Part shown: piece by piece, positions 1 to 64,000 of the stretch | Layout: every line of letters starts with the position of its first letter | How positions within the stretch are numbered: position 1 is the stretch's first letter | Source of the DNA: Blastocystis sp. Blastoise | Taxonomy: Eukaryota > Sar > Bigyra > Opalinata > Blastocystidae | NCBI GenBank assembly: GCA_039096225.1 | Contig: JBBPEB010000015.1 | Coordinates: 558,001 to 622,000 of the forward strand | Length of the DNA stretch: 64,000 bases | Direction of reading: 5' to 3' | Made by a program: the position numbers and the translations under genes | Notes under the pieces: model-generated | Told to the model about the DNA's origin: nothing | Database searches by the model: none | The model's input: the letters and a program-made list of their open reading frames with translations, nothing else

Positions 1-1171
1 ACATCTATAATAATTGTAATAATAACTTAGAATAAACATAATAACTTAATAATAACTTAGAATAAACATAATAACTTAATAATAACTTAGAATAAACATA
101 ATAACTTAATAACAACTTTATATAAACATAATAACTTAATAATAATAACATTAAAAATAATAATAAAGAATGTACTTCCTCCTTTTTGGTTGCATATATC
201 AAATAAAGTAGTTTCTAGTTCTTCTACTTGAATATGTTTATCATTAGTTTTATCTATAAGGAATTCACCTACACATTTATATAAATCTCTAAAGATAACA
301 AAAAGATTATTTACTATTATAAAAAATAGTATTAACAAATATATATACATAACTATTTATATACCTATTCAGAATACGATTCATAATATATTGGGCCTTC
401 TTCATATCTGGAGTTGTAGCATTCTTATTCATAATATCCTATAAACATATATATATATATGAAATAGCCAGAGATTGAGATTTAAATAAGAGTATACGCA
501 TATTCATATCGAAATAATATGAATAACAATAAAAAAAAAAATTATAAATCTATTAAGAACAATATATATATATATATATATATACATGATAAATCCAATC
601 TGTTGCTTGAACATAAACTTCAGGGTATTTATATATATCTGACAATTTATACTCTTGATCATTCTAAATAATAGTGTATAAAAATAGCATTATTATAATA
701 ATATAATAGATGACATATATATATATAATTATATAAATACATATTTGATTGTATATCCACCTTTTTCAGCATAAATAAGAACCTCAGTCAGCATAATCTC
801 AATAGACTTACATACTTTATGCTTTATATATATTTATTTTAATTATTATGAAAATAATATATACATAAATATAAATATAAATATAAATATAAATAAAAAT
901 TAATAAAAATAAAAATATAAATAAAAATTAATAAAAATTAATAAAAATAAAAATAAAAATAAAAATAAAAATAAAAATAAAAATAAAAATAAAAATAATA
1001 TAAAAGAACATACTTGATAAACACGTTTATGTAAAGATGCTCGACTATGGAAGAATTCATATATATCAAAAGCTGCTTTCTCTGCATAACAAATCTATAT
1101 AGATTATTATTATATATTTATTATATAAACAATATGTAATGTTAATAAGGGAAATAAAGGAGTATATAATG

Positions 1172-1215
<44 letters not shown>

Positions 1216-2669
1216 GCTTTATTAGAACGGTCGCGAACTCTGGAAGCTTCTATAATACGTGAAATAACCATGGGAGAAGGTATACCAAGCTATATATATA
1301 TATATATATAAATCATAGGCCTTTGTAATGAATGACAATATTCTTATATATATATACATAATAAGAATCTCGACTATAATAATCAAATTTATCAACATCA
1401 ATACCATTACTATATATATATATAAATTAAATAGAAAGAGAATATATAGTACCTTATACGAATATTCTAATATATACTTTTTATTAGCAACAATTTGATA
1501 CATATATTCTTTCCCTTTCATTCCCGTCCATTCCCAGCCATCAGGTGCTTCTTTAGGACTACCAAGGATCATCTCATAGATACAATGAATATCCTATATA
1601 TGTATATATATATTATGGATATAAAATGCAAAAAAACAAAATATAGACAACACTCTTAATATATATATACATTGAACCATGAATAAAATCAATTGTTATG
1701 AGTATACTTAAATAATTATAATAAACAATATATATATGAATCATGAATAAAATCAATTATTATGAGTATACTTAAATAATTATAATAAACAATATATATA
1801 TGAATCATGAATAAAATCAATTATTATGAGTATACTTAAATAATTAAAACAAATATATATATATACTTCAGCATATAAATCATAATTTTCAAAAAGAGGA
1901 AGTAAATTATATTTATCGATAATTAATTGTAATAACCGTGTAGACATGATTTCATGAGACCATCCTTCACCTTTATTCATTATTCTTAAAAACTGAGTAT
2001 CATATAAATGAGATTTTATACCATGACCTATTATATTTATATATAATGTATAAAAAAATTTTTAAAGATAATTAAAAAGAGTATAAAAAGAAAAGTAATA
2101 AATATCATCAAGAATACCAAGATCATGACACAATCCAGCAATAGAAACCATAAGAATATCTTTTTCTTGAATACATAATTCAGGTTGCTTCTTTTGAAAA
2201 TTCTCCATATACAATCGAGCTAAATAATAAACTCCAATGGAATGCTGAAATCTAAAAAACATTTTTTTTTTAAATATTAAAAATATACTTATATTATTTC
2301 TAATTCAAAATAATATATATAACGAAAATATAAATACCGATTGTGTGTAGCTCCTGGAAAAACATAACTAGCACCACCAAGCTGTTGTATATCACGTAAT
2401 CTCTGGAATTCAGGAGTATCTATAATCTTCCAACACAACGGATGAACAGTGATGAAACCTAATCAGTCATATTACTAAAAATATTATTATCTTTATATTT
2501 CTCACCATGAATAGGATCTAATACGGATTTAAACTCATCAACATGATTCTATAATCATTATTCATTACATTCATAAAATATCAATTACATGTTTAGGTGT
2601 CACAAGCATATCCTCATCTTCACTATCTGATGAAAAATTCTGCGATAAATATGTAAATGCAGTGGACAT
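1..2669 (-). CDS. SAMHD1: SAMHD1-like dNTP triphosphohydrolase (3' end outside window)
   Basis: Deoxynucleoside triphosphate triphosphohydrolase of the HD superfamily, which splits dNTPs to deoxynucleoside plus triphosphate. The start is the ATG at 2667-2669 ([14 protein letters not shown]). At least ten exons can be read leftward: [72 protein letters not shown] and [15 protein letters not shown]. The metal-binding H, HD and D of the HD domain are present, as are the D, Q and R of [11 protein letters not shown] that bind the allosteric nucleotide in the human enzyme. There is no N-terminal SAM domain, only about 30 acidic residues before the HD domain. The last visible exon ends near 176; positions 1-175 are AT-rich intron. 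The next gene is divergent. Family assignment is firm; exon edges are predicted. Confidence 0.93.
18..148. repeat. 30-bp tandem repeat in SAMHD1 intron
   Basis: About four head-to-tail copies of a 30-bp AT-rich unit built around AATAACTTAGAATAAACATA. It lies beyond the last visible SAMHD1 exon, so most likely in an intron. Open reading frames across it are by-products of the period being a multiple of three. Confidence 0.85.
868..1000. repeat. ATAAAA-type simple repeat in SAMHD1 intron
   Basis: Run of ATAAAA/TAAATA hexamers with small phase shifts, lying in the intron between the exon coding [12 protein letters not shown] and the exon starting HKVCKSIE. No coding signal. Confidence 0.85.
1674..1858. 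repeat. 64-bp tandem repeat, three copies, in SAMHD1 intron
   Basis: Three nearly identical 64-bp units begin at 1674, 1738 and 1802 (each starts GAA(C/T)CATGAATAAAATCAA). They fill the intron between the exon ending YDLYAE and the exon starting DIHCIYEM. Only a few substitutions separate the copies, so the expansion is recent. Confidence 0.9.
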
Positions 2670-4006
2670 TGTCAAAAATACTTTTTGTAAAAAAATTCCG
2701 CGAAAGTTTTTAAAATTTGTTCGAAAAGTGGTATTTTTCTTTGATTGTATGAATTCTTTCTTAAACAATATAGTTTCATTGATTCACAAAAATATCGTTA
2801 TGTTAAATGGATAAAAAATACGGAGTAATTCGATACATGAAGAAAAAAAATAGGAATAAAGAAAATAATTTAAAAGAAATCTATTTTCAAATTCATTCAC
2901 TCTATCTTTTTAATTATATGAATAAAAAACGCTTTTATCATTTCCTATCGTTGCTTATTTCATAAGACTGTTTCGAGGCACATTATCATCAAAATTACCA
3001 TTGAACCTCATAGGAAGGAAAACATATGAATGCTCTATGATACCGAAATTTATACCACTGTTCAGACAACATAGAAATCTTGTTTCTTTCAAAAAAAAAT
3101 TTATGATTTCCAAAATGAATTCAGAAAGATAATTATCAAATAATAAAATTTTGCAACTCACCTATAGTTGTGCTTCTACATGATATAAAAAATATCAAAT
3201 CATTATAGATCAGAATAGTAATAATACGTGATTGTCTAGGAAACTTTTCTAACGCTGTTTAAACTACATGTCAATGTTTACGAGCACCTGAGAAAAGTGA
3301 AACATATTATAAAGAAGAAAGCATAAAAAGGTGCATACGAATGACACAAATCATAAAAATCCATGTAGATGATACGCTCGTATTAACATGGTTATTTTCT
3401 ACAAAGTGGCCTTACTCGCCTGTCCTTTTTTTAAAGAAACTGTTCAGATTATTGGTAGAGGTTCTGCTGACAAAACCGTCGTAATACTCTAGTCTCATCG
3501 AAATACTATTATAAACAAAATGATTGGTGTTTCATTTATCCAATAAAAAGTGGAGTTTAGATAAGTTGTTTTCCATTGATTGGATTGTTTTTTTATTTCA
3601 AATCATTCTGAACACACTTGTTTTACAAAACATGCTTTCGTTTTGAATGAGAAATGTGTATAAAGATGTTAAAAGATTTCATTCTCATAAGGATTTGTGC
3701 CTGATAGTCTAATAGTTATTTAAATAACATAACTATTGTCTGTTTGTTTCATTAATGAACTGATAAAGAAGTATTATATCTTTTAGACAAGAATGAATTC
3801 GGACACACAATAAATTTTCAGCCAATCATTTCTTAACATAAACAACTAGATTCCCATGGGGAATACAGATTAATCTCTAAAAAAAAGTGACTCTATTCTT
3901 TCCATTTTCATTAGCCAACATTCTCTTTGGAAAATGGATGGTGAGAGCATAAGAAACGGCATTCCCAACCACATTAAAACACATTTTATTTTTTGTTTCT
4001 ATTGAG
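2670..4006. other. Intergenic, divergent promoter region
   Basis: 1.3 kb between two divergent genes (SAMHD1 to the left, surface protein to the right). It is richer in sequence complexity and GC than introns of the window, without TA runs. I see no convincing coding exon. Short minus-strand frames (for example 2955-3161) have no recognisable motif. Promoters of both flanking genes must lie here, but I cannot define a core element. Confidence 0.5.
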
Positions 4007-7000
4007 ATGAAACTTACTTCTTTATTTGTTTGTCTTCTCTTAATTGTCAAGGGTATGATATGAATTGAGTCAATATCTAATTTATTCATAGTTCTTGCTG
4101 ATTGCGAAGCGAACCAATTTCCTCTTGTTTTTGTAAAGACTTTTAGTACTTCTGCTGCTGAAGAAAGTTTCAAAGTATCACTTGCTAGTGATCTTGAAAC
4201 TTCTCTTTATACGTTTACAGCTACTAATTCTGATAATAGTCAAACTAGAAAATATGATGCTTGTTTAGCTAATGGTAACTATGTCATCACTCTTCTTGAT
4301 AGTTATGGTGATGGTTGGGGTACTTCATCAGTATCTGCTACTGTTTTACTTAAATATAAAGATGTTACTGTTGATACTTTCTTTATGCCATATAAAAGTG
4401 GTCGTACTTATCTTACAGATTCTCATGAATTTACTTTAAGTATTGGTCTTTTATCTGGTTGGAAATATACTTCTAATCCTCAAACTAATTCTGCTTGGAC
4501 TGAAGCTGCTTTTGTTGATAGTCAATGGACTAGTGGTGAAGTTGCTGCTATGCCTGATTTCTCTAGTGTCACCCGTTATTATAGAAATACTATTTTTGTT
4601 GCTGATGATGCTACTCTTATTGATTTAGGTGTTTTCGTTAAGACTGATGCTGGTATTATTATTTATGTCAATGGATTAGAAAAATACCGTTATAAGATGC
4701 CTAGGTATTTATTTATTTTTTATTTTTTTTTTTGTTTATTTTATTTATTTTATTCAATTCATTTATTTTATTTATTTTATTTATTATATATATTTTATTT
4801 ATTGTATTCATTATATTATAGTGGTGCTGTTACTTCTACTACTAGTTCTACTGGTGTAGCTGATGCTACTGCTGCTATTAAAGGGTATTTATAAATTTTT
4901 TATCTATATATATATAATAATTTTCTATTTAGTGTTACTCTCTATAAATCTTCTTTAATTGTTGGCTCTTCAAATCAAATTGCTATTGAAATCCATCAAT
5001 ATTCTACTGAAACTACCCATGCTGATGCTTTTGATACTAGTATTTTCTTCCATAAAGCTGCTTCCAATAGTATGTTTTTATTAGTATTGTTATTGTCATC
5101 AAATATTTTTCATATACATTATTTAATTATATATTAACATTAAGAATATTTAGATTGTTATATAATGTATATATTTATATAGAATGTTTCGCTCATTTAA
5201 CAGTTGATGGTGTTGCTACTTCTCAACATAGTGCTTATAGTACTTCTTATGGTGCCATTAAAGCTTTTGATTGGTCTGAAGGTACTATGTTCTATACTGC
5301 CAATTCTCCTTCTTCAATTTCTTATACTTTCAATTATAACTCTTTTGTGTATGTAAACACTTATTCTATCACTTCTGCTTCTACTTCTTCTTATGGTTAT
5401 CCTAAATCTTGGACTCTTTATGGTAGTCGTGATGGTGGTAATACTTGGTTCTATCTAGATGATCAAACTAACTCTGGATTCTCTACTTATAAAGTCTCAA
5501 AGACTTATTATATTAATACCAATAGTCTTGCTTTCAATAGCTTTAAATTTGATATCAGTATGTATATTAACTTTTTATTAGTGTTCATCATATATATATT
5601 CATTATTATTTTATATATTTATTTTTTATTAGTGTTCGTCATATATATATATTAATCATTATTTTATATTTATAATATAATTATCTCATCTATATAGCTG
5701 CTAATACTATTTCTGGTAAGAGTTCCGTTGGTGATATCAACTTACAAGCTTGTAATATTCCTATTAGTGTTCCTTCTTTTGGATACTCTGTCACTTCTAT
5801 TAATACTCAATTAGGTTCTCAAGATTTAAATCTTAAGCCTGCTGTTGGTTATATGAATTATGCTGTTACTCCTGATTTTGTTTCTGGTGTTACTTTAGAT
5901 CCTAATACAGGTATTATTTCAGGTAGTCCTAATGGCTCCGTTAATCAAATCTATCATATTACTGCTACAAATCCTATTGATGGTCAAACTGTATCTACTG
6001 ATATTACATTAGTAGTTACTCCTTGTAGTCAACCTACTTATCAACCTATTGTTCTTCTTAAAACTAACAAAGGATCTGCTACTCAAGAAAAATTCACTAT
6101 TAAGGATTCTACAAATACTACTGTCTTTGATTCTGACTATGGTATTAATTCTTCAGATGAAACATTCAATCTTTGTGCACCTGCTGATCTCTTAACTATT
6201 GAATTATTTGATACAAATAATAATGGTTGGACTAGTAATTCTTATTTATATGTCAAACTTCGAGTAGGTAATGATTTAGTTACTCAAGGTCGTTTCAATT
6301 TATTTGAAAAGAGTTATGGTATTTATACTGTTGATCTTCGTCTTCCTATTTATTATGGATCTCATTCTTGGAAATATGTTAAAGGATCTGTTCCTAATAA
6401 TTGGTATATGAGTACTTTTGTTCCTTCTAATTGGGCTACCTTAGGTGAAACTGCTCCTTCTAATGATGCTAAGCTTTGGTTATTTAGAAATACGTTCTCT
6501 ATTGCTAATATTACTAGTTACCATAGTTTTACAGTCAATCTTAGAGCTTTATCTGGTTATGTTATATATATTAATGATCAAGAATTATATAGATATAATC
6601 TTCCTGCTGGTCCTATTAGTATAGCTACTGAACCTACTGGAAGTGAATCTTCTATTTCTATGTTTACTATTAGTGCTCCTACTTCTTTATTAAAGGTAGG
6701 TACTCCTAATACTATTGCTATTGGTCTTGTCAATATGGAAACTCTTAGCACTATAGATTTCGATTGTTTTATTCAATTAGATAAAAACTCTGTTTCTTTA
6801 ACACGTTCTTTTGATGTTTCTGCTACCTCTACTGGTGTTTTTGATAATTCTCAATATACTTATTGGAGTACTAATACTCCTAAAGATACTGAATTATCTA
6901 TTAGTGCTTCTTTTAATAACCATCGTGCAGAATTTATTAATAAATATTGTATTATTAATTATAGTTCTGGTCATTTATATGATCCTAGTTCTTTTAGTAT

Positions 7001-9350
7001 AGATGCATCTGATAATGGTGAAACTTGGACTCCTTTAGATCGTGAAGATAATGTTATGTTTGATTCAAGTAAACAAAGAAAATGTTTCTATTTAACTTTA
7101 AATACTAAACCTTGGAATCAATATAAATTACGTTTATATAAATCATATAATGGTTTAGAAAAATATTATTATAGTATTATGGAAGTAGAATTATTAACTG
7201 AAGATATTAGTCAATTAATTGTTCCTGAATTTTATATGACTCCTTCTTATATCGAAGCTTATCAAGGTGTTGAATTCCCTACTATGATTGAATCTCATGA
7301 TGTATATAGAGATTATACTATTACTCCTGCTCTTCCTTCTGGTCTTGAATTAGATACTACAAATGGTAATATTCGTGGTAATACCGTTGAAGTCTTTAAT
7401 AATACTTATACTTTAACTGCTAAGGATCATTTAAGACGTAGTCATACAACTACTATTCGTATTGCTACAGTTAATTGTAATACTCCTAATCTTCTTTTAA
7501 CTTTACAATTCTCAGGTACTGCTACTGGTGATGAAATGGGTTTCTATCTTTATAATCTTAATTATACTCAAACTATTGATTATCGTAATAATCTTATTAA
7601 GAGTGATAATATTCTTTTCCATTATTGTATACCTGTAGGTGTATATAACTTACAACTTAGTGATTCTGGTTATAATGGTTGGGATGGTGGTAGTTATAAA
7701 GCTTTAATTGATCAAACATCTGTTATTTCTAGTGGTACTCTTAAGAATAATGAAGGATATAAAACTATTCTTTTGAATCTTGGTTATTTAGTTAAACCTG
7801 GTACTCATAGTTGGTATTATTCAAATCAAAATGAAAATATACCTGCTAATTGGTATACTGCTACTACAGATACAAATAGATGGTCTAGTGCTTTAACAAA
7901 TAAAATACCTTCCAGTACTACTATTACTCAATATTATAAAACATTTGTTAATGTTGAAAATAGTCTTGCTCAACGTTTTTCTGTCGTTGAATTTAGTGTG
8001 AAATTCCGTTGTGGTTGTCGTTTATTTGTTAATGGCAAAGAAGTCAAGAGATATAATATGGATATACCTGATGAACAAGAAATTTCTAAGAATACTTTAG
8101 CTACTTCTTCTTTCAATATTATACAATGGGTTCAACATTCTGAATCTGGTCAATTTGGTTCTTTCCATGATGGTGTTAATGTTATTGGTGTTGAATTACA
8201 TAAATGTACTGCTACTGGTGTTGCTGATGCTTTTGATTTCTCTGTTCGTTTTGCTGAAGGTGAATCCAATCGTCTTGCTGCTGGTGATTTTACTGTTTTT
8301 GGAGATATTATGAATGATTGGTCTTATTATCCTGCTAAGAATCTTTTTGATGATGATTATTATACTACTGCTGAATCAGGTCCTCGTTGTGTTGGTGCTA
8401 CTTATGGTATTCAATTCAATAATAATAAAGCTGATTATGTTAATGGTTATCGTGTCACTACTGTAAGTCGTTGTAATTACCGTAATCCTACTGGTTGGGT
8501 TGTATATGGTTCAAATGATATGAAGAAATGGGATGTATTACACAGTGTTAATGATCTCTATACTTATTATAATCCTGCTATTTATAATTATGAATTTATT
8601 ACAACAAATAGTTATAATGCTTTTAAGTTTGAAGTTACTTCTTGTTATAATACTCCTGTTGATTCTATGGAATATTCTAATTGTTATTATGCTAATGATT
8701 TCTCTAGTTATGATGGTAGTTGGGGTTTCCATTTAGGTGATTTCGTATTTACAACTAAGAAATTAGGTAATACTTGTGATCGTGTTGATGGATATACTGC
8801 TGCTGTCAATAATGGATATGCTACTAAGGAATGTGATCTTTATTATGCTGGTAAATTACAAAGAAAATGTACTGATGGTGTTTTAGGACCTGTTCAAGAT
8901 TATTGTACTCCTGATGTTCCTGCTTCTATTAGCTATTCCAAGAAAGTTAGTTCTTTTACTGTAGGTAAGACCATTGTTCCTTTAGTTGCTACTGTTGCTG
9001 GCGCTGAATATACTTGTACAATTGAACCTGAATTACCTATTGGTATGATGTTTGATACAGAAACGGGTAGTATTTCTGGTACTCCTAATAATGAATTAGA
9101 AGCTTCTTCCTATTATATTACTTGTAGTAATAGTGCTGGTGAAGTTTCGACTGAAATTATTTTCTCTGTTGTTCAAGGTGAATCTCTTCCTATTGTAGAA
9201 TATATTATTGTTGGAGTATTCATTATTCTTGCTGCTTTAGTATTAATTCTTATTATCGTTAAGAGAACATCTTCTGCTCAAAGTAAGAGAAAGATTCAAA
9301 CCTCTAAGAAGAATTCTAGTACTATGGAATCCAAACCTGTTGTTGTTTAA
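4007..9350 (+). CDS. Large type I cell-surface protein: three tandem F5/8C + He_PIG modules
   Basis: Predicted 1,628-residue membrane protein. Six exons: 4007-4052, 4092-4704, 4822-4884, 4933-5069, 5183-5557, 5698-9350; all junctions keep frame. It starts with a signal peptide (MKLTSLFVCLLLIV, cleavage after VLA). Three related modules follow. Each has a Cys-containing stretch ending near a DGW or NNGW motif, a segment starting HSWKY or HSWYY, a discoidin-like F5/8 type C domain (about 287-411, 782-909, 1272-1432) and an Ig-like He_PIG domain (about 442-519, 920-1002, 1489-1570, with GxISGxP motifs). A Cys-rich stretch at 1434-1487 precedes the last He_PIG. One transmembrane helix (about 1575-1602) and a short basic tail end the protein. 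F5/8C and He_PIG folds usually bind carbohydrate or act as adhesion modules, so a surface-adhesion role is inferred. The ligand is unknown. Confidence 0.85.
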
Positions 9351-9751
9351 GCTACTTGATTCTTTCTATATTATATTTGTTTTTATTTATTTAAATAATT
9401 ATCTCCTAGTTTTTATTTATTTTTCTTTAATTATAGAATATCAATATTGTTACAAACATTCAAAAATACTTTTTTTGTTTATTTTTGTTACCTTATTTGT
9501 TTGAAATACTTGATATTCAACAAGGATCATCTTTATATATACTTAGTAATTTGTTTTTAAATAGGTTCTTTTCGACATATGCGTTTTGTTTGTTTTTTTT
9601 TTAAATTATTAAAAAATAAAATTTTACATAAATTTTTAATAAACTAAAAAAGTCATAAAACGAAAAATATATTTTTTTTCAATTTTTTAAAACTATTTGT
9701 TCAGGTATATTCTTAATATATTCTTTTATATGTAACTCAATATTCATACAT
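9351..9751. other. Intergenic, T-rich
   Basis: About 400 bases between two genes in the same direction, with several T runs and A/T-rich words. It presumably holds the 3' UTR of the surface protein gene and the promoter of the next. No coding or RNA signal was seen. Confidence 0.5.
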
Positions 9752-11626
9752 ATGATTTATAGGATGGAGATTGATATAACACAAGAAACTAATGATAAGA
9801 CATTTTTTTATTTCTCAAAAGATTATGGAAATGAAGAATTTAAACTTATTGAGTTGAACAAAGATTATATATCTGATTATGAGAAAGGAGAAAAGTATTT
9901 TTATAGAATTCATAATATCATTATGGATATTCTAGATTATATATAAAAGGAACAACCTCTTCAAAGGCTACATTATGCTCTTCATCAAGAAGGTATGAAT
10001 AACTAACGTTTTAAATAAGTCATTAGGAGAATTATTTATATATAGTTCTGTTCTTCAATCAGTTTCAACATCAAATACTGTATTAATATGTGAGGACAAC
10101 AGTAAAGAATCGTATTTATTCTTTAATATAATTTAATTATTTTAATTTTATTTAAAAAAACAATATATAAATAGCTCAAATGATATAGTCGTACATGGAA
10201 AAGTTGGCTATCAAATTGAAGTATATTCACTATTGAGATTCTTTTTAAAATCGATATTTTTGTTCAAGATATTTTATTTTTAAATCAAAATTTATAGTTA
10301 GTAACGAATCCCATGGACCCATCCGCTTTATATTCTTCTTTAAATTCTTATAAAGAGGGAAATGTAAATACAATTTTTATATACTATAATTTATAAATTA
10401 ATATTTATTTATATATAATTGAATTGTTATATTATAGGGAAAATCAATACAGGAATTATGGTATAATTCTATATATAGTGAGAAAGAAATTGAAGAATTT
10501 TTGAAAAGTAGTTTTCATTGCGTTTGTAATTCGAATAGTATATATAGATTATTATTAATATATTTACTTATATATAGAGGAATGGTATTCGATAAATAAT
10601 AATGATTTATATCAATATATATCAATAATAACTACATATATATTGAATAATGATTTAAATATCAATTCATTTTCAAAAGAAACTATTCTCCAAAATATTC
10701 AAGATCCTTATCCTTTTATGATTGTATATGCTTATATATATATATGTAATTACTCATAGTATTCAATATTTCTTCTTTTTATTTTTATATTCTTTTCGAG
10801 TTTATATATAATTATATATAATTATATATAATTATATATAGGAGCATGTATTATCTATATATACGAAAGAGAATGAGAATGGTACTTGGTCATTCAAACA
10901 AGGATTATTAACCACGGAAATAGCTCGTCATATCTTTTTAACTGAAGGAGAATGGATACCCACGACGGAATATATACAATTATTACAAGCAGAACTCCCT
11001 GCTGGTATATATATATAGAATTATTAGATATAAATAGTAATAAAATATATAATAATATATAATATATAATAATAATAATAATAATATATAATATATAATA
11101 ATAATACTATATATATAGAGTATACACTTGATTTATCGATTTTATCTTCTTTATGTATATTGGAATCTCAAAATGGTGTAGTTGGATATCATTATATAGA
11201 TATGTACGCTCTTCCTGTCGATCCAAAAGAACGATATAAACATTTATTTTCAATTAAATCCGAATGGTCTAATGAAGAATTACAATACTTTATTAAGTAT
11301 ATATTTTTTAGTATAATATTATTTTATATATATCTTCATATATTATAATATATATTGTTTTATTATACTTTTATTTTTCTTATTTATATACTATATATTT
11401 AAAAAGTATTATGCTATAATTTACATCATATTGTGTAGTCTAAATATATACTATATATAACAAAATGAAGAATTATTTATATGATTATTATAATCTATAT
11501 ATATATAGTGATTTAGAAAAGTGGGGATATGGTAAGTTGCATGATTTAAATATACAATTCTGTAGAGAGGTGAATAAGAAGAATAATGATGGAACTTATT
11601 TGAAAGTACTTGTTCTTAAGCGATAA
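9752..11626 (+). CDS. DSCC1: DSCC1/DCC1-like sister chromatid cohesion protein
   Basis: Subunit of the alternative clamp loader CTF18-RFC (with CTF8), which loads PCNA and supports sister-chromatid cohesion in the nucleus. About ten short exons. The N-terminus reads EFKLIELNKDYISDYEKGEK, then after a 41-bp intron LYIKGTTSSKATLCSSSR and, after the next, SVSTSNTVLICED. This matches the family pattern of FxLLEL, IKG, AxLCT and TSNxLLL. Later exons give NPMDPSALYSSLNSYKEG, then near the C-terminus DPKERYKHLFSIKSEWS, typical of the DCC1 winged-helix tail. The stop is at 11624-11626. Start could be 9752 or the in-frame ATG at 9764. It is convergent with TTC1, with only 210 bp between stops. Confidence 0.8.
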
Positions 11627-11836
11627 ATTCAACTATTTTTAGTCTTTGTAGTATATATAAAAAAATGTGTGTTTGCTATTTGTTTTGTTTGAATTCTATA
11701 TATTATTATAAGTCAAATAAAAAAAGTTGATAATCTATACAATTAAATATATAAGTACAACAAAACAATAGAAAATAAAATAAAAATATAATAGAAGAAT
11801 ATTATTTATTCTATTATATACATAAAATATATATTA

Positions 11837-12219
11837 TTATTGTTGAAATTTAATATTATAGCCTCCGGTCTTAGGATCTTGTTCCATTTTAAAATTATCT
11901 AAACTCATTCCAAATTTACCTAATATTTTATTTCCAAATCCTTTTAATTTTGATAACATTTCTTCTTTTAGTTTTTCATTTCGTTCATTAATTTTCTTAT
12001 CTAAAGCTTCTTTCTTTAGTCTATATTCACGAAGAGAAGGGTCAAGCTCTAATATCTTTGCATAATCTATATGGTATTTTATATATTATTATTTGATATA
12101 TATATTATTTGATATATAAACTATATTATAATAAAAGCATATTATATATACCTGCTTGTAATTCATCTAATTTGTCTAGTTTTTCATAACATGTTGCTCG
12201 TCGAATATAAGCCTGGAAT

Positions 12220-12251
<32 letters not shown>

Positions 12252-12283
12252 AATAAATAAATAAATAATATAAATAAATAATA

Positions 12284-12330
<47 letters not shown>

Positions 12331-12887
12331 AAATAAATAAATAATATTATAAATACTTTAATATAATTGGGTTGCTTTTCAATAGCTTGATCGCAATCTT
12401 TACATGCTTCTTCATATTGATTCTACAATTAATTAATTATAGAATAATAAAAATGATTAATTTCTATTATATATATAAACTAAATATATACAAGTTCAAT
12501 TTCAGCAGCTGCTCTATTTGCATAGAAAATTGACTAAAATACAAAAACTATGATCAATTCTTTATAAAATATACTATATCCTTTTTATATTCTTCCAGAT
12601 CTGGACAAGCCTCAAGGGCAGATGAATAACATGAAATTGAGTCATTATAACGACCTTCCTTGAAATGACTATGGAAAAGAAATTGTCTTGTAAACATATT
12701 ATTATATAAAATAATAATACGCATTTCCTTCATTCTTATGCTCAAGGGCTTCATTATAATCTCTTTCAGAATGAACAATAATTTCAGGAATATCTTCCTC
12801 TTTTTCTTCTTCATTTTCTTTCTTTTCTTCAGACTCCTCTACAGTCTCAGGAACATCTACAAATTCTTCTTCTTGATTGCTTTCCAT
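11837..12887 (-). CDS. TTC1: TTC1-like tetratricopeptide repeat protein
   Basis: TPR co-chaperone-type protein. In animals TTC1 binds Hsp90/Hsp70 and signalling proteins in the cytosol. It starts with MESNQEEEFVDVPETVEE and a glutamate-rich leader. Three TPR motifs are spread over small exons: GNAHFKEGRYNDSISCYSSAL, IFYANRAAAEIELNQYEEA, and YIKAYIRRATCYEKLDKLDE. The C-terminus KKINERNEKLKEEMLSKLKG, then GKFGMSLDNFKMEQDPKTGG, is the diagnostic TTC1 tail. An intron at about 12220-12350 is filled with AATA repeats. It is divergent from the TOG gene. Confidence 0.9.
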
Positions 12888-13410
12888 CACGTATATGAAC
12901 AATTTAATAAGAATTCAAAAAAGAAAATTCCTTCGAACTGAAATGCAGCTGACATTCGTTGAAAAAATTGTTCTTCCTTTTTCATATTTCTATTCCGTAA
13001 TCAACCACCCAAACTCTTTTTTATATTCTAAAAACTCTTCATGGAAAGTATGAAGAATCAAATAGATATTTTAATCTTATTGTCATAAACAATTAAATAT
13101 GGTATACATTATAAAACATATATTATAACAAACATATAAGCTTGTAAAAGTCACTTAAGTAATTTCATAATGTTTTCTGTCAATTATTTATGATAATTTG
13201 TGAGTGACTACCACCATAATTGCTCAAAAACTATCTAAACAATTTCTAAATTCCTTAGTACTATTATTTAATTGAATTGAGCATATTTAATAGAGGTAAA
13301 TGTATTTGAGTATACCCATAAATGGTAATACAATATTTCTCAAATTTTTGTGGGAAAAATGTCATTATCGTTATGTTTTATAAACTCTTTCTACGTTAGC
13401 AACGCACCTC
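12888..13410. other. Intergenic, divergent promoter region
   Basis: 523 bases between the start codons of TTC1 and the TOG protein. It is AT-rich but not repetitive, and no coding signal is visible. It must hold both promoters; I could not define elements. Confidence 0.5.
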
Positions 13411-15238
13411 ATGGAAATCGATACAAACTCGCCATATGTATGTGAGAGAATCTATACTTTTATGAAAACTATTCGTATAGGATCCCTATCCAACGGATCA
13501 ATTATTACAAACTGCGCTTAATTCTTCTAAAAACTTAATCAGTCCTACGAAACACATTATATACAAGAGAATTGAACAGCCTCCTATGAACAATCTTGAT
13601 GAGTATGCCGATTTATTTTCAATTATTTCCGTTGATGTTGTTTTTGATATGATATTTTCTAATATTTATTATAATACTCTTATCTGATGACAAATATGAG
13701 ACAATTAATGATATATACTCTATTTCTCTAGGTCATTTGAAGTTAATAATGAGAAAGTATTGAATGTATTGTCTAAAGAGGAGCTCGTAGCTTCACATAC
13801 ATGTTTAGAGTCTTTACAATACCTTAATTCTCATTTTAGTCAGCCAGATAATGATTGGCTAGGTCAAATTGATTTTGTGAATAGTTTTCGTTATATATTA
13901 TTCACTGAACCGGATTTTATCGTTTCTTCTCTTCAACGATATATCCCTAATTTACGCCATTATTTAAATTCTCTTCGAAGCGTTGTTGCTAAGACAGCAA
14001 TGATCTCCTTTCTAGAAATGTTTGACATTTTAAAGGTATTCATGTGTTTTGAGTGATTCTCTATGATTTTATATGGTTATTTTTTTTATATATTTATATA
14101 TTATGTTTTATTTTTATATATTTATATATGATGATAAATTAATATACTATACTTTTTCTTATTCTGTAATATATATAAAAAAAACAAATTATTTTTATTA
14201 TAGTTTATATCTCCTTATATATACTAGAATTCTTCTCTCGTTGATTTCATCTCTACTCTTCGATTATTATTTATGAAGGCCTGTGGAGATAAGAACTTTA
14301 TTAATGAAGCAGGACAAGACACACTTACTATGGTAATTATTATTATTATTATTATATTTTATAACTATATTATAATATTTTATAACTATATTAAATATAT
14401 AACATTATTATAATTTTATTATAATTATATTATACTTATATTATAAATATATATATTATAAGTATATTATTGTTTTAACACGAATTTATACACATAATAA
14501 TTCTTCTAGATGGCTACAAAATGTGATACACCTGATTTATATACATATTTATTACCATTTCTTAAAGATAGAAATCCTAAAGTATTTTTATATTTCAGTA
14601 ATATATATCTTTGTGAAATCATTTTTTTTTATTTAATAATAATAATAATATATATATATATATATTATAGATTCAAGCCTTGTCTACAAAGACCTTATAT
14701 ACATATTTATCTACATATCCTTCTCTTCTTTCCGTTGTAGATCTCTCCTCTCTCTATAAATTATTCCCTATTTTACTTACTTCAAAATCACCTGAATGCA
14801 GGACGTATATATATAATTGTTATATATATAATTATATATAATTATATGCTATATATATAATTGTTATATATATAATTATATATAATTATATATATAATTA
14901 TTATATATATAATTATATATAATTATATGCTATATATATAATTATTATTTATATAATTATATATAATTATATGCTATATATATAATTATTATTTATATAA
15001 TTATATATAATTATATGCTATATATATAATTATTATTTATATAAATGCTATTAATATAATATATATGTTTTGTTTATATATATAGAGTAACAAAAGACTT
15101 TATTAGTTGGTTTATTCAAATAAAAACTCAAGAGGTATTTTTAAATGAATTAATTACTGTTGGAGTGAATCAGTATGATCGTAATACTATCGTAGGAAAA
15201 GTCAATGAAACTACTGTAAAAAAGTATATTTAATTATT

Positions 15239-15270
<32 letters not shown>

Positions 15271-15855
15271 TATATAATCATATCTATTTACCTATATAAC
15301 TATATATATAGATCAGAACGTCGTTCTCTTCGTGATTTCATTAAAAATAAAAAGAAGATGTCATCACTCAATGCATCTCCTCAAAAGACTATATCTTCTC
15401 AAGAGAATAATGTACAGATAGAATCATCTTCTATTTCTTCTCCTATAGACACCTTAGATAATAATAATAATTCTATAAATACTACTGTAGATCCAAATGT
15501 GAAACTCAATACTTCAAAGGACTCAAATTCTATTATTATACAAGAACCAAATATATCTAGTCTCATTATGCCTCCTTTAAATAATGATATTATCATGAAT
15601 AATAACAATATTATTGATAGTCAACAAACAAGTAATTCTTCAGAAGACATCAAGAACAATCAATCTTCTCTTATTGAAAGTATACCTGTAACAACTGTTT
15701 CTAATTCTAATTCATCTATGATCTCCAATGATAATCACGATATACAAAACTTGAATAACAATCAACAACTAGCATTCACAAATGATACTTCATCTACAAC
15801 AACTATTGATCATTCGGATCCCAATACAGACCTTGATTTATCTTCAACTCAATAA
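13411..15855 (+). CDS. TOG/HEAT-repeat protein (CLASP/TOGARAM-like) with Ser/Asn-rich tail
   Basis: Probable microtubule-associated protein. Start ATG 13411 (MEIDTNSPY), then an intron and further exons up to the TAA ending at 15855. The 13740-14790 exons encode alpha-helical HEAT-type repeats: KEELVASHTCLESLQYLNSH, WLGQIDFVNSFRYIL, SLRSVVAKTAMISFLEMFDI, NEAGQDTLTMMATKCDTPD and PDLYTYLLPFLKDRNPKV. A tryptophan-led first helix and LRSxVxKxA resemble TOG domains of CLASP and TOGARAM proteins. A later exon (15090-15230) adds another helical repeat. The last exon (15313 on) begins RRSLRDFIKNKKK and then becomes a 165-residue Ser/Thr/Asn-rich disordered tail. TOG family membership is likely; the exact orthologue is not clear. 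Confidence 0.65.
14808..15047. repeat. AT-rich tandem repeat in TOG-gene intron
   Basis: Five to six imperfect copies of a 45-50 bp unit containing ATATATAATTATATATAATT and ATGCTATATATATAATTATT. It fills the intron between the exons ending SPECRT and starting VTKDFISWF. Confidence 0.85.
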
Positions 15856-16169
15856 AGTTCTTGTCTACTATTTTCAAATAACGCTATCTGATTCTTCTTG
15901 ATTTTTCGATAACTTTAGTTTTTGATTTGTATGTTTTTATTATTGTTCGTTTATAATTATTTTTCCACATTTTTTCTACTTTTCAAAGATATCGTCTCTA
16001 TTGTTTTTCTTTTTTCTTTTTTATGTCTTACAGTTACTTTATGTATTTATATCTTTGTTTGTTCTATGCTCTAAAGAACAAATTATTTTGTCTCTTCTTG
16101 TTTGGAGTATTTCTATCAATTCTTTCATTATTTTTATACGCACAAAAAATATCTTTATATCATACATAC
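15856..16169. other. Gene-free stretch left of the transposon
   Basis: 3' flank of the TOG gene, T-rich. It ends at the transposon target duplication. The open frame 16023-16376 crosses the insertion junction and is not considered a gene. Confidence 0.6.
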
Positions 16170-16178
16170 ATAAAAAAC
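16170..16178. repeat. Target-site duplication, left copy (ATAAAAAAC)
   Basis: Nine bases directly abutting the left terminal inverted repeat. They are repeated exactly at 27144-27152 just outside the right one. A 9-bp duplication is the usual length for Mutator-like elements. Confidence 0.93.
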
Positions 16179-16883
16179 GAGAACTTGATTAACCTCGTCC
16201 CGTTTTTGTGTTTTATTTTTGGTCGTCCCGCGGGACGAGTGAGTCATAAAATGAACTTTTTTTTTACCAATAATAATTTACTCTTGTATTTTTCTTCTAA
16301 AAGAACTTCTAAAAATTTATCAAAGTCGTCCCATATATTATTCAACTTTTATATTATCTTAAATGATAGATTTTAATGTAAACACAGTATGTATGCTATT
16401 GTGATACTTGTATAAGACGACAGGAAATAAAATATAAACTTGTTTTTTGTCATTCTTAGTATATCACTCAGAATTCTGGGTATAAACTTTGTTTTGACAC
16501 TCTTATATAATATTAAATTATAAATAAAGGTACACTGAACTATTTTGAGCTTTTAATAAAAAAACGTAAACATTTCTACATTTCTTGTCTTGAAGTTGTA
16601 AATTAAGTGAGTCTATTTGTATTCAGTCAATTTCAGACTAGTAAAGTTATCACAATAAAATACTCAAAGCAAAAACACAATTTTAACAAATGTAGTGAAT
16701 TCTTTAAAATGGAGAGTATTTTCTTACAAAATAAATATAATTTTTACTATATTGACATAAATAAAGATTTATAATTAAAATAAAATAATAAACTATAAAA
16801 ATAAAAATTAACGACAAATAAAATATGAGAAAATAAATTGTTTTATTCTTGTGCTTTATTTTGTGTTTAGTCCATATTTATTT
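16179..16883 (+). repeat. Left terminal inverted repeat of MULE, 705 bp
   Basis: Matches the reverse complement of 26439-27143 from the outermost base (GAGAACTTGATTAACC) to TCCATATTTATTT with no indel and no substitution that I could find by eye. It contains the subterminal palindrome at 16223 and further TCGTCCC words at about 16194 and 16324, candidates for transposase binding. The transposase ATG lies 11 bp inside its inner edge, so the TIR probably acts as the promoter. Confidence 0.93.
16223..16238. promoter_or_regulatory. 16-bp perfect palindrome in left TIR
   Basis: TCGTCCCGCGGGACGA, self-complementary over all 16 bases and entirely GC-rich in its centre, sits 44 bp from the element's outer end. 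The same palindrome is at 27084-27099 at the same distance from the other end. Single TCGTCCC half-sites recur nearby. A dimeric transposase (or host factor) binding site is inferred. Confidence 0.6.
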
Positions 16884-16893
16884 TATTTTCTTT

Positions 16894-19800
16894 ATGAGTT
16901 CAGCAAAAGAAATAAAGCAAGTGGCCTTGGAGGATGTTGGACTGTGCTCCCACTACAACAGCCGTGAAGAGTTGCTGAAGAGCTATTCATTATATAGATC
17001 AATCTATCACTTTTGCGTAAGACAACGTGGTGGGCATACGCTAACATATGTGTGCTCAAACAGTGATTGCCCTTTTATTGTTAAATATACAAAAAATGAA
17101 AAAGGTTTTGAAGCACAATCGTACTGTTGTTCCCACAATCATAAAGGTATTATTATATAACTATTACTATTTGTTAACACTCTATAAAGAAAACTTAAAT
17201 CAGTCCTATTCAACAAAACTAGTATATGATGATGCAAGTATATAATACTATATATTATTATTGTTATTATGCTTGATTTATTATGTTTTAATTTTTAATT
17301 TACGTAAATGAAACTCGTTTATTTATATATACAGAAAATATTTTATTATTTTAAAATTATTATGATTATTATAAAATATTTAATTATTGATAGATGATAC
17401 TTGCTTAATAAAGAATACTTATTCAAAAACTGGCGTAACATATGGAGAATTTGAAAGGTGTTTCTATTCTTTATTTATAAAAGATCCATTTGGGTTATAC
17501 TCAAGATATAAAACAGAGGCCAAAAGTCACTTTCCAAATATAGAACCAGAAGTACTAGATCACTGGTTTCAAAAATTGTTTAATTCAATATATGGAACGA
17601 ATGAAGATGGTTATCTTATGCTTCCTGCTATGCTTTATTCTATCAAACAGTACGAAAATATTGATTATAAAATTTATGTTAACAAAAATGATAATAAATT
17701 ATTTAGATTAATTGTAGTATATCATTCTGTAATAGAAAAACTTTCAGAATTATATAATAATGAGCTATTCATAGATGCTTCACATAGTCACTCCAAAGAT
17801 AAGTATATTATATATGATATTATAGTTTTATCTTCTTATAATAAAAAATATGTTCTCGGATATATGGTAGATCTAGATGGTGAAGGAAAAAATAGTTGGA
17901 TTGATTTTTTTTCATTTTTAATAAGTCGTGGTATATATTTATAATTAATCTATATTATATGTTTAATTATTAATTTTTTCTTATTATTATATATTGTATA
18001 TATATATTTATAACATTATTTTATCTATTTATTGTTAATTAATATCTTAAATTCAATCAATAATCTTTAGAATATTTATTGCTTCTACATGTTATTATAT
18101 ATTTTATAATTAATTTGAAATTATTTTATTTTTATATATAATGCCTGATAAAAGCTATTTTTTTAAATATCATTGGATATAATCGTTCAGATTTCTTTTT
18201 CCTTAAGTATTGTATTACATTTTCATTTCTATTTGTTTACTAATAATATATATATAGAATTTATTTTATTTCATATCATTTTAATATTTGTTAGTTGAGT
18301 ATTGCTCTATTTTAATATTATTTTATTTTTTATATGGTTTTTTTATTTCATTGATTTTATAAAATTTATTTATTTCACGTTATTTACATATAATATGTTT
18401 CAATAATACATTATTTTATACATATACAATTATAAAATTTACTTATTGGAAGTGCTAAAAATTATGATTTAATCATAAAAATATATATAATTTTATCTAG
18501 TATTCATATATATATATGATCATTAATATATAGGTGTGGATGAAAATTCGAAACTTGTTATTCATTCAGATGGTTTGATGGGTTTATCGGATGCTATTGG
18601 TGAGTTATTTCACTTTTCAACAAATGTTATGTGCGTTTTTCATGCAAGGAATATCATGTATTCAAAAAAAACTATTAAAGAGTCTTCTGATATAAATAGA
18701 ATCTTTTTTCAGTATGCTTCAGCTAAAGATCTTATCTCTGCAAAAAAATATTTACAAGATGAAATTGAATACGTTAATCAACGTAATATAAATGATTCAA
18801 ATGCTAATCTCGTTAAGGATATTAACACTTTAAGTGAATATTTAGATTCATGCGATAAAAGGTTTTGCCGTTTTTTTCATAAAGGATTTACTGTTACCAT
18901 GCTTACAAATAATCCTTCTGAACAAATTCATGCTCAATGGTCAGAAATTGTTAGAAAATCTCCATTATGTTTATTTCCATTTTTCTTTCATATAACCAAT
19001 AGAAAAAATATGTTTGATAACGAGGAAGATTGTATTATAAAGAAAACTATACCTTATGTCTTTCAAAAAAAGGATCAATTATGCAAAGAAGGCGATTTCA
19101 TAATGAAAGGAGAAGGAATAAATGAAATTTATATTTCGAAAAATAATAATTCAATAATTTATACTATAAAATATATTCCAGCTGCTACCTTTTATTGTGA
19201 TTGTCAATTCTGCAAAACCGAAGTTATTTGTGAACATATGATATGGTTTATGAAAGTAAATAAAATAGAATTTGATTCTCTTCCTTACGATCTTGTTAGA
19301 AGATACTTCATTTTTTTGAATATAAAAACATGTAAAAACTGTCCATTTTACCTGTTTACCTCATTTATTTATAAACCCCAATTTAGAGACTCTATATTGA
19401 TTGATACAACCCAAAATTATGGATATAGACAATTTAGGATTATTGATTCAAATGATATTGTTTTTAACAAAGAAAGTATGCTTATATATATTCTTAAAGT
19501 TAGTTTATTCATATATAGCGTTCCAGAATGAATTGAAGAATTTATATAAACAAATATTTTGTGTATATTTAATTATTATTATTTTTATATTTAATAGGCT
19601 GAGTGTGTATCAATCAATGAAATGATTTATCCACTAGACTACTCCATGTATTTAGAATTAAAAAATTATTTTGAAAAACATAATCCGTATCGTGAAGGTA
19701 TATATTTGTTAGTCATAATAAACACTGAACTTATTTTAGACATTATTTCAGAGAAAAGTTGTGAAAAGCGTGAAGAATCAATAACATTGAAGTATACAAA

Positions 19801-21234
19801 TTTTAAAGATGGTTACTCATATACTGCACCTTCTTCCTTGGCTTTTTGTTCGTTAGATGATTATATGATAAATAATACTGTATATTATATATCTAATATT
19901 ATATAATATCGTTTAAATAAAACTTTCTATTTTATTTAGGTATCACTTAAAATAATAAATATTAAGACTGGGGATATATTTTTAAAATCAATAAAACGCT
20001 CTAATACAATTAAAGAACTCAAGGAAGAATTAAATGTAAATTATGAATTATGTGTGTTTTTATTAATGTTATATATAGATAATATTTAAATTACCAGATG
20101 ATGTAACCCTGTTCATATTTTCTTCAGGTGGTTTTCTGGTTAAAGAATCTGAATCAATCAAAAGCATAATAGGTTATGACTCCATTTCAACTCTCAACTT
20201 ATATATATGTTTAGTATGATTTATTATATATTATATATCTATTTATATATAGGTACAATTAAGATGTCAATATAATAGTGAAACACTATTTTGCCATTGT
20301 ACATGTAAATAAATATTTTATTATATATATATATATATATTTTATATAGTTCCACTATGGAATATATTTGGAAAAGAACAAAAACTTGCATGTGGATCAG
20401 TTCATTTCGACTGTATATTGAATTAATTTTTGTTTTCAAACAATAAATCTATTGAATTATCACTTTTGTATATAGATACATGTGATCTACATCAATTTCT
20501 AATGTCATACAAAAACTATAAAGTTCGTATCGACATTATTTCTTTAGAATGTATGTTATATTTTCATCAATTAGTTATTTATTCTTTCAAAATGATGTTT
20601 ATAGACACAAAACAGACTATATGTATTGAATATGACTCACGACCATGCAATTCTAGAGTATTTTATAATATGAAAAAGCTGCAAATAAGCTGTATATATA
20701 TTTATTATTATTAAATTATATTTATTTTGTATAGTGGGGGAACTGGATCGAACAGCTACAAAATATTTACAACAACTTTTAGAATCCTCCTTTTTTGTTT
20801 GTGATAATATTGTTATAACAGGTATTTATTTTATTATTATATATTATTTATATAGGTGAAAAAATTCCTGAATGGGTACGTACATCTCTTCAATACGTAT
20901 CAGGCATAAAAAATATTAATATAAATTGGGACTTATCATGTATTATTTTATTTTTAATATATAATATCTCCATATTTATAGTACACACAATATTTGACTA
21001 TGAAATATTACCTAATATAAATGAAAATTCTGTGGATGGTATATATATATATATATTTTCATTATGTGCTTTGTAAAATATATTCTAATTACTATAGTAA
21101 ATCTTCAGACTCCAATGTCTATACAGAACAGCTCTCCAATATCATTAATAAGTGTTCAGTCAATAAATTCTATTATGGAGAATAAATGCATTTATGACCC
21201 AATTAAAGGTATGTGTTATGATTGTATTGATTAA
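16894..21234 (+). CDS. MULE transposase with WRKY/GCM1-type finger, DDE core, SWIM finger and C-terminal ubiquitin-like domain
   Basis: Start ATG 16894, just inside the left TIR. Exons: 16894-17146, 17394-17930, 18534-19475, 19519-19562, 19598-19697, 19752-19879, 19940-20035, 20079-20213, then at least six more to TAA at 21232-21234. An N-terminal Cys/His finger (CSNSDC ... CCSHNH) is followed by the MULE core with acidic triad D212 (LFIDASHS), D276 (VIHSDGLMG, then CVFHARN) and E393 (NNPSEQIHAQW). A SWIM finger CDCQFCKTEVICEH begins at about 485. Residues 669-745 form a ubiquitin-like fold: VSLKIINIKTGDIFLKSI, NTIKELKEELN, LPDDVTLFIFSSGGFLV, ESIKSIIGYDSISTLNLYI. Downstream exons up to YDPIKGMCYDCID stay in frame but are unrecognised. 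The 603-bp intron 2 is long for this locus. Whether transposase and UBL are one polypeptide rests on predicted splicing around 19475-19598. Confidence 0.82.
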
Positions 21235-21246
21235 AAAACGATTTAG

Positions 21247-21254
<8 letters not shown>

Positions 21255-21304
<50 letters not shown>
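21255..21304. repeat. (TA)n tract inside MULE
   Basis: About 25 TA dinucleotides directly after the transposase stop codon, followed at once by the hairpin at 21305. Similar TA tracts occur at 26150-26212 and 26299-26345 near the right TIR. Confidence 0.9.
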
Positions 21305-21306
<2 letters not shown>

Positions 21307-21341
21307 AGCGTTTCACGACTGGCTACGCCAGCCTACGCTTG
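21305..21341. other. GC-rich nested hairpin downstream of transposase
   Basis: Outer arms CAAGCGT (21305-21311) and ACGCTTG (21335-21341) pair perfectly. Inside them CTGGC (21319-21323) and GCCAG (21327-21331) form a second stem with a three-base loop. This 37-base structure is strikingly GC-rich for the window and lies 71 bp after the transposase stop. It might be a 3'-end RNA structure or the remnant of a foldback element. Confidence 0.6.
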
Positions 21342-24230
21342 AATCTAAATAAACATAAAAAAATAATTTGTAAAAAGACTATCTTTTCATTATATAAAAA
21401 TTATTTATTTCAAATTTTGTTTTGTTTTATTAATATTATCAATAATCGTTTCATATTTTATTAATATTATCAATAATTGTTTCATAAAAAGAAAATTAAA
21501 AAATAAAAATTAACTATATATAAAATAAAGATTACATTCTATTTCATTAGTAAATATATTTAAATACTTAAAAAACTATAGTATTGTTTATAAAATAGAG
21601 TTTACACAACAAATAAGTTATTATAAAAAAACTCTAAAAAACTATAACATTTTGAAATACATATACTCACTTTTATTAAAACGAATTTTGTGCTAATATA
21701 CATATATATTTGATTTATTATTTTTATTTATAAAGAATAACTTGAATTTCATTTATTTAAAGTCACAATTACAAAAAATGAGTTCTTTTGAAAGACAAAA
21801 AACATTCTTTAAACAATAATAGTTTTGTATTTAGTGACAAAAAAACGTATTATACGGTTTTAGAAGCAATTAAAATCATTTTACCCATTTTAACATTCCT
21901 ATCAAGCAGTCAACCATGTTTAATTAAACTAATTTTTAATATTTTATGTTCTATAATAAGTCTATTTATTATTTTAATAAAAGGTAACTTGAATCTCTTG
22001 ACTTAACTATTGTAATTCTAAAAGAATAATTTTTTAAACAACTTAAAATATTTATTTATTGTAGATTTTAATATAAAACAATTTAAAAACACTCTATACA
22101 TACTTATTACAACCATATTTAAAAAATAGACTCATTTTAACATTTTGGTCAAACACACAACCACCTTTATTTCAAACAATTCTTTTATTATTATAAACAT
22201 TAAACACTCTAATACTCATTTTTACAGAAAGTGTATTGAATCTCTTCACTTAAGACAGTCAAACAGACAATTCAAAATTATTTTACCCTTTAAACTCATT
22301 ATAAAGTGATAATATTTATAGAATTGCTTTGATATGTGATTTAGGACACATTGAACTACTTTTTACAAAATTATGAGTCAACATGTGCATATACTCATAT
22401 ACTCGTCAACTCCACTTTTGACTATTTTTTTGAGAAATGCAATACATATGTAGTCTAGTTTTCAAATATGTAAAAATTAATTGTCAAATATGAATTTGAT
22501 TTGTCAACTTTCAGAAAATTTTTAGAAAAAAGATTTTTCAATTTTCAGTTTTTTAACATGTTATACTATTGACTCTACTAAACTCATTTCTTAATTAATT
22601 TTAAATATTAAAATTTATATTATTAATATGTTTTATTCTCTATATTTATTTGTTATAATTATATAAAATAATTAAATATTGACTGAGAAATTAATGTTAT
22701 AAAGTATACCCTTTTTTCAAAAAAAATAATTTTTATGTTTTGCATATATAATTTTTTATCTCAAAAGTTATTTTATATTTTGATAATATTTTTCTAAATA
22801 TATAAACTATATGTTATCTAGTTTATAAATAAGTTTTATTTATTTTTTAAAAATTAATATTGATGGAGAAATTGTCAAAACAAACTATAGTATCAAAAAT
22901 GTTTTCTTTTTTTTAAACGACTTATTTCACTAATTAAAGATTTTTAAAAACTAATTTTCTTATTTAAAGCTTATTTATGACATTTCCAAATCATAAAGAC
23001 TGACAACTGACTTTTTAAAACAAACATTGTCAGTATCAGTTCAACATGTTGTCTTAACTTTTGTAAATAAGTCACATACAGTGTCTATGAGTGATTCTAA
23101 ACACTAATCTAAACGTTTTAAGAGTTTATTGAGTTAACATTGTCTGGTGATCTGTTGTCAAAGTCTTTTAAAAACAAAATAAAATAATAAAATATGTTTA
23201 TTTTGGTATTTAGTGATTCAATATAGAGTCAAATATCAAATATATTTATAAATGATGAAATTATTGACAACAAACAAATGAAAAAATTTTAACAAAAATT
23301 TCGAACGTCATTTTTTTATTGAGTTTAACTATTGTCTCCTGTGACTTCATTTTTTAATATTTTAAAAAAATGGCAAAAACGGATGACATTTAGGTCGTCC
23401 TACATCTAAATAAGCTTTAACCTTTTTATTTTATAAAATATTGACTGAGAACTGATGATAACAAAATATACCATTTTTAGAAAAATTTCATTTTTATGTT
23501 TTTCATATAAATTAACATATCTCGGTCAATATTAAATATTAAACAAAAATATAAAAAACGGATGACATCTAGGTTGTCTTGTTTACAAATATGTTTTTAT
23601 TTTTATTATATGTTGAATATTGACTGAGATCTGATGATAACAAAATTGGGTATCAAAGATGAAAAATTTTTATAAACAAATATTTTCTTATTAAAAGATA
23701 TAATTAAAATATAAAACATATTTATGACGGATATAGAGTTAACTAAATACATTAAAGCTCAAATAAGTTTATTAAGAAGGAATGTGTTGGATATCAGTTT
23801 GTCTTTTGTCGTTATTTAAAAGATTTATTGTTGTTTCAGAGTAGTTAAGGTCATTGTCATGACAACTGAAACCACTTTAGAGTTTATAGTTAGTAATGTG
23901 TGTATTGATATGTTGTCAAGTTGTAAATATAAACAAATCTACCCGTCAAAACTATTTATAAGACCAACCCGTCAATAAAAGTTAATTTTATAAAAATAAA
24001 TATAGAGTATGTTAATAGATATAGGAAAAATAAGAAAACAATAAAAAATGAAAAACGAAAAATAAGTGTTTTTATAAAAATGAAAAATATTGGATAAAAA
24101 AAAAATAATCCAATAATTTTGGTTAAAATTTTGTGCGAAAATGGTTTTTTGCGTTTTTTAGCCAGAAATTTAGAATTTTCGAAAAATTTTTTTAACAGTC
24201 ATTTTCAGAATTGTGTTCCGGATTTTATGA
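21342..24230. other. Non-coding interior of MULE
   Basis: Nearly 3 kb of A/T-rich sequence between the two element genes without a convincing exon. It holds a 31-bp direct duplication (TTTTATTAATATTATCAATA..., about 21425-21486), a pair of similar blocks at about 21880-22010 and 22135-22260, and the 180-bp repeats listed separately. The short frame 21788-22006 is a hydrophobic run with no family match. The first exon of the protease gene may be hidden near the right end. Confidence 0.6.
22670..23700. repeat. Diverged ~180-bp repeats in MULE interior
   Basis: Related units carry an AATATTGA(C/T)(T/G)GAGAA-like start at about 22677, 22858, 23438 and 23618, that is two pairs 180 bp apart. An ACGGATGACAT(T/C)TAGGT word in the second half recurs at about 23379 and 23558, again 180 bp apart. 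The second word continues into GTCGTCC, resembling the TIR half-site. An inverted copy of the start word is near 23523. Divergence is high, so the array is older than the TIRs' identity suggests. Confidence 0.55.
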
Positions 24231-24319
24231 TGTAATTTTTATTTTATAAAAGTTAATAACAAAGTCAATAATAGTGAAAGTGTGTGAGACACCGTACGCT
24301 ACATGAACTAAATTAAGGA

Positions 24320-26149
24320 TATTAATATATATAGATATTAATGACAAAGAGAAACTTGACATAACTACAATCCATGAGAATACAAAGTGTATACTAGATG
24401 AAAAACAGAAAACATGTCTTCTTAGTCCTTCTGACCTTTTACCATTTTCAGATGATGATATTTCAACTATATCCAGTAAAGAATGTATATTTACATGTAA
24501 TATCATTAATCAAGAAGAAACTGATGAAGAGACAGAAAAATATGAAGATAAGCTTTATGAAAAAGCTAAAGTACATAATTATATTTATATTATAAATTAT
24601 ATATTATATTTATCTGCTTATCAAATTGGTATTTTTATATTTCCTGTAGTTTCTAGTTATTTCCTATCGTTTTATATATTATATTTGTGTATAAAAACTA
24701 TTTATTACTATATATATTATATTTTTATACTATAGAAAATTCTTAAAGAGGATTCGATTTCAGTACGAAGATCAAGTGATTTATATCTAAATGATTTTAT
24801 TATTGATACATATATTAATTATTTATGGCTGGCATTTAAATTATCAAGTCAATCTAAAGATTCTATTAATACCATTTATATAATTGATTATTTTAAAAGA
24901 ATTATAATCGATAGGCAACTGGCTAATAATCAGTCAAATGTATGTTTATAGTTTATATATTATTATTATTTATAGTACTCTAGCCTTATTAATAAAATCA
25001 TTTTGAGTAATACAAATCTAATAATAATACCATACTGTCAGTATACATTATGTTTACAAATTAATTCATTTTTTTAGTTATAACCATTGGATTCTCTATA
25101 CAGTGAGTACTGTAGCTATTAATAATATTGCTAATGGTATATATTTATTATTAAAAAATGTTTAATTGCTATTTCTTTGTTTATTTCGTTTTTAATATTT
25201 TTATCTTTGCTATATTTAGAGTTGAAAAAAAATAAACTAAGAAATTCAATAGATGTATGTAATTATATATAAAAAATTATTATTTATAAAGCTGGAAATC
25301 AGGTGCTATAACTCAATGGAACGAATTACTATTAATTATAACTGTGCAATAATTAAGTATTATTTATTTCTTATTATATTACTAATCTATTTATAGTTTT
25401 GTAAATGCTTTATTTCGAGAAATTATCAAAATGAGATGCCATTATACAGATGATGAATGTAAAGACCTTTTAAAGATATTAAATACGCAAATAAATGTTT
25501 ATGTATTATTTTTATTTTATATTACTATTTATTTAGGAATCTCCTCAACAACACAACTCATATGACTGTGGTTGCTATTTACTAATGAATACGAAATATA
25601 TTATTGAAAATTACTCAATTTGGATAAATAATCCTTCTATTAGTTATACCTTTAGCAGTAGTGTAATAAGAAGTGTTATACTAGAAAAGATGGCATTAAT
25701 GTCACGTATTCCTGGATATAACAGTGTAAAACGATGTATGTAATATTATTTATATATATTAATAAATATATAGTTTTTACTGATATTGAATCCTCAATAA
25801 ATTATATTAAAGAAAACACTCATTATGATACTATAGTAAGTGACAGGGAATATAATACTAGACAAAAATCGTTTATAGAATTTATACAATTAAATAAGTA
25901 TTTTTTAATATATGTAATTCTTTATACTCTATCTTTATTTAGCAAGATCTTCCATGATAATTTAGGCTTAACATTTAAGAATCTAAAAAACAAGCAGCAG
26001 CTTCCTATTCTTAAAAAAAAAATAAAAAAACAAAAATTGTATTATATTAATAAAGCACTTTTAATTCTGGATCCAAATCGTAAACGAACAAAACATGCGA
26101 AGAGATTTGTTGCTCGTAAAGTATCCAGAAAAAAGAATCTAACCAATTC

Positions 26150-26216
<67 letters not shown>

Positions 26217-26295
26217 TATTAAATTGTTTACTATATGATATATTATGTTTATATATATATAGTTATATTCAATTATTTTTTGCATAATTATATTC

Positions 26296-26346
<51 letters not shown>

Positions 26347-26440
26347 TATATATATATACTTTCATAATATTATTTGAATAATTATACACATTATATATAG
26401 TCGTAAAGCTTATAAGGATAAACTAAATACCACAGAATAA
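24320..26440 (+). CDS. Ulp1/SENP-like (C48) cysteine protease of the MULE
   Basis: Multi-exon gene between the non-coding interior and the right TIR; its stop TAA (26438-26440) overlaps the first base of the TIR. It reads DINDKEKLDITTIHENTK, an acidic leader, then the C48 pattern: SDLYLNDFIIDTYINYLW (substrate-binding LNDxII), LIIIPYCHYNHWILYTV with catalytic His (CAT 25085), LEIRCYNSMERI with Asn (AAC 25310) where the family usually has Asp, and ESPQQHNSYDCGCYLL with oxyanion Gln and nucleophile Cys (TGT 25567). A lysine/arginine-rich C-terminus (KRTKHAKRFVARKVSRKK) resembles a nuclear signal. Family known role: cleavage of SUMO/Ub-like precursors or conjugates. The first exon and start codon were not found; the left limit is approximate. 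Confidence 0.78.
26150..26345. repeat. (TA)n tracts in last protease intron
   Basis: Two long TA runs (26150-26212 and about 26299-26345) sit in the intron between the exon ending KKNLTNS and the final exon RKAYKDKLNTTE. Translation through the first gives an artificial Tyr-Ile repeat. Confidence 0.85.
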
Positions 26441-27143
26441 ATAAATATGGACTAAACACAAAATAAAGCACAAGAATAAAACAATTTATTTTCTCATATT
26501 TTATTTGTCGTTAATTTTTATTTTTATAGTTTATTATTTTATTTTAATTATAAATCTTTATTTATGTCAATATAGTAAAAATTATATTTATTTTGTAAGA
26601 AAATACTCTCCATTTTAAAGAATTCACTACATTTGTTAAAATTGTGTTTTTGCTTTGAGTATTTTATTGTGATAACTTTACTAGTCTGAAATTGACTGAA
26701 TACAAATAGACTCACTTAATTTACAACTTCAAGACAAGAAATGTAGAAATGTTTACGTTTTTTTATTAAAAGCTCAAAATAGTTCAGTGTACCTTTATTT
26801 ATAATTTAATATTATATAAGAGTGTCAAAACAAAGTTTATACCCAGAATTCTGAGTGATATACTAAGAATGACAAAAAACAAGTTTATATTTTATTTCCT
26901 GTCGTCTTATACAAGTATCACAATAGCATACATACTGTGTTTACATTAAAATCTATCATTTAAGATAATATAAAAGTTGAATAATATATGGGACGACTTT
27001 GATAAATTTTTAGAAGTTCTTTTAGAAGAAAAATACAAGAGTAAATTATTATTGGTAAAAAAAAAGTTCATTTTATGACTCACTCGTCCCGCGGGACGAC
27101 CAAAAATAAAACACAAAAACGGGACGAGGTTAATCAAGTTCTC
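26439..27143 (-). repeat. Right terminal inverted repeat of MULE, 705 bp
   Basis: Inverted copy of 16179-16883, same length and no difference found by eye. It ends at the outer edge with CAAGTTCTC, directly followed by the target duplication. It contains the palindrome at 27084-27099. Confidence 0.93.
27084..27099. promoter_or_regulatory. 16-bp perfect palindrome in right TIR
   Basis: Same TCGTCCCGCGGGACGA palindrome as at 16223-16238, 44 bp from the right outer end. The symmetric placement supports a role in end recognition. Confidence 0.6.
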
Positions 27144-27152
27144 ATAAAAAAC
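27144..27152. repeat. Target-site duplication, right copy (ATAAAAAAC)
   Basis: Identical to 16170-16178, directly after the right TIR. The pair marks the insertion event that placed the MULE between the TOG and MFS genes. Confidence 0.93.
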
Positions 27153-27365
27153 ATCATAGAATCCTCTTTTCATATATAAAAACACGACTAAACACTATTT
27201 ATTTTTATTAAAACACACATGATTATTCTCTGGAATGACGACCAATGAGTATGAGAAAAAGAAGAAATTCCTAAATTGATGGTTTTAAATTCATTTATCT
27301 TTTTTCTTTGGTATATTTTTTTAACAGAAAAAATATTTTTTTTTTGCCAAGTTTACTCAATTATA

Positions 27366-30433
<3,068 letters not shown>

Positions 30434-31055
30434 TTATAATTTTTTTTTCTCGTTTATGTTTTATTTTAATTTATTTTATATAAGTATTTTATATATTTTT
30501 CATATATTTATCATTCCTGTGAAGTTATAAAAATAGCTATAATATATTATATTCATTGTGGTTTGAGTTTGCGATGAGTATTATGTATATATATCTCTTT
30601 TATTGTTTATTCTTTTTTTAATATTTTTTTAAAATATTTATTTTGAATTGTAACGTTATTTTTAATTTAAAAATAATGTATTTTTGTATATTTTTGTTGC
30701 CTTTTTCTATATCTAATTCTTAATATCATTAGTAGTTTTATCATATTATTACAGTAGACAAATCAACTTGAACATCAACAACCAATAACATATACAAAAC
30801 GTGAATAGATCACACTAATCTCAATGAAACAAAAGAAACAAATAAAAAAAAAAGAAAAGCAAAAGAATTGAAATAAAATTATTATAAAAAATATGAACAA
30901 ATAGCTTGTATCAAGAAGAATATATTGATAATATTAACTATTAAAAATATAAAATAAAATATAATTAACTAAAAAAATAAAGAAGTGAAAAAGTGAAAAA
31001 TATTGTATTATATAATATAATATAGAATAAATGAAATATATATATATATATATAT
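30434..31055. other. Intergenic between convergent genes
   Basis: 622 bases between the stop codons of the MFS and EGF genes. T- and A-rich, presumably two 3' UTRs. No coding or RNA signal seen. Confidence 0.5.
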
Positions 31056-34000
31056 TTAGAGTAACGATTTATAGAGACTATGTGTATTTTGATATCCGTA
31101 CTGTGTAGGTATTTTCTTTGTTTTGGTGGTGATTGTAAGACGACGTATAGTAACGAAATAATACAGAACAGTATAACCAGAGACTATAGCAACAAAAGCT
31201 ATTACAATACTTACAATACCTATATATTATATCTTTATATATATATATAAAGATATATATGTACATATAAAGATATAATTTCCATAAGATAATTCACATG
31301 ATTTCCCGTAATAACCAAGATAACAACTACATCGACCAGCCATGTTATTACAATATCCATTGGTGGGAACACAAAAATAGGTGCACGTACTTTCATTTCG
31401 AGGAACAGAACAATCAATTCCCGTGAAATCTTGTTGACAGAGACAAATACCTTTTCCCGCCAATCCCTCATCACATTTCCCGTGGTTACTACCTATAATA
31501 ATAGATACAAAGATAATTTTACATAATAATATAACTAATATTATGTTTATATATATAATATACAATGCTTAATAATATATATTTATAAATATATACAAGG
31601 AAAACCATCAGAAAAAGGACATTGATTCGTACAATTAGCTCCAAAATAACCGCGGGAACAATCTGAGCATAAAGAAACAGGATCATAATGACCGCTACAG
31701 ATGCATTTCCCGTTTCCATTCCTACCATCCTATATATATAATAGTTATATATATATATAGAATAGTTATGTATATAGAATAGTTATGTATATAGAATAGT
31801 TATGTATATAGAATAGTTATGTATATAGAATAGTTATGTATATAGTATAGTTATGTATATAGAATAGTTATGTATATAGAATAGTTATGTATATAGAATA
31901 GTTATGTATATATAAATACATCACATCGTCCATGTATACAGTTTGGACACTTCTTGCATTCCTCTCCGAAGTAATTATGTTTACATCGCTCACACAGGGG
32001 TCCGTCATGCATTGCGTCACACACACATTTGCCACTATAGTATAACAATGTATATATATAATATATATAACAATGTATAATATATAATATATATAACAAT
32101 ATATAATATATATATATAATGTATAATATTACCTTCCTTTAATTCCTTCATCACATTTACCCGATAAACACGGGGAACAAGGCTCACAATTAGTGCCATA
32201 ATATCCAGGGGAACACTCCTCACAATTGGCGGCAGGATCCCTCCCTGGTGGGCAACTGTCACATGCTCCTTGAGTACAACTGGGAATCATAGTAATTAAG
32301 CTAATAATATCCGCGGGAAATGGAGTATCCACAGGAAATAATGTAAAATAATCTTGATAATTATCAGTTTTTGGAGTTATATATCCGATTGCTCCATAAT
32401 AAGTACCTATAATAATAATTTAGATAATAATAATAATAATAATAAAAACATATAAATATTAAAATATATATATATCTAATAAAAACAACAAAAAAAAAAT
32501 AATAAATATAAATACATGAGTTACAATAGAATGATGCATCCTTCGTAATCATGATTTGAGATATAACATGTGTCTCAAGTTTACCATCACACGTGACATT
32601 CGGTGAAAACGTATAAATAGCTTCATAGATATTTTCTGTTGGATATTCTTTCGTTGATATAGATATATAACTATATATACAAGTGAATAATATATCGTAT
32701 ACATAATTCTTATATACACATAAATGAATGATACGTTTAATAAATAATTCTTATATATATAAATACATAGGTAATTGTATATCCATAGTAAGTTCTAAGA
32801 GAAGAGGAGATAGATTATCGGATCGATAGCCGAGGGAAAAGAGGGCGGGAAGTGACGCAGAGGGGAGAGAGAGGGTTGTTGGTGTAGAATAAGAGAGAGA
32901 AGGAGGGTCTACATGGATAGAAATAGAATAATCATTTAGACTCATCATGTAATATATATATATATATATATATAACGTATATAGAATAGAGAATACTATA
33001 AATAACATACAATAATGATAATTAGTTTTCATGATAATAAATTGACCTGGTTCAAGTTTAATAGTAATATAAAGAACACATTCGTCACAGGGAAAATCTG
33101 TTTGTGTATATACGTCGATTGTTGGAAGTGGGGGAGACATGTGAGTGAAATATTGATTCTTAGAAGTATATATAACACTACAGAGTATAGAATAGAATTA
33201 TTATTATTATATATATACGATTGTATTGGTGAGAATTGAATACCATCAATATAATCAACAGATATATAACTATATATATAATGAATTAAGAATGTATATT
33301 ATAACATATAACTATATATATAATGAATTAAAAATGTATATTATAGCATATAACATTATATATATAATGAATTAAGAATGTATAATATAGCATATATCAA
33401 TATATATATATATAATAATATATACGGGGATGTTGAATTATAGGATCCGACATGTAAATATAGATATATATATTGGGTGGTATTCGATTGATTATTCTCT
33501 TTTATTATTAATTCTTGAGTATTCAAATTGTAAGAATGATCTATAGAGTTATATATAGTTATTTATATATATATATATATACAATTTGTTTTATAAGCAT
33601 TAAATGGAAAACTAATAATATCACATTTAGCATTAGATGTAGAATTCATAGCATTCCCACGGGAATATACATCTTTAGGAGGAAATGAAGAAAAAGAAAT
33701 ATAATATTTCCCTATTGGATCATAGTTATCCATAACCGCGGGAATCTTTAGTTTTCGTGGAAATCCATTATCGATGGATCCTCTAGTGATTTTTGTTTTA
33801 TTCTATAAATAGATATATTATATATTGAATTATATTATTTATTGTATATATAATATTATATTTTATATATATACAGCATAATAGAGTATATAGAATATTC
33901 GACATCGACCCCAATAGAATAAATCAACTTCATATTCTCCATCAAATGTAGTATGAGAGTCTAATGAATAATATATAATAGGTGATAAGTTCTTATATAT

Positions 34001-35386
34001 AGATATATGTTGAAAAGAGAGAAAACGAGGGATTGTAGGAACATCTTCTGCACGTGTACTGAGGGCCATTCTAATGGGAATATCACATGCTTTTGTAGGG
34101 ACAATAATGAGGTATCATAATTAAAGAATTTTATTGATTTATATATATATAAATATAAATAAATAAATAAATAAATAAATATATATATATATATATAATG
34201 AGAGGATATAAAATGATAAGTATCCCATGAAAATGTGTTATTCTGATAATTATAATGATATTCCGACGTGAGTTCCGACGTGGACACAAAACTACCTGGA
34301 ACTATATATATATATAAACAAATAAAAAAAAAATAAAATAAATAAATAAATATAAATAAATAAATATATATATAAATAAATAAATAAATATACCTGGTCT
34401 CTCAAATCCATTTTTATATAATGATATATAGTTATCAGAGAGTATACTATATATATATATAAATATGTATATATATATATATATATACCTAATAATATAA
34501 TTTTGAGGATATATAGTAAGACTGGTAACATCATCTGAATTAGAATCACTCTATATATATATAACAAGATATACTTTGAAATAACAGAATCATTGAATAA
34601 GAATATTTATGAATAATATATTAATAATAATAACTATATATATATATATACTTCATTACTATATAGGTTTGGCTTGTCAGGAGTATTAAAATAAAAGGCA
34701 CTAAGACGATAAGGATAGCGATCCTGAGTATATTGTATATATTCATTGGACTTAATATGGCTGAAACAATCTGAAAATACAATCAAATAAATATAAATAT
34801 AGTTTATATAATGGTATAGAATAGTTCAAACAAACAAAAATATATATATAAAGATGATACATAAAATAAAATAATATATATAAATATCATACAATCTTCC
34901 TTATAAGATAACGTTACAAATGCGTTAGCGAGTTCAGTAACACGGAATTCTATTCGAATTCGTTTTCCTTTGACGACCATAGAGGGATATTGTAGTTGTG
35001 TAAATGTATATATCAAATTTGTTTGACATGTAATTCCACTAAAAATAAGTAAGAAACATATATATATATATATACGCAGAGATATATTTTTTATCTGGTA
35101 AATAAATAACGTAGATTCCCTCAAGAGTTGGGAAGAATTGACTAAGAATAATAATACTGTCACAAAACTACTTAATAAAATACCATGATGCTTTGATAGA
35201 GATTGATACAACATGATAGTTTGTTTGTAAAGAGAGATCTACTGGAAAAAACCCGGCATAACTAATAGTTTTGACTTTTTCAGGCTCATCGTTGAAATAT
35301 GTGCATTCGGAAGAGACGTGGATGATGAATAGCATAAAAAGCATCCCAAAATACAATCGATTTGAATAATGATTAGATACTATCAT
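31056..35386 (-). CDS. Type I membrane protein with tandem EGF/laminin-type repeats
   Basis: Start at 35386 with a signal peptide (LYFGMLFMLFIIHVSS, cleavage before ECTYF). The first two thirds are many small exons of beta-rich extracellular sequence that I do not recognise. From about 32330 to 31270 there are consecutive laminin/tenascin-type EGF repeats: CDSCPPGRDPAANCEECSPG, CEPCSPCLSGKCDEGIKG, CVCDAMHDGPLCERCKHNY, CKKCPNCIHGRCD, CICSGHYDPVSLCSDCSRGY, then CLCQQDFTGIDCS and CSCYLGYYGKSCE. A transmembrane helix (IVSIVIAFVAIVSGYTVLYY) and a basic tail of about 40 residues follow, with stop TAA at 31056-31058. An adhesion or receptor role is inferred. An intron at 31735-31915 is a minisatellite. 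The ectodomain may resemble attractin/teneurin-type proteins only in its EGF part. Confidence 0.75.
31735..31915. repeat. 17-bp minisatellite in EGF-gene intron
   Basis: About ten copies of GAATAGTTATGTATATA head to tail (one copy has GTATAG), in the intron between two EGF-coding exons. The period is not a multiple of three and the block is bounded by splice-like TA runs. Confidence 0.9.
33265..33415. repeat. ~55-60-bp tandem repeat in EGF-gene intron
   Basis: Three imperfect copies containing TATATATAATGAATTAA(G/A)AA and TGTATATTATA(G/A)CATATA. Intronic. Confidence 0.75.
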
Positions 35387-36291
35387 TCTTTCTATTTCAC
35401 AGATTAGATTACTCTACGATGAAAAGCTTATTTATTTGTATTTCAATTCTGAATAGTTCTTTGTAATGAAATAAAAATGTGTTTTCAATTTATGACAACA
35501 ATATTTTTGAATATTCTGGCTTCCTCCTTAAATTTATGTGTTTTTCCATGGTTTTATAAATTATCTTTTGATAGTTGTTTTTTGTGTTCAGGTTCAAGGA
35601 TGTAGTCATTGTCTATATACGAAGATCTTCTTATATTGTATAGGTAATAATAAAAATATTAAGTATTTTAAAAGTAACAAATTAGTGAATGTAATTCTCA
35701 TCTATAGTTTCAATAGCTCTTTTTTGTAATAGAAGATATTTTGAAACAACATTTAGTATAAACAGTATGAACATGATTTGGGTAATGCTATTTTTTATAT
35801 TTATATGAATTATGGTTATGTGGAGTAGTCAGTTTATAAATAATTTGCATTTTAAAACTGCCACTGTGTACTATATTTATCAATGAAATGAATGATAAAT
35901 AGAGGAGACTCAGAAAATACGTTAATCTGTTCATTACTACGTTTTATTTTTAGAATATTGATTATGAAATATTTTGGTGCATAAAGATGTTAACTGAAAA
36001 CAAACATTTATACATCATGTTGATAATAAGTGCTCAAAGTGGTATAATTATATGTATTTTCGTTTATAATATATGTATCATGAAGCACTGAAAAAAGATA
36101 AATTATAGAACAGCTAAACAAGAGTAATGAAAAAACTAGACTTAGTTAACGATAAAAGCCAAAGAGATAAATACTTAGTTCACATCAAAAAGTAGATGGA
36201 TAAAAAAGGATATATGTACAGTTGCCATAAAAAAAGACGCACAAAAAAAAAGAAGGAATAATTGATAGAATATATAGAGATAAATATCAAT
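35387..36291. other. Intergenic between two minus-strand genes
   Basis: 905 bases between the EGF-protein start and the aminotransferase stop. Mixed sequence, no long repeats. A loose inverted repeat (GTAGTCAGTTT ... AAAACTGCCAC, about 35827-35874) slightly resembles the MITE at 48684 but is too weak to call. Confidence 0.45.
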
Positions 36292-38939
<2,648 letters not shown>

Positions 38940-40289
38940 TATTGACTTTTATAATAAATTATTTATGTATATTTATTCAAAATAAAAAATAGAAAAACGA
39001 AACAGAAGCTTTGTTTTTTGCCAACAAATTGTTATATAGAAAGCAGTGTTTTGCACGGAAAATCGAAAGAAATTTCTCGATTTCTCGGACAATGAGCAAT
39101 AACAAAATGACAGTGTCCTATGACGCAAATGTATAGTGATCCAAAAATATATGTTAATAAAGAAAAATACTTCCAGTTTTCAACAATTGTGTTGGACAAT
39201 AAAAGATGACTCATTTTTTTATGGAAAACGAATTTAAAAACAGCTTCTTTTTGTATTTTTTCTTTTTTTGAATCATTTCGTCAAGGATAAGATATATGAG
39301 GTGAAATCAGTTTTTTAATAGCATCATTGTGTCTTGAGTATAGTACTACTATTATAATAGGAAACTCTATAGTTTTTTCAAAATGATAAAAAAACATTCG
39401 TTTACACTTTTTTTCTTCTTGTGAAATGAATTGATCTTTTAATGGCATAAACACTTATCGGTTATACTTTGCAATTTAGTCTATGGATGCTGATCCATTT
39501 AAAATACTATATATTTGTTATTTACAAGAGAATTATTTCATTCTACTCTCTATATATCAAAATATGTTATTTATATCCATAATATTAATTCTCGATTCTC
39601 AAAGAGATAAATAAATCTTTTTTAAATAAATCAATTCTTTTTATAGATGATACTAGAAGATTTATTCGTATTCTAAAAACAAATGAATAGCAGAGATTCT
39701 ATGTTATTCTTTTTAATTGCTGACAATATAAAATGAAACTTTTTTCTAGAAAGTACAGGTTAAGCTTACAATAGAATATACATAGTTTCATAAACAAGAA
39801 AAATGAGTATTTCCATTACTCCACATTATCTATTGAAATCAATTTAATAATCCATTAGCAAGTTGATTTATCTGAGTGGTCTACATTCCATACAATCTCG
39901 AATTCTAATACACCATTTAAGCAATGAAAATGACAAAATGGGGAGAAAAGTGTCTGACAAATATAGATCCATAGCATAAAGTATTAGCAATCGCATAGCT
40001 ACATTTTTTATATCATTCTTATTAACAGATTATAAGAATAAGCACACTTAATTATGTATAACGTATCTTATATACTCGAGATGTATCTTATTAATATTAA
40101 TATAGACTTGTTTTGTTTCATAATAGTTTTCTAATTGTTATATCCTTAATAAATCACTATCATTCGAACATTTAAAAATTTAAAATGATGATAATAATCA
40201 CGGAAATTCATTTTTTCACAGTTTCATTTGAGAATAATTTATTTTTCTGAATTTGATTTTTTAATTATCATATTCGCCTTCTAAAACGA
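38940..40289. other. Intergenic, divergent promoter region
   Basis: 1.35 kb between the start codons of the aminotransferase and the KHDC4-like gene. Moderately AT-rich, non-repetitive, no recognisable exon. The minus frame 39032-39214 has no motif and ends without splice context. Confidence 0.5.
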
Positions 40290-42102
40290 ATGAGTAACCC
40301 TCAAATGTATATAGTTAGAGAATTCGTATCATGTTCTCAATTAATATGAATGTATATCTAGAGTTCGTAAGAAATCCCGATGGGATGATAAGCCTGATGA
40401 AACTGTATCAAATCAAGCAAATTACACAAGTCAAGATGAAGTTAAGCAGAGTGTCTCAGATCAGCAATCAAAGAATTCTGGAAATGAAAAAGTATTTATT
40501 TCATAACAAAGTCAAAACAAATTCATTTTTAGAAACCAGTGATCACAGATTCTTTAAAGAAAGCTTTAGCTGTTGCAGCTCAAATATCAAGTCAATTATC
40601 AGCAAGTAACGCTGGAAAACAATCAAAAATTGTGTATTTGGAAACAGGATTAAGTGGATGTATTGACAAGGATACAAGAGAGTTAATTACAGGACCTAAT
40701 GTATGCTATTATAATTTATAACTTTCTTTGTTATTATCTATATATATATAATTTTGATTTCGAAATGTATATTTTTCTTCATTATATATATATACTCTAT
40801 ATTATATGATCAATATTTTATTTCTTTAATTCTTAAAAATAAATGTTTTTGTCTTTATAGAATCAATACTTATCGTATATAGAATCTCAGACTTTTTGTA
40901 CTATTCAATTGAAACCACAAGATTCTCATGATTATTTCATGATTTCTTATATAAATGAAACTCAAAAACAATCATGTATACATCAACTTGAAAAACTTTT
41001 ACAAACAGTGTATTTAAAAAAACAATTCTTATATAAGCCAACAAAAGTATCCATTACGGAACCTGTATATTAATATTCATCAATTTTTCATAACTACAAA
41101 TAAATATATATATACATATAGACATTAGATATATCTATCTTGCCTCCTCCTCCTCTTCCTTCTTCTTCTTCTGTTTTATCTCTTCCTATCACTTCAAATA
41201 CTTCTCTTTCTTCTCAACCTCTATCTTATCTTCTTCTTCCTCCTCCTCCTCTTCTAAATCCTATACAAAATCCATTATATATATCTACTCATTCTCCTTA
41301 TTCTATTCCTCCTCCTCCTCCTCCTCCTCCACTTCCTCTACCTTTATCTACTTCTACCCTATATAAATCTCCTTATATATCATCTGCATTACCTCTATCT
41401 TATCCTCCTTCTCCATATATATGTTCTCCATCTATTCCTATAGATATTAGTCAATACCCAGAGATGAATACACAACCTTTAGTTATAAAAAAGAAGAAAA
41501 ATAATAAAGATACTTTGGAAGATACTGAAAATCATGGGAATCAAGAGAATAATAAGGAAGATTTAGATTCTACAGATGATGGAAGAAGAAAAAGACGATA
41601 TAAAGAGTTTATTGATAATCCTAAGGAAGTTCAAGTGAAACGAGTTGTTATAGAAACATCAATAGATGACGATTTTAAAGAAAATGAAAAAGAAAAGGAT
41701 AAAGATAGAGAAATTAATATTAATAAAGACATAGATATGAAGAATCCACCTATTAAATGTATTACTGTAGATATGAATAATGATCAAGACATTTATCCTA
41801 GTATTTTTTATTTTATTTTATTTTATTTTCTTTATTTATTTATTATTAATTTATTTATTTATTTAATATTATATTATTAATTTATACATTATTAATATAT
41901 TATTTAATTATTATTACTATATAGTTTTGTATGGACATGAAGGTAGTGATGATGACCTAGATTCCCGTGATTATACTACACCTTCATCATATCTAGAGTC
42001 TACTTCTGTTTCAATCAATCCATTAGATACTCAGGATTCTATAAAAGAATCAACTATAACATATAATATCAATAAAAATAATAATAATAACACTAATAAC
42101 AC

Positions 42103-42147
<45 letters not shown>

Positions 42148-42856
42148 TAATGATAATTCATCAATGCTATCCATTCCTATAGAAGATAATATATCAATAA
42201 AAGAAATTAAATTTATATCAAAGAATATATTACTAAATGAACGAAAAGATACTCCTTTAGAACTAGAAGATAATCATGAGAATCACTATATATATAATTA
42301 TGATACATATATGGATAATAATAGCGATAAAAATACAAATCAAGATGATGACACTATAGATTCTATAGAAGAAGAAATGAAGAAATACCGCGGGGATTTG
42401 TCTTATTCACCAGGAAGGAATGATACTATTAATTCAGAGAGTAGTTCTTTACATACAGATAAATACTCAAAGAATAAGAAAAAAGATAAATATAAAGATA
42501 AGTTTAGTAATAAATATAGTGACTCTGAAGAGGATGAAGAAGAGAATGAAGAAGATATCGACGTTATTTCCACGATTATTCAAAAGAAACAGAAATCCGC
42601 AATGAAACATAATAAAAGAATTGATATCAATACTGATAAAGATGGATTTATTATGCCTAAATCGTTACCTAATATGAATGAAAAAAGTATTTCTATATAT
42701 ATATATATTATAGAATTACCTATATTCTTAATTGTTAATATTATATATATATTTTATATTTATTATTAATGTGTATATGAATTAATCTCTATAGAGCCTT
42801 CGTTGATATCTTTAGTTGGTTATACAGATAGTGATGATGATAGTGATGATTTTTAA
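40290..42856 (+). CDS. KHDC4: KHDC4/BLOM7-like KH-domain splicing protein
   Basis: RNA-binding protein related to KHDC4, a factor acting in pre-mRNA splicing and snoRNA-host processing. A tiny first exon (MSNPQ) joins after an intron ending at CTAG to VRKKSRWDDKPDE, the RxxRWD start typical of the family. Then ITDSLKKALAVAAQISSQLS, KIVYLETGLSGCIDKDTREL, ITGPN joined to NQYLSYIESQTFCTIQLKPQ (KH core with the GPN in place of GxxG) and SCIHQLEKLLQTVYLKK. A proline-rich region (41145-41460), a basic/acidic segment, a short Asn run and a C-terminus SLVGYTDSDDDSDDF follow; the human protein also ends acidic. Stop at 42854-42856. Assignment is good for the KH part. Confidence 0.8.
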
Positions 42857-43217
42857 TATAGAATCAACATTATATAATTTTGTTTTTATGTCAGTCTTCT
42901 AAAGATATTGTTCTTTCTTTGTTAACATAGACTTATTAGTTTATAATATATACAAGGTTTTGTTGTTATATATTATGAATCATTATTACTATTTATTAAC
43001 TTATTGAATATATTTTTTAAATTATATTCGATAAAAATATGATTTTATTCTGAAATATAGTTACTTCACTATAGATGTATATAATTTTTTAAACAAGCAA
43101 ATAGAAATATCACATATTAATGAATAAATGTAAATGATTGAAATTTTTTTTTAAAACTTTTTAACAAATATAAACATAAGACTTATAAATATGAAAGAAT
43201 ACTTTTAAATATCATAA
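42857..43217. other. Intergenic between convergent genes
   Basis: 361 bases between two stop codons, with T runs. Probably 3' UTRs and polyadenylation signals of both genes; nothing else seen. Confidence 0.5.
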
Positions 43218-43733
43218 TTAACTTTGTTTCGACATATATTCATCATAACTATGTCCAAATTTAATAAATTTAAATTTAAGTGTTTTCGTATCTAATAACG
43301 CTGGTCCTAAGGGTAAAATATCTCTTCCAAGAATAGAACGAAGTATTAATGAGAAATATATATAAAACGAAATCACTGCAATTATACAGGATAAAACAGC
43401 TCCTATATAGAATAATCATATAATAATAACATATATATTTTATAAAATATCTATAGAATAGTTCTTATTATTATATATATATATACCTGCAATAACAGAC
43501 ATATCTGCCCATATTTCAAAATCTGCTAATATACATACAGCAATAATTAATATTAATAATAAAACAAAAGATATATTAATAGGAAGTGCAATCAATGTTA
43601 ATCCAACAGTATATAATGCATATCTATATATATATATTATATATAAAATGGTAAAAAAATTACGTTTTTAAGTTATTTTAATATATATATATATTATATA
43701 GAAAACGGTAAAAAAAATTATGTTTTTACGTTA

Positions 43734-43820
<87 letters not shown>

Positions 43821-44284
43821 CCCTGCAAAAGCGACTCCTAGTTGTTGATCAGGCCTTGTTGTTGTTACTTCAGGAGTAGCATATACTTCTATCATTAATG
43901 TAGCTGATAAACCTAACCAAAATAAACCATATCTATAGTATAGTATATTGTTAATATACAAATTAATTATATATATATTGATATAGTATTTATATATATA
44001 TTATAATATACATAATTATTTAAATATATTTTTCTTTATAATCATCAATAAGTATATAAAATAATAAAAAGAAAAAGAAGAAAAAAAAAAAAAAGAAGAA
44101 GAAGAAAAAATAATAATAACTATATAAATACGCTGTAAATGTTAAAGCTCCAAAAAGATTACCTCTAGATATATCTACCCATCCTGCTATTAATTGTAAT
44201 ATACCTGGAATTAATATAAGCCATGGAAATAATAAGATAGGGCCTAAGGGAAAAATAAAACAAAAATAGATCTTTATTATCATT

Positions 44285-44318
<34 letters not shown>

Positions 44319-44868
44319 AAAATTATTATTCTAGTTATACTCTTCTCCTATTAAATAATCATTAAAAAAAAACTATATTTCTAATACTCTATAATATATA
44401 TATATATACCTTGTGTTGCTCCTAATTTCCATAAACCTACATAAAGAAATCCCATTCCAGTTCCAAAAAGACCTAATGGTGAAGGATCTAATTCATCTAA
44501 TTGAATTAAAACAGGTTTAAATCGATCAGTAGACATAGCACGAAGTCGTTTTATTAATCCTTTACTTCCAGGTCGACTTGGACCTTGTTTTTCTTTCTAT
44601 TATTATTAAAGAATAATACTCATTATAATATCCATATATATACTCCCATTTCAGATTCTTTAACAACAGGAATTGGACCCAAAGAAGATTCTGACCGTGT
44701 TCGATGAATTCTAGTGTCTATATCTATTGTATTACTATCTAAAACATTATTGTCAGCCACTACATATATTATAATACTTTATTTATTATTTTATATACGT
44801 AAAGGTGGGTAATTCGAGTCATCAAAGGAAGAAGAACTGTCATGATTCACATCTTTGTAACTCTTCAT
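43218..44868 (-). CDS. GPR1/FUN34/YaaH (SatP) family transporter
   Basis: Six-helix acetate/succinate transporter family (AceTr), plasma or organellar membrane. Start at 44868 (MKSYKDVNHDSSSS) with a soluble N-terminus of about 80 residues, then QLDELDPSPLGLFGTGMGF, which is the family's NPAPLGL signature with Asp for Asn, and LYVGLWKLGATQG. Later exons: GPILLFPWLILIPGILQLIA, GWVDISRGNLFGALTFTAY, ATPEVTTTRPDQQLGVAFAG, LIALPINISFVLLLILIIAV, MSVIAGAVLSCIIAVISFYI. The tail KFIKFGHSYDEYMSKQS precedes TAA at 43218-43220. Seven or so exons. Transport of acetate would suit a fermentative or anaerobic metabolism, but this is inference. Confidence 0.85.
43738..43812. repeat. (TA)n tract in transporter intron
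   Basis: About 37 uninterrupted TA dinucleotides, in an intron between exons coding the fourth and fifth membrane segments. Confidence 0.95.
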
Positions 44869-45547
44869 GTCTTCAATATTCAATAAAAGGCATTTTCATT
44901 ATTCAAAAAATGAGTATAAAAGGATAACAAACAAAAGAAAAGTGATATTCTTTTATTTGCTTTATAAATCCTTTATAATGATGATTCTAAATAAAAAACT
45001 ATGATGTTTCAATTTCAATAGAATCTATTGACGTAACATGAGAAGAATTAATATATTCTAAACCTACATTTTTAATGATGATGCTCTGCTTTATATCTTT
45101 ATGAACTAAAATAGTTTGCAATAATTAGAAAAAAAATATTTTTTATATTTAAGATTATTATAATTCCATTATGAGACACTTAAAATATTGAGATCGCAAT
45201 CTCATTCAATGTCACAAGAGATAATACATTTCAAACATATAGAGTGATCTTGTTTGAGACGACTGTACAAAAATTATTATATTAATTTTAAAAAAACAGA
45301 ATACTGTTGGACATCGCCTGTAATATTTCTTATAATAATGATTTACAAAGAGTTCATGTCAAATACTTCATAAAGACAAGATAACTCATCAAATTCATAA
45401 ATAAAAACAAAGTAGAATTCCATAAGATTAAGAAAAATGAAAAGTGAGTTCATAACGAACTTGAGAGATTTATAAGAAAAAAAAGAAAATATATATATAT
45501 GTATAATAAATAACGGAGATTATAGTATCATTAGTAGCTTAATATAT
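44869..45547. other. Intergenic between two minus-strand genes
   Basis: 679 bases between the transporter start and the stop of the small organelle-targeted protein. AT-rich, unremarkable; the transporter's promoter must be here. Confidence 0.5.
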
Positions 45548-45969
45548 TTAATGTTTGTTTTGAATATAATTAGCGGTTTTGACCAATCTCTCATTCTTAT
45601 AATTTTTCTTCATAATATTCATGATTTCTTCTTTTTGAGATGGTTCCTTAGCACTGTATAATAATTATCATCATTAATAAATTTAAAAAATAGAGAAATA
45701 ACAAGAATTTTGAACATAAAGATCATGTTCATAACAAATATATATATATTTTTATATATAAAAAACTTAGTACATCAAATGACTACATACTTGATAAATT
45801 CATTGAGAATAGCTAAACGTCGAGGAGGTTCAGAAGCTAATTGAAGAGGAGCAACAAAAAACTTTGAATAAATCGTATTCTCTTTAATTAAATAAGCAGA
45901 ACTTGAGGAGATTTTTGTTTTGCTTATTGTTGCAAAAGCTCTGAGAGAGAAATTGGAGACCTTGTTCAT
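45548..45969 (-). CDS. Small protein with mitochondrial-type presequence
   Basis: Two-exon gene for about 95 residues. The start at 45969 gives MNKVSNFSLRAFATISKTK, a basic, Ser/Ala-rich amphipathic leader typical of mitochondrial or hydrogenosomal import. The mature part reads FFVAPLQLASEPPRRLAILN, and after an intron NAKEPSQKEEIMNIMKKNYK and ERLVKTANYIQNKH, then TAA. It is predicted helical and charged. I do not recognise the family; small respiratory-complex or LYR-type assembly subunits have this size, but no LYR motif is present. It is divergent from the GPALPP1-like gene, 216 bp apart. Confidence 0.6.
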
Positions 45970-46185
45970 GTTAAATAATTCTTATTACAACACAAAACAG
46001 TGATTAAATAGACAAAGAAAACAAGGCAAAAAAATGACTCTTCAAAAGAAAAATGAAAAATGTTGAAATATGCTGATTTTTGAGAATTAAGAAAATATTT
46101 AGTACACGGGAATAATAAAAATAATCCCTATAAAAGATAATTAATAGTGAATATAATTTAAATAATTGAAAATAAGGATTTATCA

Positions 46186-48657
46186 ATGCCTGAAGGTCAT
46201 TCTCGTCATAGACATCATCGAGACAACAGTGTCTCTCGTGAGGATCCAATGAGTCGTTCTCATCATAGTCACGGACATCATAATCGTCATTATCATACCA
46301 AATCTTCACGCGAAACTACTTCACAAAAGGTTCTGAATGAAAATGATATGACAACAATTCGTATGGGTAAATTGATAGTTGATATGCGTAAGGATGATCA
46401 GAATAATGCAGATGAGCTTGAATCCTATATAAACGTATTAAACATTGGGATTGGTGTTGATTTGCGAAAAATTTTTAATGGAGTCGTATTAGGAGCTCTT
46501 TCTGTATAAATATATAAGTATTTAAATATTTATATATATAGATTATGTTCAATATGTTAAGTATTCAAGAACAAAATGGTACATATAAATATGATCCAAG
46601 TCGCTATAACAATGAAAGTATTTCAGATAAATTAGATAAATATTTTGAAGGTATATATTATATATATAAGATTTATATATATATCAGGATACTATATCTT
46701 CTATATTTTGTTGGTGATGATGATATTAGAAATAATGATATTTATATATTAATAATAATAATAATAATATATATATATAGAGGATGTTGAGAGTTTAGAG
46801 AAAGAAATAAATAGCCAATTATCTCAATGTTCTGCATCTTCTGTTACGAGAAGTAGCCAATCAGAATCTGTCTCAGAATCAGTTTCAGGATCGACGAATC
46901 ATCGTCATCATCGTCATCATAGTACTAGTAATCAAAACACTATTAATAACAGTACTAGTAGAAGTTCAAGTGTTCATAAAGAAATGAAAAGTATATTATG
47001 AATCTATATTATATAGTATTAGGATTAGAAATACAGTTTTTCTAATTGATTTCATCTATTTATTTTCATTATAGAAGAAGAAGAAGAAGAAGAGGTGAAG
47101 CCTGTAGTGATTGATGATATGTATACATTAAAACTAGTAAATCAAATGGAAAATGGTTCAATTGAAACTAGTCAAAAAGAAACGGGTATCTATTATTATT
47201 TAAAATATTTATGTATAATATTTTATTATGATATATAATATTAATTGATATATATTAATATTTAGAGAATCAAATAGTTTTAAATAATAATCCAATTTCA
47301 AATACAGCCAATCATATCGATAGCGATGGTATGTTATATGTTTATAATGTTTATTATTATATTTATTATGTTTATTATATTTATTATTGTATTCATTATA
47401 TTTATTATTATATAGAAGATGATGAAGACGGACCTCAGTTACCAGGTATATATATGAATATATATATTATATATATGTATATATATATATATTATATATA
47501 TATATATAGGTTTGAATACACGTTTGCCGACTCAAGAAGCTATTCAACAAGTTATGGATAAATTAGAAGAAGAAAAGAAAGTATTTTTATTACTATTGAA
47601 TTTTTTAAAATAGTTATTCTTTTTTATTATATATTATATATTCTTATCCTATTTGACTTATTCATTCTTATTCTTTATAGCCAGTATATAAAAGACCGGA
47701 ATGGATGCTTTACCCGCTAAAACCCGAAGAGCGGGCTGTAGACCCCACGAAAATAAAAGCTCATGGATTTACTACTGGAAATACATCTTCTGGAATAGTA
47801 TATATATATATATATTATCTTAAATATTTATCACTGAATATATATATATATATATTATTCTTTAATGTTTATCACCCAATATATATATATTATTCTTTAA
47901 TTTTTATCACTGAATATATATATATTATGTTTATTATGCATTCTTTCATATATATATATAGGATATGTCATGGTTTGAAACACCTAAAGCAGGAAATAAC
48001 CATTTAGGTTCTAATGGAACACAAAAAATGATTGGTCCTTCATTTGGTCCACATCCTTCTAAACCGTATATATTTATATACTATTTCCTTTATTATTTTT
48101 ATCTTATTTTTATTTATATCATTATAAGTATAAATATATATATCTATAATTAATAGGAATCCTCTTGATGAAGAAAAGAAAAAGAAAATGGAAGTATATT
48201 CTTATAATATTATAAATTATTGTTTATAATATATTCTTTTAATATTATAATTATTGTTTATAGTATATACTATAATATTCTATATACGTATATCTATTTA
48301 GGCTATATATAATAATTATGAAAATCAAAGAGGAGAGAGTTTACTTGCTATTCATCAACGAGAAGTAATTATAAAATATATTGATTATTATTTAATATAC
48401 AATAGTTCAGATAATTATAATTCTATTTATAATATTAATTATTATTATATATAGATGAAAAATAAAAAAGGACAAAAGAAAGAAAAAATTGGGCTGTATA
48501 TATGTTTATTATCTATTTCAACATATATATATATATATATAGTGCAAATATATATGATCGTGTGGGTGGTAATAAACAATTGAATCAGTTATTAGCAAGT
48601 AGTGCAGACTTCCATGATCGTTTTGGACCTGCTCAATTCTCACAAGGATCTTTATAA
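46186..48657 (+). CDS. GPALPP1: GPALPP1/DUF3752-family protein with His-rich N-terminus
   Basis: Conserved nuclear-type protein of unknown function. The start ATG 46186 gives a His/Arg/Ser-rich leader (MPEGHSRHRHHRDNSVSRED), then ELESYINVLNIGIGVDLRKI and a spliced SIMFNMLSIQEQNGTYKYDP. After a low-complexity acidic stretch the DUF3752 hallmarks appear: DGPQLPG (GPALPP-type), KRPEWMLYPLKPEERAVDPT, DMSWFETPKAG, GPSFGPHPSKP, and the C-terminal SLLAIHQREMKNKKGQKKEK with a final DFHDRFGPAQFSQGSL. Stop at 48655-48657. Introns are (TA)n-rich. The N-terminal 130 or so residues are not part of the usual family and could be a fused or separate gene, although splice phases connect. Confidence 0.7.
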
Positions 48658-48683
48658 TAGTATATTTTTCTCTATTAATATAT

Positions 48684-48780
48684 CACTACAGACAGTTTTT
48701 AACCTTTTGACAAATATGATTGGCTATCTATGATTATTAGTCCAATCAATTTGTTCAAAATGGCAAAACTGTCCGTAGTG
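48684..48780. mobile_element. MITE-like foldback sequence, 97 bp
   Basis: The two ends are imperfect inverted repeats over about 43 bp each. The left begins CACTACAGACAGTTTT and the right ends AAAACTGTCCGTAGTG; the inner arms share ACAAAT and GATTGG, around a loop of about 10 bases. It is flanked by TATAT on both sides, so the target duplication could be TA to TATAT. It lies 26 bp after the GPALPP1-like stop codon. Terminal CACTAC resembles Tc1/mariner-type MITEs, but no other clear copy is in the window. Confidence 0.65.
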
Positions 48781-48976
48781 TATATGTATTATATATCATA
48801 ATATAATAAAATATTTTTTAAACAAACCTATTTTTTATATTGAATTTTGTTTTTTATTAACCAACACATAAGAAAAATATTTACGAAAATAAATCAATAT
48901 AAAAATAATTAAATCAATTACAAAAAATAATTAAATAAAGAATAATATACAATAATTATATAATTAAACATAAAAA
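48781..48976. other. Intergenic between convergent genes
   Basis: Remaining A/T-rich 3' flank between the MITE-like repeat and the next stop codon. Nothing else seen. Confidence 0.45.
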
Positions 48977-49572
48977 TTAGATTGGTTTATAATGAATAAC
49001 AGCATTTTCAGGAATTTTATAATCATAAAAACAAATTTGAGGTTCTAATTTAATATCTCTATAATATAAATCAAAAATATTAATTAATTCACTTTCCCAT
49101 TTCCAAGACTATATAATATATACATATTAATTTTAAAAATGAATTTTCAAAAAATTAAAAAAATATATATATATACTTGTACTAATTTTGACTTGAGATG
49201 ATTCACATTTTGGAATTTTCGAATTGTAGCCATTCCAGACATAATTCCATCTGTTTCAATATAAACCTTAGTAACAGTATTATCAAAAATTCTAAGAACA
49301 AATTTATTATCATCAAAAATGCTTGATATAGGGAGGGCTTTTACGTCTTCCAAATCATAGTTCATAGCTCGTGACAAGGCCTGTCTATCGGAGGATGACA
49401 TGTTATCACATCGAGGTAAAGATCCTGGAAGAATATATGCAATCACTCTAATATCGTTTGTTTTACGACAGTCACAAACTGCTTGATAAAGATTTCTTGC
49501 TATTGTTTCGTTAGTATAATTGAAATATGAGATGAAGTTCATATCTTCATCAAAAATAGCTGTTTGTAACAT
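48977..49572 (-). CDS. Unknown conserved-looking protein, ~175 residues
   Basis: Two exons: start 49572 (MLQTAIFDEDMNFISYFNYT), a first exon of about 133 residues, then after a (TA)n-rich intron SWKWESELINIFDLYYRDIK and FYDYKIPENAVIHYKPI, TAA at 48977-48979. The first exon has IRVIAYILPGSLPRCDNMSS, VLRIFDNTVTKVYIETDG and ATIRKFQNVNHLKSKL. Composition is balanced, without low complexity, so it is a real gene, probably a compact alpha/beta domain. No signal peptide or membrane segment. I do not recognise the family. Confidence 0.65.
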
Positions 49573-50600
49573 ACTTACTTGGATTTCTTTATAAAAATAA
49601 AATATACAAACTTTCTAAAGTTATTTCGTGAGTTTTTCTAGTTATTTTGTTATTCGGTTCAAAAAAACTCTAACTAGTAAAATGAAGCTAGTGTTTAATC
49701 AATTTTACTATATATTCTTTGTTCAGTGTTCTTTGTTTGTAGAAGATGCAGCGCTTTATTTTTATTTATGAAAATGAAGAGAATTGGACGACAGAATTAT
49801 CAAGAATGACAAGAATATGTTTTTTTAACTAACTCGAAGCGCTATACTCATAATTCTCATCGTATTCTATTACATAGAAAAGTGAATACTATTAATGATT
49901 ATTTGATGAACATGAAATGTGATTTATTATATTCATATTATTTTCAAACTGGTTATCTTCTACATTGACTAGTTTATTCATCTATATAAAATCAGAAAAG
50001 GCCTTCTATTTTTTAAAATATTATGAATTTCTTGTTCCAAACTATTCAAGGAATCATCATTCTATTGTGCATAGTGTTTATTCATGTAAATAATAAAAAC
50101 TAGTCCTAAATACATCTAAAGAAAAACAAGGAATGAATTAATCTTCTTCAAAAACAGTGTCTATTATAATAATAAAATGTAATATCTAATCTATAAAAAG
50201 AAACCATAAATATTCTCATTCAATAATAATTTTTTCATCAAGATTGGACGATAATTCACAAGAATATTTGTATATTGATTGATTTATTTTTATAATCAAC
50301 TAGTGACTCTGTCTTAGATAATATCTATAGAGGCAGATTCATTTAAAAAATAACAACAAAACATTTAATAGGACATTTAGTCATTTTTTGGTCAATAGTA
50401 GTTTTTAGATCTCATACGAAGTATCGTATATAATAATCTGGCAATACAACGTATAATCTAATTCTAATAATGAAGTTTTACCTAAAAAAGAACTAACACG
50501 TGCGTATCTTTCAAAAAACCCAATAGTAACAAAAGTCTTCTTTTTGTTTTAAATAATAATTACTCTTTATATATCAATTTTTAAATACTATTCAAAGAAT
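49573..50600. other. Intergenic, divergent promoter region
   Basis: 1 kb between two divergent start codons. Non-repetitive, moderately AT-rich. No tRNA, exon or element recognised. Confidence 0.5.
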
Positions 50601-51445
50601 ATGTTAAAGGCTATTAATCGAATGACTCAAAAGGAAAAGGAACGATGCATAATCAACTTAGGTGTGTTACCTGAAAATGATTCTTCAATTGATGTATTTT
50701 TTTAGATCTTTTATTATTATTTGAATAATATAAATGTTTTAGGATACTATTACAATAACGGATAAGATGAATATTTATTTTTCAAGAAAAGGAGACGCTG
50801 TAACCACTCAATCATATTATTTGTTTTTCTAATAAAAAATAATTCATTTATATATAGTATAAGAGTTATAAGGCAAGAGATGTATGGAAAGTTATTGTCA
50901 ATGAATTCAAACCAACTAATCTTATTTTTTATTTTAAAAAGTATTTTTTTATGTATAAACAGTTAAAGCTTATAAATACTGTTATTTCTCCTTTTGCTAA
51001 TATATACTTATATATATGATAGTGGTTTACCACCATTTATGTGTAATTGTGCAAATGAAAAATCTGCCTTACTTACTGCTACTATTATTAATGGTATATG
51101 AAGTATATATATGCATTTATATTAATTTTTGTATAGATGCTTTAAGTGGTCATTTCTCATTATTAAATGATGATGAAATCACTATGTATATACAAGAATC
51201 TTTATATATTAATATATAGCTTCCATTTTATTTATTTTTTGTATTGTCATAATGTCAGCATTTACTATTATTATACTTATTATCATTATTATTATATAAT
51301 AAATATGTTAAAGGTTTAAACAAGGTCCTTGTGAGAAAGAAGGGAAACGTGTTTGGTCTCAACGTTATGCTGTTATTATGGGATATAAATTATTAATTTT
51401 TAGAAATGATTTTAATAAAATTAAATATGGTATAACAGTTGTTAC

Positions 51446-51492
<47 letters not shown>

Positions 51493-54400
51493 GATCAATA
51501 TCCGTTGAATGTTATTGATTTAATTGATGCACAAGTTTCTATTCAAAATAATAATATATTAAATATTAAAACTCATAGAACTGTATGTAATAAGACATTA
51601 AAGATCTATGAAATAACATAAATATATAATCTGCTATTTTTTTATACAAATTATCATGAATTTAATAATATATATAGTATCAATTTAAATTTGTTGATAC
51701 AGCAACAGCAACTTCTTGGTTCTCTTTATGTTCTCCTGCAAGTCTTCGTGGAATTAGGGAATATAATCGACTTTTATCTGTACATATATATATATTTAAA
51801 TATTAATCTAAATTATTAAATACAAGAGATAGAACAGTATTCTAATAAATATAATTATATTAATATAGTTTGTCGCAGAAATGAGCAAACTTACTCCTGA
51901 TGCACCCAGTGGAGCCAGTTCACTTCCTAGAATAAGTACTACACCCTCTTTTAAAGAAGTATATTATTGGATACATCTATTATGGATTATAATATATATA
52001 ATATAATATATATATTTTTATTATGTGATCTTCCAAATGTAATTATTACTACTATTATATATAGAAGTTTGTATATATATGGGGAATGAAACCAGGTGCT
52101 TCTGAAGAAGAATCCATTTTATCTCCAACAAAAGTAGAAGTATATATATCTTCTCTTTATTATATCTTCTAAATCTTTATCATAAAAATAACTAATTATA
52201 TTATATATATTTATAGTCACTTTCAACTCCTTTTTTCGATCCAGTATATATCTCTGCAGGACATAGTCATGTTGCTGTGATTGACAATCGTGGTGATGTA
52301 TATACTTTTGGAGATAATAGTGGTAATCAACTTGGATATACAACTACAAGACAACCTATGGATAGACCTCAATGTGTATATATCTATATACTTATTGAAA
52401 TGAAATATATTCTTTATTAACATAAATATATCATGTTTTCTTTTTGTATCTATAATGATAATTGTTCAAATATTTATTATTATTATGAATAATATGAATA
52501 TTATTATTATGAATAATGTGAATACTATTATTATATATCTAGTTGATCTCTCTTCGTTCTTCACCTATAAAATATATTAGTTGTGGAGGAATGAATACCT
52601 ATGCTATTTCTCAACAAGGAAGAGTATATGTATGGGGAACAGGAGAACAAGGTCAAAATGGATTGGGTGACAACTGTTTAGTTCAAAAGGAACCTGCTGA
52701 AATTGATACATTAAGAAATAAAAATATTATCTCCGTATTTAAATAAATATAGGAATATTTATTTATATTTATTCTCATCTATATTATTATTTATATTCTC
52801 TACATATCTATAATAATCGAATTAATATTTTTTTAATTAACATTTTCTTATTCTTATCTTAATACAATAATTATAATATAATTATATAGGTGAGTGCTGG
52901 TACATATCATACTGTATTTTTAGATAGTTATGGACTTTGCTATGTTACAGGAAATGGATATTATGGCCAACTAGGTCTCTCAAATAATGTAGATAAAGTA
53001 TATAAATATATATATATATATATTCATCTTGTTGAAATAGAGATATTGAATAAATTTTTCTCTTTTTGTCATGATAATATAGCACATTATGTATATATAT
53101 AGTATATTCCTGTTCCATTAAGTCTTCCATTTCCTGTATCGAAGATCTCTGCTGGAGGTACTTTCAGTCTCTTTCAGACAGCTTCAGGTTATCTATATGT
53201 TTGTGGCTATATTGGAATTCAAGAGGAAGAATTTGAGAAGAGTAAAAATATATACAATACTCCTATTCTATTCCAATTTCCTGGTGAAAAAGTAGTTTCT
53301 ATTGCTGCAGGTTATGAATACGCTTTAGTATGTTTTCATGTTTATAGAAAACAATTTTAATATTATAATTATGAATATTCTATAGGTTCTAACTGTCCCT
53401 CAGTCTACAGGAGATTATACTGATTCTAGTATATATGTTAAATACATATTGTTTATCATTTGTAAATTATATATAGAGGTTTATAGTTGGGGTACAGGAA
53501 TATGTAGAGGAAGAGGAGAAGAAGAACAATTTACAAAAGTATATTATTTGAAATGTGATATTTATATATGTTTTCTGTTTATAAATATATATTTATATTT
53601 ATATTTATATTTATATGTGTTTTCTGTTTATATATATATAACATAATATATAATAATTTCATTAAACAATTCATAGTATTATTTAGTTATTAATTATCTT
53701 AATATATAGATACCTATTCCAATTCCATCATTATCTGGAAAGTCTATAACCACTATTTCTGCTTCTCTACATCATTGTTTTGCATTCTCTTCTATTACAA
53801 ATACTCTATACGCCTGGGGTGAATGTTCTCATGGAGAATTAGGTGTTCAAGCTGCTATTAACTGTACCATCCCAACTGAAGTTTATTTAAATAAAGAAGA
53901 ATCATTAGCACTTGTATATATATACTCATTGATTTCACTAATTCTTTTTTTTACTTATCTATGAAATATATATATATATATATATATATATACTCATTAA
54001 TTTCACTAATTCTGTTTTTTTACTTATCCATGAAATCTATATATATATAACATTTTCCATTTTAGATTGCATGTGGTTCTACATTTACATTTGGTCTAAC
54101 TTGTCCTAAACAAACAGTGAATCCTCCTTCTATTTCTTCTCCTTCAACTTCTGTTTCTCCTTCAGCCTCTATATCATCACCAACATCAACTGCATCTCAT
54201 CGACCAACATCTTCTTTCCGTCCTCCAACGTTATCTAGTAAACTTAACTGTATATTATTATTATAAAAATTATTTTTTTTTACTATTCAAAAAACATGAG
54301 AAAAAAAGAATGTTTCACATACATTCTTAATTTTTTTAAAGATATCAATAACTATACTATTTATATTAATTATTTATATAGTGATTCCATCTCATATGAA

Positions 54401-55785
54401 GAAAGAATCATCAGAAATAATTCCTATGGCAACTACTTCTTCTCTTCCCTCCTCTATCCCATCTTCTATTACCATTCAATTTACTTCTCCACCTGTTGAA
54501 GAATCAAAAGCAATTGAAACAATTCATGAAGAACCTATAACTCAAGAAGAAGTTATCATTGAGAAAGAACCATTAACTCAAAAAGAATCAAGTCCAATGA
54601 ATATATCGATGTCTTCAGAGCAATCAACAGTAATATCATCTAATACTCCTGTTCTTTTACATCAATCATTCCGACTTCCTCAGCAATGTGTTACTCCTTC
54701 ATCTACTACTTTATCTACAAGATCAATTTCTGAAAATAGTGATCATTCAATTAATACTCTTTCTCAACATAATTCTCCTCCTCTTTCTCCTCTAACAAAT
54801 CCTATTTCCTCTCTTCCTGTTAATCCATTATTTGCTGAAATCAATGCTAGACGTATGCCATCACTTCGACAAACTTCAATTTCTAAAGAATCAACCATAA
54901 ATCAATCTCAAGATAATAGTGATAGCTATACTGATGGTGGAAGTGGAAGTGAAAGTGAAAATGATAATACTGAAAAGCCAACTTCTTCTCTTTCTCATCA
55001 ACTTTCTTTATCTTCAAATATTTTTGCTCAAGAATCAACTCAAGAAATATCATCTATATCTTATAAGAATACCAATTCTCTTGAAGAATTTCCTTATTCT
55101 CGTGGTTCTATACCTAGTTCATTTGCTCGTAATCCTCTTGCTGATGCTATTAAACAAGGAGCACCATTAAAGCAATTTAATCCTCTTTCTAATTCTTCTT
55201 TTATTAATCAAGATAATAATCCTATGAATACACAAACCCAACTTCAATCCTCTGAACCTTATACAAATGATGATAGTTCCTCAGGATATTCTTCTTATTC
55301 TTCTTCTGCTTCTAATTCTCCTATTCAATCACCTTATATGAACCCAATTGATCATCCATCATTTAATCCTTTATCTACTGTATCCTATTCAAACAATCAA
55401 AACAATAGTTTTGGTGATGACACTAATAATATTCCTGTATCAATAAATGATATGAGAAGTACTGTTTCAAGTGTAAAATCTCTTCAAATGTCAAATCCTG
55501 TAGCATATATCCTTTATATTCATTATGTTTTTTAGTATTATGTTTATTATATATTTAATATTAGCAGTAAATAAAATAAATATTTCTTTAATAGATATAC
55601 CTTTAGTCGCATCTGCATTTGCCAATAGAGCTAATAAAAATAATCAAGATAGTATATCTATATATACATCTAATAAATATTACTTATGAATACATATACT
55701 ATTATATTTATGTATAGATGATTCCTACCCTCCTATTCCTCCTCAAAGAAATCTTAATAATACGTTTGATGATAACGATTTCTAA
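50601..55785 (+). CDS. PH-RCC1-WH2 multidomain protein
   Basis: Start ATG 50601 (MLKAINRMTQKEKERCIINL). The first exons encode an unrecognised domain (YKSYKARDVWKVIVNEFKPT, DALSGHFSLLNDDEITM). A PH domain follows at about 51313-51880 (KRVWSQRYAVIMGYKLLIF, then FKFVDTATATSWFSLCSPA). RCC1 repeats then span 52210-54110: YISAGHSHVAVIDNRGDVYT, CGGMNTYAISQQGRVYVWGT, VSAGTYHTVFLDSYGLCYVT, EVYSWGTGICRGRGEEEQ, ISASLHHCFAFSS, LYAWGECSHGELG. The Ser/Pro/Thr-rich C-terminus contains two WH2-like actin-binding motifs, LFAEINARRMPSLRQ (about 54825) and LADAIKQGAPLKQF (about 55131). Final TAA is at 55783-55785. The protein probably links membrane phosphoinositides, a beta-propeller partner site and actin, in cytosol or cortex. 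About 20 exons, so junctions are approximate. Confidence 0.75.
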
Positions 55786-56084
55786 TTCTATTATTTATAC
55801 TCATGTTGTACTTATTCTATTTACTTTATAAATTATTTATATTTTTTTTTAAATTTTATTGTAATCCTTATATAATTCTTATGTTTTTTTTTACAAAATA
55901 TAAATTTTGCATATCTAATAAATTATGTATAATAATCAATTGTCATTCAATGTTGATGAATTTATATATAATAAAGCTGTAATAAAAAACATCGAAAAAG
56001 AAAAACAAAAGACTCTAGTGATAATAAATAGTAAAGATGATACAATATGTTAAAAAGAAATATATAATTATAATATTATATTTA

Positions 56085-57840
56085 TTATTGTTGTTGATTA
56101 TTTTCGGCTTCATCTTCATCCATCATCCAATTACCACTAGAACCTCTATTGTTGAAATCACGTTTATTCTTTACATCAGGGAATATCTCTATATATATAT
56201 AGAATAAATATAGATTATATATAGAATAAATATAGATTATATATAGAATAAACATATACCATCTAAATCACATGTTTTAATAGGTCCAAAAATACTATAA
56301 GGATCAATACCCTATATATATATATATTTGAGATAATAATAAATTATAATAATAAAAAAAATAATAAAATAAGTATAATAATAATAAAATAAGTATAATA
56401 ATAATAAATTATAATTAAAAATAAATTAATGATAATAAGTATAATAATAACAATATACACTACAAGTACGTCCATCTCCGAATTGTCTCTTTAAAAAAAG
56501 ATCTAAATAAGGTTTTTCAATCCATAGAGGTGTTTTACTATCAGCGGGAGGTGGTGGTACTTGAGGTGAAGGAGGAGCTTGAGAAATAGGAACAGGAGGA
56601 GGCAATTTAAGAGATGGAGGGAATCTAGAATTAGTGAAAGAAGGTACTTTTGGAGGAGTAAATAGAGAAGAAGGTCCTATTTTAGATATATGTTGAGGAC
56701 TTGTAGGTGTAGTATGAGTAGGAGTATTATTAGTAGTACTATTATTAATAGGAGTAGTAGCAGTAGTATGACTAAGAATAGTATTAGCAGTAGTAGTAGT
56801 AACAGGAGGAGGAAGAGGACGAGTAGGAGACATCATAATAGAAGGTTGTATACCTGTAAATACAGGAGATGAAACAGAAGAAGGTATAGGCAGAGTAGTT
56901 CCACTAACAGACTATATATATATATATAATTATATTATTTAGAAATTCTTTAAAAAGTTATATTAGCAAATTAATAATAAATCATAACTAAATTCTAAAA
57001 AAAATATAATATACAAAACAAAAAAATATTAAAAAAATGAAAAAAATATATATAATATAATATATATACAGAAGGTGATATTTTTTTCTGTTGTAAATCT
57101 TGTTCTTGTTTCATTCTTATTAATTTTTGTCGTTCTATCAATTCTTGTTTTTCGGCAACTTTTCTCTTTTCTTCTTCTTCTTTCAATTTTCTTATACGTT
57201 CAATTTCAATTCGTTTCTTTTCTTCTTCTTCCTTTAATTTTTGAATTCGTTCTTCTTCTTCTTTTTTTAATTGTGCAATTCTTCTTTCTTCTTCTTGTCT
57301 TCTTTCTTTCTCTTGTCTTTCTTGTAATAATCTTAATTTCTCTTCTTCTTGTTTAATAATAAACAAACGTTGTTCTTCTTCTTTCTTCTTTCTTTCTATT
57401 TCTATCTCTTCTAAACGACGTCTTTCATCATCTTCTTCCTTCTTCTTCTTCTCTTCCATTAATCGACGTAATTGCTCTTTCTCTTCCTTCTCTTTTTCTA
57501 ATATTCTTCTTTTCTCTTCTTCAAGAGCTTTCTGTTTATCTTCTTCTAAAGATTCCGGTTTTATTACTATATGTGCACCATCACTAGATGGATTCACATA
57601 AGTCTATATATATATAATTATATTTATTATTATATTAATTATATTATAATATATAAAAATTTAAAATATTATAATAATAATATATATCTATATATATATA
57701 TACTCCTGTAACAGCTTGATAAGCACGTTCAATTAATTCAACACGTTTACCACGACTAGGACAGTTATAACGCTTTAAAACGGAAACTAACTCCCATACT
57801 TTCATAGAATTTAACACTTTCTTTACATGATCTTCTTCTC

Positions 57841-57876
<36 letters not shown>

Positions 57877-58371
57877 AACTTATATAATTTATTATAAACC
57901 AAAAAAAAAAATATTCAATTCATAATATTTATATATATATATACTCTGAATTTGTGGGTTTCTTATAAAGAATATCATTTGCATTTGAAGGATCGTTCAT
58001 AGAAGAATCAGCTTCCTTTTCAGGCGTTTCCACAACTTCTATTTCTTCCTTTGTGTCAGAAATAGTCTAAATATATTCATCATATATTAAAAACTGATAA
58101 AAATAAAAATAAAATTTGGAAAGAAGTAAATACGCTTGGTTGTTCCTATAAAGAAAATATTGTGATAATTAAATAAATATAAAACAAAAAATACTTCTCG
58201 GATGATATTAAGCTGGTCATCTAATTTAAACACCTTTTCTTCTTGAATACAAGCTTTAAGCCATGTATCAAATGCATAATACGTATTGTCAACCTGAGTA
58301 CGGATTTCAGCATGTTTCGATTCAATTAAATTGATCATTTCTTCTACAGCAGTGCAGACTATATCCGGCAT
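56085..58371 (-). CDS. INCENP: INCENP-like chromosomal passenger protein with SAP domain
   Basis: Scaffold of the chromosomal passenger complex that binds and activates Aurora B kinase. The start at 58371 gives a helical N-terminus (MPDIVCTAVEEMINLIESKH), the region that in other INCENPs binds survivin/borealin. A SAP-like segment follows (MKVWELVSVLKRYNCPSRGK, then RVELIERAYQA). A single-exon, nearly pure Glu/Lys/Arg coiled coil or single alpha helix spans about 57080-57560. A Ser/Thr/Pro linker precedes the C-terminal IN-box: PLWIEKPYLDLFLKRQFGDG, GIDPYSIFGPIKTCDLDEIF, ending RGSSGNW. The Trp, DPxxIFG and CDLxEIF elements match the Aurora-binding IN-box. Stop at 56085-56087. The SAP domain is not usual in animal INCENP. 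Confidence 0.78.
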
Positions 58372-59060
58372 TTTTATTTTTGCTAATTATAGATTTATAA
58401 AAACAAATAATATAGTATTCATTCAAAAAAAAATTGAAGACATCGTAAACATTATTCGAAGGGTAAATTTTAATAATAATATTCTTAAAAAAGAAATATT
58501 CATGTTTGTTTTCAATTAAATAAAGTGATTTGGAAATTTCTCACGGGAAATAAAAATGTAGAAATTCAAATAAGAAAATCAAACATGTCAACAAGTTATT
58601 TGTCAATATCTATCTTTTAAATTCTTATTAAGTAATTAGAACTATTTCCTTTTTACATATTTACCATGTAGATAGTATGTTTTTTATTCTTGAAAAATAT
58701 TATGCTAAAGAGAATGATAATCTAGAGATAGATTTATTAAAAACAGATAGATTGTGTCTATAAATAACATTTTTTTTCATTCAAATTCTTTGGTGTTTCA
58801 ATTACTGTGTAAGAATATAATAACATATTCTAATTAATAATTTTTTTTATTTTTTGTTAAACAACAATGAGAAATAAGTAATATTAAAGTGTTCTATAGC
58901 AAACCTTTCATGTTTATTATACATGTTCTTCAATGAAAGTGATATAACAAGTATATTGAAAAATAATATTAAAAAATTATGTTTATAAAAAGAAATAGCA
59001 AAACAAGATTGAAACAGAAGAAATTTAGATAATTAAATGAATCTCTGAAACTAAAAATGA
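58372..59060. other. Intergenic between two minus-strand genes
   Basis: 689 bases upstream of INCENP and downstream of the bromodomain gene. AT-rich, no repeat or exon recognised. Confidence 0.5.
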
Positions 59061-62264
<3,204 letters not shown>

Positions 62265-63154
62265 TTTTATATTTAGATTATCTTTAAAAGGATATCAACA
62301 AATATTTTTAAAAAAATATTTTTTTTTATAAATATATTTGTGTAAAAATGTTTCACTAATGAATACATTATAAATATAATATTTTTAGTTTATGATGATT
62401 TTAAAAATAGATTAGAACAAAACAGCACATACTAATACACAATAACAAACAGATAAGATTAAGTTATTTGATAAATAATTATATACAAAAGCCAAAAAAA
62501 AAAGAGGAGTAAAGAAGTGATATAAATATTCATCAAATAGCACATTTTCATAAGGAACAAAAAGTAAAATTAAATAAACAAAACAGAAAATGAAAATGAA
62601 AACACAAGATTTTAAAAAAAAAAGTAAAATTTTAAAAGATTAAAAAATCTATATATATACATATATTATATTATATATATATATAAATGTATTTGAATGA
62701 TAAAACTCATTTTACATACTCTCACAAATTATTTATATATATCAAAATATAATATAACTATGAGAAATAAGTATATTATATAACTGGCAAACTATTAAAA
62801 AAATAATAAATATACATTATATATATGCTATATAAACAAAAATATTTAAACGTAAGAATAATAAGTATATATTATATATATATTATATAAAGGAGATAAC
62901 ATTAATAGATAATGCAGCGAACGAGAATGAGAGAAAAGAAGAAATACAATAGTTCAAATAAATGTAATTTATTATCGAAAGATATGAATAAATAGATATA
63001 AATGAGTATATATATAGTTTATTATATATATATATATATATAATAAACTATATAGAGTATTCTTATAGAAAGATAAAAATAAGGAAATAAGGAATATTAA
63101 ATATATTATATTTGAATACTTTTATTCATAAAGATATATATATATAAATTCTTC
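62265..63154. other. Intergenic between two minus-strand genes
   Basis: 890 bases upstream of the bromodomain gene and downstream of the Rb-like stop. Very AT-rich with A runs and TA runs, and the 44-bp palindrome at 63011. No exon or RNA seen. Confidence 0.5.
63011..63054. repeat. 44-bp perfect palindrome
   Basis: Arms TATATAGTTTATTA and TAATAAACTATATA around a TA run give a 44-base sequence equal to its own reverse complement. The non-TA arms show it is more than a TA run. It may form a cruciform or a strong 3' UTR hairpin for the Rb-like gene, whose stop is 101 bp away. Confidence 0.8.
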
Positions 63155-64000
63155 TTAATTTGACTTCATTTCTTCTTTTGGAGGTTCACAATTGATTATA
63201 TTTTGTTTCTTTATAGTAGCAGATTCTACTTTAGGAGCAACTGAAGAATAATTAATATCTGGTTGACATAAATTATGTAATATAAATAAAGCATCATATA
63301 AACTAGGAACAAATATATTATTATAGAAATCTACAACATTTCCCACTGGAGGCTCAGGATTATTCTATATATATATATATAATTTTAATTTTAATGTTTC
63401 AAATATAAATAATAACTAATAAATAAATTAAATATTAAAAAAATAAATAAATAAATAAATAAATTAAATATTAAATAAATAAAAATAAATTAAATAAATA
63501 AATATACAGGTTCTGGACTAATATCGACTTCAAACCAGACTTTCTTAATATCACTGAAAGGAAATAATTCTTTAAATCTAGAATAAGGTTCAAGTAGATC
63601 TTTATAAACATCTAATATTTGATGAAATGTTATTTGTACCTGTTGAATCTTACAAATACCATAAAAAGCACATATTAAATACTGATCAATACAATGAGTA
63701 TTCAAATATAAACGATATTTTCCTTGAGCTATAGAATATATATAATATATTAACTAGAATTTAAAAAAAAAATTATTTTATTGAATATATATTAAAAATA
63801 ACTATAATAAATATATATATTAAAAATAACTATAATAAATATATATATTAAAAATAACTATAATAAATATATATATTAAAAATAACTATAATAAATATAT
63901 ATATTAAAAATAACTATAATAAATATATATATTAAAAATAACTATAATAAATAAATATATATATTAAAATAACTATAAACCATAATAAATAAATTTATAA
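63155..64000 (-). CDS. Retinoblastoma-like pocket protein, C-terminal part (5' end outside window)
   Basis: The visible exons encode the end of the Rb pocket (cyclin-box B): GKYRLYLNTHCIDQYLICAF, YGICKIQQVQITFHQILDVY, and, after two introns, GNVVDFYNNIFVPSLYDALF. These match the DQxxxCxxYGICK, FxxIxxxYK and IxxFYNxxF motifs of Rb, p107 and p130. Between them is a family-variable KELFPFSDIKKVWFEVDIS. The C-terminal tail after the pocket is short (VESATIKKQNIINCEPPKEE) and ends at TAA 63155-63157. Rb proteins repress E2F transcription factors to control G1/S. The 5' exons and the A-box are outside the window; positions 63740-64000 are intron. Confidence 0.85.
63780..63965. repeat. 27-bp tandem repeat in Rb-like intron
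   Basis: Six to seven copies of a 27-bp unit containing ATTAAAAATAACTATAATAA plus a short TA run. It occupies the intron at the window's right end. Confidence 0.9.

Follow-up and report, generated by a model that had tools for sequence, protein, structure and literature searches.

A Mutator-like element (MULE) of Blastocystis sp. Blastoise encodes a single polypeptide in which a Mutator transposase is followed by a probable ubiquitin-like domain (UBL) and a C48 (Ulp1/SENP-type) protease. Here, we report the structure of this element, which occupies positions 16179 to 27143 of a 64,000-nucleotide stretch of genomic DNA (the window), together with its copies (lineage A) and related lineages B, C, and D. 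Transposase-Ulp1 fusions are already known; the added UBL is what no described element was found to have.

The element is bounded by terminal inverted repeats (TIRs) of 705 bp that are perfectly identical to each other (left, 16179 to 16883, forward strand; right, 26439 to 27143, reverse strand) and flanked by a 9-bp target site duplication (TSD), ATAAAAAAC (left copy, 16170 to 16178; right copy, 27144 to 27152). All five copies with a TSD carry a different one (ATAAAAAAC, AAAAGATAA, TAAAAGAAT, CACATTTGA, and AAAAAATTC), and long TIRs with TSDs of about 9 bp are the mark of a MULE. A TSD was established for neither the lineage C nor the lineage D copies. Within lineage A, the copy on C33 has a stop at residue 997, and the copy on C26 is split within exon 6. 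A high-copy repeat of about 3 kb (21305 to 24318) sits in a (TA)n tract of intron 14 of the window copy and is absent at the same place in the C33 and C26 copies; it has at least 53 genome-wide match rows including itself (43 long and 10 of about 50 to 60 bases; a lower bound, with 40 of 160 candidates scored). The original prediction of an intact, young MULE thus stands as to a real, young element with an open reading frame, and gives way on intactness to the repeat nested in intron 14. The element is an autonomous Mutator-like transposon with one gene only.

The gene (16894 to 26440, forward strand) has 25 GT-AG exons that join into one open frame of 1,405 amino acids (aa) running from TIR to TIR, with a 10-nt gap from the left TIR to the ATG, and with the last 2 nt of the stop codon (26438 to 26440) falling within the right TIR at its inner end. 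In order, and all on the forward strand, it encodes the transposase (exons 1 to 3, 16894 to 19498, comprising 16894 to 17146, 17394 to 17930, and 18534 to 19498), a spacer preceding the UBL (exon 4, 19598 to 19879), the UBL (exon 5, 19940 to 20035, 32 aa; exon 6, 20079 to 20213, 45 aa), a conserved region of unknown fold (exons 7 to 13, 20253 to 21038), a linker that starts in exon 14 (21098 to 21208) and is acidic in exon 15 (24335 to 24570), the C48 protease (exons 16 to 22, 24736 to 25735), and a basic tail (exons 23 to 25, 25774 to 26440). The region after the UBL is 29% identical to that of lineage B, with pieces recognizable in lineages C and D too, and the tail motif DPN.KRT.HAKRF is closely matched in B, similar in C, and weaker in D and in a copy on C23.

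A transposase frame running into a UBL and a separate C48 protease had been proposed; all of these parts are present, but the protease shares the same 1,405-aa frame. Two adjacent genes, one for transposase-UBL and one for a protease with its own promoter in the 21.2- to 24.3-kb interval, might be read from the 3.1 kb that separates the two halves in the window, but this gap is the nested repeat, missing from both other copies. The same junction in lineage B is an 87-nt intron, the flanking introns are conserved in phase and position, and the NCBI gene model spans the junction; with the 25-exon frame open throughout, two genes side by side were rejected as barely conceivable.

One frame is found in lineages A and B, and differences in intron content from copy to copy support its splice sites. 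Lineage B, about 43% identical to the window family in transposase exon 3, is represented by two copies, with 18 and 12 exons, whose 1,404-aa proteins are identical and collinear with the window protein along their whole length. The ten introns that differ between the two B copies lie at intron sites of the window gene, and 17 of the 24 window introns have a same-phase counterpart in B that coincides in position or is offset by no more than 3 alignment columns. When the window and C33 copies are compared across the full gene, dN/dS comes to 0.28 (Fisher P = 2e-4), which indicates net purifying selection on the gene as a whole; the C48 domain and tail show no amino acid change, and the UBL by itself shows 0 synonymous changes and 1 nonsynonymous change. 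Intron matches at this level of identity, together with this dN/dS, indicate that the arrangement is more than chance. MULEs are known to capture pieces of host genes (as stated in the available text of PMC13317346), and the added domains could be such Pack-MULE-like cargo, without a role in transposition; yet the domain order is the same in A, B, and C despite transposase identities of 41 to 46%, and this reading, which must also contend with the net purifying selection and the unchanged C48 and tail, is highly improbable.

Lineage C has transposase, UBL, and C48; its transposase and its C48 are separated by 18 kb, in which other DNA occurs, and are read as one element because of their order and orientation. 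Lineage D keeps the UBL and tail, C48 was not found in or beside it, and the exon after its UBL could not be joined in frame, so D may be decayed. The pairing of UBL and C48 is retained in the diverged lineages A, B, and C. The UBL is present in all six element copies with C48; two places on C15, outside this count, have a C48 fragment 2.5 kb from another MULE domain. In other MULE families (8 of 28 MULE-domain places, about 3.2 kb each), no UBL match was better than E 2.4. Protein searches, which need shared five-residue words (with the best 7,997 and 7,999 candidates scored in two of them) and which distant relatives can escape, found WA158_008130, the C33 copy, as the only relative, which leaves a single species known to have the combination.

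The window protein matches Pfam Transposase_mut above its cut-off (3.4e-9), Pfam MULE below its cut-off (5e-4), and NCBIfam IS256 below that model's cut-off (3.8e-17). Both PF00872 (best, 2.6e-9) and PF10551 (below cut-off in A) were found in all three lineages scanned (A, B, and C), each of which has the Mutator-type DDE transposase expected of a MULE. The frame contains D212, D276, and E393, which we take to be the DDE residues, and a CxC..CxH motif (19196 to 19237), presumably SWIM-like. No integrase was present among the Pfam and NCBIfam matches, whose types were Mutator, MULE, ZSWIM, and IS256.

The UBL corresponds to residues 680 to 756 of the full model; it had been placed at residues 669 to 745, on the same exons with different numbering. 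As had been anticipated, AlphaFold predicted ubiquitin topology with the beta-grasp order of strands and helices, at moderate confidence (pLDDT, 68; lineage-B domain modeled from correctly aligned lineages). A first AF2 run on a three-row alignment gave a pLDDT of 52.8. For the alignment, 70 piece-length mixes yielded none that was clean; from a second set of up to 360 mixes, 12 had no misplaced residue, and the first of these was used. Alignments A3, A4, A5, and A7 had misplaced exon pieces and hence were left unfolded. The model matched structures of ubiquitin, SUMO, and other UBLs: 28 of 50 structure rows were named ubiquitin, SUMO, UBL, UBX, Atg8, or ubiquitin-fold, and 12 of 50 were FERM proteins (kindlin, talin, 4.1-type, and IDOL), with scores as high as ubiquitin's.

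By sequence alone, the resemblance to ubiquitin is weak. PF00240, matched in one of four lineages, is the sole Pfam match of the window UBL, in register and below cut-off (E 0.0092; 16.2 bits versus 25.4). The UBL profile scored E 0.0065 against ubiquitins (HH probability, 5.9%; 1 of 300 shuffles as high), 7.6 bits against human ubiquitin (0 of 200 shuffles as high), 1.4 bits against NEDD8 (reached by 7 of 200 shuffles), and 1.3 bits against SUMO1 (12 of 200). Sequence searches of the PDB gave no significant UBL match with either the four-lineage profile (best of 18 rows, chain OT3, E 0.081; 11 of 18 rows ubiquitin, ubiquitin variants, or ubiquilins) or the window sequence (best of 7 rows, SpaO, 0.11; 2 of 7 ubiquilin 3). 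Taken from the model, a ubiquitin-like fold is probably joined to the transposase frame. The domain might instead have nothing to do with ubiquitin biology and be a generic adaptor of beta-grasp type, comparable to FERM F0 and PB1 modules, that serves dimerization or the binding of proteins, with C48 acting alone. The FERM scores, the weak sequence similarity, and a UBL in lineage D with no C48 found would suit such an adaptor, but its presence in the six C48-bearing element copies, the in-register ubiquitin match, and the larger share of ubiquitin-type names among the structure rows point away from it, and we hold it to be possible but doubtful.

Pfam Peptidase_C48 is above its cut-off of 20.7 bits in the window protein (6.3e-9; 36.4 bits) and in lineage B (53.6 bits, scored on an initial, manually joined sequence in which one exon junction is not that of the later model). 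The C48 catalytic set is a His-Asp-Cys triad with an oxyanion Gln. Lineages B and C have H, D, Q, and C, and the window lineage has H, Asn, Q, and C (His1133, 25085; Asn1168, 25310; QQ 1220-1221, from 25546; Cys1227, 25567); because Asn stands at the usual catalytic Asp position, activity of the window protease is predicted only. The best PDB match of the lineage-B C48 was SENP8 (E 0.0059), a score that does not allow NEDD8 or SUMO specificity to be assigned.

C48 enzymes process ubiquitin-like precursors into their mature form, and with UBL and C48 in the same chain, the protease might cut after the UBL to free the transposase-UBL or a UBL modifier, the self-processing raised in the original prediction. 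A conjugatable (type I) modifier would end in GG, but in neither A nor B is the UBL followed by GG, which makes release of a modifier unlikely. The residues that follow are LVQLRC (A), LVQAPF (B), and LVQLPF (C), in which LVQ is conserved but no GG-type site appears; with lineage D also having a UBL and no C48 found, self-processing is disfavored and seems improbable.

We lean toward a transposase with a tethered ubiquitin/SUMO/NEDD8-type isopeptidase, in which the UBL is an internal docking or regulatory domain and not a released modifier. The transposase would carry the isopeptidase into its own complex and onto the DNA being cut, where it may remove modifications from the transposase or from local host repair, silencing, or turnover factors. 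The embedded, nonconjugatable UBL would dock onto the host ubiquitin/SUMO machinery (the host genome encodes ubiquitin) or regulate the tethered protease in cis. Interplay with the host SUMO/ubiquitin system, the other idea in the original prediction, is thus still possible. USP11 and USP7, in which an internal, nonconjugated UBL shares a chain with a ubiquitin/Ubl protease, offer a possible working model, and the USP11 UBL is one of the 50 structure rows; unlike the window protein, they have a USP rather than a C48 catalytic domain and are host enzymes without a transposase fusion. A more speculative and rather unlikely proposal is that the UBL is a pseudo-substrate that holds C48 off until the transposase binds the ends, or a lure for host SUMO/ubiquitin enzymes whose products the protease removes; if true, an element-owned modification cycle would switch transposition, as a self-contained ubiquitin-like control unit.

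In Ginger1, the transposase is fused to a C-terminal Ulp1 (C48) or OTU domain, and its authors proposed that ubiquitin/SUMO pathways participate in transposition (Bao, Kapitonov, and Jurka 2010, PMC2836005). The window element likewise has a C-terminal Ulp1 in the transposase chain, but its transposase is Mutator rather than Gypsy-integrase type, and the available portions of PMC2836005 mention no UBL for Ginger1. They also name Ulp1-bearing Mutator elements from hydra, lancelet, maize, and others, again with no mention of a UBL; since a figure legend places Ulp1 domains in "Mutator TPases," fusion of a Mutator transposase to Ulp1 may not be new. KI-MULE/KIU (VANDAL VANC-Ulp1) and the ULP-MULEs of melon, rice, and grapevine have an Ulp1-type protease domain of unknown function (Hoen 2006 and van Leeuwen 2007, as cited in PMC2528002 and PMC13317346). 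In the available parts of these two papers, KI-MULE is non-TIR, with KIU as one of three genes and a separate ULP gene in reverse orientation to mudrA, whereas the window element has long TIRs, one gene, C48 in the same chain, and an added UBL. Helitrons with VTD/OTU deubiquitinases likewise have a deubiquitinase-type domain built into a transposon protein, but they are rolling-circle elements with another protease family, and the available text mentions no UBL partner (PMC9741609).

In the open-access literature searched, no report of a transposase with both a UBL and Ulp1 was found, in keeping with the earlier view that the trio is unfamiliar from described elements. A word search found no use of protease, ubiquitin, peptidase, or Blastocystis in the main text of PMC6446971, and none of Ulp1, ubiquitin, SUMO, protease, or peptidase in PMC13359780.

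Proteases of the Ulp1 type turn up repeatedly in transposons that are not related to one another, and their role is called unknown or speculative in the literature, as far as the cited sources were available. Since protease, UBL, and transposase here form one protein in a conserved order, a single purified protein would allow the protease and its possible partner to be tested together. The lineages provide natural contrasts: the active site has either Asn or Asp, and a protease is detectable alongside the UBL in some lineages but not in all. The two lineage-B copies, with the same protein and ten introns different, cleanly illustrate how introns of a DNA transposon have recently and precisely been lost.

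The element at 16179-27143 of the window (C4:558001-622000) carries a single gene, modelled by connecting coding pieces by hand via GT-AG introns. Its 25 exons, all in frame, encode 1,405 amino acids in the order Mutator transposase, ubiquitin-like domain (UBL; exons 5 and 6), post-UBL region, linker, Ulp1/SENP-type protease domain (C48) and basic tail. Inverted repeats of 705 bp without mismatch bound the element (target site duplication [TSD], ATAAAAAAC, on either side); the ATG lies 10 bases from the left terminal inverted repeat (TIR), and the stop codon shares 2 nucleotides with the right one. The host, Blastocystis sp. Blastoise (taxid 3128533), is an opalinate stramenopile; the genome comprises 33.3 Mb in 34 contigs.

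Because hand-made splicing in AT-rich DNA may mislead, further tests of the model were sought. Two further copies of this lineage (lineage A) were found, at C33:752170-760065 (7,896 bp; ~98% identical to the window element; TSD, AAAAGATAA) and C26:976576-1012685 (>99% identical; TSD, TAAAAGAAT), the latter interrupted by ~28 kb of other DNA close to where exon 6 begins. Family B (two copies, on C2 and at C4:64500-74400; 9-bp TSDs, AAAAAATTC and CACATTTGA) is 43% identical to the window element in transposase exon 3 and encodes a 1,404-amino-acid protein collinear with the window protein end to end. Counterparts in B were identified for 17 of the 24 window introns, all of matching phase and either at the identical site or at most 3 alignment columns away. 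The original prediction had assigned the protease to a separate gene, which was not borne out: the reading frame is continuous across 25 exons, and the ~3-kb block in the gap between transposase and protease (~21305-24318, in a [TA]n tract) is missing from both other lineage A copies. The B intron matching this 3.1-kb gap is 87 nucleotides, leaving little space for a second promoter. The block is a high-copy repeat with at least 53 matches genome-wide including its own (43 long, 10 of ~50-60 bases; a lower bound, with 40 of 160 candidates scored), and it also lies inside lineage C, beside the UBL exon, and is thus present in lineages A and C. Among candidates scored, the only protein found by homology was the hypothetical protein WA158_008130 of Blastocystis sp. 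Blastoise, NCBI's predicted model of the C33 copy. It is likewise a single gene with transposase, first UBL exon and C48; it has a different start, lacks several exons (UBL exon 6 and the exon with the protease His among them) and omits the linker stretch containing that copy's stop.

The two B copies have 18 and 12 exons and encode the same protein, with no amino acid differences. Across the 1.9- to 2.2-kb UBL-to-C48 stretch, every exon block is 100% identical, and the sole difference is 10 precise GT-AG introns, 2 absent from one copy and 8 from the other, each copy having its own blocks of missing introns. All 10 are located at window-gene intron positions and therefore look ancestral and subsequently lost, presumably via recombination with spliced cDNA. 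Since window exons 1 to 15 were placed before B was read, and exons 16 to 25 with B in view, six of these matches are fully independent. For a DNA transposon, the family B TIRs are very long, at ~5 kb (the match in the C4 copy covers 5,147 columns), and they contain tandem-repeat-like structure.

Between the window and C33 copies, 17 synonymous and 20 nonsynonymous changes (820 and 3,395 sites) gave a whole-gene dN/dS of 0.28 (Fisher P = 2e-4); one nonsynonymous change is a stop at residue 997 of the C33 copy. Synonymous/nonsynonymous counts were 9/4 in the transposase, 0/0 in the spacer, 0/1 in the UBL (a single change in all), 5/8 in the post-UBL region, 2/7 in the linker, 1/0 in C48 and 0/0 in the tail. 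Constraint is thus clear over the gene as a whole and in the transposase, and suggestive for C48 and the tail. The C48 triad position at 25310-25312 is Asn in the window and C33 copies and Asp in lineages B and C.

In lineage C (contig C5), the transposase, UBL, post-UBL pieces, C48 and tail are all present but interspersed with nested DNA, and 18 kb separate transposase and C48. The six C48 places that are element copies of lineages A to C (three in A, two in B, one in C; exon 6 is split in the C26 copy) all carry a UBL. Lineage D has a UBL, and C48 was not found at its locus. Lineage D was found once (C4:1736185-1741067, near 1.737 Mb, minus strand), with a transposase, a UBL, parts of the post-UBL region and a related basic tail; TIRs were not found there either. 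The reading frame could not be carried into the exon that follows the UBL, so this copy may be decayed; alternatively, it may be domesticated. A C48-plus-basic-tail remnant of a further lineage lies at C23:182300-186300, with no transposase match within the 4 kb examined. Two C15 fragments (C15:525669-525836 and C15:681702-681869) match part of the family B protease at 81% identity, and each has a MULE domain containing stops ~2.5 kb away. MULE domains of other families occur at 28 places, 15 with open frames of at least 635 amino acids; none of 8 scanned loci gave a convincing UBL match.

Transposase-Ulp1 fusions are already known from Ginger1, and Ulp1 also occurs in Mutator elements (a figure legend says Mutator TPases), according to PMC2836005. 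In KI-MULEs, as described in PMC2528002 and PMC13317346, Ulp1 is a gene of its own, whereas here C48 is in the transposase chain. No report of a UBL within a transposase-Ulp1 protein was found in the literature searched, so this UBL-bearing variant appears new.

No GG follows the UBL in lineages A or B, and lineage D has a UBL without a detected protease; judged from these sequences, the UBL would therefore behave as an embedded domain rather than a precursor. It may either dock on host factors or regulate the C48 domain. Most likely, the protease would be tethered to the transposase, its substrates being the transposase itself or donor- or target-site proteins.
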